Source: Candidatus Freyrarchaeum guaymasense (lineage in GTDB: Archaea > Asgardarchaeota > Jordarchaeia > Jordarchaeales > Freyrarchaeaceae). Taken from it: a stretch of DNA of 34,956 nucleotides. Below the pieces are notes generated by a model. That model had not been told where the DNA came from, ran no database searches, and was given only the letters and a program-made list of their open reading frames with translations. Shown here in pieces: positions 1 to 34,956 of this stretch. Every line of letters begins with the position of its first letter. Within the stretch, counting starts at the first letter, position 1. The translations under genes and the position numbers were made by a program. The stretch spans positions 1-34,956 of the forward strand of contig JAUQZD010000004.1 of assembly GCA_030587405.1 (NCBI GenBank). The letters are read 5' to 3'.

Positions 1-24
1 GTACCGCATAAGGAGGAAACCTAG

Positions 25-1119
25 TTGGCTTTTTTCCCTGCTTCGGGACTTATACGGGACCTCTCGCTTTCCCTCATGGTGGCTGCAATTCTTTTCTCAG
101 CGGAGTTTCTTATTCTGCTTCTTTACGAGTGGGCTAAGAGTTTACGCCGCATCGACGACGCGCGCTTTGCCTGGTCAATTTTCATGGCCGCCCTTATAGC
201 TCAGCTTTCATCGTTCATTATCTCGGATTTCTATGCTCCAAGCTGGGAGCGCGAGTTCTGGCTTAAGATGGGATACTTCTCCATACTATCCGGTCTCACA
301 GGATTTACATCTATCGTCGAGAGGAAGATTTTGCCAACACGTGGCGTTTTCACCCTCATCGGGCCAGTAGGAATACTGATCATTCTCATTTTCCCCCACT
401 TTATCTTCAAGTATGTTTCATACTTCTTTTTCTACCCAGCATACTCCGTGTTCTTCATTTTATTATTCCGCAGTTTACAGGGGAAGGCGGGGGAGCTCTT
501 AAGTATGCAAATTAACTTGTTCGTCGCCGGCTTCATTCTATTCCTATCCGGATACGCTTTGACATCTGATCTTTTCGTTCAGCTTTCAGGAGGATTATCC
601 TACCTTGTCGGCTCCGTTATGATGATGGCAGGCATAATATCGGTGAACTTCGCCATGTTGAGGATGCCGTCCTTTGGGGAGCTTGACTGGGATGCTAAGG
701 TTAAGGAGCTATACCTTATCTCGTCCACAGGCGTCCCCCTCCTCTACGTGAACTTTGAGACCGGAACGAGCACTGTTGGTCCCGACCAAGCCTTGACGGC
801 GGCGGTGCTATCGGCGCTGTCACTTGGATTAAAGAGGACAGGTAAAGGAGGTCGGGTCAGGGTGGTGGATCAGGGGGACTTGAAGTTTCTTTTCGGTTAC
901 GCCGGGAACGCCACCTTGGTTGTAGTCGCAACCGAGGACCTGTACATTATACGTAGGAAGATCGACGAGTTCATGCAGACCTTTGCCACCCTCTACGGGG
1001 AGATACTTGAAGCATGGGATGGGAACATAAGCGTTTTCAGGCCGGCGGAGGCGCTTGCAAGGAGCATATTTACAAGGACGGATCGAAGGCGACGGGGCGG
1101 GGAGCGGCGAAGTGGATGA
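25..1119 (+). CDS. 7-TM membrane protein with C-terminal longin/roadblock-like domain
   Basis: A 364-residue protein of unknown exact role. Seven hydrophobic segments are visible at roughly residues 15-35, 49-69, 82-97, 106-126, 128-147, 159-180 and 188-212. After residue 225 a soluble cytosolic domain follows, with alternating strands and helices (ELYLISSTGVPLLYVNF, then LTAAVLSALSLGL, then a strand near FLFGYAG and a helix IIRRKIDEFMQTFATLYGEI). That pattern resembles the longin/roadblock folds which in archaea accompany small GTPases; this fold call is by pattern, not a profile search. The tail is basic (TDRRRRGGERRSG). The start is TTG, supported by AGGAGG at 11-16, 8 nt upstream. No GTPase or kinase domain is present and no partner lies downstream on the same strand. 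It could be a membrane sensor or a membrane anchor for a GTPase system. Confidence 0.75.
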   Translation: MAFFPASGLIRDLSLSLMVAAILFSAEFLILLLYEWAKSLRRIDDARFAWSIFMAALIAQLSSFIISDFYAPSWEREFWLKMGYFSILSGLTGFTSIVERKILPTRGVFTLIGPVGILIILIFPHFIFKYVSYFFFYPAYSVFFILLFRSLQGKAGELLSMQINLFVAGFILFLSGYALTSDLFVQLSGGLSYLVGSVMMMAGIISVNFAMLRMPSFGELDWDAKVKELYLISSTGVPLLYVNFETGTSTVGPDQALTAAVLSALSLGLKRTGKGGRVRVVDQGDLKFLFGYAGNATLVVVATEDLYIIRRKIDEFMQTFATLYGEILEAWDGNISVFRPAEALARSIFTRTDRRRRGGERRSG

Positions 1120-1255
1120 GGCGGCCAAAGTGACGCTTACAGGCACCGGAGGGAACGCTTGAACCCTTAACATCCTTCAAGCCATGTCCTTCTGGCATGT
1201 CCGCGTTTTAGCGGCGGTTTAGTTGCGGCTGATTTGGGTGCTTCTCGGGGAAGGG

Positions 1256-2677
1256 TTATTGCTTGGTTGGATTGGCGGCTTGGAGGCTGCGAAGCCTTAA
1301 CATGTTGAGCCGGTGCTTGTTGAGGACGCTTAGCGCGAGCATGGCATCCCTCATCGACGTAAATGTCGGAACGCCACCCTTCTCAAGCCTTGCAGACCAC
1401 TCGTTTACCATGAGGCTTTCACCGCCTAGGAAGCACACTGTGAGCGGTTTACCCCACCTGTCCAGCGCGTCGACCACTATTGAAGGGTTAAAATCTGCTC
1501 CCTTAAAGAGAACAGAGATCACGAGGAGCATGTCGACCGAGGGATCCCTCATGGCGGCGTTTATAAGTACGCTGAACGTTTCGTCCGGTCCGCTACGCTC
1601 TATTGCAGCCCACATGTCAACCGGGTTGCCTACGGGAGACCAGTCGGGGAAAACCCTCCTCATCTTCCTCACCGTCTCCTCACTCAGCCTTGCTAGGCGA
1701 AGACCGTAGCGCTTGTAGACGTCCAGAGAGAGCACTCCTCCGGCTCCAGTCTGAGTTATTATGCAGAGCTTATCCCCCCTCGGAGTTGGCAGAAAGGAGA
1801 ATGATTTAAGGGCTGTGAATAGCTGGTCGAAGTCCTCAACTATTATCATGCCGGTCTGCTTAGCTAAGCCCTCGAAAACCTTGAAGTTGCCTGTTAACCC
1901 TCCAGTATGCGACGACGCCGCTTTAGCTCCTTCCTCCGTCACCCCTGCCTTGACGACGACCACCGGCTTACCTGCCCTTAGAGCTTTTAAAGCCGCGTTT
2001 CTGAAGCGGCGTCCATCCTTGACTGCTTCAAGGTAGATTCCAATGCAGCCTGTTTCATCGTCGTCAGCGTAGTAGCTGAGCACGTCCGACTCGTCGACGT
2101 CGCACTTGTTGCCTATGCACGCAACCTTGCTGAGGCCGAAGTTCTGAGATGACGTAATCCACTGGATGAAGGCGCTCGCGAAGAGCCCCGTCTGACCTAC
2201 TAGGGATGCCGGGCCTTGGCCCGGCTTCTCAAGGTTCACGAAGGACGTAACTAAACCGCTTGAAACGTTAACCGTTCCTATGCTGTTTGGGCCCATAACG
2301 CGGGCACCATACCTTGAGGCGACTTCAACCAGCCTCTTCTCAAGCAGTTTTCCTTCCTCTCCATCGTCGGAGAAGCCTGCCGCCGGGATTATGAAGCGTC
2401 TAACCCCTGCCTCGCAGCACTCCTTAACAGCGTCTACAACTAGGTTTCGAGGGATCACAACTACAGCTAGGTCCACCGGTTTTGGGACCTCCGAAATGTG
2501 GTGGTAAAACTTTAACCCTAAAACTTCTCCTCCCTTAGGGTTAACCGGGTAAATTTCTCCTTTATAACCGAACTTAAGGAGGTTCTTTAGAATTATGAAG
2601 CCGGCTTTACCCGGGGTGGTGGAGGCCCCTATGACTGCTAAGCTCCTAGGATTAAAGAAGAAATCCAATGTTCCCAC
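1256..2677 (-). CDS. ADP-forming acyl/acetyl-CoA synthetase, alpha subunit
   Basis: Alpha subunit of the archaeal NDP-forming acyl-CoA synthetase, which converts acyl-CoA + ADP + Pi to acid + CoA + ATP and conserves energy in peptide or sugar fermentation. An N-terminal CoA-binding Rossmann domain (VIGASTTPGKAG near residue 15) is followed by ligase domains with the MGPNSIG motif near 128. The phosphohistidine motif SHTGG places the catalytic His at residue 257, the position of the active-site His in the Pyrococcus furiosus alpha subunit. The length of 473 residues fits a separate alpha chain; the ATP-grasp beta subunit is neither fused nor in this window. The start is GTG. Ten nucleotides of A/T-rich box A lie at 2706-2716. 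The substrate could be acetate or a branched-chain or aryl acid; sequence alone does not decide. Confidence 0.9.
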   Translation of the reverse strand: MGTLDFFFNPRSLAVIGASTTPGKAGFIILKNLLKFGYKGEIYPVNPKGGEVLGLKFYHHISEVPKPVDLAVVVIPRNLVVDAVKECCEAGVRRFIIPAAGFSDDGEEGKLLEKRLVEVASRYGARVMGPNSIGTVNVSSGLVTSFVNLEKPGQGPASLVGQTGLFASAFIQWITSSQNFGLSKVACIGNKCDVDESDVLSYYADDDETGCIGIYLEAVKDGRRFRNAALKALRAGKPVVVVKAGVTEEGAKAASSHTGGLTGNFKVFEGLAKQTGMIIVEDFDQLFTALKSFSFLPTPRGDKLCIITQTGAGGVLSLDVYKRYGLRLARLSEETVRKMRRVFPDWSPVGNPVDMWAAIERSGPDETFSVLINAAMRDPSVDMLLVISVLFKGADFNPSIVVDALDRWGKPLTVCFLGGESLMVNEWSARLEKGGVPTFTSMRDAMLALSVLNKHRLNMLRLRSLQAANPTKQ

Positions 2678-3238
2678 CTCACTTTTCCACAGAAAAAGGA
2701 GGCTGCTTAAAAGAATTTCTGAGTTTGGCAGTAGACGGCTAGTGAGGCTTCATTAAGGGCTTGCCCACTGGTTAAGGCGGGATGATTGTTCAAGGAGGTA
2801 ACGCTTCCGGGCAGGCCGCCGTGACCGGGGTGGAGTGCGGATTCTCTACTTTAGGAGTTACCGAGGCAGGGAACCCTTGATCTAAAGAAGTGCAGGGTGG
2901 AGACGTGGCGTTGACCACGAGGTTTTAACGGGAGGTATAACCTGAGAATGGAGGAGGCTATGAGAAAGATTTATAACCCAATAGTTTCGTTACTCGCTTT
3001 CAAGATGGGTGATATCCGATGGGGGCGCCCAACGTCGAACCTAAACCCTGTTTTTCGTTGACTCTCCTTTCCGATGGGGGAGGCGGCCTAGTGAATTTCA
3101 GGAGGACTGTGGGAAAGAGAGGATCTATAGTGCTGAGCCGGGGGGCTACCCATTATTGTTGGAGGGAAAGTAGGATGCTGCCCCTAGAAGGCTTAACTGG
3201 AAAGGGGACTAGTGGAAAGTGGATGTCAGGTGGGATGC
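2678..3238. other. 561-bp gene-poor gap between divergent genes
   Basis: No convincing protein gene. It holds a good TATA-like element, GATTTATAACCC at 2968-2979, which lies about 260 bp ahead of treT and so implies either a long leader or a short separate transcript. A possible 37-codon reading frame (2949-3062, start MEEAMRKIYN) has poorly spaced SD support, and an 82-codon frame (3019-3267) overlaps treT and has low-complexity, gene-unlike composition. Short hairpins such as GGGCTTGCCC (2757-2766) are present, but no riboswitch or tRNA pattern could be completed. Confidence 0.4.
2706..2716 (-). promoter_or_regulatory. Box A (TATA) for the acyl-CoA synthetase gene
   Basis: Read on the minus strand the site is TCTTTTAAGC, about 30-40 bp ahead of the GTG start at 2677. 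This predicts a very short leader. Placed by eye; no consensus scoring was possible. Confidence 0.45.
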
Positions 3239-4459
3239 ATGGCTGTAAGAGACGTCAGAGAGTATGAGCCTGTTGTTGGCAGGGACGAGGTTGAAGACAT
3301 CCTCTGCATGGCGGAGAGGGTTAAGGGTGCAAGGGTCATCCACGTGAACGCTACCGCCTATGGTGGAGGAGTAGCTGAAATACTAAAAAGCCTCGTCCCC
3401 CTCACCAAGTCGGTTGGTGTGAAGGCTGAGTGGCTCGTCATTCGTGGAAGTAAGGATTTCTTTGACGTAACCAAGTCGATCCACAACGCGTTGCAGGGGG
3501 ACACGTCCATAGAAATAGGCAGGAACCTACAGGAGATATACCTTAAAGTTAACGAGATAAATTCTGAGATGCTTAAGTCAGACTCCTTGGACAGTGACGG
3601 CGTTGTTGTGATCCATGATCCTCAGCCTCTTCCGCTTGTGGAGTTTAGGGAGGGTGGCAGGTGGGTTTGGAGGTGCCACATTGACACCTCCCAGCCAAAC
3701 ATGAAGGTCTGGAGCTTCCTGAAGAAATACGTCGAAAAGTACGACGCACTAATATTCTCGCATGAGGCATATGTGCCAGGGGACATTAGAAACTTTAAGG
3801 TTTTCATAAGGCACCCGTGCATAGATCCTTTGTCTGATAAGAATAGGGGTTTGGGTCAGTCTGAGATTTTGGGTGTTCTTGAGAGGTATGGGGTTGACCC
3901 TGACAGGCCTATTATTGGTCAGGTTGCGAGGTTTGACCCCTGGAAGAACCCTTTAGGGGTAATAGACACGTTCAGGAAGGTGAGGGAGAAGGTTGAGGAC
4001 GTACAGCTCGTCCTCATAGGATGTTTCGCCCATGATGATCCTGAGTGTGGGGAATGGTACGAGAAAACTGTTAGGGAGGCTGAGAGGTTCAGGGATGTAC
4101 ACGTGCTGGCAAACCTTGAGGACGTCGAGGTTAACGCTTTCCAGAGGTCTTTCTCGGTTGCACTTCAGCTCTCCATAAAGGAGGGGTTCGGGCTGACGGT
4201 CAGCGAGTCCCTATGGAAGGAGGTGCCAGTTGTAGCAACCCGGGCGGGGGGTATACCATTACAGGTTATTGACGGGGTTACAGGGTTCCTCGTGGACAGC
4301 GTTGAGGAGGCAGCTGAGAAGGTTACGCTCCTCCTCAGGAGGAGGTGGCTGGCTAAGAAGCTTGGACAGGAAGGAATGAATCATGTCAAAAGGAACTTTT
4401 TGGTTACTAAGGACTTAAAGGAGCATCTTAGACTTCAGATAGAACTAGTCGGTGAATAA
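3239..4459 (+). CDS. treT: Trehalose glycosyltransferring synthase (TreT-type GT4)
   Basis: A GT-B fold glycosyltransferase that in Thermococcus, Pyrococcus and Thermoproteus joins an NDP-glucose and glucose to make trehalose in one step. The N-terminal acceptor domain shows the glycine-rich loop of the family (AYGGGVAEIL, residues 40-49). The donor domain shows VARFDPWKNP near residue 228 and the E-x7-E signature KEGFGLTVSE near 313-322, which contacts the nucleotide sugar. Length is 406 residues, normal for TreT. I chose the ATG at 3239, preceded by AGGTGGG, rather than an upstream start at 3212. The 3' end abuts the HEAT-repeat gene region. The window also encodes OtsA-OtsB, so the organism has two trehalose routes. 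A related GT4 such as trehalose phosphorylase-like TreP cannot be fully excluded. Confidence 0.85.
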   Translation: MAVRDVREYEPVVGRDEVEDILCMAERVKGARVIHVNATAYGGGVAEILKSLVPLTKSVGVKAEWLVIRGSKDFFDVTKSIHNALQGDTSIEIGRNLQEIYLKVNEINSEMLKSDSLDSDGVVVIHDPQPLPLVEFREGGRWVWRCHIDTSQPNMKVWSFLKKYVEKYDALIFSHEAYVPGDIRNFKVFIRHPCIDPLSDKNRGLGQSEILGVLERYGVDPDRPIIGQVARFDPWKNPLGVIDTFRKVREKVEDVQLVLIGCFAHDDPECGEWYEKTVREAERFRDVHVLANLEDVEVNAFQRSFSVALQLSIKEGFGLTVSESLWKEVPVVATRAGGIPLQVIDGVTGFLVDSVEEAAEKVTLLLRRRWLAKKLGQEGMNHVKRNFLVTKDLKEHLRLQIELVGE

Positions 4460-4546
4460 GCCGATTGGACGTGAATTCCAGTTTCTGTTGGCACGCTGCC
4501 TCTTGGTACAACGGGCTAAAAACCGGTCTTCAACAGGCGAACCCTC

Positions 4547-4556
4547 AAAAATTTAT
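4547..4556 (+). promoter_or_regulatory. Box A ahead of the HEAT-repeat gene
   Basis: AAAATTTATG lies about 55 bp upstream of the chosen GTG start at 4608. It argues against the far upstream start at 4452, which would lie before the promoter. Confidence 0.45.
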
Positions 4557-4607
4557 GGGTTACGTTTTAAAGGTGGTTGTACGCCTTTAAGGTTTAGAGG
4601 TGGAACC

Positions 4608-5651
4608 GTGACGATGCGTCCCATGTCAAGGAAGGTCAGGGAGGCGGTTGAGAAGTACAGGTCTGGTAGACGCAAGGAAGCCATCCTCCAGCTTGTCTAC
4701 CTTCTAAGCGATAGGGATGAAAGGACTAGGATTGAAGCCATAGACTTCCTGGGAGAGTTCGGGGACGCGGACGTGGTGGACGAGCTTGCACGGCTCACTG
4801 AAAGGGAAGGAGTGGAGGTTAGGGTCAGGGTTGCTAGGGCTCTCAGCAAGATTGGAAGCCCTCAGGCCTTAACCCATCTTGAAAAGTTTTTGGACGACGA
4901 GGATGGAGACGTCAGGCTCGCGGCGATTAAAGGGATAATTCATGTTTCTAAGGGGAGAAGCTTCGACGTGCTGGCTAAGGCTTTAGGGGATGACGATGAG
5001 CGCGTTAGAACCGCGGCGATGGAAGCCCTCATAAAGGTTGCGTCAAGCTTTTCCGATAAGCTCATTGAACTGCTTAAAAGTGACGATTGGAGGGTGAGGG
5101 CTGGGGCTGCAAGGGTGCTCGGCGAGGTTGGGGAGGTGAGGGCTAAAGACGAGCTTTTAAGGCTCCTAGACGACTGGGACTGGAGGGTTAGAGGGGAGGC
5201 TGCTGAGGCGCTCGGGAAGATAGCGGATGAGGAGGTCGTCCCATACCTGGGTAGGATGCTGCGGGAGAGGGAGGCTGAGCTCAGGGTGAGCGCTGTCAGA
5301 GCGCTGGGGTTAACTCGTTCCCCTAAGGCAAGGGAGTTCCTTGAGGAAGCACTAAGGGACGAGGATGCCAGAGTTCGCTTCTGGGCCGCATCAGCGCTGG
5401 GAAGCATGGGCGACGAGGATGCGGAGGACGCTCTGGTCAAAGCCCTATCAGACGTGGACCTGCAGGTTAAGCTGGCTGCACTAAAAGCATTAAGCAGGGT
5501 TGGAGGTGTGAAAGCGGCAAGGGCTGTGGATCCTCTTCGCCTGCATCCGGAGGAGAAGGTTAGGAGGGAGGCTGAGAGAGCGCTTAAAGCGATTGCCTTA
5601 AGACATAACGTGTCAGTGGATGAAATGCTGAGGAGGGCTGAGGAGGGTTGA
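4608..5651 (+). CDS. HEAT-repeat (PBS-lyase type) protein
   Basis: About 347 residues composed almost entirely of HEAT repeats of roughly 31 residues: each unit reads as a helix pair with D-x-x-V-R-x-x-A-A-x-A-L-G-x-x-G and a following D or P, for example near VRVRVARALSKIGS, DWRVRAGAARVLGEVG, DWRVRGEAAEALGKIA and ARVRFWAASALGSMG. Such proteins are scaffolds for protein-protein contacts; no catalytic residues of phycobilin lyases are expected in an archaeon. I set the start at GTG 4608 because GAGGTGG at 4597-4603 precedes it; ATG 4614 is the alternative. The longer frame from 4452 overlaps the treT stop and has non-repeat, gene-unlike sequence. The binding partner is unknown. Confidence 0.85.
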   Translation: MTMRPMSRKVREAVEKYRSGRRKEAILQLVYLLSDRDERTRIEAIDFLGEFGDADVVDELARLTEREGVEVRVRVARALSKIGSPQALTHLEKFLDDEDGDVRLAAIKGIIHVSKGRSFDVLAKALGDDDERVRTAAMEALIKVASSFSDKLIELLKSDDWRVRAGAARVLGEVGEVRAKDELLRLLDDWDWRVRGEAAEALGKIADEEVVPYLGRMLREREAELRVSAVRALGLTRSPKAREFLEEALRDEDARVRFWAASALGSMGDEDAEDALVKALSDVDLQVKLAALKALSRVGGVKAARAVDPLRLHPEEKVRREAERALKAIALRHNVSVDEMLRRAEEG

Positions 5652-5700
5652 GGGGTCTAGCCCTGAATAACCCTTTACGCTACCTGTCCCTTTAGGCTTG

Positions 5701-7020
5701 CTAGCTGTTTAGGGTGGCCTCTGCCAGTTTGAGGGTGCGCCTTGCTAGGTGTGAGATCCTGCTGTTGTTGAAGTTCGTGATGGAGCTTTCAACAGTGTCT
5801 TTAAGGGGTTTAATCCATTTCTTTGGCAGGTTCTTTGCGCCTAAAATGACTCCGAGTATAGAGCCTGTTGTTGCACCGTTGCAGTCGGTGTCCAGTCCTC
5901 CCATAACGCTGATCGTCACGCTCTTCTCGTATTCACCCTCCCCGTAGAGGAGTCCTAGAAGGACGAGGGCTGCATTGTTTATTGTGTGTACTGGACTGTA
6001 GTGGCCATACTTATCCATTATTCTCTCCCACGTGCTTCTCCAATCGTCACGTTTCTTACTCCAGTTGACGGTGTCCCTTACCGCCTCCGCAAGCCTTGAC
6101 CGTTTGGGGATCTCGGATAGGCCGATTTCAACTATTTCTTCGATGTCGCTTGTCGTGAAAGCTGCGCTTAGCATAGCGCTGACGAACATTTCACCGTACA
6201 CGCCGTTCTTAACGTGGGAGAGGCTGCCATCCCTATATGCAAGCTCGGCTCCGAGCTCTGGCTTTCCAGGCGTCACGTAGCCCCACATGTCCGCCCTAAT
6301 CTGCGCACCTATCCATTCCCTGTAAGGGTTCATGAAAGTGGCTGTCTCCGGGGGTGTGAGGCCGTTTACAAGGTTCCTGTATGCTGCACGTTCCGCCGTG
6401 TAAACCATGAGGTATGGGATCATGGTCAGCCAGACGGTGCCGACGTCCACCGTGGTGAAGTTGAAGCCTACTGTTTCAAGTAGGTGAAGGTTTAGGATCG
6501 TGTAATCTATGTCGTCGTCGCGCGGCATCCCCCTTATGTGTCCAAGCAGGACTCTACGGTTTAGGAGCCGGTGCCTAAGCCAGTCGGGGAAGTCGGCGGG
6601 TTCTGGTAATGGCGGGAAGTAATTTCTGAGGGGATAGGCGTCCGCCCTCCTCAACCACTCCTCGATCTGCTCTTTAGTCAGAAGTTCAGCTGGTTTGCCT
6701 AGAAGGCACCCTGCACACCTTCCAAGCCACCCTCCAAGAATCCTGTCTAAGAGCTCCCTCCTCGACAGGTCAAGGTCTATGACCCTTGGCCCCTCAGGCC
6801 TCTCAGTCCTTATGCCGTTCAGGTCTACGGGTTCCTTGTAAGGGAAGCTTGGCCTCAACCGGCACCTTCCCAGCTCCTTCAGAAGCTCCTCAAGCTCTGA
6901 GCGGCTTCCCCTCCCTGCCCCCTTGAACTCCTCCTCAACCCTCGTAACGTCGTATCCCTCTTCTCTCATCTGGGTTATCTCGTCAGCCACCAGCTGTTTA
7001 AGCTCTTCCAACCCCACCAT
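5701..7020 (-). CDS. ADP-ribosylglycohydrolase-family protein
   Basis: Member of the DraG/crystallin-J1 family, magnesium-dependent hydrolases that remove ADP-ribose or related glycosides. Visible signatures are GGWLGRCAGCLLGKP near residue 94, the metal-binding acidic cluster RDDDIDYT near 165 and the family hallmark GGLDTDCNGATTGSILG near 371-387. Length 439 is larger than classic DraG (about 290) because of a helical N-terminal extension of about 90 residues beginning LEELKQLVADEI; this matches the long variants seen in archaea and bacteria whose substrates are mostly unknown. The start ATG at 7018-7020 is preceded by a TATA element at 7044-7054. It stands alone between two plus-strand genes, so context gives no substrate. 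Confidence 0.85.
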   Translation of the reverse strand: MVGLEELKQLVADEITQMREEGYDVTRVEEEFKGAGRGSRSELEELLKELGRCRLRPSFPYKEPVDLNGIRTERPEGPRVIDLDLSRRELLDRILGGWLGRCAGCLLGKPAELLTKEQIEEWLRRADAYPLRNYFPPLPEPADFPDWLRHRLLNRRVLLGHIRGMPRDDDIDYTILNLHLLETVGFNFTTVDVGTVWLTMIPYLMVYTAERAAYRNLVNGLTPPETATFMNPYREWIGAQIRADMWGYVTPGKPELGAELAYRDGSLSHVKNGVYGEMFVSAMLSAAFTTSDIEEIVEIGLSEIPKRSRLAEAVRDTVNWSKKRDDWRSTWERIMDKYGHYSPVHTINNAALVLLGLLYGEGEYEKSVTISVMGGLDTDCNGATTGSILGVILGAKNLPKKWIKPLKDTVESSITNFNNSRISHLARRTLKLAEATLNS

Positions 7021-7374
7021 AACCCATTCACCTTAACATCCACCTATAATATAGTAACATCACTCTGAGAGCAGAGCTAATTAAAAAATTCTGCTGCCGC
7101 AGGAGCCGGAAAATTTAGGGTGTTCAAGGATGTGTTCCAAGCGGCAACCAACCTTCAGACGGCTTAAGTCATTGCTTCAGGTAGCATCGATAAGAGGGCG
7201 TAGCCATGGCTTACGGTGGCGGAGGAACCTTCTGGAGGAGGGTGGAGGAGGCTTCATAGGGATGCTCGCAAAAGGCTACTGGAAAGGAGGGGTGAGGTCA
7301 ACGTTTTCAGCGTCGGCGGGAACCCTTAAATTTACCGGAGAAAGACGTTTCTAAAGGGGTTAGAGGGAATTGAA
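7021..7374. other. 354-bp intergenic gap with divergent promoters
   Basis: Contains the minus-strand TATA element at 7044-7054 for the ADP-ribosylglycohydrolase and a plus-strand element CTTAAATTTA at 7325-7334 for the hydrolase. A 74-codon frame (7130-7354) is Gly/Arg-rich, has no homology I recognise and was not called. Nothing else seen. Confidence 0.45.
7044..7054 (-). promoter_or_regulatory. Box A for the ADP-ribosylglycohydrolase gene
   Basis: Minus-strand CTATATTATAG, 24-34 bp upstream of the ATG at 7020, which predicts a nearly leaderless transcript. Confidence 0.55.
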
Positions 7375-8157
7375 GTGGAGGGTAAAAGTTTGGGAAGAAG
7401 GATTCTGGTTCTTCCTGGAGGGTTCTGCTACTCCAGGGTTCTCTATCGACGCCTAGCCGAGTACTGCTCCGCTTATGGTTGGAGTTTCGTATATGGCGAG
7501 TACTATGCCGGGCCGGAGGAGCTCATTATCCCATGTGGGGAGAGCATGGAGGAATACTGCTATGGGCTCAGGAAGCTTGTATCCGATACGAAGCCAGACC
7601 TGATTATTGGACACTCGTTCTCGGCGAACGTTTTACTCTACTACTTGTCCAAGGGGGAGCCAAGGGAGAAGCTTGTGATTTATGCCCCCAGCTTCCACGA
7701 ATCCCACGAGAACCCGTTACTCCGTAGCATAGCCAAGTATGCTCCTTGGATGTTCACGAACAGGGTGGCGCTTTCCTTTCTCCGCGCATTAGCAGGGTCC
7801 ATGGTTTCAGGCTACCTGGTTGAAGGGAGGAAAAGCCCGGTCTACGAGGAGGTAAAGGAGATGATTAAAAGCACATTCAACAGGGAAACAGGCGTCTTGG
7901 TCAGAGCACAGCTGAAAGCATTCTTCGATCACATACGTGAACCATTACTTGACGAGTGGGAAATGGTGCTGTCCAGTAAGAGCACGGTGCGCCTCGTTTA
8001 CGGCGAGCACGATGAGATCTTTAGGAAGCTGTCTAGGGACGTAAGGTTCAAGGGTCAGGGGGACGTCATATCGCTAATCCATGATGCGGGACATATGGCG
8101 GTTATGGAGAAGCCGGGAGACTTTGCCAGCATGGTGATGGAGGTACTTCGCCAATAG
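7375..8157 (+). CDS. Alpha/beta-fold hydrolase
   Basis: A 260-residue single-domain alpha/beta hydrolase. The nucleophile elbow is GHSFSA with Ser81; the acid is probably the Asp in YGEHDEIF near residue 212 and the base His is in DAGHMAVMEKP near 240, which is the standard Ser-Asp-His order. The early LPGGFCYS loop is where an oxyanion-hole segment would lie. There is no signal peptide, so it is cytosolic. The start is GTG with AGAGGG about 8 nt upstream. Substrate is unknown: esterase, lipase or C-C hydrolase activities are all possible in this fold. Confidence 0.8.
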   Translation: MEGKSLGRRILVLPGGFCYSRVLYRRLAEYCSAYGWSFVYGEYYAGPEELIIPCGESMEEYCYGLRKLVSDTKPDLIIGHSFSANVLLYYLSKGEPREKLVIYAPSFHESHENPLLRSIAKYAPWMFTNRVALSFLRALAGSMVSGYLVEGRKSPVYEEVKEMIKSTFNRETGVLVRAQLKAFFDHIREPLLDEWEMVLSSKSTVRLVYGEHDEIFRKLSRDVRFKGQGDVISLIHDAGHMAVMEKPGDFASMVMEVLRQ

Positions 8158-8260
8158 TGGAGCAAGTTGAGTGCTTCACCATGAGTAGAGCTTTAAGGTA
8201 AAGGTTTTAAGGATATGACATCCAATTGTTAATTGCCACCACCAGTGGGGGGATTTTAGA

Positions 8261-9301
8261 GTGTTTTATAGGGAGAAGTGTACTCTTTGTGGAGAGTGCC
8301 TTATGAGGTGTCCCTACCTAGCGTATCCTGAGGAGAAGGCGAAGGAGGAATTCAGGAAGCTGATTGAGGGCGAGCCGACCCCTGTGACCTCCGAGTGCAT
8401 CACCTGTGTTGCCTGCAACACCTTCTGTCCTGAGGGGGCTAACCCGTTCGACCTCATTAACGAGAGGCAAGAGGAAACTGGAACCTTCCCGGCTACGGAG
8501 AACGCGATCAACATGATGACTATGGCGTCGCAGATGCCGTCTGAGGTTATAAAGGGGGAGGCTGGGAAGCCGGTTATAAACCTCTGCACCGTGGATCTTC
8601 TCCCAGGCGTGATAGAGGGAAAGCTCTTCGACGGGTTAACCATCACGAAGGGTGGAGACTACTTCTGCTACATCGGCTGGATACATGTGGGAAGACCCAG
8701 CATGGTTAGGAATAACGCTCAGAAGTTCGTGGATAACTTGGCGAAGGTCGTAAGGGAGGTTGGGGCAAAGGAGGTAATATGCTACCATGACGACTGCTAC
8801 GTCATGCTCGCCAACAAGGTTAAAGAGTTCGGAATACAGCTACCGTTCAGGCCAGTTCACATAATAGAGTACCTGAGGGACTACGTCAAGGAGCACCAAG
8901 ACGAGGTTGAAAAGCTCAACATGAAGATAGCCTACCAGCAGCCATGCGCTTCAAGGTACACGTTCGAGAAGGACAAGATGCTCGACGAGCTCTTCGAGCT
9001 GATAGGAGTTGAAAGGGTTAAGAGGAAGTATGACAGGCTGAACGCGCTCTGCTGCGGCGGGGCAATGGCTGGAATGTCCACCATTCCGAAGGAGACCGTG
9101 GAGGAGTGGAGGATGAAGAACATAATGGACGCAAAGGAGAACGGGGCGGAAGCCATGGTCTTCCTATGCCCGCTGTGCGCCTTAAGTCTGAGGAGCAGAG
9201 CGAAAGCCCAGGGGTTAGAGCCGTACATGCTAAGTAATCTAGTGCGCCTAGCCCTAGGCGAAGAACTCACCTACGGGGGAGCCGGAAAGATCTACAAGTA
9301 G
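8261..9301 (+). CDS. Ferredoxin/CCG-domain protein, heterodisulfide-reductase (HdrD/GlpC)-like
   Basis: A 346-residue soluble redox protein. The N-terminus carries two [4Fe-4S] motifs: Cys7, 10, 13, 17 and Cys46, 49, 52, 56. Two CCG (HdrB/HdrD-type) domains follow. The second is intact (PCASRY, LCCGGAMAG, FLCPLCALSL) and could bind a noncubane cluster. The first is degenerate: FCYIGWIHVG stands where CCG is expected and CYHDDCY replaces the CPxC element. Family members accept electrons from flavoproteins or reduce disulfides or quinones. The start is GTG with a GGGGGGA purine run 8 nt upstream; TTTTAAGG at 8205-8212 may be box A. No flavin or HdrA partner is adjacent, so its electron partner is unknown. 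Confidence 0.85.
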   Translation: MFYREKCTLCGECLMRCPYLAYPEEKAKEEFRKLIEGEPTPVTSECITCVACNTFCPEGANPFDLINERQEETGTFPATENAINMMTMASQMPSEVIKGEAGKPVINLCTVDLLPGVIEGKLFDGLTITKGGDYFCYIGWIHVGRPSMVRNNAQKFVDNLAKVVREVGAKEVICYHDDCYVMLANKVKEFGIQLPFRPVHIIEYLRDYVKEHQDEVEKLNMKIAYQQPCASRYTFEKDKMLDELFELIGVERVKRKYDRLNALCCGGAMAGMSTIPKETVEEWRMKNIMDAKENGAEAMVFLCPLCALSLRSRAKAQGLEPYMLSNLVRLALGEELTYGGAGKIYK

Positions 9302-9338
9302 TATGGGTGGGCCTAACCCGAAGCAACCTCCCCCCTTT

Positions 9339-9539
9339 TTACCTTCGAAACGATGCCTTGAAGGAACTGGAAGCCTGAGGGGAAGTTTTCTCAGATGAAG
9401 CCTTCAAAACCTTTAAGTCGGTTTTCCATTGTTCCAAAGGCAAACCACATAACCTATCGTAGACTGACGATTCGCTAAGGCACTTACCCATCACCTTCTC
9501 TGCCAACTCACGTTTTATACTCCTTCCTTTCGCTACCAT
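9339..9539 (-). CDS. Small hypothetical protein or remnant
   Basis: A 66-codon frame with a charged, protein-like composition (start MVAKGRSIKRELAEKV). The ATG is preceded directly by GAGGGTGA, too close for a normal SD. Upstream on the same strand are two further open stretches: one reads SVSSYPKGSIKVTVAIRFHR, and before it, across an in-frame stop, one reads LERLFEKRKRDGYECFF. That arrangement is more like a decayed gene than a functional small protein. I recognise no family. Confidence 0.25.
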   Translation of the reverse strand: MVAKGRSIKRELAEKVMGKCLSESSVYDRLCGLPLEQWKTDLKVLKASSEKTSPQASSSFKASFRR

Positions 9540-9855
9540 TCACCCTCACATTCCAACCAGAACGTCGATGAAAACGTATTGCCACGGTGACCTTGATGGA
9601 TCCTTTCGGATACGACGACACGCTTAACACGTTTCCCCCATTATTCAACCTTCAAAGAGCAAAACTCCTGAAAAAGCATTCGTATCCGTCTCTCTTCCTT
9701 TTTTCAAAAAGCCTTTCAAGTGGTGGAGACGATTGTGGGGGTTTGACTGGTTGCCGGCTTTAAATGGTTTTAGTGTGTTAATGTTATTTTTGTGAGGTGT
9801 CGGTTTTCCTCAGGGATTTCGTGCTTCTGGGCGGGTCTGGACGCTGAGGGAGAGG

Positions 9856-9863
9856 TTTAAAAG
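9856..9863 (+). promoter_or_regulatory. Box A for the radical-SAM gene
   Basis: TTTAAAAG lies 35-42 bp upstream of ATG 9898, with the strong SD GAGGAGGG at 9886-9893 between them. Confidence 0.5.
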
Positions 9864-9897
9864 TCTGCTTGTGTAATTTTGGTTTGAGGAGGGTTTT

Positions 9898-11061
9898 ATG
9901 GACGCTGTGGGTAAGCTGAGGGTTTTAGGTGCTGGGGCCGAGTTTGACAAGTGTGCTTCATCCCCTACTCTCAGGAAGGTTAGGAGGGGCTCCGGTTCCT
10001 GCCCCCTCCTAGGCCCTTGGGTTTATCCTGCAGCCCTCCCGGATGGCGGATACATGAACCTGCTTAAAATTCTTTACACTAACAGGTGTGTCCACGACTG
10101 CGGCTACTGCGCCTTCTCGCGTTTATCTAGCAGGAGGAGAGTCAAGTTCACTCCGGAGGAGTTTGCCAGGCTCTTCATGGAGCTTTACCGCGGAGGGTAC
10201 GTGGAAGGGCTTTTCCTCTCCTCGAGCGTGTGCGGAGACAGCGACTCGACGATGGAGGAGATGGTCGAGGCGGTGAGGATCTTGAGAGAGAGGTATGGCT
10301 TTAGGGGTTACGTACACTTGAAGGTTCTTCCCGGGGCTTCATACTCGATGGTCAGGGAGGCCGCCAAGCTTGCAGATAGGATTAGCGTTAACCTTGAGGC
10401 TCCCAGCAAGGCAAGGCTTCAGGAGCTGTCTTCAACCAAGGACTTCGGCGTCGATCTAGTTAGGAGGATGAGGTGGATTAGCTGGTTGAAGAGGAGGGGT
10501 TTTCTGCCTTCAGGCCACACAACGCAGTTTGTTATAGGGGGAGGTGGAGAGTCAGACCTCGAAGTTCTAAGGAGAGTGTGTTGGCTTTACGATAAGATGG
10601 ACCTCAACAGGGTTTACTACTCGGCTTTTACCCCCATAAGGGGAACCCCGTTTGAGGAGAAGCCTAAGGCGCCTAAGGTTAGGGAGCACAGGCTTTTCCA
10701 AGCGGATTGGCTCGTAAGAGTTTACAGGTTTAAGCTTGAGGAGCTTGTCTTTGACGAGGAGGGAAACCTTCCTTTGAGGGTGGATCCGAAGCTTGCGTTC
10801 GCCCTCAGCAACCCTCACCTTTACCCTGTGGATGTTAACGAGGCAAGCTACGAGGAGCTGTTAAGGGTTCCCGGAATAGGGCCTAAATCGGCGAGAAGGA
10901 TAACCGCTTTAAGAGAGAAGGGTGGAAAAGTGAAGGATGCCGGGATGCTTGCCGAGCTGGGGGTCTCTATGAGGAGGGCGTCCCCCTTCATTTCGATATC
11001 AGGGGAGAGGCAGCTGAGGTTGGGTGATGTTCGTGTGGAAACGCTACTAGAACCTCTGTAG
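9898..11061 (+). CDS. Radical SAM protein with C-terminal helix-hairpin-helix, putative DNA modification/repair
   Basis: A 387-residue radical-SAM enzyme. The cluster motif is NRCVHDCGYC with Cys64, Cys68 and Cys71 (C-x3-C-x2-C), which ligates the [4Fe-4S] that cleaves S-adenosylmethionine. The C-terminus (about 310-340) has a helix-hairpin-helix, DVNEASYEELLRVPGIGPKS, typical of DNA-binding proteins. This architecture fits the putative DNA modification/repair radical-SAM family which in bacteria is linked to a uracil-DNA-glycosylase-like partner. No such partner lies next to it here. The ATG start has a strong SD. The reaction is unknown; the DNA role is inferred from the HhH domain and the bacterial gene linkage. 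Confidence 0.85.
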   Translation: MDAVGKLRVLGAGAEFDKCASSPTLRKVRRGSGSCPLLGPWVYPAALPDGGYMNLLKILYTNRCVHDCGYCAFSRLSSRRRVKFTPEEFARLFMELYRGGYVEGLFLSSSVCGDSDSTMEEMVEAVRILRERYGFRGYVHLKVLPGASYSMVREAAKLADRISVNLEAPSKARLQELSSTKDFGVDLVRRMRWISWLKRRGFLPSGHTTQFVIGGGGESDLEVLRRVCWLYDKMDLNRVYYSAFTPIRGTPFEEKPKAPKVREHRLFQADWLVRVYRFKLEELVFDEEGNLPLRVDPKLAFALSNPHLYPVDVNEASYEELLRVPGIGPKSARRITALREKGGKVKDAGMLAELGVSMRRASPFISISGERQLRLGDVRVETLLEPL

Positions 11062-11256
11062 GTAGAGAGGGTTGTTGGGTGATGCTTTTATGATGAAACG
11101 CTAAAGACCTGGGAATTGATCGTGCAGCGCTGAGGATGGCTAGTTAAGAGGGAGGACGTATTGACGCTGAAGCGGCTTCTAAAGCTTTAAGTGACGTCCT
11201 CTTTCTCATCCGGCTTAGATGATGAGGGATAATGGAAGACGGTGGATGAAATCCTT

Positions 11257-11802
11257 CTAGAGCTCCTTCACTATGAACTCGCAGTACTCGTCTCCCTTAG
11301 CGACGCACTTCACCTCTTGCGAGGAGAACGTTTTCTTTTCTCCCTTCCTTTCTGCGAAGACGTTTAGGATTCCCTCCACGGCGTAGCCGTATGGGCAGAC
11401 CGGGTACGGTGCGCCGCCTTTCCCCTTAAAGTAGTTTGCGTATTCCTCTCCGTAGACTGAGGCGTAAACCCTGAAGGACACCTCCAGCTTCTCTTCATCG
11501 CAGTGGAGGAGTTCGCCTCTGCCCCACCCGTAGCACGTGAAGGAATTTAAGAGTAGCTCGACTGTTTCCTTCAGACTTAACTCCTTGTTTTCCTGGGCGA
11601 GCTCTGCACCATAGTCGGAATAACATTTCCTGTAGATTGGCTCCACCATCGCCCTGCCAACCCTCTCCTCAGGTATAAGCTTCAGCGATGAGACAAGGAA
11701 TGCTGGAACAGTGAAGGAGAAGCGCTTCCCATCGCTTACTAGGCTTCCATCCTCCGTTATCCTGAGGGACTCTATGAACCGTTTGACGAGTTCAGCGCAC
11801 AT
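11257..11802 (-). CDS. V4R-domain protein B
   Basis: A 181-residue protein with the V4R (4-vinyl-reductase) fold, a small-molecule-binding domain related to sensory and heme- or hydrocarbon-binding proteins. The C-terminal signature is present: CYGWGRGEL, then YPVCPYGYAVEGI, then EVKCVAKGDEYCEF, so all three conserved Cys positions remain. There is no DNA-binding or kinase domain. The start at 11802 is chosen because AAGGAGGAAG sits 5 nt upstream and the ATG overlaps the stop of the neighbouring V4R gene (TAATG), which indicates translational coupling; an upstream ATG at 11832 is less likely. It is a divergent paralogue of its neighbour and probably forms a heteromer with it. Confidence 0.8.
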   Translation of the reverse strand: MCAELVKRFIESLRITEDGSLVSDGKRFSFTVPAFLVSSLKLIPEERVGRAMVEPIYRKCYSDYGAELAQENKELSLKETVELLLNSFTCYGWGRGELLHCDEEKLEVSFRVYASVYGEEYANYFKGKGGAPYPVCPYGYAVEGILNVFAERKGEKKTFSSQEVKCVAKGDEYCEFIVKEL

Positions 11803-12416
11803 TACTCTTCCTCCTTCCTTTTTATGTGCCATTCGCAGCAGTCATCTCCCAACGCTTCGCACTTGGTTTCAGTATACGTTAATGGTGGGGGTTGACGGCC
11901 GCTTTCCTCTAAGGCTGCCCTGATTGCCCCTTGGAAGACGTGTCCCCAAGGGCATGTGTAGAAGGGATACGATTCCTTAACGTTTTCAACGCTTTCCCTA
12001 ACCCCTCTGGCGAACATAGAGTTCCTCATTCTAACAATGGCCTCAGGCTTGTCCATGTCAAAGCTCACGGCCTCCGTTAGGCCCCACCCGCGGGGGTTAT
12101 TAAATTTAGCGTATGCTTCAATGATTTTCTCGGGTGGGGCGCCTTCGCTCATGAGTTGGCGGGCCACCACGTAGCCCGCAAATCCGATCATAGGCCAGAC
12201 AATGGTGTTAAGGGTTGGGCCAATGACACGTAGGAAGGACACGAAGATCCTGTTAACAAGCAGGTCTTGAGGGAGGAAGACGTACCTTGCACCATCCATC
12301 GTTATTCTACCGTCTTCGTCAACCTTCAACTTTTCCATGAGCTTCTTAAAGTCAGCGGCTAGCTCCTCATACCTCCCACCGTGCTCGCCACCGCCAGCCT
12401 CATAACCCTCAACCAT
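11802..12416 (-). CDS. V4R-domain protein A
   Basis: A 204-residue V4R-fold protein, upstream member of a coupled pair. Signature elements are GWGLTEAVSFDMD, FYTCPWGHVFQGAI and ETKCEALGDDCCEW near the C-terminus. The N-terminal third is helical and contains the segment KVDEDGRITMDGARYVF, which matches RITEDGSLVSDGKRFSF in protein B, so the two are homologous over their full length. The ATG start has GGTGA nearby and a TATA element at 12443-12452. Stop and downstream start overlap in TAATG. Ligand unknown: candidates for this fold include tetrapyrroles, hydrocarbons and metal centres. Confidence 0.8.
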   Translation of the reverse strand: MVEGYEAGGGEHGGRYEELAADFKKLMEKLKVDEDGRITMDGARYVFLPQDLLVNRIFVSFLRVIGPTLNTIVWPMIGFAGYVVARQLMSEGAPPEKIIEAYAKFNNPRGWGLTEAVSFDMDKPEAIVRMRNSMFARGVRESVENVKESYPFYTCPWGHVFQGAIRAALEESGRQPPPLTYTETKCEALGDDCCEWHIKRKEEE

Positions 12417-12442
12417 GCCATCACCTTCCCAGCATAAAACAC

Positions 12443-12452
12443 TTTATAAAGG
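12443..12452 (-). promoter_or_regulatory. Box A for the V4R gene pair
   Basis: Minus-strand CCTTTATAAA, 27-36 bp upstream of the ATG at 12416. It would drive both V4R genes as one transcript. Confidence 0.55.
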
Positions 12453-12685
12453 AGGCTATTTCAGACATTCCCTAGCACTACTATTTTAAATGTTTCCATA
12501 AGTTCCTTTTTCTTCCCGTGGAAGATGGACGTGCGTGCAGCCGGATTTTCGGCTTCGCATCGATATGAGTGAAATCTCCGATGAACGGTAGGTTGGAGGA
12601 CGTGTTGGATGGATGAAGTGGCAGGCGTTTACCTTCTGATTATAGTTACCTGAAGGGTGAGGATCTTCTGCGTCTAGGTGCTGCT

Positions 12686-13594
12686 TCACCTAGCCTTGAA
12701 CTTGCCGTCTCGCTCCTCCACCATCCCTTCTTCAACCAGCTTTTTTAGGTGTTTCTCTACCATTAGCTTCTCGGAGAGCCTAAAGAACTCCCTTGGCTCG
12801 GGGAACTTGCCGTATATTAATGCATGATCCACTATTTCGTCTAGAGTTAACCATTTTCCTTCAAGCAGCTTCAGTATTTTCCTTTCTCTCTCCCATATTT
12901 TCGACTCGTACTCGTTTATCCTCTTAATTATTTCGTCTTGTCCACGGATCACCTCTGCCTTATGGCTTGTGAGGGCGACCTCAGCCTTAAGCTCCTTGAC
13001 CTTCCCTATGGAGGAGATGAAATCCTTAAGGTTCGAGTCGAGGCCGCCGTACCATGGGCCGAAGGAGGTGAGGTCTATGTCGGACAGGAATAATATTTTC
13101 TCGTTTGGAATGTAGAAGCAGCAGTGACCCATGGAGTGGCCCGGCGTGTGTATGGCTACGAGCTTCGTACCTCCTAAGTTAAACGTGTATCCGTCGCCGA
13201 ACTCCAAGTCCACCTTCGACCCCTTAACGTCTAGGAAGTCGCGTAGGAACGCCTCGCCCATCATGAATAGGTGCTTGTCCTCAGGGCTGATGTACCTTTT
13301 ATTTAGTTCTTCGATGCTTTCTACGGCTGGAGCGTCAAGGAAGTGGCAGCACACTTGTGACTCTTTGAAGAAGTGGTTTCTCAGGATGTGGTCCTCGTGA
13401 CAGTGCGTGTTCACCACGATTTCAACGGGGAAATTCTTCTTCAGCTCTTCAACGCCGTCAGGAGACAGGGTGAATCCGGTGTCGATGAGGAGGAAGGACT
13501 CCCCGCCGACTAGGAGAGAGTTTGACAGGGGGTATCTTCCTCCCCTATCCCCCTCAAGAAAGTACACGCTGCTAGCTATCTTGGTTGCTTTCAA
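12686..13594 (-). CDS. MBL-fold metallo-hydrolase with C-terminal winged-helix-like domain
   Basis: A 302-residue metallo-beta-lactamase-fold hydrolase. The metal motif is THCHEDH (His64, His66, Asp68, His69); further ligands are the His in HTPGHSMGHCC and the Asp in LSDIDLTSFGPWYGG, with a late His in TSHKAEV. The last 70 residues (from about 232) form a basic helical region like the winged helix of LACTB2-type proteins. The start is TTG, with GGGGAGG about 6 nt upstream. A paralogue is encoded at 25615-26499 with the same DLTSFGPWYG block. The gene sits last in the minus-strand run that begins with otsA-otsB. Substrate unknown: nuclease or thioesterase-like activity would both fit. Confidence 0.85.
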   Translation of the reverse strand: MKATKIASSVYFLEGDRGGRYPLSNSLLVGGESFLLIDTGFTLSPDGVEELKKNFPVEIVVNTHCHEDHILRNHFFKESQVCCHFLDAPAVESIEELNKRYISPEDKHLFMMGEAFLRDFLDVKGSKVDLEFGDGYTFNLGGTKLVAIHTPGHSMGHCCFYIPNEKILFLSDIDLTSFGPWYGGLDSNLKDFISSIGKVKELKAEVALTSHKAEVIRGQDEIIKRINEYESKIWERERKILKLLEGKWLTLDEIVDHALIYGKFPEPREFFRLSEKLMVEKHLKKLVEEGMVEERDGKFKAR

Positions 13595-13610
13595 CGTACG
13601 CCTCCCCTAT

Positions 13611-13985
13611 TCAGAAGCTGTCCTCCACCACTTTGGCGAAGTATTCCTCGTCTTCCATGAGCCTTTTCACGTGCTCCCTGTAGGTTAGGTTAGCGTACTC
13701 AAGCTTACCCTCAGTCCACTTCCTGTAGTGCCTCGGGGTCAGCCTAGCTGATATGAGGAGGAAGTGGACTTTCTTTACGTTCTCCTCGAACTGCCTCCAG
13801 TCCCCCTTCTCAGCCCAGTATGGGTCGTTACGGTAGTGTATGTAGACGTACTCCATGTGCTCCACCATCTCGAAGAGCTGCGATATGGTCAGTGATTCGA
13901 GGACGGCGCTGTCTAGGGGCTGCTCGTAGTCTATGACCATGTCGTCCCACTCTATTCCGTAAACAGGCTTCCCCGTCAACTTCAC
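13611..13985 (-). CDS. Conserved-looking protein of unknown function
   Basis: About 124 residues if started at GTG 13985, where GAGGGAGG lies immediately upstream; TTG at 13979 is an alternative and a longer frame starts at 14045 before the promoter. The protein is acidic and aromatic-rich (YVYIHYRNDPYWAEKGDWRQ) with helical segments at ESLTISQLFEMVEHME and VKRLMEDEEYFAKVV. I do not recognise a family. It lies 16 nt upstream of the MBL-fold gene, so the two probably share a transcript. Confidence 0.6.
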   Translation of the reverse strand: MKLTGKPVYGIEWDDMVIDYEQPLDSAVLESLTISQLFEMVEHMEYVYIHYRNDPYWAEKGDWRQFEENVKKVHFLLISARLTPRHYRKWTEGKLEYANLTYREHVKRLMEDEEYFAKVVEDSF

Positions 13986-14010
13986 CCTCCCTCTAATAGG
14001 ATGTCGAATG

Positions 14011-14027
14011 CAGCAAATAAAAAATTT
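14011..14027 (-). promoter_or_regulatory. A/T-rich promoter element, unknown gene
   Basis: Minus-strand AAATTTTTTATTTGCTG lies about 26-42 bp ahead of GTG 13985. Its TTATTTGCTG part is repeated exactly before the next gene upstream (14544-14553). Confidence 0.45.
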
Positions 14028-14054
14028 AGGAGGAACGCCCACCAACCGGGAAGG

Positions 14055-14513
14055 CTACTTTTTCAATTCTTTCTCGAAAACCACGTAGACCGGGTTGAAC
14101 CCTATCTTTTTCAGCTTCTCTGAGAGCTTATCCAGTACGTTCATGCCGACGTTAACCCTCACAAGGTCTACTCCGATCCTAGTTAGTATGTCGATGGCTG
14201 TCTCCGCGAGCATCCGCCCAACACCCTTGTCCCTGTAGGACTTGTCGACTATCCAGTTTGTAAGGTAGCCGACCAGCTGACCGGTTGGTTCAAGTCGTGC
14301 CTCCACCATTCCCATTCCGACCACCCTCCTAGTGTCCTCGTCCTCTGCGACGAGCGTTTGCCTTCTTAGCCCCGGGCTGAAGAGGCGAAGATAGTCGGAT
14401 TCACGCCACTTTTCAGGGTTAAACGAGGCTCCAACCTCCTTCGCCAGAGCCCTCATGAGGAGCATTGTGTCATCGCCGTCCGAAGTCTGATAGTTACGTA
14501 TCTTAATCTTCAT
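14055..14513 (-). CDS. GNAT-family N-acetyltransferase
   Basis: A 152-residue GNAT protein that would transfer acetyl from acetyl-CoA to an amine. The acetyl-CoA pyrophosphate loop is RDKGVGRML at 94-102, preceded by the strand YLTNWIVDKSY. The family ending strand is FNPVYVVFEKEL. The start is ATG 14513 with AGGGGTG upstream; an alternative 12 codons longer reads LFPHLVRGVPF and lies across the promoter. The substrate (protein N-terminus, polyamine or small molecule) cannot be read from the sequence. Confidence 0.85.
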   Translation of the reverse strand: MKIKIRNYQTSDGDDTMLLMRALAKEVGASFNPEKWRESDYLRLFSPGLRRQTLVAEDEDTRRVVGMGMVEARLEPTGQLVGYLTNWIVDKSYRDKGVGRMLAETAIDILTRIGVDLVRVNVGMNVLDKLSEKLKKIGFNPVYVVFEKELKK

Positions 14514-14543
14514 GAAAGGGACACCCCTTACAAGGTGGGGAAA

Positions 14544-14553
14544 CAGCAAATAA
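14544..14553 (-). promoter_or_regulatory. A/T-rich promoter element of the GNAT gene
   Basis: Minus-strand TTATTTGCTG, 31-40 bp ahead of ATG 14513. The identical 10-mer lies at 14011-14020 before the next gene, so both genes may have their own promoters inside the run. Confidence 0.4.
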
Positions 14554-14567
14554 GGGTGTTACGGTGG

Positions 14568-15353
14568 CTACTTCCAAGCATCTATTATCTCCTTAATTTT
14601 CACGGCTACCTCCTCGAGTGCCTCGCTCGTCTCCTGCCTCCCCCACGGCTTGGAGGGGTCCGCGAGGGTTAACGCTCCAGTGTCCGAGAGCTTGTCGAAG
14701 CGTGTGAGGGTGCTCGCAAGCATCCTCGCCGTGAGCTCAGGGTTGCCCTTTAACACTTCTAGGAGGCGCATAGCCGACTCTCCGAGTGAAACGTTGGGTT
14801 TCACCGCCTCATCAACCCTTACCAGTTCGGGGCGTATAAGGTTTATGAGGCTTGTCTCCAGTACGCCCGCGTGAAAGTCCATCTTTGAGGCGACCTCGCC
14901 TCTATATCTTTCAGGCATAAGGGATAGGAGCTCGTCGAGTCCAATGTAGAGCACGTCAACGTCTAGGCTTAGGTTGGCATCCAGAACGACTGAGCGAAGT
15001 ATGACGTCGTTCCCCCCGTGAGCGTTCAGTACGATTATCTTCTTGAAGCCGTGAGAGAGCAGGCTCCTAATCGCGTCCTGCAGGACCCTAACAAGCGTTT
15101 CCACCTCTAAGGTTATGGTTCCCTTAAATGCCATGTGCTCCTTGGAGAAGCCGACCCATAGGATGGGGGCTACCACGCATCCTGCCTTCTCGGCGACTAG
15201 CTTGGATAGTTCAAGGGCTATGAAGAAGTCTGTTCCTAGGGGGAGGTGGCGTGCATGCTGCTCGGTGCTCCCCATGGGGATTATTACGGGTGCGCCCTCC
15301 TTAACCTTGCGGGCAACCTCAGGATACGTCATCTCTTGGAGGAGAACCTTCAA
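14568..15353 (-). CDS. Creatininase-family amidohydrolase
   Basis: About 261 residues. Family signatures are GSTEQHARHLPLGTD (residues 28-42, metal-binding Glu, His and Asp), VLNAHGGND near 110, and DFHAGVLETSL, with the conserved HAG and Glu. The family binds two metals and includes creatininase, the riboflavin/F420-pathway formamide hydrolase ArfB and the mycofactocin protease MftE; which of these applies here is not clear. No riboflavin, F420 or mycofactocin gene is next to it. I chose TTG 15353 because GGAGG lies 8 nt upstream; GTG 15362 would sit directly on the SD. Only 23 nt separate it from the end of otsA-otsB, so co-transcription is likely. Confidence 0.85.
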   Translation of the reverse strand: MKVLLQEMTYPEVARKVKEGAPVIIPMGSTEQHARHLPLGTDFFIALELSKLVAEKAGCVVAPILWVGFSKEHMAFKGTITLEVETLVRVLQDAIRSLLSHGFKKIIVLNAHGGNDVILRSVVLDANLSLDVDVLYIGLDELLSLMPERYRGEVASKMDFHAGVLETSLINLIRPELVRVDEAVKPNVSLGESAMRLLEVLKGNPELTARMLASTLTRFDKLSDTGALTLADPSKPWGRQETSEALEEVAVKIKEIIDAWK

Positions 15354-15376
15354 CCTCAACACCTCCTAGGTGATTT

Positions 15377-17563
15377 CTATCGCTGGCCTGCGAGCTCCCT
15401 TAAGAGAGACCTCACGTCAGCTAAAGATGGCACATTGAACCTAGCCTGGGAGGGAGATAAACCCACCTTAATGGAGTAGGCTGACTCTGGGAGCACGGAG
15501 AAAACATCTTCGTCGGTCCAGTCGTCCCCTGCGGCCAGGATGAAGTCCCACTTCTCCATTGAAAGCCAGTGGAGCACCGCACGACCCTTATTTATTCCAG
15601 CGTTCTTAACCTCGATCACCTTGTTCCCCTCTAGGATTCCAAGGTTAAGGTTCGCGGTGAGGTGTAGTAGGTCGTCCTTCAGCTCCCTCGCCCTCATCAA
15701 GCCCAGCTCTGGGTCAGCCCTACGGTAATGCCACACGAGCGAGAACTCCTTTTCCTCTATGAAGGAGCCAGGCGTTCTGTCTACGTAGAGCTCTAGGAGC
15801 GGGCGGACCTCATCCTTCCAGTCGTTCCTTAATGGTTCAATGGTCTCCCAAGACCCCCCCGCCTCCTTCACCCATACTCCGTGCTCCGCGATTAGGCCCA
15901 CGTCGAACCTGTCAAACCATTTACCCAGCATGTTCCTGTCCCTTCCGCTCACAATCACAACCTCATTTCTAACGTCTTGGGTGAGCTCTTCAAGGATTGC
16001 TATGAGCTCCTCGTCCGGCTTCGCTCTTTCAGGCTTCTCGGCGAAGGGGACGAGGGTTCCATCGTAGTCTAGCAGGATCAGCCTTCTGCCAGCCCTAGAG
16101 TAGTCGTGGAGCAGCTTCTTCCTATCCTTAGATGTAAGCCTCCTTGCGCAGAGCTCCCGCTGAGCCTTCTTAACCTGGGAGAGCCTGTCTATGAAGTCGC
16201 TTGCCCACCGCATAATATCGTATCGCTGCAGCCTCCTCTGCATCACCCTGTTACGTTCTACCTGCTCCTCCTCGGGCATCGTTATGGCGTCCTTCAGTGC
16301 TCTAGCGACATCCTCCTTATCGTTGGGGTTTACTATGATCGCTTCACCCAGCTCCTTGGCCGCCCCAGCCATCTCGCTGAGGATCAACACTCCTCTCCCA
16401 TCGGTCTTCGTCGCTATGAACTCCTTAGCTATGAGGTTCATGCCATCCCTTAAAGGTGTTATGAGGGCTATGTCGGCTACGTTATACATGGCGACGAGCG
16501 TGTTGAAAGGAAGAAACCTGTACAGGTACCAGATGGGCATCCACCCTATGGTCCCATGCTTCCCGTTGATTTTCCCTATGAGCTCATCCACTTGCCTTTT
16601 AAGCTCCTTGTAGTGTTCCACCCCCGTGCGTGACGGGACTGCCACGAGGACGAGGGTCACCTTCTCCCTGTACTCCGGGTTCTCCTCGAGGAAGAGGTCG
16701 AATGCTTCAAGACGTTGAGGTATGCCCTTCGTGTAGTCTAACCTGTCGATCGACAGCACAACCTTATAGTTTCCAACCTTCTTCCGGATCTTCTCGATTT
16801 CCCTCCTCACTTCCGGGTTCTTTCCAGCCTCGGCAAAGCGGTTGTAATCGATCCCCATCGGGAATACGTCCGTTTTCACTATGCGGTTGTCAACTGTTAT
16901 CTGTCCGAGAGTGTGCTCGTAGCCTAGTAGGCGGCTTATGCTGTCAAGGAAGTGGCGGACGTAGTCGTACGTGTGGAACCCTATCAGGTCAGCCCCCAGC
17001 AACCCCTCCAAGATCTCCTTATGCCACGGGAGTAGGCGGAATATTTCGAACGATGGAAACGGTATGTGAAGGAAGAAGCCTATCGTAGCGTTAAACATCT
17101 TCTTCCTCAGGAGCATTGGGAGGAGCATTAAGTGGTAGTCGTGAACCCATATGATGTCGTCTTCCCTCGCTACCTCCAAGACCTTGTCGCAGAAGACCTC
17201 GTTTATGTGCTTGTAAGCGGTCCAGAATGCCTTGTCGTACACCGTGTACTGGGTGAAGTAGTGGAAGAGGGGCCATATTGTTTTGTTGCAGAATCCGTGA
17301 TAGTAGTTTTCGATCTCGTGCTGGGAAAGGAAAACTGGATGGTAACCGTCAGACGAGAGCTTCTCCTCCACCTTCTCCCTCTCTTCCCTCTTTAACTTCT
17401 TCAACGTGATGCCGGGCCATCCAACCCATAAGCCTCTATGCGACCTGTAAAAGGAGCTTAAACCCGTCGCTAAACCTCCCGCACTCGCCTGAAACTTTAC
17501 CTTTCCACCTCTCTTAACCACCGTGACAGGTAACCTATTCGAAACGAGCAGTAACCTACCCAT
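15377..17563 (-). CDS. Trehalose-6-phosphate synthase/phosphatase fusion (OtsA-OtsB)
   Basis: A 728-residue bifunctional enzyme. The first part is a GT20 synthase making trehalose 6-phosphate from an NDP-glucose and glucose 6-phosphate: SNRLPV at residue 8, WVHDYHLMLLP and DRLDYTKGIPQRL near 272, and LRDGMNLIAKEF. The second part, from about 490, is a HAD phosphatase that removes the phosphate: LDYDGTLVPF (nucleophile Asp), VSGRDR and GDDWTDEDVF near 677. The linker is basic. Both active sites look complete. The ATG start follows GGGTGA. No OtsA- or OtsB-only gene is nearby. It appears to head the minus-strand run down to the MBL-fold gene. The window also has TreT, a one-step alternative. 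Confidence 0.93.
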   Translation of the reverse strand: MGRLLLVSNRLPVTVVKRGGKVKFQASAGGLATGLSSFYRSHRGLWVGWPGITLKKLKREEREKVEEKLSSDGYHPVFLSQHEIENYYHGFCNKTIWPLFHYFTQYTVYDKAFWTAYKHINEVFCDKVLEVAREDDIIWVHDYHLMLLPMLLRKKMFNATIGFFLHIPFPSFEIFRLLPWHKEILEGLLGADLIGFHTYDYVRHFLDSISRLLGYEHTLGQITVDNRIVKTDVFPMGIDYNRFAEAGKNPEVRREIEKIRKKVGNYKVVLSIDRLDYTKGIPQRLEAFDLFLEENPEYREKVTLVLVAVPSRTGVEHYKELKRQVDELIGKINGKHGTIGWMPIWYLYRFLPFNTLVAMYNVADIALITPLRDGMNLIAKEFIATKTDGRGVLILSEMAGAAKELGEAIIVNPNDKEDVARALKDAITMPEEEQVERNRVMQRRLQRYDIMRWASDFIDRLSQVKKAQRELCARRLTSKDRKKLLHDYSRAGRRLILLDYDGTLVPFAEKPERAKPDEELIAILEELTQDVRNEVVIVSGRDRNMLGKWFDRFDVGLIAEHGVWVKEAGGSWETIEPLRNDWKDEVRPLLELYVDRTPGSFIEEKEFSLVWHYRRADPELGLMRARELKDDLLHLTANLNLGILEGNKVIEVKNAGINKGRAVLHWLSMEKWDFILAAGDDWTDEDVFSVLPESAYSIKVGLSPSQARFNVPSLADVRSLLRELAGQR

Positions 17564-17787
17564 GGAATCACCCTTCTAAGAAGCCGGGGGGCACATGGGC
17601 AAACCCGAAAAGCAGTGGAGAATGGAAGTATCCCCGTTAAGGAAGGAAATGCTCAACGCCTCCAGCCACCCCGTCCACCTTCAAGCTTCCATTTAAAAAT
17701 TACGGTTTAAACTATTATATTTCTGTTGCACGTGGAGCTTCTTCCACATCTCAGGAAGCATTTCACCGCCGGGGACTTGCTGCCTAG

Positions 17788-18541
17788 CTAGTAGGGGACA
17801 AACGCAAATATCAGGTCTATCGCTGTGTGGGATGCTATTAGTGGAACTAGGCTTCTTCTCTTCGTATAGATGTAGGCGTACACTAATCCGAAGAGGAAGG
17901 TTGCTGGAAGGTGGGGGAGGCGGACGTGCCAGACGGCGAAGGCTACGCTTGTAAGTATGATTGCTTTAAGGCTGCTGTGCGTCTTGGTAAGACTTTCAAC
18001 GGCTGTTATTCCGTAGCCTCGCCAGATAACTTCCTCGGAGATTCCGGCTGTGAACGCAACTATAACCAGTGCTGCAGTATACCATGGAGGAGTCATGTAG
18101 AAGAACATGTTGATGAAAAAACCGTATGTTCCGTATAGAACCTTGAAAAGGAAGTACAGGGTAGGTGTCATTATAACTGTTAGAAGGATGGCTATCAGCA
18201 CGTCAACCTTAAGGTTCTCAGGCTTGTAAGCTACTAAATCCTTTAAGCCAAGTCTATCTTTAGATGCAACGCGAAGAGTTAAGTAAAGGAAAATTATGTG
18301 GAGAAGTGGGACATAAACGGGGATGAGGAAGTTCACCTGAGAAGTATGCTAAGAAGTATGAAAGGAAAATGCTGATGAAACGTAGCCACCATTCGTGAAA
18401 TCCTAGAATTATGCCAAGTGAGAAAAAAGGACTAGTCTTGGCTAGAATTGGAGCGACTAAATAGTTTAACAGAAGATATATTGAAAGGTTTACCACCGCG
18501 GGGACGAACAACAATGCCAAGGTTGCCCACCAACTGGCCAT
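17788..18541 (-). pseudogene. CPBP-family (CAAX/Abi) membrane protease, frameshifted
   Basis: Two minus-strand frames together make one CPBP intramembrane protease of about 247 residues. The first (18541 to about 18340) gives the N-terminal membrane helices (ALLFVPAVVNLSIYLLL and the following ones). The second (18336-17788) gives the rest with the catalytic signatures EEVIWRGYG, WHVRLPHL and the late SHTAIDL. The switch is near 18337-18345, where one extra base would explain the loss of phase: FLAYFS continues into NFLIPVYVP. The downstream part has no SD of its own. It is either a true frameshift mutation or a sequencing error. Family members process membrane proteins or provide immunity; no bacteriocin gene is nearby. 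Confidence 0.7.
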
Positions 18542-18947
18542 CTATCATCCATCCTTTACCGGTTTAGTCCAGATACCATCAACCACTTCCAACTTCGACT
18601 AGTATTAAATATTTCTTTGGCAAAAATTAAAGAGAGAAGGGGGTGTTTAGGGAGATAAGGGTGTTTAAGTAGTTGCATGAACGTCAATAGGATATAACTG
18701 GAAATCAGGGATACATGAGGGCTTTCATTTTTATAGTTGCCCTTTAACCGCATAGATTAATTGGAATTGAGGTCTCTGTAAGGGCAGTTGATGGAGGAGT
18801 AAAGCAATTCATGAGGTAAAGGCGGATGTGATTGCAGTAGAAGGAGGATTAGAGGATGGAAGACCGCTTACAGCAACTGGAATACACCTTACTTATATAA
18901 GGAGGTCTTTCATTAAACTATTGAAGACCCGGTTTAGGTGTTTTAAG
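18542..18947. other. 406-bp gap before the HEPN gene pair
   Basis: Low-complexity A/T-rich stretches with a short direct repeat, GGGTGTTTA (near 18640 and 18660). A minus-strand A/T element sits at 18601-18612. The strong plus-strand box TTATATAA lies at 18893-18900. The open phase from 18828 to 18947 precedes this promoter and is probably not translated. No RNA gene recognised. Confidence 0.4.
18893..18900 (+). promoter_or_regulatory. Box A (TTATATAA) for the nucleotidyltransferase/HEPN pair
   Basis: The best TATA match in the window, preceded by CACCTTAC. It predicts transcription from about 18920, which places the protein start at or after TTG 18921. Confidence 0.6.
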
Positions 18948-19556
18948 TTGGCGTGGAGGCAGCATCTACTTTTCAGGTTTAATGACGACTGGTGTCGTGC
19001 CATCCATTCCTTCGCATATAAGCTTAGTGTTGTTCTTGGCGATGTGCTTGTGAGCGTGGCTGCTAGCCCGAGGGAGGACTTGCTTTTCCACGACGGCAAC
19101 GTGCTGGTCGTCGTCAAGGAGGACTCGCTCGACGTACGCTGGAAGGTGATTGAAGTTGAACGGGAAGTCGAGAAGGAGTTCAACTGGAAAATAGGAATAA
19201 GCCCAATAATAGTGAAAGACGACGAAAAAGGGTGGGAGACCGTGCGCCGTTTCCTTCTCGCCTACGATGAACCAGCTTCTTCAGAAGAGTGGAAAAGGGC
19301 TGTTGACAAGTTTGTTGATCGTCTTAGTGTTGTTCTTGGCGATGTGCTTGTGAGCGTGGCTGCTAGCCCGAGGGAGGACTTGCTTTTCCACGACGGCAAC
19401 GTGCTGGTCGTCGTCAAGGAGGACTCGCTCGACGTACGCTGGAAGGTGATTGAAGTTGAACGGGAAGTCGAGAAGGAGTTCAACTGGAAAATAGGAATAA
19501 GCCCAATAATAGTGAAAGACGACGAAAAAGAGTTCTTCTTGGAGGCGTTTCGTTGA
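18948..19556 (+). CDS. Nucleotidyltransferase-like (MNT-type) protein with internally duplicated domain
   Basis: The protein contains two tandem copies of a small nucleotidyltransferase-like domain. Each core reads LSVVLGDVLVSVAASPRED, then LLFHDGNVLVVVKED, then a helix rich in E and V, then GISPIIVKDDEK. The classic GS-x-A-R-G-D and D-x-D residues of active MNTs are mostly lost (VAASPRED, HDGN), so it is probably not catalytic. The two copies are identical over 208 bp (19023-19230 and 19323-19530). Upstream of them the flanks still align as protein (DDWCRAIHSFAYKL and EEWKRAVDKFVDRL) but not as DNA. The stop overlaps the HEPN start. The start TTG 18948 (AGGTG 7 nt upstream) is uncertain; TTG 18921 and GTG 18828 are alternatives. 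By context it is the likely antitoxin. Confidence 0.65.
   Translation: MAWRQHLLFRFNDDWCRAIHSFAYKLSVVLGDVLVSVAASPREDLLFHDGNVLVVVKEDSLDVRWKVIEVEREVEKEFNWKIGISPIIVKDDEKGWETVRRFLLAYDEPASSEEWKRAVDKFVDRLSVVLGDVLVSVAASPREDLLFHDGNVLVVVKEDSLDVRWKVIEVEREVEKEFNWKIGISPIIVKDDEKEFFLEAFR
19023..19230 (+). repeat. Perfect 208-bp direct repeat, copy 1
   Basis: Identical base for base to 19323-19530, offset exactly 300 bp, so the reading frame is kept. The two copies are separated by 92 bp of unrelated sequence. Copy boundaries: it begins CTTAGTGTTG and ends GACGACGAAAAAG. Confidence 0.95.
19323..19530 (+). repeat. Perfect 208-bp direct repeat, copy 2
   Basis: Second copy of the repeat at 19023-19230. After it the sequence goes directly into the C-terminal codons (EFFLEAFR) and the HEPN gene. 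Confidence 0.95.
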
Positions 19557-19888
19557 AGGCTGAGGAACTTTTCAAAGAAGCCGTTGATGACGTTAAAATT
19601 GGATGCTACAACAAGGCTGTATCCGCCCTTTACTTCTCCCTCAGAATGATGGCTGAGGATTTCCTTCTAAGGATCCGGGCGCCCATCCCTAGGAGAGACG
19701 ACAAGCTAGCTAATGTACTGGATAGCCTAGGGGTCAAAAACGTGGCGCTTGCTCTCAGGAAGCTTTATGAGCTGAGGGTGAAGGCAGATTATAGAATGGA
19801 AAGCATTAGCAAGATGGAGGCCGACGTAGCTGTAAGGGTGTACGGAGAGGCACGAGAAGCCCTAAAAGAGAAGCTTAAAGGGGAGTAG
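19553..19888 (+). CDS. HEPN-domain protein
   Basis: A 111-residue all-helical HEPN protein (KAEELFKEAVDDVKIGCYNKAV, then SALYFSLRMMAEDFL). HEPN proteins paired with MNT-type proteins are often RNase or modifying toxins, the MNT partner neutralising them. The usual R-x4-H RNase motif is not evident; at the matching place the sequence is LRVKADYRM, so an R is present but the H is replaced by Y, which may mean a non-nuclease scaffold role. The start is TTG, overlapping the upstream TGA, with GGAGG 7 nt before it. Coupled translation with the upstream gene is likely. Confidence 0.75.
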   Translation: MKAEELFKEAVDDVKIGCYNKAVSALYFSLRMMAEDFLLRIRAPIPRRDDKLANVLDSLGVKNVALALRKLYELRVKADYRMESISKMEADVAVRVYGEAREALKEKLKGE

Positions 19889-19977
19889 TGAGTGCTTTAA
19901 CCCTTTAGTGGGTGTTTAACCCTGTAGAGGAGAGATCCATTGAATAGTGATAGATAGTTATCTTCTAAATATCTTTA

Positions 19978-20000
19978 ATGAAAGGAAAAAGGAAAAGGGG
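19978..20000 (-). terminator. T-rich terminator of the superoxide reductase gene
   Basis: On the minus strand just past the stop the transcript would run through CCCCTTTTCCTTTTTCCTTT, a U-rich tract typical of archaeal termination. Confidence 0.5.
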
Positions 20001-20002
20001 AG

Positions 20003-20380
20003 CTACCTGGACTTCCAGAGGCCATGAATGCTACAGTATTCTCTTGCTTCTATTTCTTCTGCCTGAACGGGGAATTCAGCTTCAGGTGTATCACCTGGCT
20101 TCAAGTATTTTCTGTGCACTTCACCGTTGGCAGATATTTCGATCCATTCTATGTAGTGATCCTCCGTCATTGGATGGGGGACAGAGCCCACTTTAACCTT
20201 TATTCCAGCTTCGGTTCTTTCCACGACAGGAACATGCTTCTCCCCGCCAGCTTCTTCTGTTTTCTCCACTAGTAGCTCCATGGGTTTACCGCAGCACACC
20301 AGCTGGCCTACTCCGGAATGTAAAACTTCAACTATGTTTCCACAAACATTGCACTTGTAGATTTGCCTTCTTTCCGTCAT
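20003..20380 (-). CDS. dfx: Desulfoferrodoxin-type superoxide reductase
   Basis: A 125-residue 2Fe superoxide reductase that reduces superoxide to peroxide without producing oxygen, usual in anaerobes and microaerophiles. The N-terminal rubredoxin-like centre I is complete: Cys10, Cys13, Cys29, Cys30. The catalytic centre II has the expected four His and one Cys: His49 (EKHVPV), His69 and His75 ([14 protein letters not shown]), Cys116 and His119 (EYCSIHGLW). The lysine commonly found near the active site is Lys48. The ATG start follows AAGGAGGG with 5 nt spacing. Electrons probably come from rubredoxin or a flavoprotein; the next minus-strand gene is a flavin reductase. Confidence 0.95.
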
Positions 20381-20410
20381 CTTAACCCTCCTTAAGCTCT
20401 CTCTTTTTAC

Positions 20411-20428
20411 GTATGAAAAATATACATG
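20411..20428 (-). promoter_or_regulatory. Box A of the superoxide reductase gene
   Basis: Minus-strand ATGTATATTTTTCATAC, about 31-48 bp upstream of ATG 20380. GTAT and ATAC ends form a short inverted repeat. Confidence 0.45.
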
Positions 20429-20504
20429 AAATAAATCAGATTCTCCTTAATAATAGTAATTGAACAAGAATGTTTCTTCTTTAAACTACAAAGGTGGTTT
20501 TTGG

Positions 20505-21038
20505 CTATGTGTGGTACGGGTTGGTTGGAGGCTGCTCTCCTACATACGTTGAGGCGGCTTTCGGCGTTTTACCCTTCTTCACGGTATGATAGTATGCGTA
20601 GGTCATTGGTTCACCTTCTTTGATCATGCCTGCGTCGACGACCTTTCCGATGAACATGGTGTGTGTCTTGATGTCGCACTCTTTGACCACTTCTGCTTCC
20701 ACATACGCTATGGTGTTCTCGAGAATTATAGGGGCTCCCGTTACTCCAACCCTAAAGTTTACTCCTTCAAACTTATTGAAGGTCCTACCAGTCTTGAACC
20801 CGAACCTGCCGATGAACTGTAAAGGTGTATCCTCCGATAGGATCGAAACCGCGAAAACCCTACTTTTCTCTATGAACTCGTGAGTTAAGTTTAGCTTGTT
20901 GATGCATACTGCAACCATTAATGGCTCCGCGGTAACCTGGATGAACGTGTTAGCGATTTGGCCGTTAACCCTGCCATTCATCTTGGACGTGACAACGTAC
21001 ATTCCATAACTGATCTTAAATAAAGCGTTCACATCCAC
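20505..21038 (-). CDS. Flavin reductase (FMN-binding split barrel)
   Basis: A 177-residue flavin reductase-domain protein related to the flavin-reductase half of high-molecular-weight rubredoxins (Hrb). The FMN-binding N-terminal block ISYGMYVVTSKMNGRVNGQI and NTFIQVTAEPLMVAVCI is typical, followed by VFAVSIL and the FGF segment. The rubredoxin domain of Hrb is absent; the tail KKGKTPKAASTYVGE is the region where fusion occurs in Hrb. It would reduce flavin or shuttle electrons with NAD(P)H. GTG start with GGGGAGGA 6 nt upstream and a TATA element TCCTTTTAACTGG (21060-21072, minus). Neighbouring dfx suggests a role in oxygen detoxification. Confidence 0.85.
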   Translation of the reverse strand: MDVNALFKISYGMYVVTSKMNGRVNGQIANTFIQVTAEPLMVAVCINKLNLTHEFIEKSRVFAVSILSEDTPLQFIGRFGFKTGRTFNKFEGVNFRVGVTGAPIILENTIAYVEAEVVKECDIKTHTMFIGKVVDAGMIKEGEPMTYAYYHTVKKGKTPKAASTYVGEQPPTNPYHT

Positions 21039-21059
21039 GCGAGTCCTCCCCCCTGAACG

Positions 21060-21072
21060 GCCAGTTAAAAGG
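21060..21072 (-). promoter_or_regulatory. Box A of the flavin reductase gene
   Basis: Minus-strand TCCTTTTAACTGG, 22-34 bp upstream of GTG 21038. Confidence 0.45.
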
Positions 21073-21292
21073 AAGCTGGAAGATGATGCACGCTGTTAAA
21101 GATTATGGTAACACAATTTAATTAAGTTAAGCGTTTCACTTGCAAAAATATTGATGCCTTTAAGGTTCCAGCGACGGTAGGTTTTTTGCGTCAGGGAGGG
21201 TTGGTTTTACAGTTGCCTAAACGCCAGCATAACATTAAAGTTCTGTTGTCAGGTAGAATCCAGCTATGTTGCTTCTTGGAGAGAAACAAAGC

Positions 21293-21300
21293 TTTAAGTG
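21293..21300 (+). promoter_or_regulatory. Candidate box A of the methylmalonyl-CoA mutase operon
   Basis: TTTAAGTG lies 48-55 bp ahead of ATG 21348. It lies inside the longer open frame, which supports the downstream start. Confidence 0.4.
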
Positions 21301-21347
21301 TGATAGGTTGTAATTTTCCCTTGTATGTTTCGTTGGAGGGCTATGGG

Positions 21348-23027
21348 ATGGTTGATGAAGGAGACCTAGCTGAGATACGGGCAGCTAGGGAGAAATGGGA
21401 GAAGGAGACGTTGAATAAGTGGGTTGCAAGGCTTCCCGAGAGGAAGAAGTCTTTTAAGGTTTCATCGGGGTTCGATGTGAAGCACGTGTACACTCCGGAG
21501 GACACGGCGAAGCTAAACTACCTGAAGGACTTGGGGTTCCCAGGGGAGTACCCGTTCACCAGGGGGATCCACGCCACGATGTACAGGGGGAGGCTTTGGA
21601 CGATGAGGCAGTTTTCTGGTTTTGGGACGGCGGAGGACACGAACAAGCGTTTCAAGTATCTTCTAAGCGAGGGTGAGACGGGGCTGAGCATAGCCTTCGA
21701 CTACCCGACCATAATGGGCTTGGACTCTGATCATCCGATGTCGGCGGGAGAGGTTGGGAAGTGTGGTGTCGCCGTTTCAACGCTGAGGGACATGGAGATC
21801 CTGTTTGAGGGGATCCCCCTAGATAAGGTTACGACTTCCATGACTATAAACATGCCCGCGTCAGTCCTCTTAGCAATGTACATAGCGGTCGGCGAGAAGC
21901 AAGGTGTGCCAATGGAGGCTCTCGGAGGGACAACACAAAACGACAACTTGAAGGAGTTTATAGCTCAGAAGCTCTGCATCTTCCCTCCTGAGCCTGCGTT
22001 GAAGCTTTCAGTGGATTTGATCGAGTTCTGCGCCAAGCACATGCCAAAGTGGAACCCCATAAGCATTAGCGGGTACCACATAAGGGAGGCTGGGGCTACC
22101 GCCCTCCAAGAGCTGGCGTTCACCATAGCTGACGGGATAACGTACGTTGAATCCACGTTGGAGAGGGGGTTAGATGTCGACGAGTTCGCCCCCCGCCTTT
22201 CATTCTTCTTCGCCTCGCACAACGACTTCTTTGAGGAGATCGCAAAGTTTAGGGCTGCGAGGAAGGTTTGGGCGATGCTCATGAAGGAGCGATTCAACGC
22301 TAAGAAGGAGCGATCCATGTGGCTTAGGATGCACGTTCAGACCTCAGGGTGTACCCTAACAGCCCAGCAACCCCTGAACAACATTATAAGGGTTACAATT
22401 CAAGCTCTGGCCGCGGTGCTCGGCGGAACCCAGTCCCTGCATACGAACTCGTACGATGAAGCTCTAGCGCTTCCAACCGAGGAGGCCGTAAGGATATCTC
22501 TTAGAACCCAGCAGATAATAGCTTATGAGAGCGGGGTGTGCAACACGGTAGACCCCCTCGGGGGGTCGTACTACGTTGAGTGGTTAACTGATAAGATGGT
22601 TGAGGAAACCCTAAAGTACCTTGACAGGATAGAGAGCATGGGGGGAGTCATAGAGTGCATAAAGAGAGGGTACTTCCAGAAGGAGATAGCTGAGAGCGCG
22701 AGGAAGTACCAGCAGGAGGTGGAGAAGGAGGAAAGGGTCATAGTCGGGGTCAACAAGTACGCCTTAGACGAAAAGATTAAGGTGCCCATACTGAAGATAG
22801 GGGAGGACGTTGAGAGGAAGCAGGTTGAAAGGCTAAGGAGGGTTAAGGCGGAGAGGGACAACGTGAAGGTGGAGGAAAGGCTCTCGGACCTGAGGAGGGC
22901 TGCGGAGAAAGGTGAAAACCTCGTGCCATATATCTTGGAGTCGGTTAAAGTGTACGCTAGCATAGGAGAGATAATAGGCACCCTAAAGGAGGTTTACGGG
23001 GAGCACCAAGAAGTCATAGTCTTTTAG
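21348..23027 (+). CDS. Methylmalonyl-CoA mutase, large (catalytic) subunit
   Basis: Catalytic TIM-barrel subunit of adenosylcobalamin-dependent methylmalonyl-CoA mutase, which interconverts (R)-methylmalonyl-CoA and succinyl-CoA. The family core is present: PFTRGIHATMYRGRLWTMRQ, ETGLSIAFDYPTIMGLDSDH, GGTTQNDNLKEF, and SGYHIREAG with the active-site His at residue 244. Length is 559 residues, the size of the archaeal large subunit that lacks the B12 domain. I moved the start from the first possible codon (21186) to ATG 21348, because GGAGGG at 21335-21340 precedes it and the region before contains the promoter. The small subunit follows after 26 nt. A related mutase such as isobutyryl- or ethylmalonyl-CoA mutase is possible, but the sequence reads like the classic MCM. 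Confidence 0.93.
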   Translation: MVDEGDLAEIRAAREKWEKETLNKWVARLPERKKSFKVSSGFDVKHVYTPEDTAKLNYLKDLGFPGEYPFTRGIHATMYRGRLWTMRQFSGFGTAEDTNKRFKYLLSEGETGLSIAFDYPTIMGLDSDHPMSAGEVGKCGVAVSTLRDMEILFEGIPLDKVTTSMTINMPASVLLAMYIAVGEKQGVPMEALGGTTQNDNLKEFIAQKLCIFPPEPALKLSVDLIEFCAKHMPKWNPISISGYHIREAGATALQELAFTIADGITYVESTLERGLDVDEFAPRLSFFFASHNDFFEEIAKFRAARKVWAMLMKERFNAKKERSMWLRMHVQTSGCTLTAQQPLNNIIRVTIQALAAVLGGTQSLHTNSYDEALALPTEEAVRISLRTQQIIAYESGVCNTVDPLGGSYYVEWLTDKMVEETLKYLDRIESMGGVIECIKRGYFQKEIAESARKYQQEVEKEERVIVGVNKYALDEKIKVPILKIGEDVERKQVERLRRVKAERDNVKVEERLSDLRRAAEKGENLVPYILESVKVYASIGEIIGTLKEVYGEHQEVIVF

Positions 23028-23053
23028 TATAGTTCCTACAGCGGGTGGTTAAG

Positions 23054-23458
23054 ATGAGCAAGAGGAGGATTAGGGTGCTCGTCGCCAAGCCGGGGCTTGA
23101 CTCCCATGACAGGGGGGCGAAGGTTATAGCAGGAGCGCTTAGAGACGCCGGGTTCGAGGTGATATATACTGGGCTTAGGCAGACACCCGAGCAGATAGTT
23201 GAAACAGTCATTCAGGAAGACGTGGACGTTCTCTGCCTCAGCATCCTATCAGGAGCCCACATGACCCTGCTTCCCAAGGTTATGGAGCTCATGAAGAGGA
23301 ATGGGTTAGACGACGTTCTAGTCCTGGCGGGAGGGATAATTCCGGACGACGACGTGCCCCGCCTTAAGGAGGTAGGGATCGCAGAAGTGTTTGGTCCCGG
23401 GACGATGACTGAGGAGGTAATAGAGTTCATAAAGAGGAACCTTAAGAGAAGCCTGTAA
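23054..23458 (+). CDS. Methylmalonyl-CoA mutase, small (B12-binding) subunit
   Basis: A 134-residue cobalamin-binding domain, the separate C-terminal subunit of the mutase. The B12 lower-ligand motif is complete: [11 protein letters not shown]-x-H-x2-G at residues 16-21, followed by LSILSGAHM (S-x-L) and [10 protein letters not shown] (GG), the base-off/His-on signature. ATG 23054 with GGGTGG a few nucleotides upstream is preferred to GTG 23045. It lies 26 nt after the large subunit and 17 nt before the fused MeaB gene. Confidence 0.93.
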
Positions 23459-23463
23459 GCTGG

Positions 23464-23479
23464 AAGGAGGCGTCCATTA
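23464..23479 (+). promoter_or_regulatory. Strong Shine-Dalgarno before a non-ATG start (ATT)
   Basis: AAGGAGG at 23464-23470 is the best SD in the operon. In the phase of the MeaB-CobA protein the only codons in reach are ATT at 23476 (5 nt away) and ATT at 23479 (8 nt away). No ATG, GTG or TTG occurs in that phase between the upstream stop (23443-23445) and the P-loop. Confidence 0.65.
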
Positions 23480-24978
23480 TTGTAGATGATGTAGAGAGAG
23501 GTAGGCTGGTTGAGGAGGCTTTAAAGGGTAGCAAGAGGGCTATAGCCAGGCTGATAAGCATAGTCGAGGACAACCCTGCAGAGGCGCACGTTATAACTAG
23601 GCTTATCGCCCCCCACACTGGTAGGGCTCACATAATAGGTGTCACGGGGCCGCCGGGATCTGGGAAGAGTACTTTGATAGCGGCTATGGCTAAGGAGCTG
23701 AGGCGGAGAGGTAAAACGGTTGGAATCATTGCCGTGGACCCCAGCAGTCCGTTCTCGGGCGGCGCCCTCCTAGGGGACAGAGTTAGAATGCAGGGGTTAA
23801 CGCTCGACGAAGGAGTTTTCATAAGAAGCATGTCAACTAGGGGTGACAGGGGAGGGCTTGCGAGGGCTACCAGCAACGCGGCGAAGATACTTGACGCTTC
23901 AGGCAAGGACTATGTAATCATCGAAACTGTTGGAGCTGGGCAGTCCGAGGTTGACATCGTGGGGATAGCGCAGACGGTCATACTAGTCCTCCCCCCCGTC
24001 TTGGGGGATGAAATCCAGGCCTTGAAGGCAGGGGTAATGGAGATAGCGGACATCTTCGTGGTGAACAAGGCCGATGTTGGAGACGCCGATAAAACAGTCA
24101 ATGACATAGAGGAAATCTTAGACTTAGGCGCCCCGAGGAAGTGGAGGCCTCCCGTGGTTAAAACGGTGGCTTTAAGAGGGGGAGGCGTGGACGAGCTCCT
24201 CCAGAAGATAGAGGAGCACAGGGAGTTCCTAGCTTCTGAGGGGTACCCTCTGGAGGTCATGAAGCCGAGGAGGGATGAGCTCTTGGACGCCCTCAGGGAC
24301 CTCCTAGAGGAGAAGATTTTATCCCTCATGGACGAGGTGGAGTTCAGGGAGGTCGAGGAGGGGGTGGCGAAGGGGGAGCTGGATCCTGCCACCGCGGCGG
24401 AGATGATATTCGCCAAGGTCGTGAAGCCCGAGTACGTTTCACCAGGGCCACGCCACAGGTTAGAGAGGGGGCTGATCCAAGTTTACACTGGTGATGGGAA
24501 GGGGAAGACTACAGCTGCGTTCGGCCTCGCCCTCAGGGCGGTAGGGAGAGGGTTGAAGGTATGCGTGGTCCAGTTCATTAAGGGAGGGTTTGACTATGGG
24601 GAGCTCTACTCCTCGAAGCACCTTCCAAACCTCCACCTTGAAGCTTACGGGCTCGGCCGCTTCATACTTGGAAGCCCTTCAGAGGAGGACTACGAGCAGG
24701 CTAGGAAGGCTCTCGAGAAGGCGAGGGACGCCGTAATGAGCGGGGAGTATGACATTGTGATACTGGACGAGGTGAACCTAGCGCTTCACTTGAAGCTCAT
24801 CAGCCTGAGCGACGTCCTGGACATTTTAAGAGGTAAGCCGGAGAACGTTGAAGTTGTCCTGACAGGGAGGAAAGCTCCAAAGGAGTTGCTCGAAGCAGCG
24901 AACCTGGTCACGGAGATGAGGGAGGTGAAGCACCCGTACAGGGAGGGTGTGCAGGCGAGGAGAGGCATAGAGTACTAG
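23476..24978 (+). CDS. MeaB-type GTPase fused to cob(I)alamin adenosyltransferase (CobA/BtuR type)
   Basis: One 500-residue chain with two domains. Residues about 1-320 are a MeaB/MMAA G3E GTPase, chaperone of methylmalonyl-CoA mutase: Walker A GPPGSGKST at 58-66, the ETVGAGQSEVD block at 150, and NKAD at 197. From about 330 the chain is a CobA/BtuR-type ATP:cob(I)alamin adenosyltransferase: P-loop TGDGKGKTTAAFG at 338, VVQFIKGG, and ILDEVNLAL. It would make adenosylcobalamin and load it on the mutase. The usual ATG choice (23674) cuts off Walker A, so translation must begin at 23476/23479 or another non-standard codon. No stop interrupts the phase from 23446. Human MMAB is a different (PduO) fold, so this fusion is not the metazoan pair. 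Confidence 0.9.
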   Translation: MIVDDVERGRLVEEALKGSKRAIARLISIVEDNPAEAHVITRLIAPHTGRAHIIGVTGPPGSGKSTLIAAMAKELRRRGKTVGIIAVDPSSPFSGGALLGDRVRMQGLTLDEGVFIRSMSTRGDRGGLARATSNAAKILDASGKDYVIIETVGAGQSEVDIVGIAQTVILVLPPVLGDEIQALKAGVMEIADIFVVNKADVGDADKTVNDIEEILDLGAPRKWRPPVVKTVALRGGGVDELLQKIEEHREFLASEGYPLEVMKPRRDELLDALRDLLEEKILSLMDEVEFREVEEGVAKGELDPATAAEMIFAKVVKPEYVSPGPRHRLERGLIQVYTGDGKGKTTAAFGLALRAVGRGLKVCVVQFIKGGFDYGELYSSKHLPNLHLEAYGLGRFILGSPSEEDYEQARKALEKARDAVMSGEYDIVILDEVNLALHLKLISLSDVLDILRGKPENVEVVLTGRKAPKELLEAANLVTEMREVKHPYREGVQARRGIEY

Positions 24979-25011
24979 TTAAACTTACCGGGTAGGTGAA
25001 CGGAGGAAGGG

Positions 25012-25069
25012 GCTGGCGTACGCTCCCGCAGGATTTGAAGGGAGTCATCGACTGCTTACCCACGCCAGC
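25012..25069. repeat. Inverted repeat / 58-nt hairpin
   Basis: GCTGGCGT (25012-25019) pairs perfectly with ACGCCAGC (25062-25069). Inside, CTCCC pairs with GGGAG. The right arm has a 17-nt unpaired stretch, so the shape is asymmetric. It could be an operon-end RNA structure, an H/ACA-like RNA or a tRNA relic; it is too short for a tRNA. Confidence 0.6.
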
Positions 25070-25089
25070 ATGCAACTGATGAGGAACCG

Positions 25090-25095
25090 TTTTTT
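25090..25095 (+). terminator. T6 run after the mutase operon
   Basis: A T-tract (GTTTTTTC) 112 nt past the stop codon and just after the hairpin, the type of site where archaeal RNA polymerase terminates. Confidence 0.4.
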
Positions 25096-25208
25096 CTAAG
25101 GGCTCCGAACAGGTGGTGGAGGATTCCTTTATTACCCTCACCGCAGTTTACAGGGTTCAAGTGGCCCTTGATGGTTAAACGGTTATCTTCCGAGAGGCGA
25201 TGGCCATG

Positions 25209-25216
25209 TTTATATT
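25209..25216 (+). promoter_or_regulatory. Box A of the flavin-reductase remnant
   Basis: TTTATATT lies 33-40 bp ahead of the ATG at 25249, so the start of the remnant still has a plausible promoter. Confidence 0.5.
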
Positions 25217-25248
25217 TCAGCGTCTTCTTCCTGTCTTTTGGTGCTAGC

Positions 25249-25548
25249 ATGACCGTTGGAATCTGTGGAAGCCCTAGGAAGGGTGCAACCGAGTACTGCT
25301 TAATGGAAGCCTTAAGGATGCTGGAGGAGGACGGGTTAAGACTATTTTCTTCACGGTTAGGAGTACACGTTAGCTGTCAGACTGTTGCAACGGGGGACAG
25401 ACGTGAAGAACCGATCTGCTTCTCTATTCCTTCCACGCGTAGGCTGGAGGCTGCGCCTTTAGGCGAGTCAGCCTTCGTTAAAAAGCCTTTCTGGTTAACC
25501 TTCTTCGAATCCTCTAGTTTCACAGTTCCCAGCGCTTCACCGTCCTAG
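25249..25548 (+). pseudogene. Remnant of an NADPH-dependent FMN reductase
   Basis: From ATG 25249 the protein begins MTVGICGSPRKGATEYCLME, the conserved start of flavodoxin-fold FMN reductases, where GSPR-x-G binds the FMN phosphate. The family match stops around residue 30. In this phase the rest is low-complexity and gene-unlike. In the next phase, just after LEEDG, the DNA reads VKTIFFTVRSTR and then a stop, which looks like the family continuation; so a frameshift near 25335 broke the gene, and the remainder is missing. Family length would be about 180-200 residues. Confidence 0.55.
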
Positions 25549-25554
25549 ATGAAT

Positions 25555-25565
25555 AGTTTTAAGTG
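25555..25565 (+). promoter_or_regulatory. Box A of the second MBL-fold gene
   Basis: AGTTTTAAGTG lies 50-60 bp ahead of the GTG at 25615. It lies after ATG 25549, which argues against that earlier start. Confidence 0.45.
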
Positions 25566-25614
25566 CTGTTTGACTGTTGGAAGTAGCTTAGCTGTTCATG
25601 GAGGTTTGGAGAAG

Positions 25615-26499
25615 GTGAGGGAGGTAACAGATAACATATACTTGGTTAAGGGGAAAGGCGGAGGAAGGTTTCCTTATTCTTTCTCAATCCTCATACTCGA
25701 CGAGGTTAAGGTTTTGATCGACACCGGGTGTGGCGTGGACGTCCTAAGGAAACTTAGGAAGAAGTACGACGTTGACCTAGTCATTAACTCGCATACCCAC
25801 CCAGACCACTCAGCTGGAAACTGGCTTTTTAAGGGTAAGCCGATCTACGTTCCAGAGGAAGGATTTCCTACGAGCGGAGACTTAAAGGCGTTGTCTGAAA
25901 GGTTTACCGAGCCAGGGTGGCTGGCAGAGTACTGGATAGGATTCGTGACGAAAGTGATGGGGATTAAGAACTGTAGGCCGACGGAGAGCTACAATGAGAA
26001 AACGGTGTTCAAGTTTGGGGACACAGTACTTTTACCCATTCACACTCCCGGACACACGCGCGATCATTACTGCTTCTACGAGCCCAATGAGAGGATACTC
26101 TTCTCATTTGACTATGATCTCACCTCCTTCGGCCCATGGTACGGTCACAGGGAGTCTAGCATAGAGGAGACGAGGAGGTCCATAGAGCGAATTAAGTCTT
26201 TAAGGCCAAGGATCGTTGTTTCAGGCCATAGGGGGGTGGTTGTGGGGGACTTGGAGGCAGAGTTCGACGCTTTCCAAATGAAGATTGATGAAAGAAGTGA
26301 GAGGATCCTCAGGCTTCTTGGAAGAGGTCGAAGCATCGAGCAACTCGTTGACGCTGCCCCCATCTACGGGGGTTTCCCCTACGCTGAGCCGCTTTTAAGG
26401 TACTGGGAAAAGGTCATGATTGAAAAGCATTTAGAAGAGCTTGAGAGAAAAGGCAAGGTTAAAAGGGAGGGAGAGGTATATTTCCGAGTTGAAACGTAA
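25615..26499 (+). CDS. MBL-fold metallo-hydrolase, second paralogue
   Basis: About 294 residues. The metal motif is NSHTHPDHSAGNW, with further ligands in HTPGHTRDHYC and in FSFDYDLTSFGPWYG, and a late His in VSGHRGVV. The C-terminal 75 residues, from RILRLLGRGRSIEQLVD, form a basic winged-helix-like region. It is clearly a paralogue of the protein at 12686-13594: NERILF, DLTSFGPWYG, the segment order and the C-terminal helices match. GTG 25615 was chosen because GGAGGT lies 9 nt upstream and the first residues then match the paralogue in length; ATG 25549 is an alternative. It precedes the thiolase-like gene by 29 nt, so it may belong to acyl-CoA metabolism. Substrate unknown. Confidence 0.85.
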   Translation: MREVTDNIYLVKGKGGGRFPYSFSILILDEVKVLIDTGCGVDVLRKLRKKYDVDLVINSHTHPDHSAGNWLFKGKPIYVPEEGFPTSGDLKALSERFTEPGWLAEYWIGFVTKVMGIKNCRPTESYNEKTVFKFGDTVLLPIHTPGHTRDHYCFYEPNERILFSFDYDLTSFGPWYGHRESSIEETRRSIERIKSLRPRIVVSGHRGVVVGDLEAEFDAFQMKIDERSERILRLLGRGRSIEQLVDAAPIYGGFPYAEPLLRYWEKVMIEKHLEELERKGKVKREGEVYFRVET

Positions 26500-26528
26500 A
26501 AAACGTAGTCGGCTGAAGACTGCGGGTG

Positions 26529-27722
26529 ATGGGGTTGAGGGTAGCCGTAATCGGGGTAGGGTTAACGGAGATAAGGAGGAAATGGGATGCGGATTCTAGG
26601 CAGCTCGCCTATGAGGCCGTGAAGTCGGCTCTAGACGACGCTGGGATCGAGCCGAGGGACGTGGAGGGGATACTCACCACCCCGCAGGGCTACTTCACGG
26701 ATCCAAGAGACGTAGACAGGTTTTCCCCTCAACGAATGGGGGAGTACCTCTTCGTCAACGCCAAGGTGCAGGCTATGGTGGACATTGGAGGAATGAGCAG
26801 CATGGCGGCCGTCAAGTATGGCGTTTACGAGATCCTCATGGGACGGTGCAGGACCGTTCTGGTGTACGCCTCCGAGAAGCTGGTTAGCAGGGAGAGGTGG
26901 AATCCGTCCGTTCACGGTTACCTTGTTCCCTTAGTTAACGGCCTTTACGGCCCTTATGACAGTAAGTATGGTGTTATGCGTGCAGCCGTTTATTATGCTA
27001 TGGCTACTCAAAGGTACATGTACGAGTTTGGGGTGTCAAGGGAAACCATAGCCCACCTTCCAGTTGTCCTGAGGAGGAACGCCTCCATGAACGAGAAGGC
27101 TCAGATGAGGGAGCCAATAACGGTGGAGGACGTCTTAAGGTCTAGGGTGATTTGTCCTCCTTTACGCCTCCTTGACTGCTGCCCCACGTCTGAGGGGGGA
27201 GGAGCTGTGATACTTGCAGACGAGAAGACGGCTAAGGATGTGGGAGGAGAGGCGTGCTACATAACTGGGATAGGGGAGGTGCATGACCCTACGAGCTTCT
27301 TCCCAGTCTACCATTCCGTCACCGAGATCCCATCCGCTAGGATGGCCGTGCATGAGGCGTTCAAGCAGGCAGGGGTGAACGTTAAGGACGTAGACGTGGC
27401 AGAGGTTTACGGCCCCTTCAGCGGGACGGAGCTGATGGTTTACGAGGAACTGGGGTTCTTCAAGAGGGGGGAAGCTGGGAAAGCCGTGGAGGAGGGAAGA
27501 ACAATGATAAACCGGGGAGATGTCGCGTTAAACCCTTCAGGTGGGCGGCTCTCCCTTGGCCACCCGCCTTACGTCACCCCCCTCGCAGAGATATACGAAG
27601 TCGTCACCCAGCTTAGGGGGAGAGCTGGAGTAAGGCAGGTGAGGGACGCTGAAGTCGGGTTGGTCCACGCGGAGCATGGCATGATGAACGGGAACATTGT
27701 CATGATCCTTGAAGCGGGGTGA
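26529..27722 (+). CDS. Thiolase-superfamily protein (SCP2/Ltp-like) without the usual active-site Cys
   Basis: A 397-residue thiolase-fold protein. The fold is clear: VIGVGLTEIRRKW at the start, VDIGGMSSMAAVKYG near 84-98, NPSGGRLSLGHPPY near 336-348 and the end VHAEHGMMNGNIVM. In catalytic thiolases a Cys lies at the GGMSS position and another near the C-terminus; here there is a Met/Ser and EHGMMNG, so neither Cys is present. The helix after DVAEVYGPFSGTELMVYEEL has the Tyr seen in Ltp2-type aldolases, which also pair with a DUF35 protein. The DUF35 gene follows after 6 nt. Functions possible are retro-aldol cleavage of a CoA ester, a channelling role, or a non-catalytic scaffold. Start ATG 26529 is likely; TTG 26535 is possible. 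Confidence 0.85.
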   Translation: MGLRVAVIGVGLTEIRRKWDADSRQLAYEAVKSALDDAGIEPRDVEGILTTPQGYFTDPRDVDRFSPQRMGEYLFVNAKVQAMVDIGGMSSMAAVKYGVYEILMGRCRTVLVYASEKLVSRERWNPSVHGYLVPLVNGLYGPYDSKYGVMRAAVYYAMATQRYMYEFGVSRETIAHLPVVLRRNASMNEKAQMREPITVEDVLRSRVICPPLRLLDCCPTSEGGGAVILADEKTAKDVGGEACYITGIGEVHDPTSFFPVYHSVTEIPSARMAVHEAFKQAGVNVKDVDVAEVYGPFSGTELMVYEELGFFKRGEAGKAVEEGRTMINRGDVALNPSGGRLSLGHPPYVTPLAEIYEVVTQLRGRAGVRQVRDAEVGLVHAEHGMMNGNIVMILEAG

Positions 27723-27728
27723 AGGGAC

Positions 27729-28088
27729 TTGGAAAGGTTTTTTGAGGAGTTGGGGAGGAGGAGGTTTATGGTTCCAAGATGTGTCGAGTGTGGAAAGTAC
27801 ATATACCCTCCAAGAGACTTTTGCCCCTTCTGCAACTCTAGAAGGACCGAGTGGGTTGAAGTTGAAGGGGAAGGGACGCTGTACGCTTTCACAACGAATC
27901 CTGAGGGACTGCACTTCGCAGGGAAAACGGTTGGGATCGTAGAGCTAAAAGAGGGGTTCAAGGTTTTCTCCCTGATAAACGCCAGTGTCGACGAGCTCGA
28001 AGTAGGGCAGCCGGTTAAGCTCGAATTCACCGAAGTAGACCTAGGAGGAGAGAGAAAGATCATATTACACTCTTTCACTCCGATTTAA
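27729..28088 (+). CDS. DUF35 OB-fold protein with zinc ribbon, thiolase partner
   Basis: A 119-residue DUF35 protein. The N-terminal rubredoxin-like zinc site has Cys18, Cys21, Cys32 and Cys35 (PRCVECGKYIYPPRDFCPFC). The rest is the OB-fold (GTLYAFTT, VGIVELKEGFKVFSLI, VKLEFTEVDLGG). In archaea and in steroid-degrading bacteria DUF35 proteins form complexes with thiolase-superfamily enzymes and shape the CoA-substrate tunnel. The start is TTG, 6 nt after the thiolase-like stop, so the two are surely co-transcribed. Confidence 0.9.
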   Translation: MERFFEELGRRRFMVPRCVECGKYIYPPRDFCPFCNSRRTEWVEVEGEGTLYAFTTNPEGLHFAGKTVGIVELKEGFKVFSLINASVDELEVGQPVKLEFTEVDLGGERKIILHSFTPI

Positions 28089-28203
28089 AGGTAGCGGAAG
28101 GCAACGTAACCTTAAACTCGCCAGCAGATGCTTTTTGAGGAAGGATGAAAGGGTTTGACGCTGCGGGTTCTGTTAACTATTTGTCATAGCGTGCCGGGAT
28201 TAA

Positions 28204-28283
28204 GGGGGCGTAATGGTTTGGGTGAGCGTCAGCGAGCCAACGGCCAATGCTAGGCGAAGCTACCTTAAAATTATACGTCCCCC
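28204..28283. repeat. Inverted repeat enclosing small hairpins
   Basis: Outer arms GGGGGCGTA (28204-28212) and TACGTCCCCC (28274-28283), nine base pairs with one bulge. Within it, TTGG/CCAA and AGGCGAAGCT can form small stems. It is G/C-rich inside an A/T-rich gap, as for a structured RNA or a degenerate transposon end. Confidence 0.5.
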
Positions 28284-28698
28284 AACAGATCCTTCCATAA
28301 TACATACACCCTTCCCCCCTTTTTGACTACACCCGGAATACCATGGACATTATATTTTTTATACGGTCTTTGAGGGTTTCATCAGCATAAAACACCTTAA
28401 AGGTACGAGGTTCCATCAAAACTATCTCCTTTATTAAAGACTCTACACCGCCATGTTCTGACCATCATGAAAAAGAACTCCATGACTCTACATTTTTATT
28501 TCTAAAAAGTATTTTTGGATAGGAGGCTGGCTGGGGGATTTTAATAAGTTTGATAAGGGAAGCTATTTATCATCGAACCAAGTTAATGAAGTTTATTTTT
28601 CTGACGAGCCAAACGCGTTAGGTTCAATGTTTTTATATTTTTTATATTTCTATTCACCAACAATAAACAATAAGTTAACAGAGCCATGTTTCGGAACG

Positions 28699-28707
28699 CT
28701 TAAATTA
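28699..28707 (+). promoter_or_regulatory. Box A of osmC
   Basis: CTTAAATTA, 34-42 bp ahead of ATG 28741. Confidence 0.45.
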
Positions 28708-28740
28708 CATCTGAGGCTTACCGTGGTAGTGGTGGTGGTA

Positions 28741-29181
28741 ATGGTTAAATCTGTTATAGGTGCGATAGCTACCGTGAGTGAGAGAGGCGCCGAGGTTAGG
28801 TGCGGACGCTTCAGGTTTGAAACGTCTCCCTCCCCTGCCCTCGGCGGCGTTGGAGGCGAAGAAGTGCCGACACCTCCTCAATTACTCGTAAGCGCGTTGG
28901 CAGCATGCCTTACTGAAATGTTTAAGATGGTTTCAGAGGAGAAGGGGGTTAAGCTGGAGGGGCTCAGGGTGATCGCTGAGGCGAGCATCGACCCGGAAGG
29001 GGTTAAGGGCGTAGAGGGGCACGACGCCGCCCTAAGGGACTTCAACGTTAAGATACGTGTGAAGGGAGCGAGCCAGGAGGTGGCGGAGGAAATTATCAGG
29101 GAGGTTGAGAGACGCTGCCCAGTGGGGCTAGCGCTCTCAAGAGCTAACCAGATAAAGGTAGAAGTGAAAACAGGTAAATAG
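28741..29181 (+). CDS. OsmC/Ohr-family protein
   Basis: A 146-residue OsmC-fold protein. The two reactive cysteines are Cys56 in SALAACLTEM and Cys126 in RRCPVGLAL; these form the peroxidatic pair that reduces organic hydroperoxides. The PTPPQLLVSALAACL helix is characteristic. It is intracellular. The start is ATG 28741, after GGTGGTGGTA; an upstream phase from 28627 reads as poly-Val and aromatic low-complexity sequence and lies over the promoter. It joins superoxide reductase and flavin reductase as oxidative-stress genes in the window. Confidence 0.88.
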   Translation: MVKSVIGAIATVSERGAEVRCGRFRFETSPSPALGGVGGEEVPTPPQLLVSALAACLTEMFKMVSEEKGVKLEGLRVIAEASIDPEGVKGVEGHDAALRDFNVKIRVKGASQEVAEEIIREVERRCPVGLALSRANQIKVEVKTGK

Positions 29182-29314
29182 GGGCATTCCTGACCCTCGT
29201 ATGCGGGTGATGACCCTTTAAGATAGCCATCATGGTGGAGAGGTTTAGGGTGGCGGGTGGGTGCGTTGGGGTGGGTAGGGCCGCATAGATGCTGGAAGTG
29301 TAGTCGATGCTTGC

Positions 29315-30070
29315 CTATGCCATTATGGTGTCGAGGATCATCATGACGATGAATCCCAATATGACGCCTAGGGTTGCTTCTCTTTCATGTCCTTTAGCGT
29401 GGCTTTCAGGGATCATTTCGTCGCTTACTATGTAGAGCATGGCTCCTGCGGCGAGCGCGAGCGCCCAAGGGAACGTTGCGGTGAACGTTGTAACGAGGCT
29501 TGCACCGAGCACTCCGCCAACTGGTTCCACGAGCCCTGTTAGTGTGGCGTAGCGGGCTGCTTTAAGCCTACTGTAGCCTTCATTTACTAGTGGGACTGCT
29601 ACTGCCAGCCCTTCAGGTATGTTCTGTAAGCCTATAGCTATGGCTACGGTGAAGCCTACGTCGAATGCGCCTCCCCCGAAGCTTACACCCACAGCCAGCC
29701 CTTCCGGGAAGTTGTGAATGGTCATGGCGATGATGAGCAGCCAAACCTTTGCCAGTTTTGACCTGCCGCCTTCAACGCCGGTGACAGGGTGGAAGTGCGG
29801 TATGAACCTGTCAACCAGATGTATGGTTGCTACTCCTGCAAGTAAGCCGAGTGATGCAGGTATTATCCCTCCGATTTCCATTGATGGAAGGAGGAGACTG
29901 AAGAACGTTGCGGCCAGCATCACCCCCGCCGCGAACCCCACTAGTGCATCCATCACTTTCTCTGGGACATTCCTTAGGAGGAAAACAGGGAGCGCGCCAA
30001 TCCCGGTGGCTAACCCAGCCGCCAGGCTGGTGGCAGAGCCGTAAAGTATGCTTAAGGATACGTAAACCAT
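29315..30070 (-). CDS. ZIP-family metal transporter
   Basis: A 251-residue transporter with about eight membrane helices. The binuclear metal-site motifs are HNFPEG (119-124) in helix 4 and QNIPEG (149-154) in helix 5. A cytosolic loop contains HFHP (92-95), a short His cluster. Members import Zn, Fe or other divalent cations. ATG start with AGGTGAG upstream. Its transcript starts near a TATA element at 30110-30120, and an inverted repeat lies just upstream of that (30126-30142), so metal-dependent regulation is plausible. It is divergent from the DUF234 ATPase. It resembles ZupT-type transporters. Confidence 0.92.
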   Translation of the reverse strand: MVYVSLSILYGSATSLAAGLATGIGALPVFLLRNVPEKVMDALVGFAAGVMLAATFFSLLLPSMEIGGIIPASLGLLAGVATIHLVDRFIPHFHPVTGVEGGRSKLAKVWLLIIAMTIHNFPEGLAVGVSFGGGAFDVGFTVAIAIGLQNIPEGLAVAVPLVNEGYSRLKAARYATLTGLVEPVGGVLGASLVTTFTATFPWALALAAGAMLYIVSDEMIPESHAKGHEREATLGVILGFIVMMILDTIMA

Positions 30071-30109
30071 GATTGCTCACCTGCCCTTTTCTAAAACATG
30101 CAACACGAC

Positions 30110-30120
30110 GTTTTTAAGCT
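30110..30120 (-). promoter_or_regulatory. Box A of the ZIP transporter
   Basis: Minus-strand AGCTTAAAAAC, 40-50 bp upstream of the ATG at 30070. Confidence 0.45.
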
Positions 30121-30125
30121 ATCAC

Positions 30126-30142
30126 CGTGATTATGGATCACG
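30126..30142. promoter_or_regulatory. Inverted repeat, candidate operator
   Basis: CGTGAT-TATGG-ATCACG, perfect 6-bp arms with a 5-bp spacer, 6 bp upstream of the ZIP box A. The size fits a dimeric repressor or metalloregulator. Confidence 0.5.
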
Positions 30143-30151
30143 CTGGGAACG

Positions 30152-30159
30152 TTTAAAAG
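30152..30159 (+). promoter_or_regulatory. Box A of the DUF234 ATPase gene
   Basis: TTTAAAAG about 57-64 bp ahead of ATG 30216; a nearer TTTTAAGTATA (30194-30204) is too close to the start. Confidence 0.4.
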
Positions 30160-30170
30160 ACATTTTTAGT

Positions 30171-30196
30171 TAGTTTACTTTGAAGTAGTTTACTTT
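30171..30196 (+). repeat. Direct repeat TAGTTTACTTT (two copies, 15-bp step)
   Basis: Copies at 30171-30181 and 30186-30196 cover the expected transcription start of the ATPase gene, so they could be a regulator site. Confidence 0.55.
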
Positions 30197-30215
30197 TAAG
30201 TATACTGGTGGTAGG

Positions 30216-31667
30216 ATGTTCGTTGACAGGGAGAAGGAGCTCAGAGCATTACGGGAGAGGTGGAAGAGAGGAAAGGCGGAACTGATCATAGTTTACGGTA
30301 GGAGGAGGGTTGGAAAGACGGCTATCCTTAAGGAGTTTCTTGGAGAGGCTGAAGGGGTATACCTCCTAGGGAGGCAGCAGTCTGAGATGGACCATCTCAG
30401 AAGGTTCTCACAGGTACTCGCAGAGCATTTCGGAGACAAGTTCGTTGAGAAGAGTCCATTCACGAACTGGGACGCATTCTTCGAATACATCCACCAGAAA
30501 GCCGTGAAGGAAAGGGTGACGGTGGTGTTTGACGAGTTCCCCTACGTAGTGGCTGGCAGCCCTCACCTTCCCTCGGTGGTACAGGATTACTGGGATAGCA
30601 AGCTACACTCAACCAAGGTTTTCATGGTTCTTTGCGGGTCAAGTATTGGCATGATGGAGGAGCTACTGGGGGCTAGAAGCCCCCTATACGGGAGGAGGAC
30701 GGGGCAGATACAGGTGAAACCCTTCCCCTTCAGTAGCGCCAGATTGTTCTTCCCTCGCTACGACTTTAGGGAGCAAATAGTAGCATACGCTATCCTCGGC
30801 GGAACACCCGGCTACCTTGTCCAGTTCGAGGACAAGCTCAGCGTTTTCGACAACATACGTGAGAAGATCCTCAGAACAGACGCTTTTCTCTACCAAGACC
30901 CTGTCTTCGTGCTAAGAGAAGAGGTTAAGGAGCCGAGATACTACTTCTCCATATTAAGGGCTATAGCACATGGAAGAACCAAGCTTGGGGAAATAATAAA
31001 CGCGACGGGGCTTCCGAGGGGCCTCGTAGCCAAGTACCTTTCGACCCTATCAGACCTGCAGATAGTGGAGAGGGAGGTTCCTGTAACGGAGAGGAGACCG
31101 GAGAAGAGCAGAAGGGGGATATACAAGATAAGAAATAACTATTTCAGGTTCTGGTTCAGGTATGTGCACACCCACATGGATGAAATAGAAATGGGGGAAA
31201 CCGGCTACGTGATGAAGGCTATTCGAAGAGACATAAACACGTTCGTGTCCCAGACGTTTGAGGACGTATGCAGGGAGGCACTTCAAAAGCTCAACGTTAG
31301 CAGGAAGCTACCATTCACCTTCACAAAGATAGGGAGGTGGTGGAGGGGGGACCAGGAGATTGACGTGGTTGCGGTTAACCAGGAAACCGGGGAAATGCTG
31401 ATAGCAGAGTGTAAGTGGAGGGAGAAACCCGCCTCCCCGAGGGATATAGCGGACATGATGCGGAAGGCGGAGAACGTGGAGTGGACGGGGGGAGAGGGGG
31501 AAAAACACTTCGCATACTTCTCGTCGGGGGGCTTCACCGAGGCGGCGCTCGGCTTATGCAAGGAGGAAAAAATGCTAGCCTTCGACCTAGCAGCCCTAGA
31601 AGAAGTGTTCTCGGAAGGGCGCACATCGGCAATGAAGGGAAAAACACCTCAGCAGGTTCAGGATTGA
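30216..31667 (+). CDS. Archaeal ATPase with C-terminal DUF234 (nuclease-like)
   Basis: A 483-residue protein of the archaeal AAA/STAND-like ATPase family. Walker A is YGRRRVGKTA (27-36) and Walker B is VVFDEFPYV near 104, with a sensor segment VLCGSSIGMMEELL. A winged-helix region follows near 260-300. The C-terminal DUF234 domain ends in a PD-(D/E)XK-like site, GDQEIDVVAVNQETGEM then IAECKW, suggestive of a nuclease. ATG start with GGTGGTAGG upstream. These genes are abundant in archaea and may be mobile or defence-related; the function of this one is unknown. Confidence 0.9.
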   Translation: MFVDREKELRALRERWKRGKAELIIVYGRRRVGKTAILKEFLGEAEGVYLLGRQQSEMDHLRRFSQVLAEHFGDKFVEKSPFTNWDAFFEYIHQKAVKERVTVVFDEFPYVVAGSPHLPSVVQDYWDSKLHSTKVFMVLCGSSIGMMEELLGARSPLYGRRTGQIQVKPFPFSSARLFFPRYDFREQIVAYAILGGTPGYLVQFEDKLSVFDNIREKILRTDAFLYQDPVFVLREEVKEPRYYFSILRAIAHGRTKLGEIINATGLPRGLVAKYLSTLSDLQIVEREVPVTERRPEKSRRGIYKIRNNYFRFWFRYVHTHMDEIEMGETGYVMKAIRRDINTFVSQTFEDVCREALQKLNVSRKLPFTFTKIGRWWRGDQEIDVVAVNQETGEMLIAECKWREKPASPRDIADMMRKAENVEWTGGEGEKHFAYFSSGGFTEAALGLCKEEKMLAFDLAALEEVFSEGRTSAMKGKTPQQVQD

Positions 31668-31690
31668 ACGGCCGGGAAAACACGAGGTGC

Positions 31691-32023
31691 TCAGAATTTT
31701 CTCGGAGAAATCATTATTTCTCTTCCCTCAACAAGGGCTTGTATAACCTTCTTCCTTCCACTTTGGAGGAGGCGCCAGATGGTACCCCGCGACACACCCA
31801 TTCTGTCACCCGCCTCCTCCTGTGTGAGGCCAAGCTGGTCCACCAGCCTTAAGGCTTCAAGTTCGTCATGGTATAGGGTGACTGGGGGGAGGGGAGGCGG
31901 CCTGAAACCCGAGAATACTGGTACGAAGCGCGTTACGTGGGGCTCCACCTCTATGTCCCTCGGGGCAAGAGGCCTCCCCCTGCACCTTCTCCTCCTTCCA
32001 CCGGGACCCCACAAAGCAGCCAC
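31691..32023 (-). CDS. DUF134-family HTH protein
   Basis: About 110 residues, with the DUF134 pattern: a basic, Arg/Cys-rich N-terminus (RRRRCRGRP), then VTLYHDELEALRL and a helix-turn-helix TQEEAGDRMGVSRGTIWRLL. DUF134 genes frequently neighbour NifX-like and Mrp-family genes, as here. Probably a DNA-binding regulator of the cluster. The start is uncertain: GTG 32023 or TTG 32014, the latter with GGAGAG at a better distance. It is the last gene of the minus-strand cluster. Confidence 0.85.
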   Translation of the reverse strand: MAALWGPGGRRRRCRGRPLAPRDIEVEPHVTRFVPVFSGFRPPPLPPVTLYHDELEALRLVDQLGLTQEEAGDRMGVSRGTIWRLLQSGRKKVIQALVEGREIMISPRKF

Positions 32024-32058
32024 TCTCCAAAACTCTCCAAAAATAGGGGGGAATGCTG

Positions 32059-32901
32059 TTATGTTTTTTCTCCTTCAACGGCTTTCGCTATTTTTTCCAC
32101 GATGTCCATGAATGCCTTCGCGGCTGCAGAGTCGTGATGCTTCACTATGAAGGGTGTCCCTTCATCGGTGTCCTCGCTTATACTTGGGTCTATTGGTATT
32201 TTACCTAGGAAGGGCACGTTCATCTCTTTTGAAATCCTCTCGCCTCCACCGGATCCGAGGAGGTTGTAGCTTGCCCCACAGTTTGGACATACGAATCCGC
32301 TCATGTTCTCCACGATGCCCAGCACCCTCACGTTCATTTTCTGAGCCATTGAAACAGCCTTCTTGACGACGTACTGGGAGAGGTCTGAGGGGGCCGTCAC
32401 GATCACGACGCCGTCTATTCCCGGTATAAGCTGCATCACGCTTAGGGGCTCGTCTCCCGTTCCGGGTGGCAGGTCTACGAAAAGATAGTCAAGCTCCCCC
32501 CATTCAACGTCGGAGAGGAACTGTCTTATCGCCGACATTTTTAAAGGCCCTCTCCATATGACTGGTGAGTCGCTCGTCGGCAGGAAGAAATCTATGGAGA
32601 TAACTCTGATACCCAGCTCCGCGATGATCGGGTATATGCCCGTTGGGCTAACTTGCGGCTGTAAGCCCTGCACGCCAAGTATTTTTGGTATGGATGGGCC
32701 GTGGAAGTCGGCGTCCATCAGGCCGACCTGTCGCCCCATCCTTGCGAAGGCGACCGCCAAGTTCGCTGCGACAGTGCTTTTTCCTACTCCTCCTTTACCG
32801 CTCATAACAACGATCTTATGCTTCACGTGTGACATACGCTTCTTAATGGTCTCATCATAAAACACCTTCATCTGCTGAGGAGACTTATCTTTACCTGACA
32901 T
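32059..32901 (-). CDS. Mrp/NBP35-type Fe-S carrier P-loop ATPase
   Basis: A 280-residue ApbC/Mrp protein that binds and transfers Fe-S clusters. The deviant Walker A is GKGGVGKST at 35-43, then DADFHGPSIP, then DLPPGTGDEPL, and the C-x2-C cluster motif VCPNCGASY near 205-208. The start is ATG 32901 with GGTGGTGA upstream, 2 nt after the NifX-like stop; earlier frames overlap that gene. Its position beside two NifX-like domains suggests it feeds clusters to or from them. Confidence 0.93.
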   Translation of the reverse strand: MSGKDKSPQQMKVFYDETIKKRMSHVKHKIVVMSGKGGVGKSTVAANLAVAFARMGRQVGLMDADFHGPSIPKILGVQGLQPQVSPTGIYPIIAELGIRVISIDFFLPTSDSPVIWRGPLKMSAIRQFLSDVEWGELDYLFVDLPPGTGDEPLSVMQLIPGIDGVVIVTAPSDLSQYVVKKAVSMAQKMNVRVLGIVENMSGFVCPNCGASYNLLGSGGGERISKEMNVPFLGKIPIDPSISEDTDEGTPFIVKHHDSAAAKAFMDIVEKIAKAVEGEKT

Positions 32902-32903
32902 GA

Positions 32904-33299
32904 TCACCACCTTTCGTAGCCGTGACGGTGGCCGTAGTGGCCGGGCTCCCTGCAAGCCTCCGCGGCATCCACGCGTCCCTCAAGATACGCTTTAACTGCT
33001 TCCTTCAACGTTAGGGCGTCGCAGGTGAAAACCTTGACACCCATGGATTCAAGGAGGCTTATAGCTCTTCCCCCTATCCCCTTAACTATTAGCACGTCGG
33101 GGGATAGTTGGGATATGAGCTCGGCTGCTTTACCCATTCCTCCAAAGTGCTCGCTTACGTTCTTTTCCTCCCTCATGGAGATTATTTCTCCGCTTTCGGA
33201 GACCTCTACCACAGCGAACGACGGAGCCCTTCCAAAGTGGTCGAAGACTATTGAGTCCTCGCCCACGAACTCGAATACGGGAACAACTATTCTAACCAT
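32904..33299 (-). CDS. NifX/NifB-family (dinitrogenase Fe-Mo cofactor) protein
   Basis: A 131-residue Nif-cofactor domain protein: VVPVFEF, then DHFGRAPSFAVVEV, and VLIVKGIGGRAISLLESMGV. The domain binds Fe-S or metal cofactors; free-standing copies occur in many non-nitrogen-fixers. The C-terminus is rich in His (GHYGHRHGYERW), a possible metal-binding tail. ATG start. It lies directly after the CDF-NifX fusion and directly before Mrp, with gaps of 14 and 2 nt. Confidence 0.9.
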   Translation of the reverse strand: MVRIVVPVFEFVGEDSIVFDHFGRAPSFAVVEVSESGEIISMREEKNVSEHFGGMGKAAELISQLSPDVLIVKGIGGRAISLLESMGVKVFTCDALTLKEAVKAYLEGRVDAAEACREPGHYGHRHGYERW

Positions 33300-33313
33300 C
33301 CTATCAACCTCCT

Positions 33314-34693
33314 TTATCCTTCATGTCCAGGGTGAAGCCTCTCTAAAGGCTTCAAGCCTTTCCTAACGTAAGCGTTCACAAGATCTCCTACCTTAGCGTT
33401 GCTTTCGGCGCCGTACACGTATATTCCCATGTTTTTCAGGGTGTAGTATGCCGGCTTGCCCATACCGGTGGCTACTATGGCGTCTATGCCGTGACGGTAA
33501 AGGAACTCAGCTGCCTCCGGCCCCTTACCATGCTCAACGCTTAAGGAAGGATTGTCAACAGACCACCATTCAGCCACCTTTCCGCCCTTAACCTTCACCA
33601 TGAGGAACTTCCTACACTTTCCAAAGTGGTCGCTAAGGGTGCTTTCAAGCCCTCTATCCTCGTCTATAGGGAAAGCTACGACCTTTTCCTCTTTTTCCCT
33701 TGCAGGAACCGCTTCGATGAGGATGTACCCGATTCTTGGAATGCTGCTTCTAACAATGTTTTTCAACTCCTCGGAGACGTAATGGCTTTCCTCCAAGCTT
33801 AACTCCGGTTTCAACTCGACGGTTAAGTCGACCAAGATGTACCTTCCAGCCCCTCTAGCTCTCACCTGAGCAAGCCTGCTCACCTTAGGGTGAGCCTCAA
33901 CGAGCCTTCTAACATCCTCTACGATCTCAGGGTACTGGACGGCTTCCATCAAAACGTCTATTGAGCTCTTGACGACACCGTACCCTGTAGCTAGCACTAT
34001 GAAGGAGATTGCTATGCCGACCACAGGGTCAACGAGGGCGTACGAGTGATAGGCGTGTTCAACCCATAGCTTGAGGAGCCACCACTGGGGGGCAGTCAAC
34101 CCGAGCACGCTGGAGAAGTACTCTAAAATGAGCTCAAGAGGTTTTAGGGAGAGGAAATATGACGCGTAGAGGATCGAGGCTTGACCTGCTATGGGGGCGA
34201 GGGCTGTGTAAACATCGGTTGAGAAGTGCTTTGACTCTGCTAGGAGAGAGGGACTACCAGTTCTCTCCCCGACGCGTTTTTGATATAAGGCGACAAGCCA
34301 GTAGGATGACGCGGCGAAGAGAATGGTTGCAACTGAAACTATGTTTACATCGGGCCTCTCGAAAACCCAAAACTTCTGAATGGATTCCCATATTGCTTCT
34401 ATGCCTACAGCGAGGATCAGGAGGCCTACGAAGAGGCTTGCCACGTTTTCAGCCTTGTAGTGCCCGTAGGGATGCGTGAAGTCAGGAGGCTTCTCGGAAA
34501 CTATTAGTCCTGCCAGAACCGTTACGATAGACAAAACATCGGAAAAAGTATTATATGACTCGGCCACCAACCCTATGGAGCCTGTAACCCTTCCAGCTAC
34601 GAACTCCGCGACGGCAACTACTAAGAGGGTGAGGAAGGAGACGAGTGCCACACGCTTATAATCTTTTAGAAGGACAGGTTTACTATGCTTCAT
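33314..34693 (-). CDS. Cation diffusion facilitator fused to a NifX-like domain
   Basis: A 459-residue fusion. Residues about 1-330 are a CDF metal/proton antiporter: helix-rich, with GSIGLVAESYNTFSDV, HPYGHYKAENV and LAESKHFSTDV, the Asp/His metal-site segments, and a cytosolic ferredoxin-like domain (VRRLVEAHPKVSRLAQV). From about 340 a Nif-cofactor domain follows: VAFPIDEDRGLESTLSDHFG, and AIVATGMGKPAYYTLKNMG. It would move Zn, Fe, Mn or similar ions while the C-terminal domain binds a metal or cluster. ATG start. The next minus-strand gene encodes a free NifX-like protein. Confidence 0.92.
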   Translation of the reverse strand: MKHSKPVLLKDYKRVALVSFLTLLVVAVAEFVAGRVTGSIGLVAESYNTFSDVLSIVTVLAGLIVSEKPPDFTHPYGHYKAENVASLFVGLLILAVGIEAIWESIQKFWVFERPDVNIVSVATILFAASSYWLVALYQKRVGERTGSPSLLAESKHFSTDVYTALAPIAGQASILYASYFLSLKPLELILEYFSSVLGLTAPQWWLLKLWVEHAYHSYALVDPVVGIAISFIVLATGYGVVKSSIDVLMEAVQYPEIVEDVRRLVEAHPKVSRLAQVRARGAGRYILVDLTVELKPELSLEESHYVSEELKNIVRSSIPRIGYILIEAVPAREKEEKVVAFPIDEDRGLESTLSDHFGKCRKFLMVKVKGGKVAEWWSVDNPSLSVEHGKGPEAAEFLYRHGIDAIVATGMGKPAYYTLKNMGIYVYGAESNAKVGDLVNAYVRKGLKPLERLHPGHEG

Positions 34694-34699
34694 GGGATG

Positions 34700-34956
34700 C
34701 TACCTCTCGAGAAGTTTTTCAATTCTCTCAAATGCTTCCTTTAATGCCCTTGATGCGGGGCTTGAGGGAGCACGCTCCACTACAGGTTGACCGCCAACTA
34801 TGGCGTGAACCACCTCCTCGTCGGATGGAATCAGAGCTAAGACTTCCCCTCCTAGGTCTTCAATTAAACGTGAGATCTCGGATGACATTTCAGGGTAAGC
34901 GTCGAACCTGTTCACCACCACACCGAAAGGTATCCCGAAATGGTTGACAATGCTTA
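34700..34956 (-). CDS. MinD-superfamily P-loop ATPase, C-terminal part (cut by the window edge)
   Basis: About 85 C-terminal residues of a larger protein; the phase is open to the end of the window and reads SIVNHFGIPFGVVVNRFDAY, the end of MinD-like ATPases that carry an inserted ferredoxin. The following helix ISRLIEDLGGEVLALIPSDE and VERAPSSPASRAL fit this family. The P-loop lies outside. It is 6 nt upstream of the CDF-NifX gene, so likely the same operon. Members commonly neighbour NifX-like and Mrp genes. Confidence 0.8.
   Translation of the reverse strand, partial: SIVNHFGIPFGVVVNRFDAYPEMSSEISRLIEDLGGEVLALIPSDEEVVHAIVGGQPVVERAPSSPASRALKEAFERIEKLLER

Follow-up and report, generated by a model that had tools for sequence, protein, structure and literature searches.

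A MeaB GTPase joined to a CobA-type adenosyltransferase beside methylmalonyl-CoA mutase genes in several archaeal lineages

We ask whether one archaeal gene encodes, on a single chain, both a chaperone and an adenosyltransferase for methylmalonyl-CoA mutase, and what such a chain would do. In the available text of PMC10481361, PMC9974510 and PMC10356863, a GTP-bound chaperone wedges the mutase open, an adenosyltransferase inserts or withdraws the cofactor, and hydrolysis leads to closure; in the source text available, defects in the human proteins MMAA and MMAB are stated to cause methylmalonic aciduria. The stretch of DNA analysed here (the window; 34,956 nucleotides of the Candidatus Freyrarchaeum guaymasense contig JAUQZD010000004.1) carries a gene in which two of these three players, the chaperone and the adenosyltransferase, stand on one chain. 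The fusion is real, and it is present in several archaeal lineages.

The fused gene and its two halves

The gene is a single stop-free frame of 500 residues (Table 1), and both halves score above curated cut-offs: 298.6 bits against PF03308 (cut-off 23.1) and 343.9 against TIGR00750 (cut-off 240.75) for the MeaB half, 218.9 against PF02572 (cut-off 25.7) and 202.3 against TIGR00708 (cut-off 167.75) for the CobA half. The original prediction of one open chain with a complete MeaB and a complete CobA domain is confirmed by these results, and the junction (24420-24470), where a stop codon would have split that chain, carries none on direct reading of the window sequence. Its placement of the fusion inside a mutase operon also holds, with the genes for the large and B12-binding subunits directly 5′ on the same strand.

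Table 1. Features of the mutase locus, in window positions
Feature	Position	Strand	Basis
Flavin reductase-like gene, 5′ of mutase genes	20505..21038	-	PF01613
Methylmalonyl-CoA mutase large (substrate-binding) subunit (mutL)	21342..23027	+	PF01642 759.6 bits, TIGR00641 823.5 bits
Methylmalonyl-CoA mutase B12-binding subunit (mutS)	23045..23458	+	PF02310 97.7 bits, TIGR00640 187.6 bits
GGAGG, ribosome-binding-like, before probable ATT start	23466..23470	+	Direct reading
MeaB-CobA fusion gene, 500 residues	23476..24978	+	ORF, Pfam, NCBIfam, alignment of fused proteins
MeaB GTPase part, about residues 1-314	23476..24417	+	PF03308 residues 24-283, TIGR00750 residues 18-311
Short linker, about residues 315-327	24418..24456	+	Alignment; length varies among relatives
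CobA/BtuR corrinoid adenosyltransferase part, residues 328-500	24457..24978	+	PF02572 residues 330-500, TIGR00708
Metallo-beta-lactamase-fold hydrolase, next 3′ of fusion	25549..26499	+	PF00753

The first ATG, GTG or TTG of the frame appears only at 23674, within the MeaB domain and just 3′ of its P-loop (residues 58-66, 23647-23673). The start codon is probably an ATT at 23476 or 23479, behind the GGAGG. A start at TTG 23674 would give 434 residues and remove the MeaB P-loop; the database entry of the window protein (P0002) has exactly this length, as if begun there, and lacks the P-loop.

All MeaB motifs sought are present in the first half: P-loop, switch I aspartates, switch II (ETVGAGQ, residues 150-156), the switch III D/Q/K and the NKxD motif of base specificity (NKAD, residues 197-200). 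Switch III residues D182, Q185 and K188 of Methylobacterium MeaB, reported in the available part of PMC9974510 to gate loading, correspond by residue mapping to D178, Q181 and K184 of the window protein, which are invariant in all 27 rows of the fused-protein alignment; the switch I residues D92 and D105, taken from the same partial source, fall on D88 and D101 as counted by eye on the alignment. The window protein belongs to the same GTPase family as MeaB and human MMAA, keeps the nucleotide and switch motifs and, like them, lies beside mutase genes, but it carries CobA on the same chain, whereas MeaB and MMAA are described in the source text available as standalone homodimers. Membership of the IcmF family is not indicated, the profile NF045497 giving 117.8 bits, from the G domain alone, against the more than 1500 bits required.

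The second half is of the CobA/BtuR/CobO family, from whose other members it differs by its fusion behind MeaB in a mutase operon. It has the P-loop GDGKGKT (residues 339-345) together with R354, D431, E432, R465 and H486; by residue mapping it keeps GxGKGKT and the counterparts of Salmonella CobA R51, D127, E128, R161 and H182, which we take to be ATP-site residues. Each of the chosen residues is conserved in at least 54 of the 55 linked or fused rows, a count that includes near-duplicates. The corrinoid-side loop is different, reading G-x-G-x-F-I in the window protein and G-F-T-W in Salmonella CobA, where F91 and W93 presumably shape the cobalt site: F396 of the window protein falls opposite T92 in one alignment and opposite F91 in another, and the position of W93 is non-aromatic. 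The assignment to the CobA type rather than the PduO type, also part of the original prediction, agrees with the family scores, PF01923 (PduO/MMAB) being absent from the 22 families that match the fusion protein at E 1e-3.

Several further features were noted in the window. An exact 211-base direct repeat (19023-19233 and 19323-19533, 300 bases apart) lies inside the open reading frame 18828-19556 and looks like a recent internal duplication or an assembly slip. Neither this frame nor the small frame that follows it (19553-19888) has a Pfam match over cut-off; the two resemble what we take to be a nucleotidyltransferase/HEPN-type pair. Rfam and tRNA scans of the window gave no match, and positions 33314-34693 encode a cation efflux protein whose C-terminal part is a dinitrogenase-cofactor domain (PF02579).

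Fused and separate forms of the gene pair

At least 25 further proteins with both domains (P0003-P0027; 485-507 residues) and one shorter fused piece (P0028) are among the matches listed in a protein search in which 8000 candidates were scored and the best 120 considered, so that fused counts are lower bounds. The further fused proteins are 45-74% identical to the window protein. Where a source gives a name to one of these proteins, the name covers a single half: MeaB, 'LAO/AO transport system kinase' or, in the case of the partial P0028, cob(I)alamin adenosyltransferase. The other function of the protein is thereby hidden from annotation. P0004 to P0006 are nearly one protein, P0004 and P0005 being labelled as from Candidatus Jordarchaeales, and the Jordarchaeales genome G077 encodes P0005 exactly (489 of 489 12-mers). 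One G077 contig (C60, locus L196) ends with a flavin reductase gene, mutL, mutS and the start of MeaB (63, 84, 88 and 76% identical to the window); on a separate contig (L141), MeaB-CobA precedes a hydrolase gene that shares 66% identity with its counterpart 3′ of the fusion in the window. The flavin reductase-like gene thus lies 5′ of the mutase genes in G077 too, there on the mutase strand and in the window on the opposite one. Taken together, these matches point to Jordarchaeales kinship for the window. G077 has two mutase large subunits (L195 on C48 and L196 on C60). One of its large subunits, 63% identical to that of the window, adjoins a thiolase-like gene, and the piece fetched around it has no match for a B12-binding subunit, MeaB or CobA.

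The two genes also occur side by side as separate genes. Locus L001, from Candidatus Bathyarchaeota, reads mutL-mutS-meaB-cobA, and there meaB and cobA are separate genes in different frames. In the class to which L001 belongs, 86 of 256 genomes match at E 1e-60: meaB and cobA are adjacent in 54, MeaB occurs without a listed adjacent CobA in 29, and CobA alone in 3, so that cobA lies directly behind meaB in 54 of the 83 genomes with a MeaB match. Two of these 54 linked genomes have the fusion (G386 and G464), 15 have one frame with stops between the genes and 37 give two separate matches; fusion is therefore not needed, since 52 of the 54 manage with two genes. Thirty of the linked loci were viewed in sequence. 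Two are fused, and in 13 the genes are in different frames; in the remaining 15 they share a frame and are separated by a short spacer and one to three stop codons. The fused protein P0015 (L142) has a methionine where split relatives appear to start cobA.

This proximity of in-frame neighbours bears on whether the window frame was joined in assembly alone, by a sequencing error that erased a stop codon or frame shift separating two genes: in half of the viewed loci little more than stops and a short spacer would have to be lost. We nevertheless regard such an artefact as improbable in the extreme, and reject it, in view of the independent fused records (at least 25 of full or near-full length), the exact encoding of P0005 in G077 and the linker residues conserved among the window protein and its nearest fused relatives. 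The window protein also groups with its five nearest relatives, all fused, with support of 100. The search of other proteomes thus bore out the two-domain architecture and qualified the accompanying statement that the halves are separate elsewhere. Tandem separate genes are indeed common, but the fusion does not stand alone; it represents the joined state of a pair adjacent in 54 genomes of one archaeal class and in a few Asgard genomes.

The order mutL-mutS-meaB-cobA is found in 22 of the 25 archaeal loci scored as split (L001, L146-L169); among these 25, mutL is cut by the contig end in L155 and present only as a piece in L165, L148 has no mutase on its contig, and L149 has it on the other strand. 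Within the phylum of G002 (227 genomes), which we take to be Asgard because its loci bear the titles Hermod, Hodarchaeota and Heimdallarchaeota, the pair is fused in G077, separate in G009, G010, G079 and G086, interrupted by a contig end in G076 and reduced to a relic in G078. Other arrangements are cobA-meaB-mutL-mutS as separate genes in Bacillota (L003, L005, L006), meaB-cobA one gene away from the mutase genes in Carboxydothermus islandicus, and cobA-mutL-mutS-meaB in another archaeon (L061). At E 1e-95, a cut-off at which an empty answer is no proof of absence, no fusion was matched in the class of Carboxydothermus (0 of 3 genomes) or in the phylum of L061 (0 of 389, a sample of a larger group), and the viral contigs searched held no relative of the fusion.

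A tree of 49 joined rows needs six changes between the fused and split states, at least four of them forced by well-supported branches; the MeaB-only tree needs five and the CobA-only tree eight. A single fused clade is rejected (difference of 298 log units, p-AU 1.3e-45) in a test that used a quick tree search and a group chosen after the tree had been seen. Because a single fused clade is rejected, joining, splitting or both have recurred, as judged from these sequence comparisons. One early fusion followed by re-splitting may also be compatible with the clade test, and gains and losses count alike in the numbers of changes. We prefer repeated joining of in-frame neighbours: the fusion probably derived from tandem meaB-cobA by loss of the intervening stop, more than once.

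Adenosyltransferases in linked genomes

We compared the adenosyltransferase families of genomes with and without the linked pair. PF02572 is matched in all 32 fused, linked, cut or relic genomes examined and PF01923 in none, while PF01923 is matched in 20 of 40 genomes chosen as unlinked (15 of 17 from the L001 class and 5 of 23 Asgard), gene absence in these genomes possibly being absence from the bin. Across the whole L001 class, PF01923 is matched in 21 of 256 genomes, comprising none of the 54 linked genomes, 19 of the 29 unlinked genomes with MeaB and two others; the Fisher value for this contrast, 8e-12, ignores kinship, and the contrast follows clades and hence is not independent. In the Asgard phylum the association between PduO absence and linkage is weak, with a match in none of the 7 linked, cut or relic genomes against 27 of the 137 other matched genomes (26 over cut-off); most MeaB genomes of this phylum have no PduO match, linked or not. 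Unlinked genomes were viewed with their neighbours, among which a weaker CobA may lie, for 2 of the 29 in the L001 class (G240 and G244; L173, L174), and in three others of these 29, G387, G437 and G438, a contig end may hide cobA; in the Asgard phylum 24 were viewed with about 1.5 kb on each side and 7 with more (L170-L172, L175-L178).

In 15 of the 32 genomes no CobA except the linked one exceeds the cut-off; the other 17 have a second CobA. The second copy of G346 (G346:C7:183786-184291) is interrupted by stops and is likely a pseudogene. Leaving it out, the 16 second copies (L179-L194) form a group of their own with support of 98, in a tree rooted on the second copies and flagged for the meeting of long branches. 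All 16 have lost the first P-loop lysine (A, G or E instead), which all 55 linked or fused rows keep, near-duplicates counted. At the corrinoid-side loop, W stands in 13 of the 16 (W-H in 12 of these 13) and F in 46 of the 55 linked or fused rows; three Jordarchaeales second copies carry F there, like the linked and fused rows. Judged by these residues, it is the linked copy that resembles the canonical enzyme and the second that appears altered, and the function of the second CobA-family protein may differ. A division of labour in which the linked CobA serves strictly the mutase and a second CobA does the housekeeping was considered and rejected, since 15 of the 32 genomes have no second CobA over cut-off; in these 15 the single CobA is not mutase-only, if other adenosylcobalamin enzymes are present there.

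The relic in G078, a bin of about 2.1 million bases, bears on the same question. Its 244-residue frame (L144, about 6448-7164) joins what is left of the MeaB C terminus, beginning near query residue 262, to a complete CobA, with no mutase and no GTPase domain between the flavin reductase gene and CobA. In the tree its CobA groups inside the fused group of Jordarchaeales, which points to descent of the relic from a fused ancestor. The mutase family was matched in five of seven genomes searched, the exceptions being G078 and G386. The G386 bin has 0.9 million bases, and its fusion is intact but lies at a contig end, so that the mutase may have escaped the data, or the organism may lack one. G078 suggests that CobA can outlive the mutase, and because it keeps the CobA part with neither a mutase match nor a GTPase domain, CobA may serve other enzymes. 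Strict dedication of the fused CobA to the mutase is doubtful.

Proposed role in delivery and repair of the cofactor

We consider it fairly likely that the fusion acts with both halves in the maturation and repair of the mutase encoded just upstream. In its GTP state, the MeaB half would bind the B12-binding subunit and keep the mutase open; the CobA half would form adenosylcobalamin from ATP and reduced corrinoid, pass it to the open mutase and retrieve damaged cofactor; GTP hydrolysis would then allow the mutase to close. We infer both activities, mutase binding and the direct hand-over for the fusion. Most likely it unites on one chain the delivery and repair functions of MMAA and MMAB, with CobA standing in for MMAB. 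The role proposed is one that MMAB/PduO-type enzymes have in the available text of PMC10356863, namely making adenosylcobalamin and loading the mutase together with MMAA or MeaB. These enzymes are of a different family, PF01923 being matched neither in the window protein nor in any of the 54 linked genomes of the L001 class, so that the pairing differs in kind from the metazoan one, as the original prediction had it. Its suggestion of a loader for the upstream mutase remains the best reading, without the strict dedication to the mutase that G078 makes doubtful.

An alternative is that fusion just fixes one-to-one expression, the CobA half releasing adenosylcobalamin for all users with no special hand-over. 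The relic of G078 fits this account, as do the 15 of 32 genomes with no other CobA over cut-off and the lack of a PduO match in all 32; tandem genes, being the common state, could moreover fuse with little effect. Against it, cobA is found together with meaB and the mutase genes in several orders, including those of the three Bacillota loci and of L061; this and the several changes between fused and split states suggest a benefit of closeness to the mutase. We judge general supply unlikely, though it deserves weight. Far less likely is that MeaB acts for some other B12 enzyme and that the CobA half has its place in corrinoid salvage or synthesis. In the available text of PMC2770081, about 40% of meaB homologs are given as not co-transcribed with the mutase, but the mutase genes stand directly 5′ on the same strand in the window and likewise in 22 of the 25 split archaeal loci, and the mutase-responsive switch III residues are kept.

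Beyond the maturation and repair factor we prefer, we put forward a fuller and more tentative proposal, in which we have somewhat less than even confidence. The fusion would be a one-chain load-and-repair machine in which a CobA-type enzyme, a kind familiar from corrinoid biosynthesis, takes MMAB's delivery role and, being attached to the G-protein, places direct transfer of coenzyme B12 into the mutase under the control of GTP hydrolysis; it would have been joined more than once in archaea from a conserved pair, marking a physical contact between adenosyltransferase and G-protein that may also occur, transiently, where the two are separate. Such a fusion suggests that CobA-type enzymes, besides PduO/MMAB, can deliver to the mutase, and by tying two partners together it could trap the transfer complex for structure work.

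No MeaB-adenosyltransferase fusion, let alone one described as common, was found in the available text of the literature searched, which included PMC9164220, PMC10481361, PMC9974510, PMC10356863, PMC11575231, PMC2770081 and PMC8085122 and left subscription papers largely outside its scope. In the available part of PMC10481361, IcmF, which unites isobutyryl-CoA mutase and a G-protein, is the notable exception to standalone chaperones, and how the adenosyltransferase interacts with it is described there as not known. IcmF resembles the window protein in that a MeaB-type G domain is naturally fused to a partner in B12 delivery; in IcmF this partner is the client mutase, whereas in the window protein it is the enzyme that makes the cofactor, and the mutase is encoded apart.

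An AlphaFold2 model of the fusion (mean pLDDT 78.2, pTM 0.53) matches 8dpb, MeaB bound to its mutase domain, at rank 1 and 1g64, Salmonella CobA with cobalamin and ATP, at rank 29. As a prediction, the model confirms both folds, and its pTM is too low to tell the relative orientation of the two domains. Salmonella CobA is a dimer. MeaB is also a dimer in the available text of PMC10356863, and because both are dimeric a two-plus-two assembly of the fused chain is possible.
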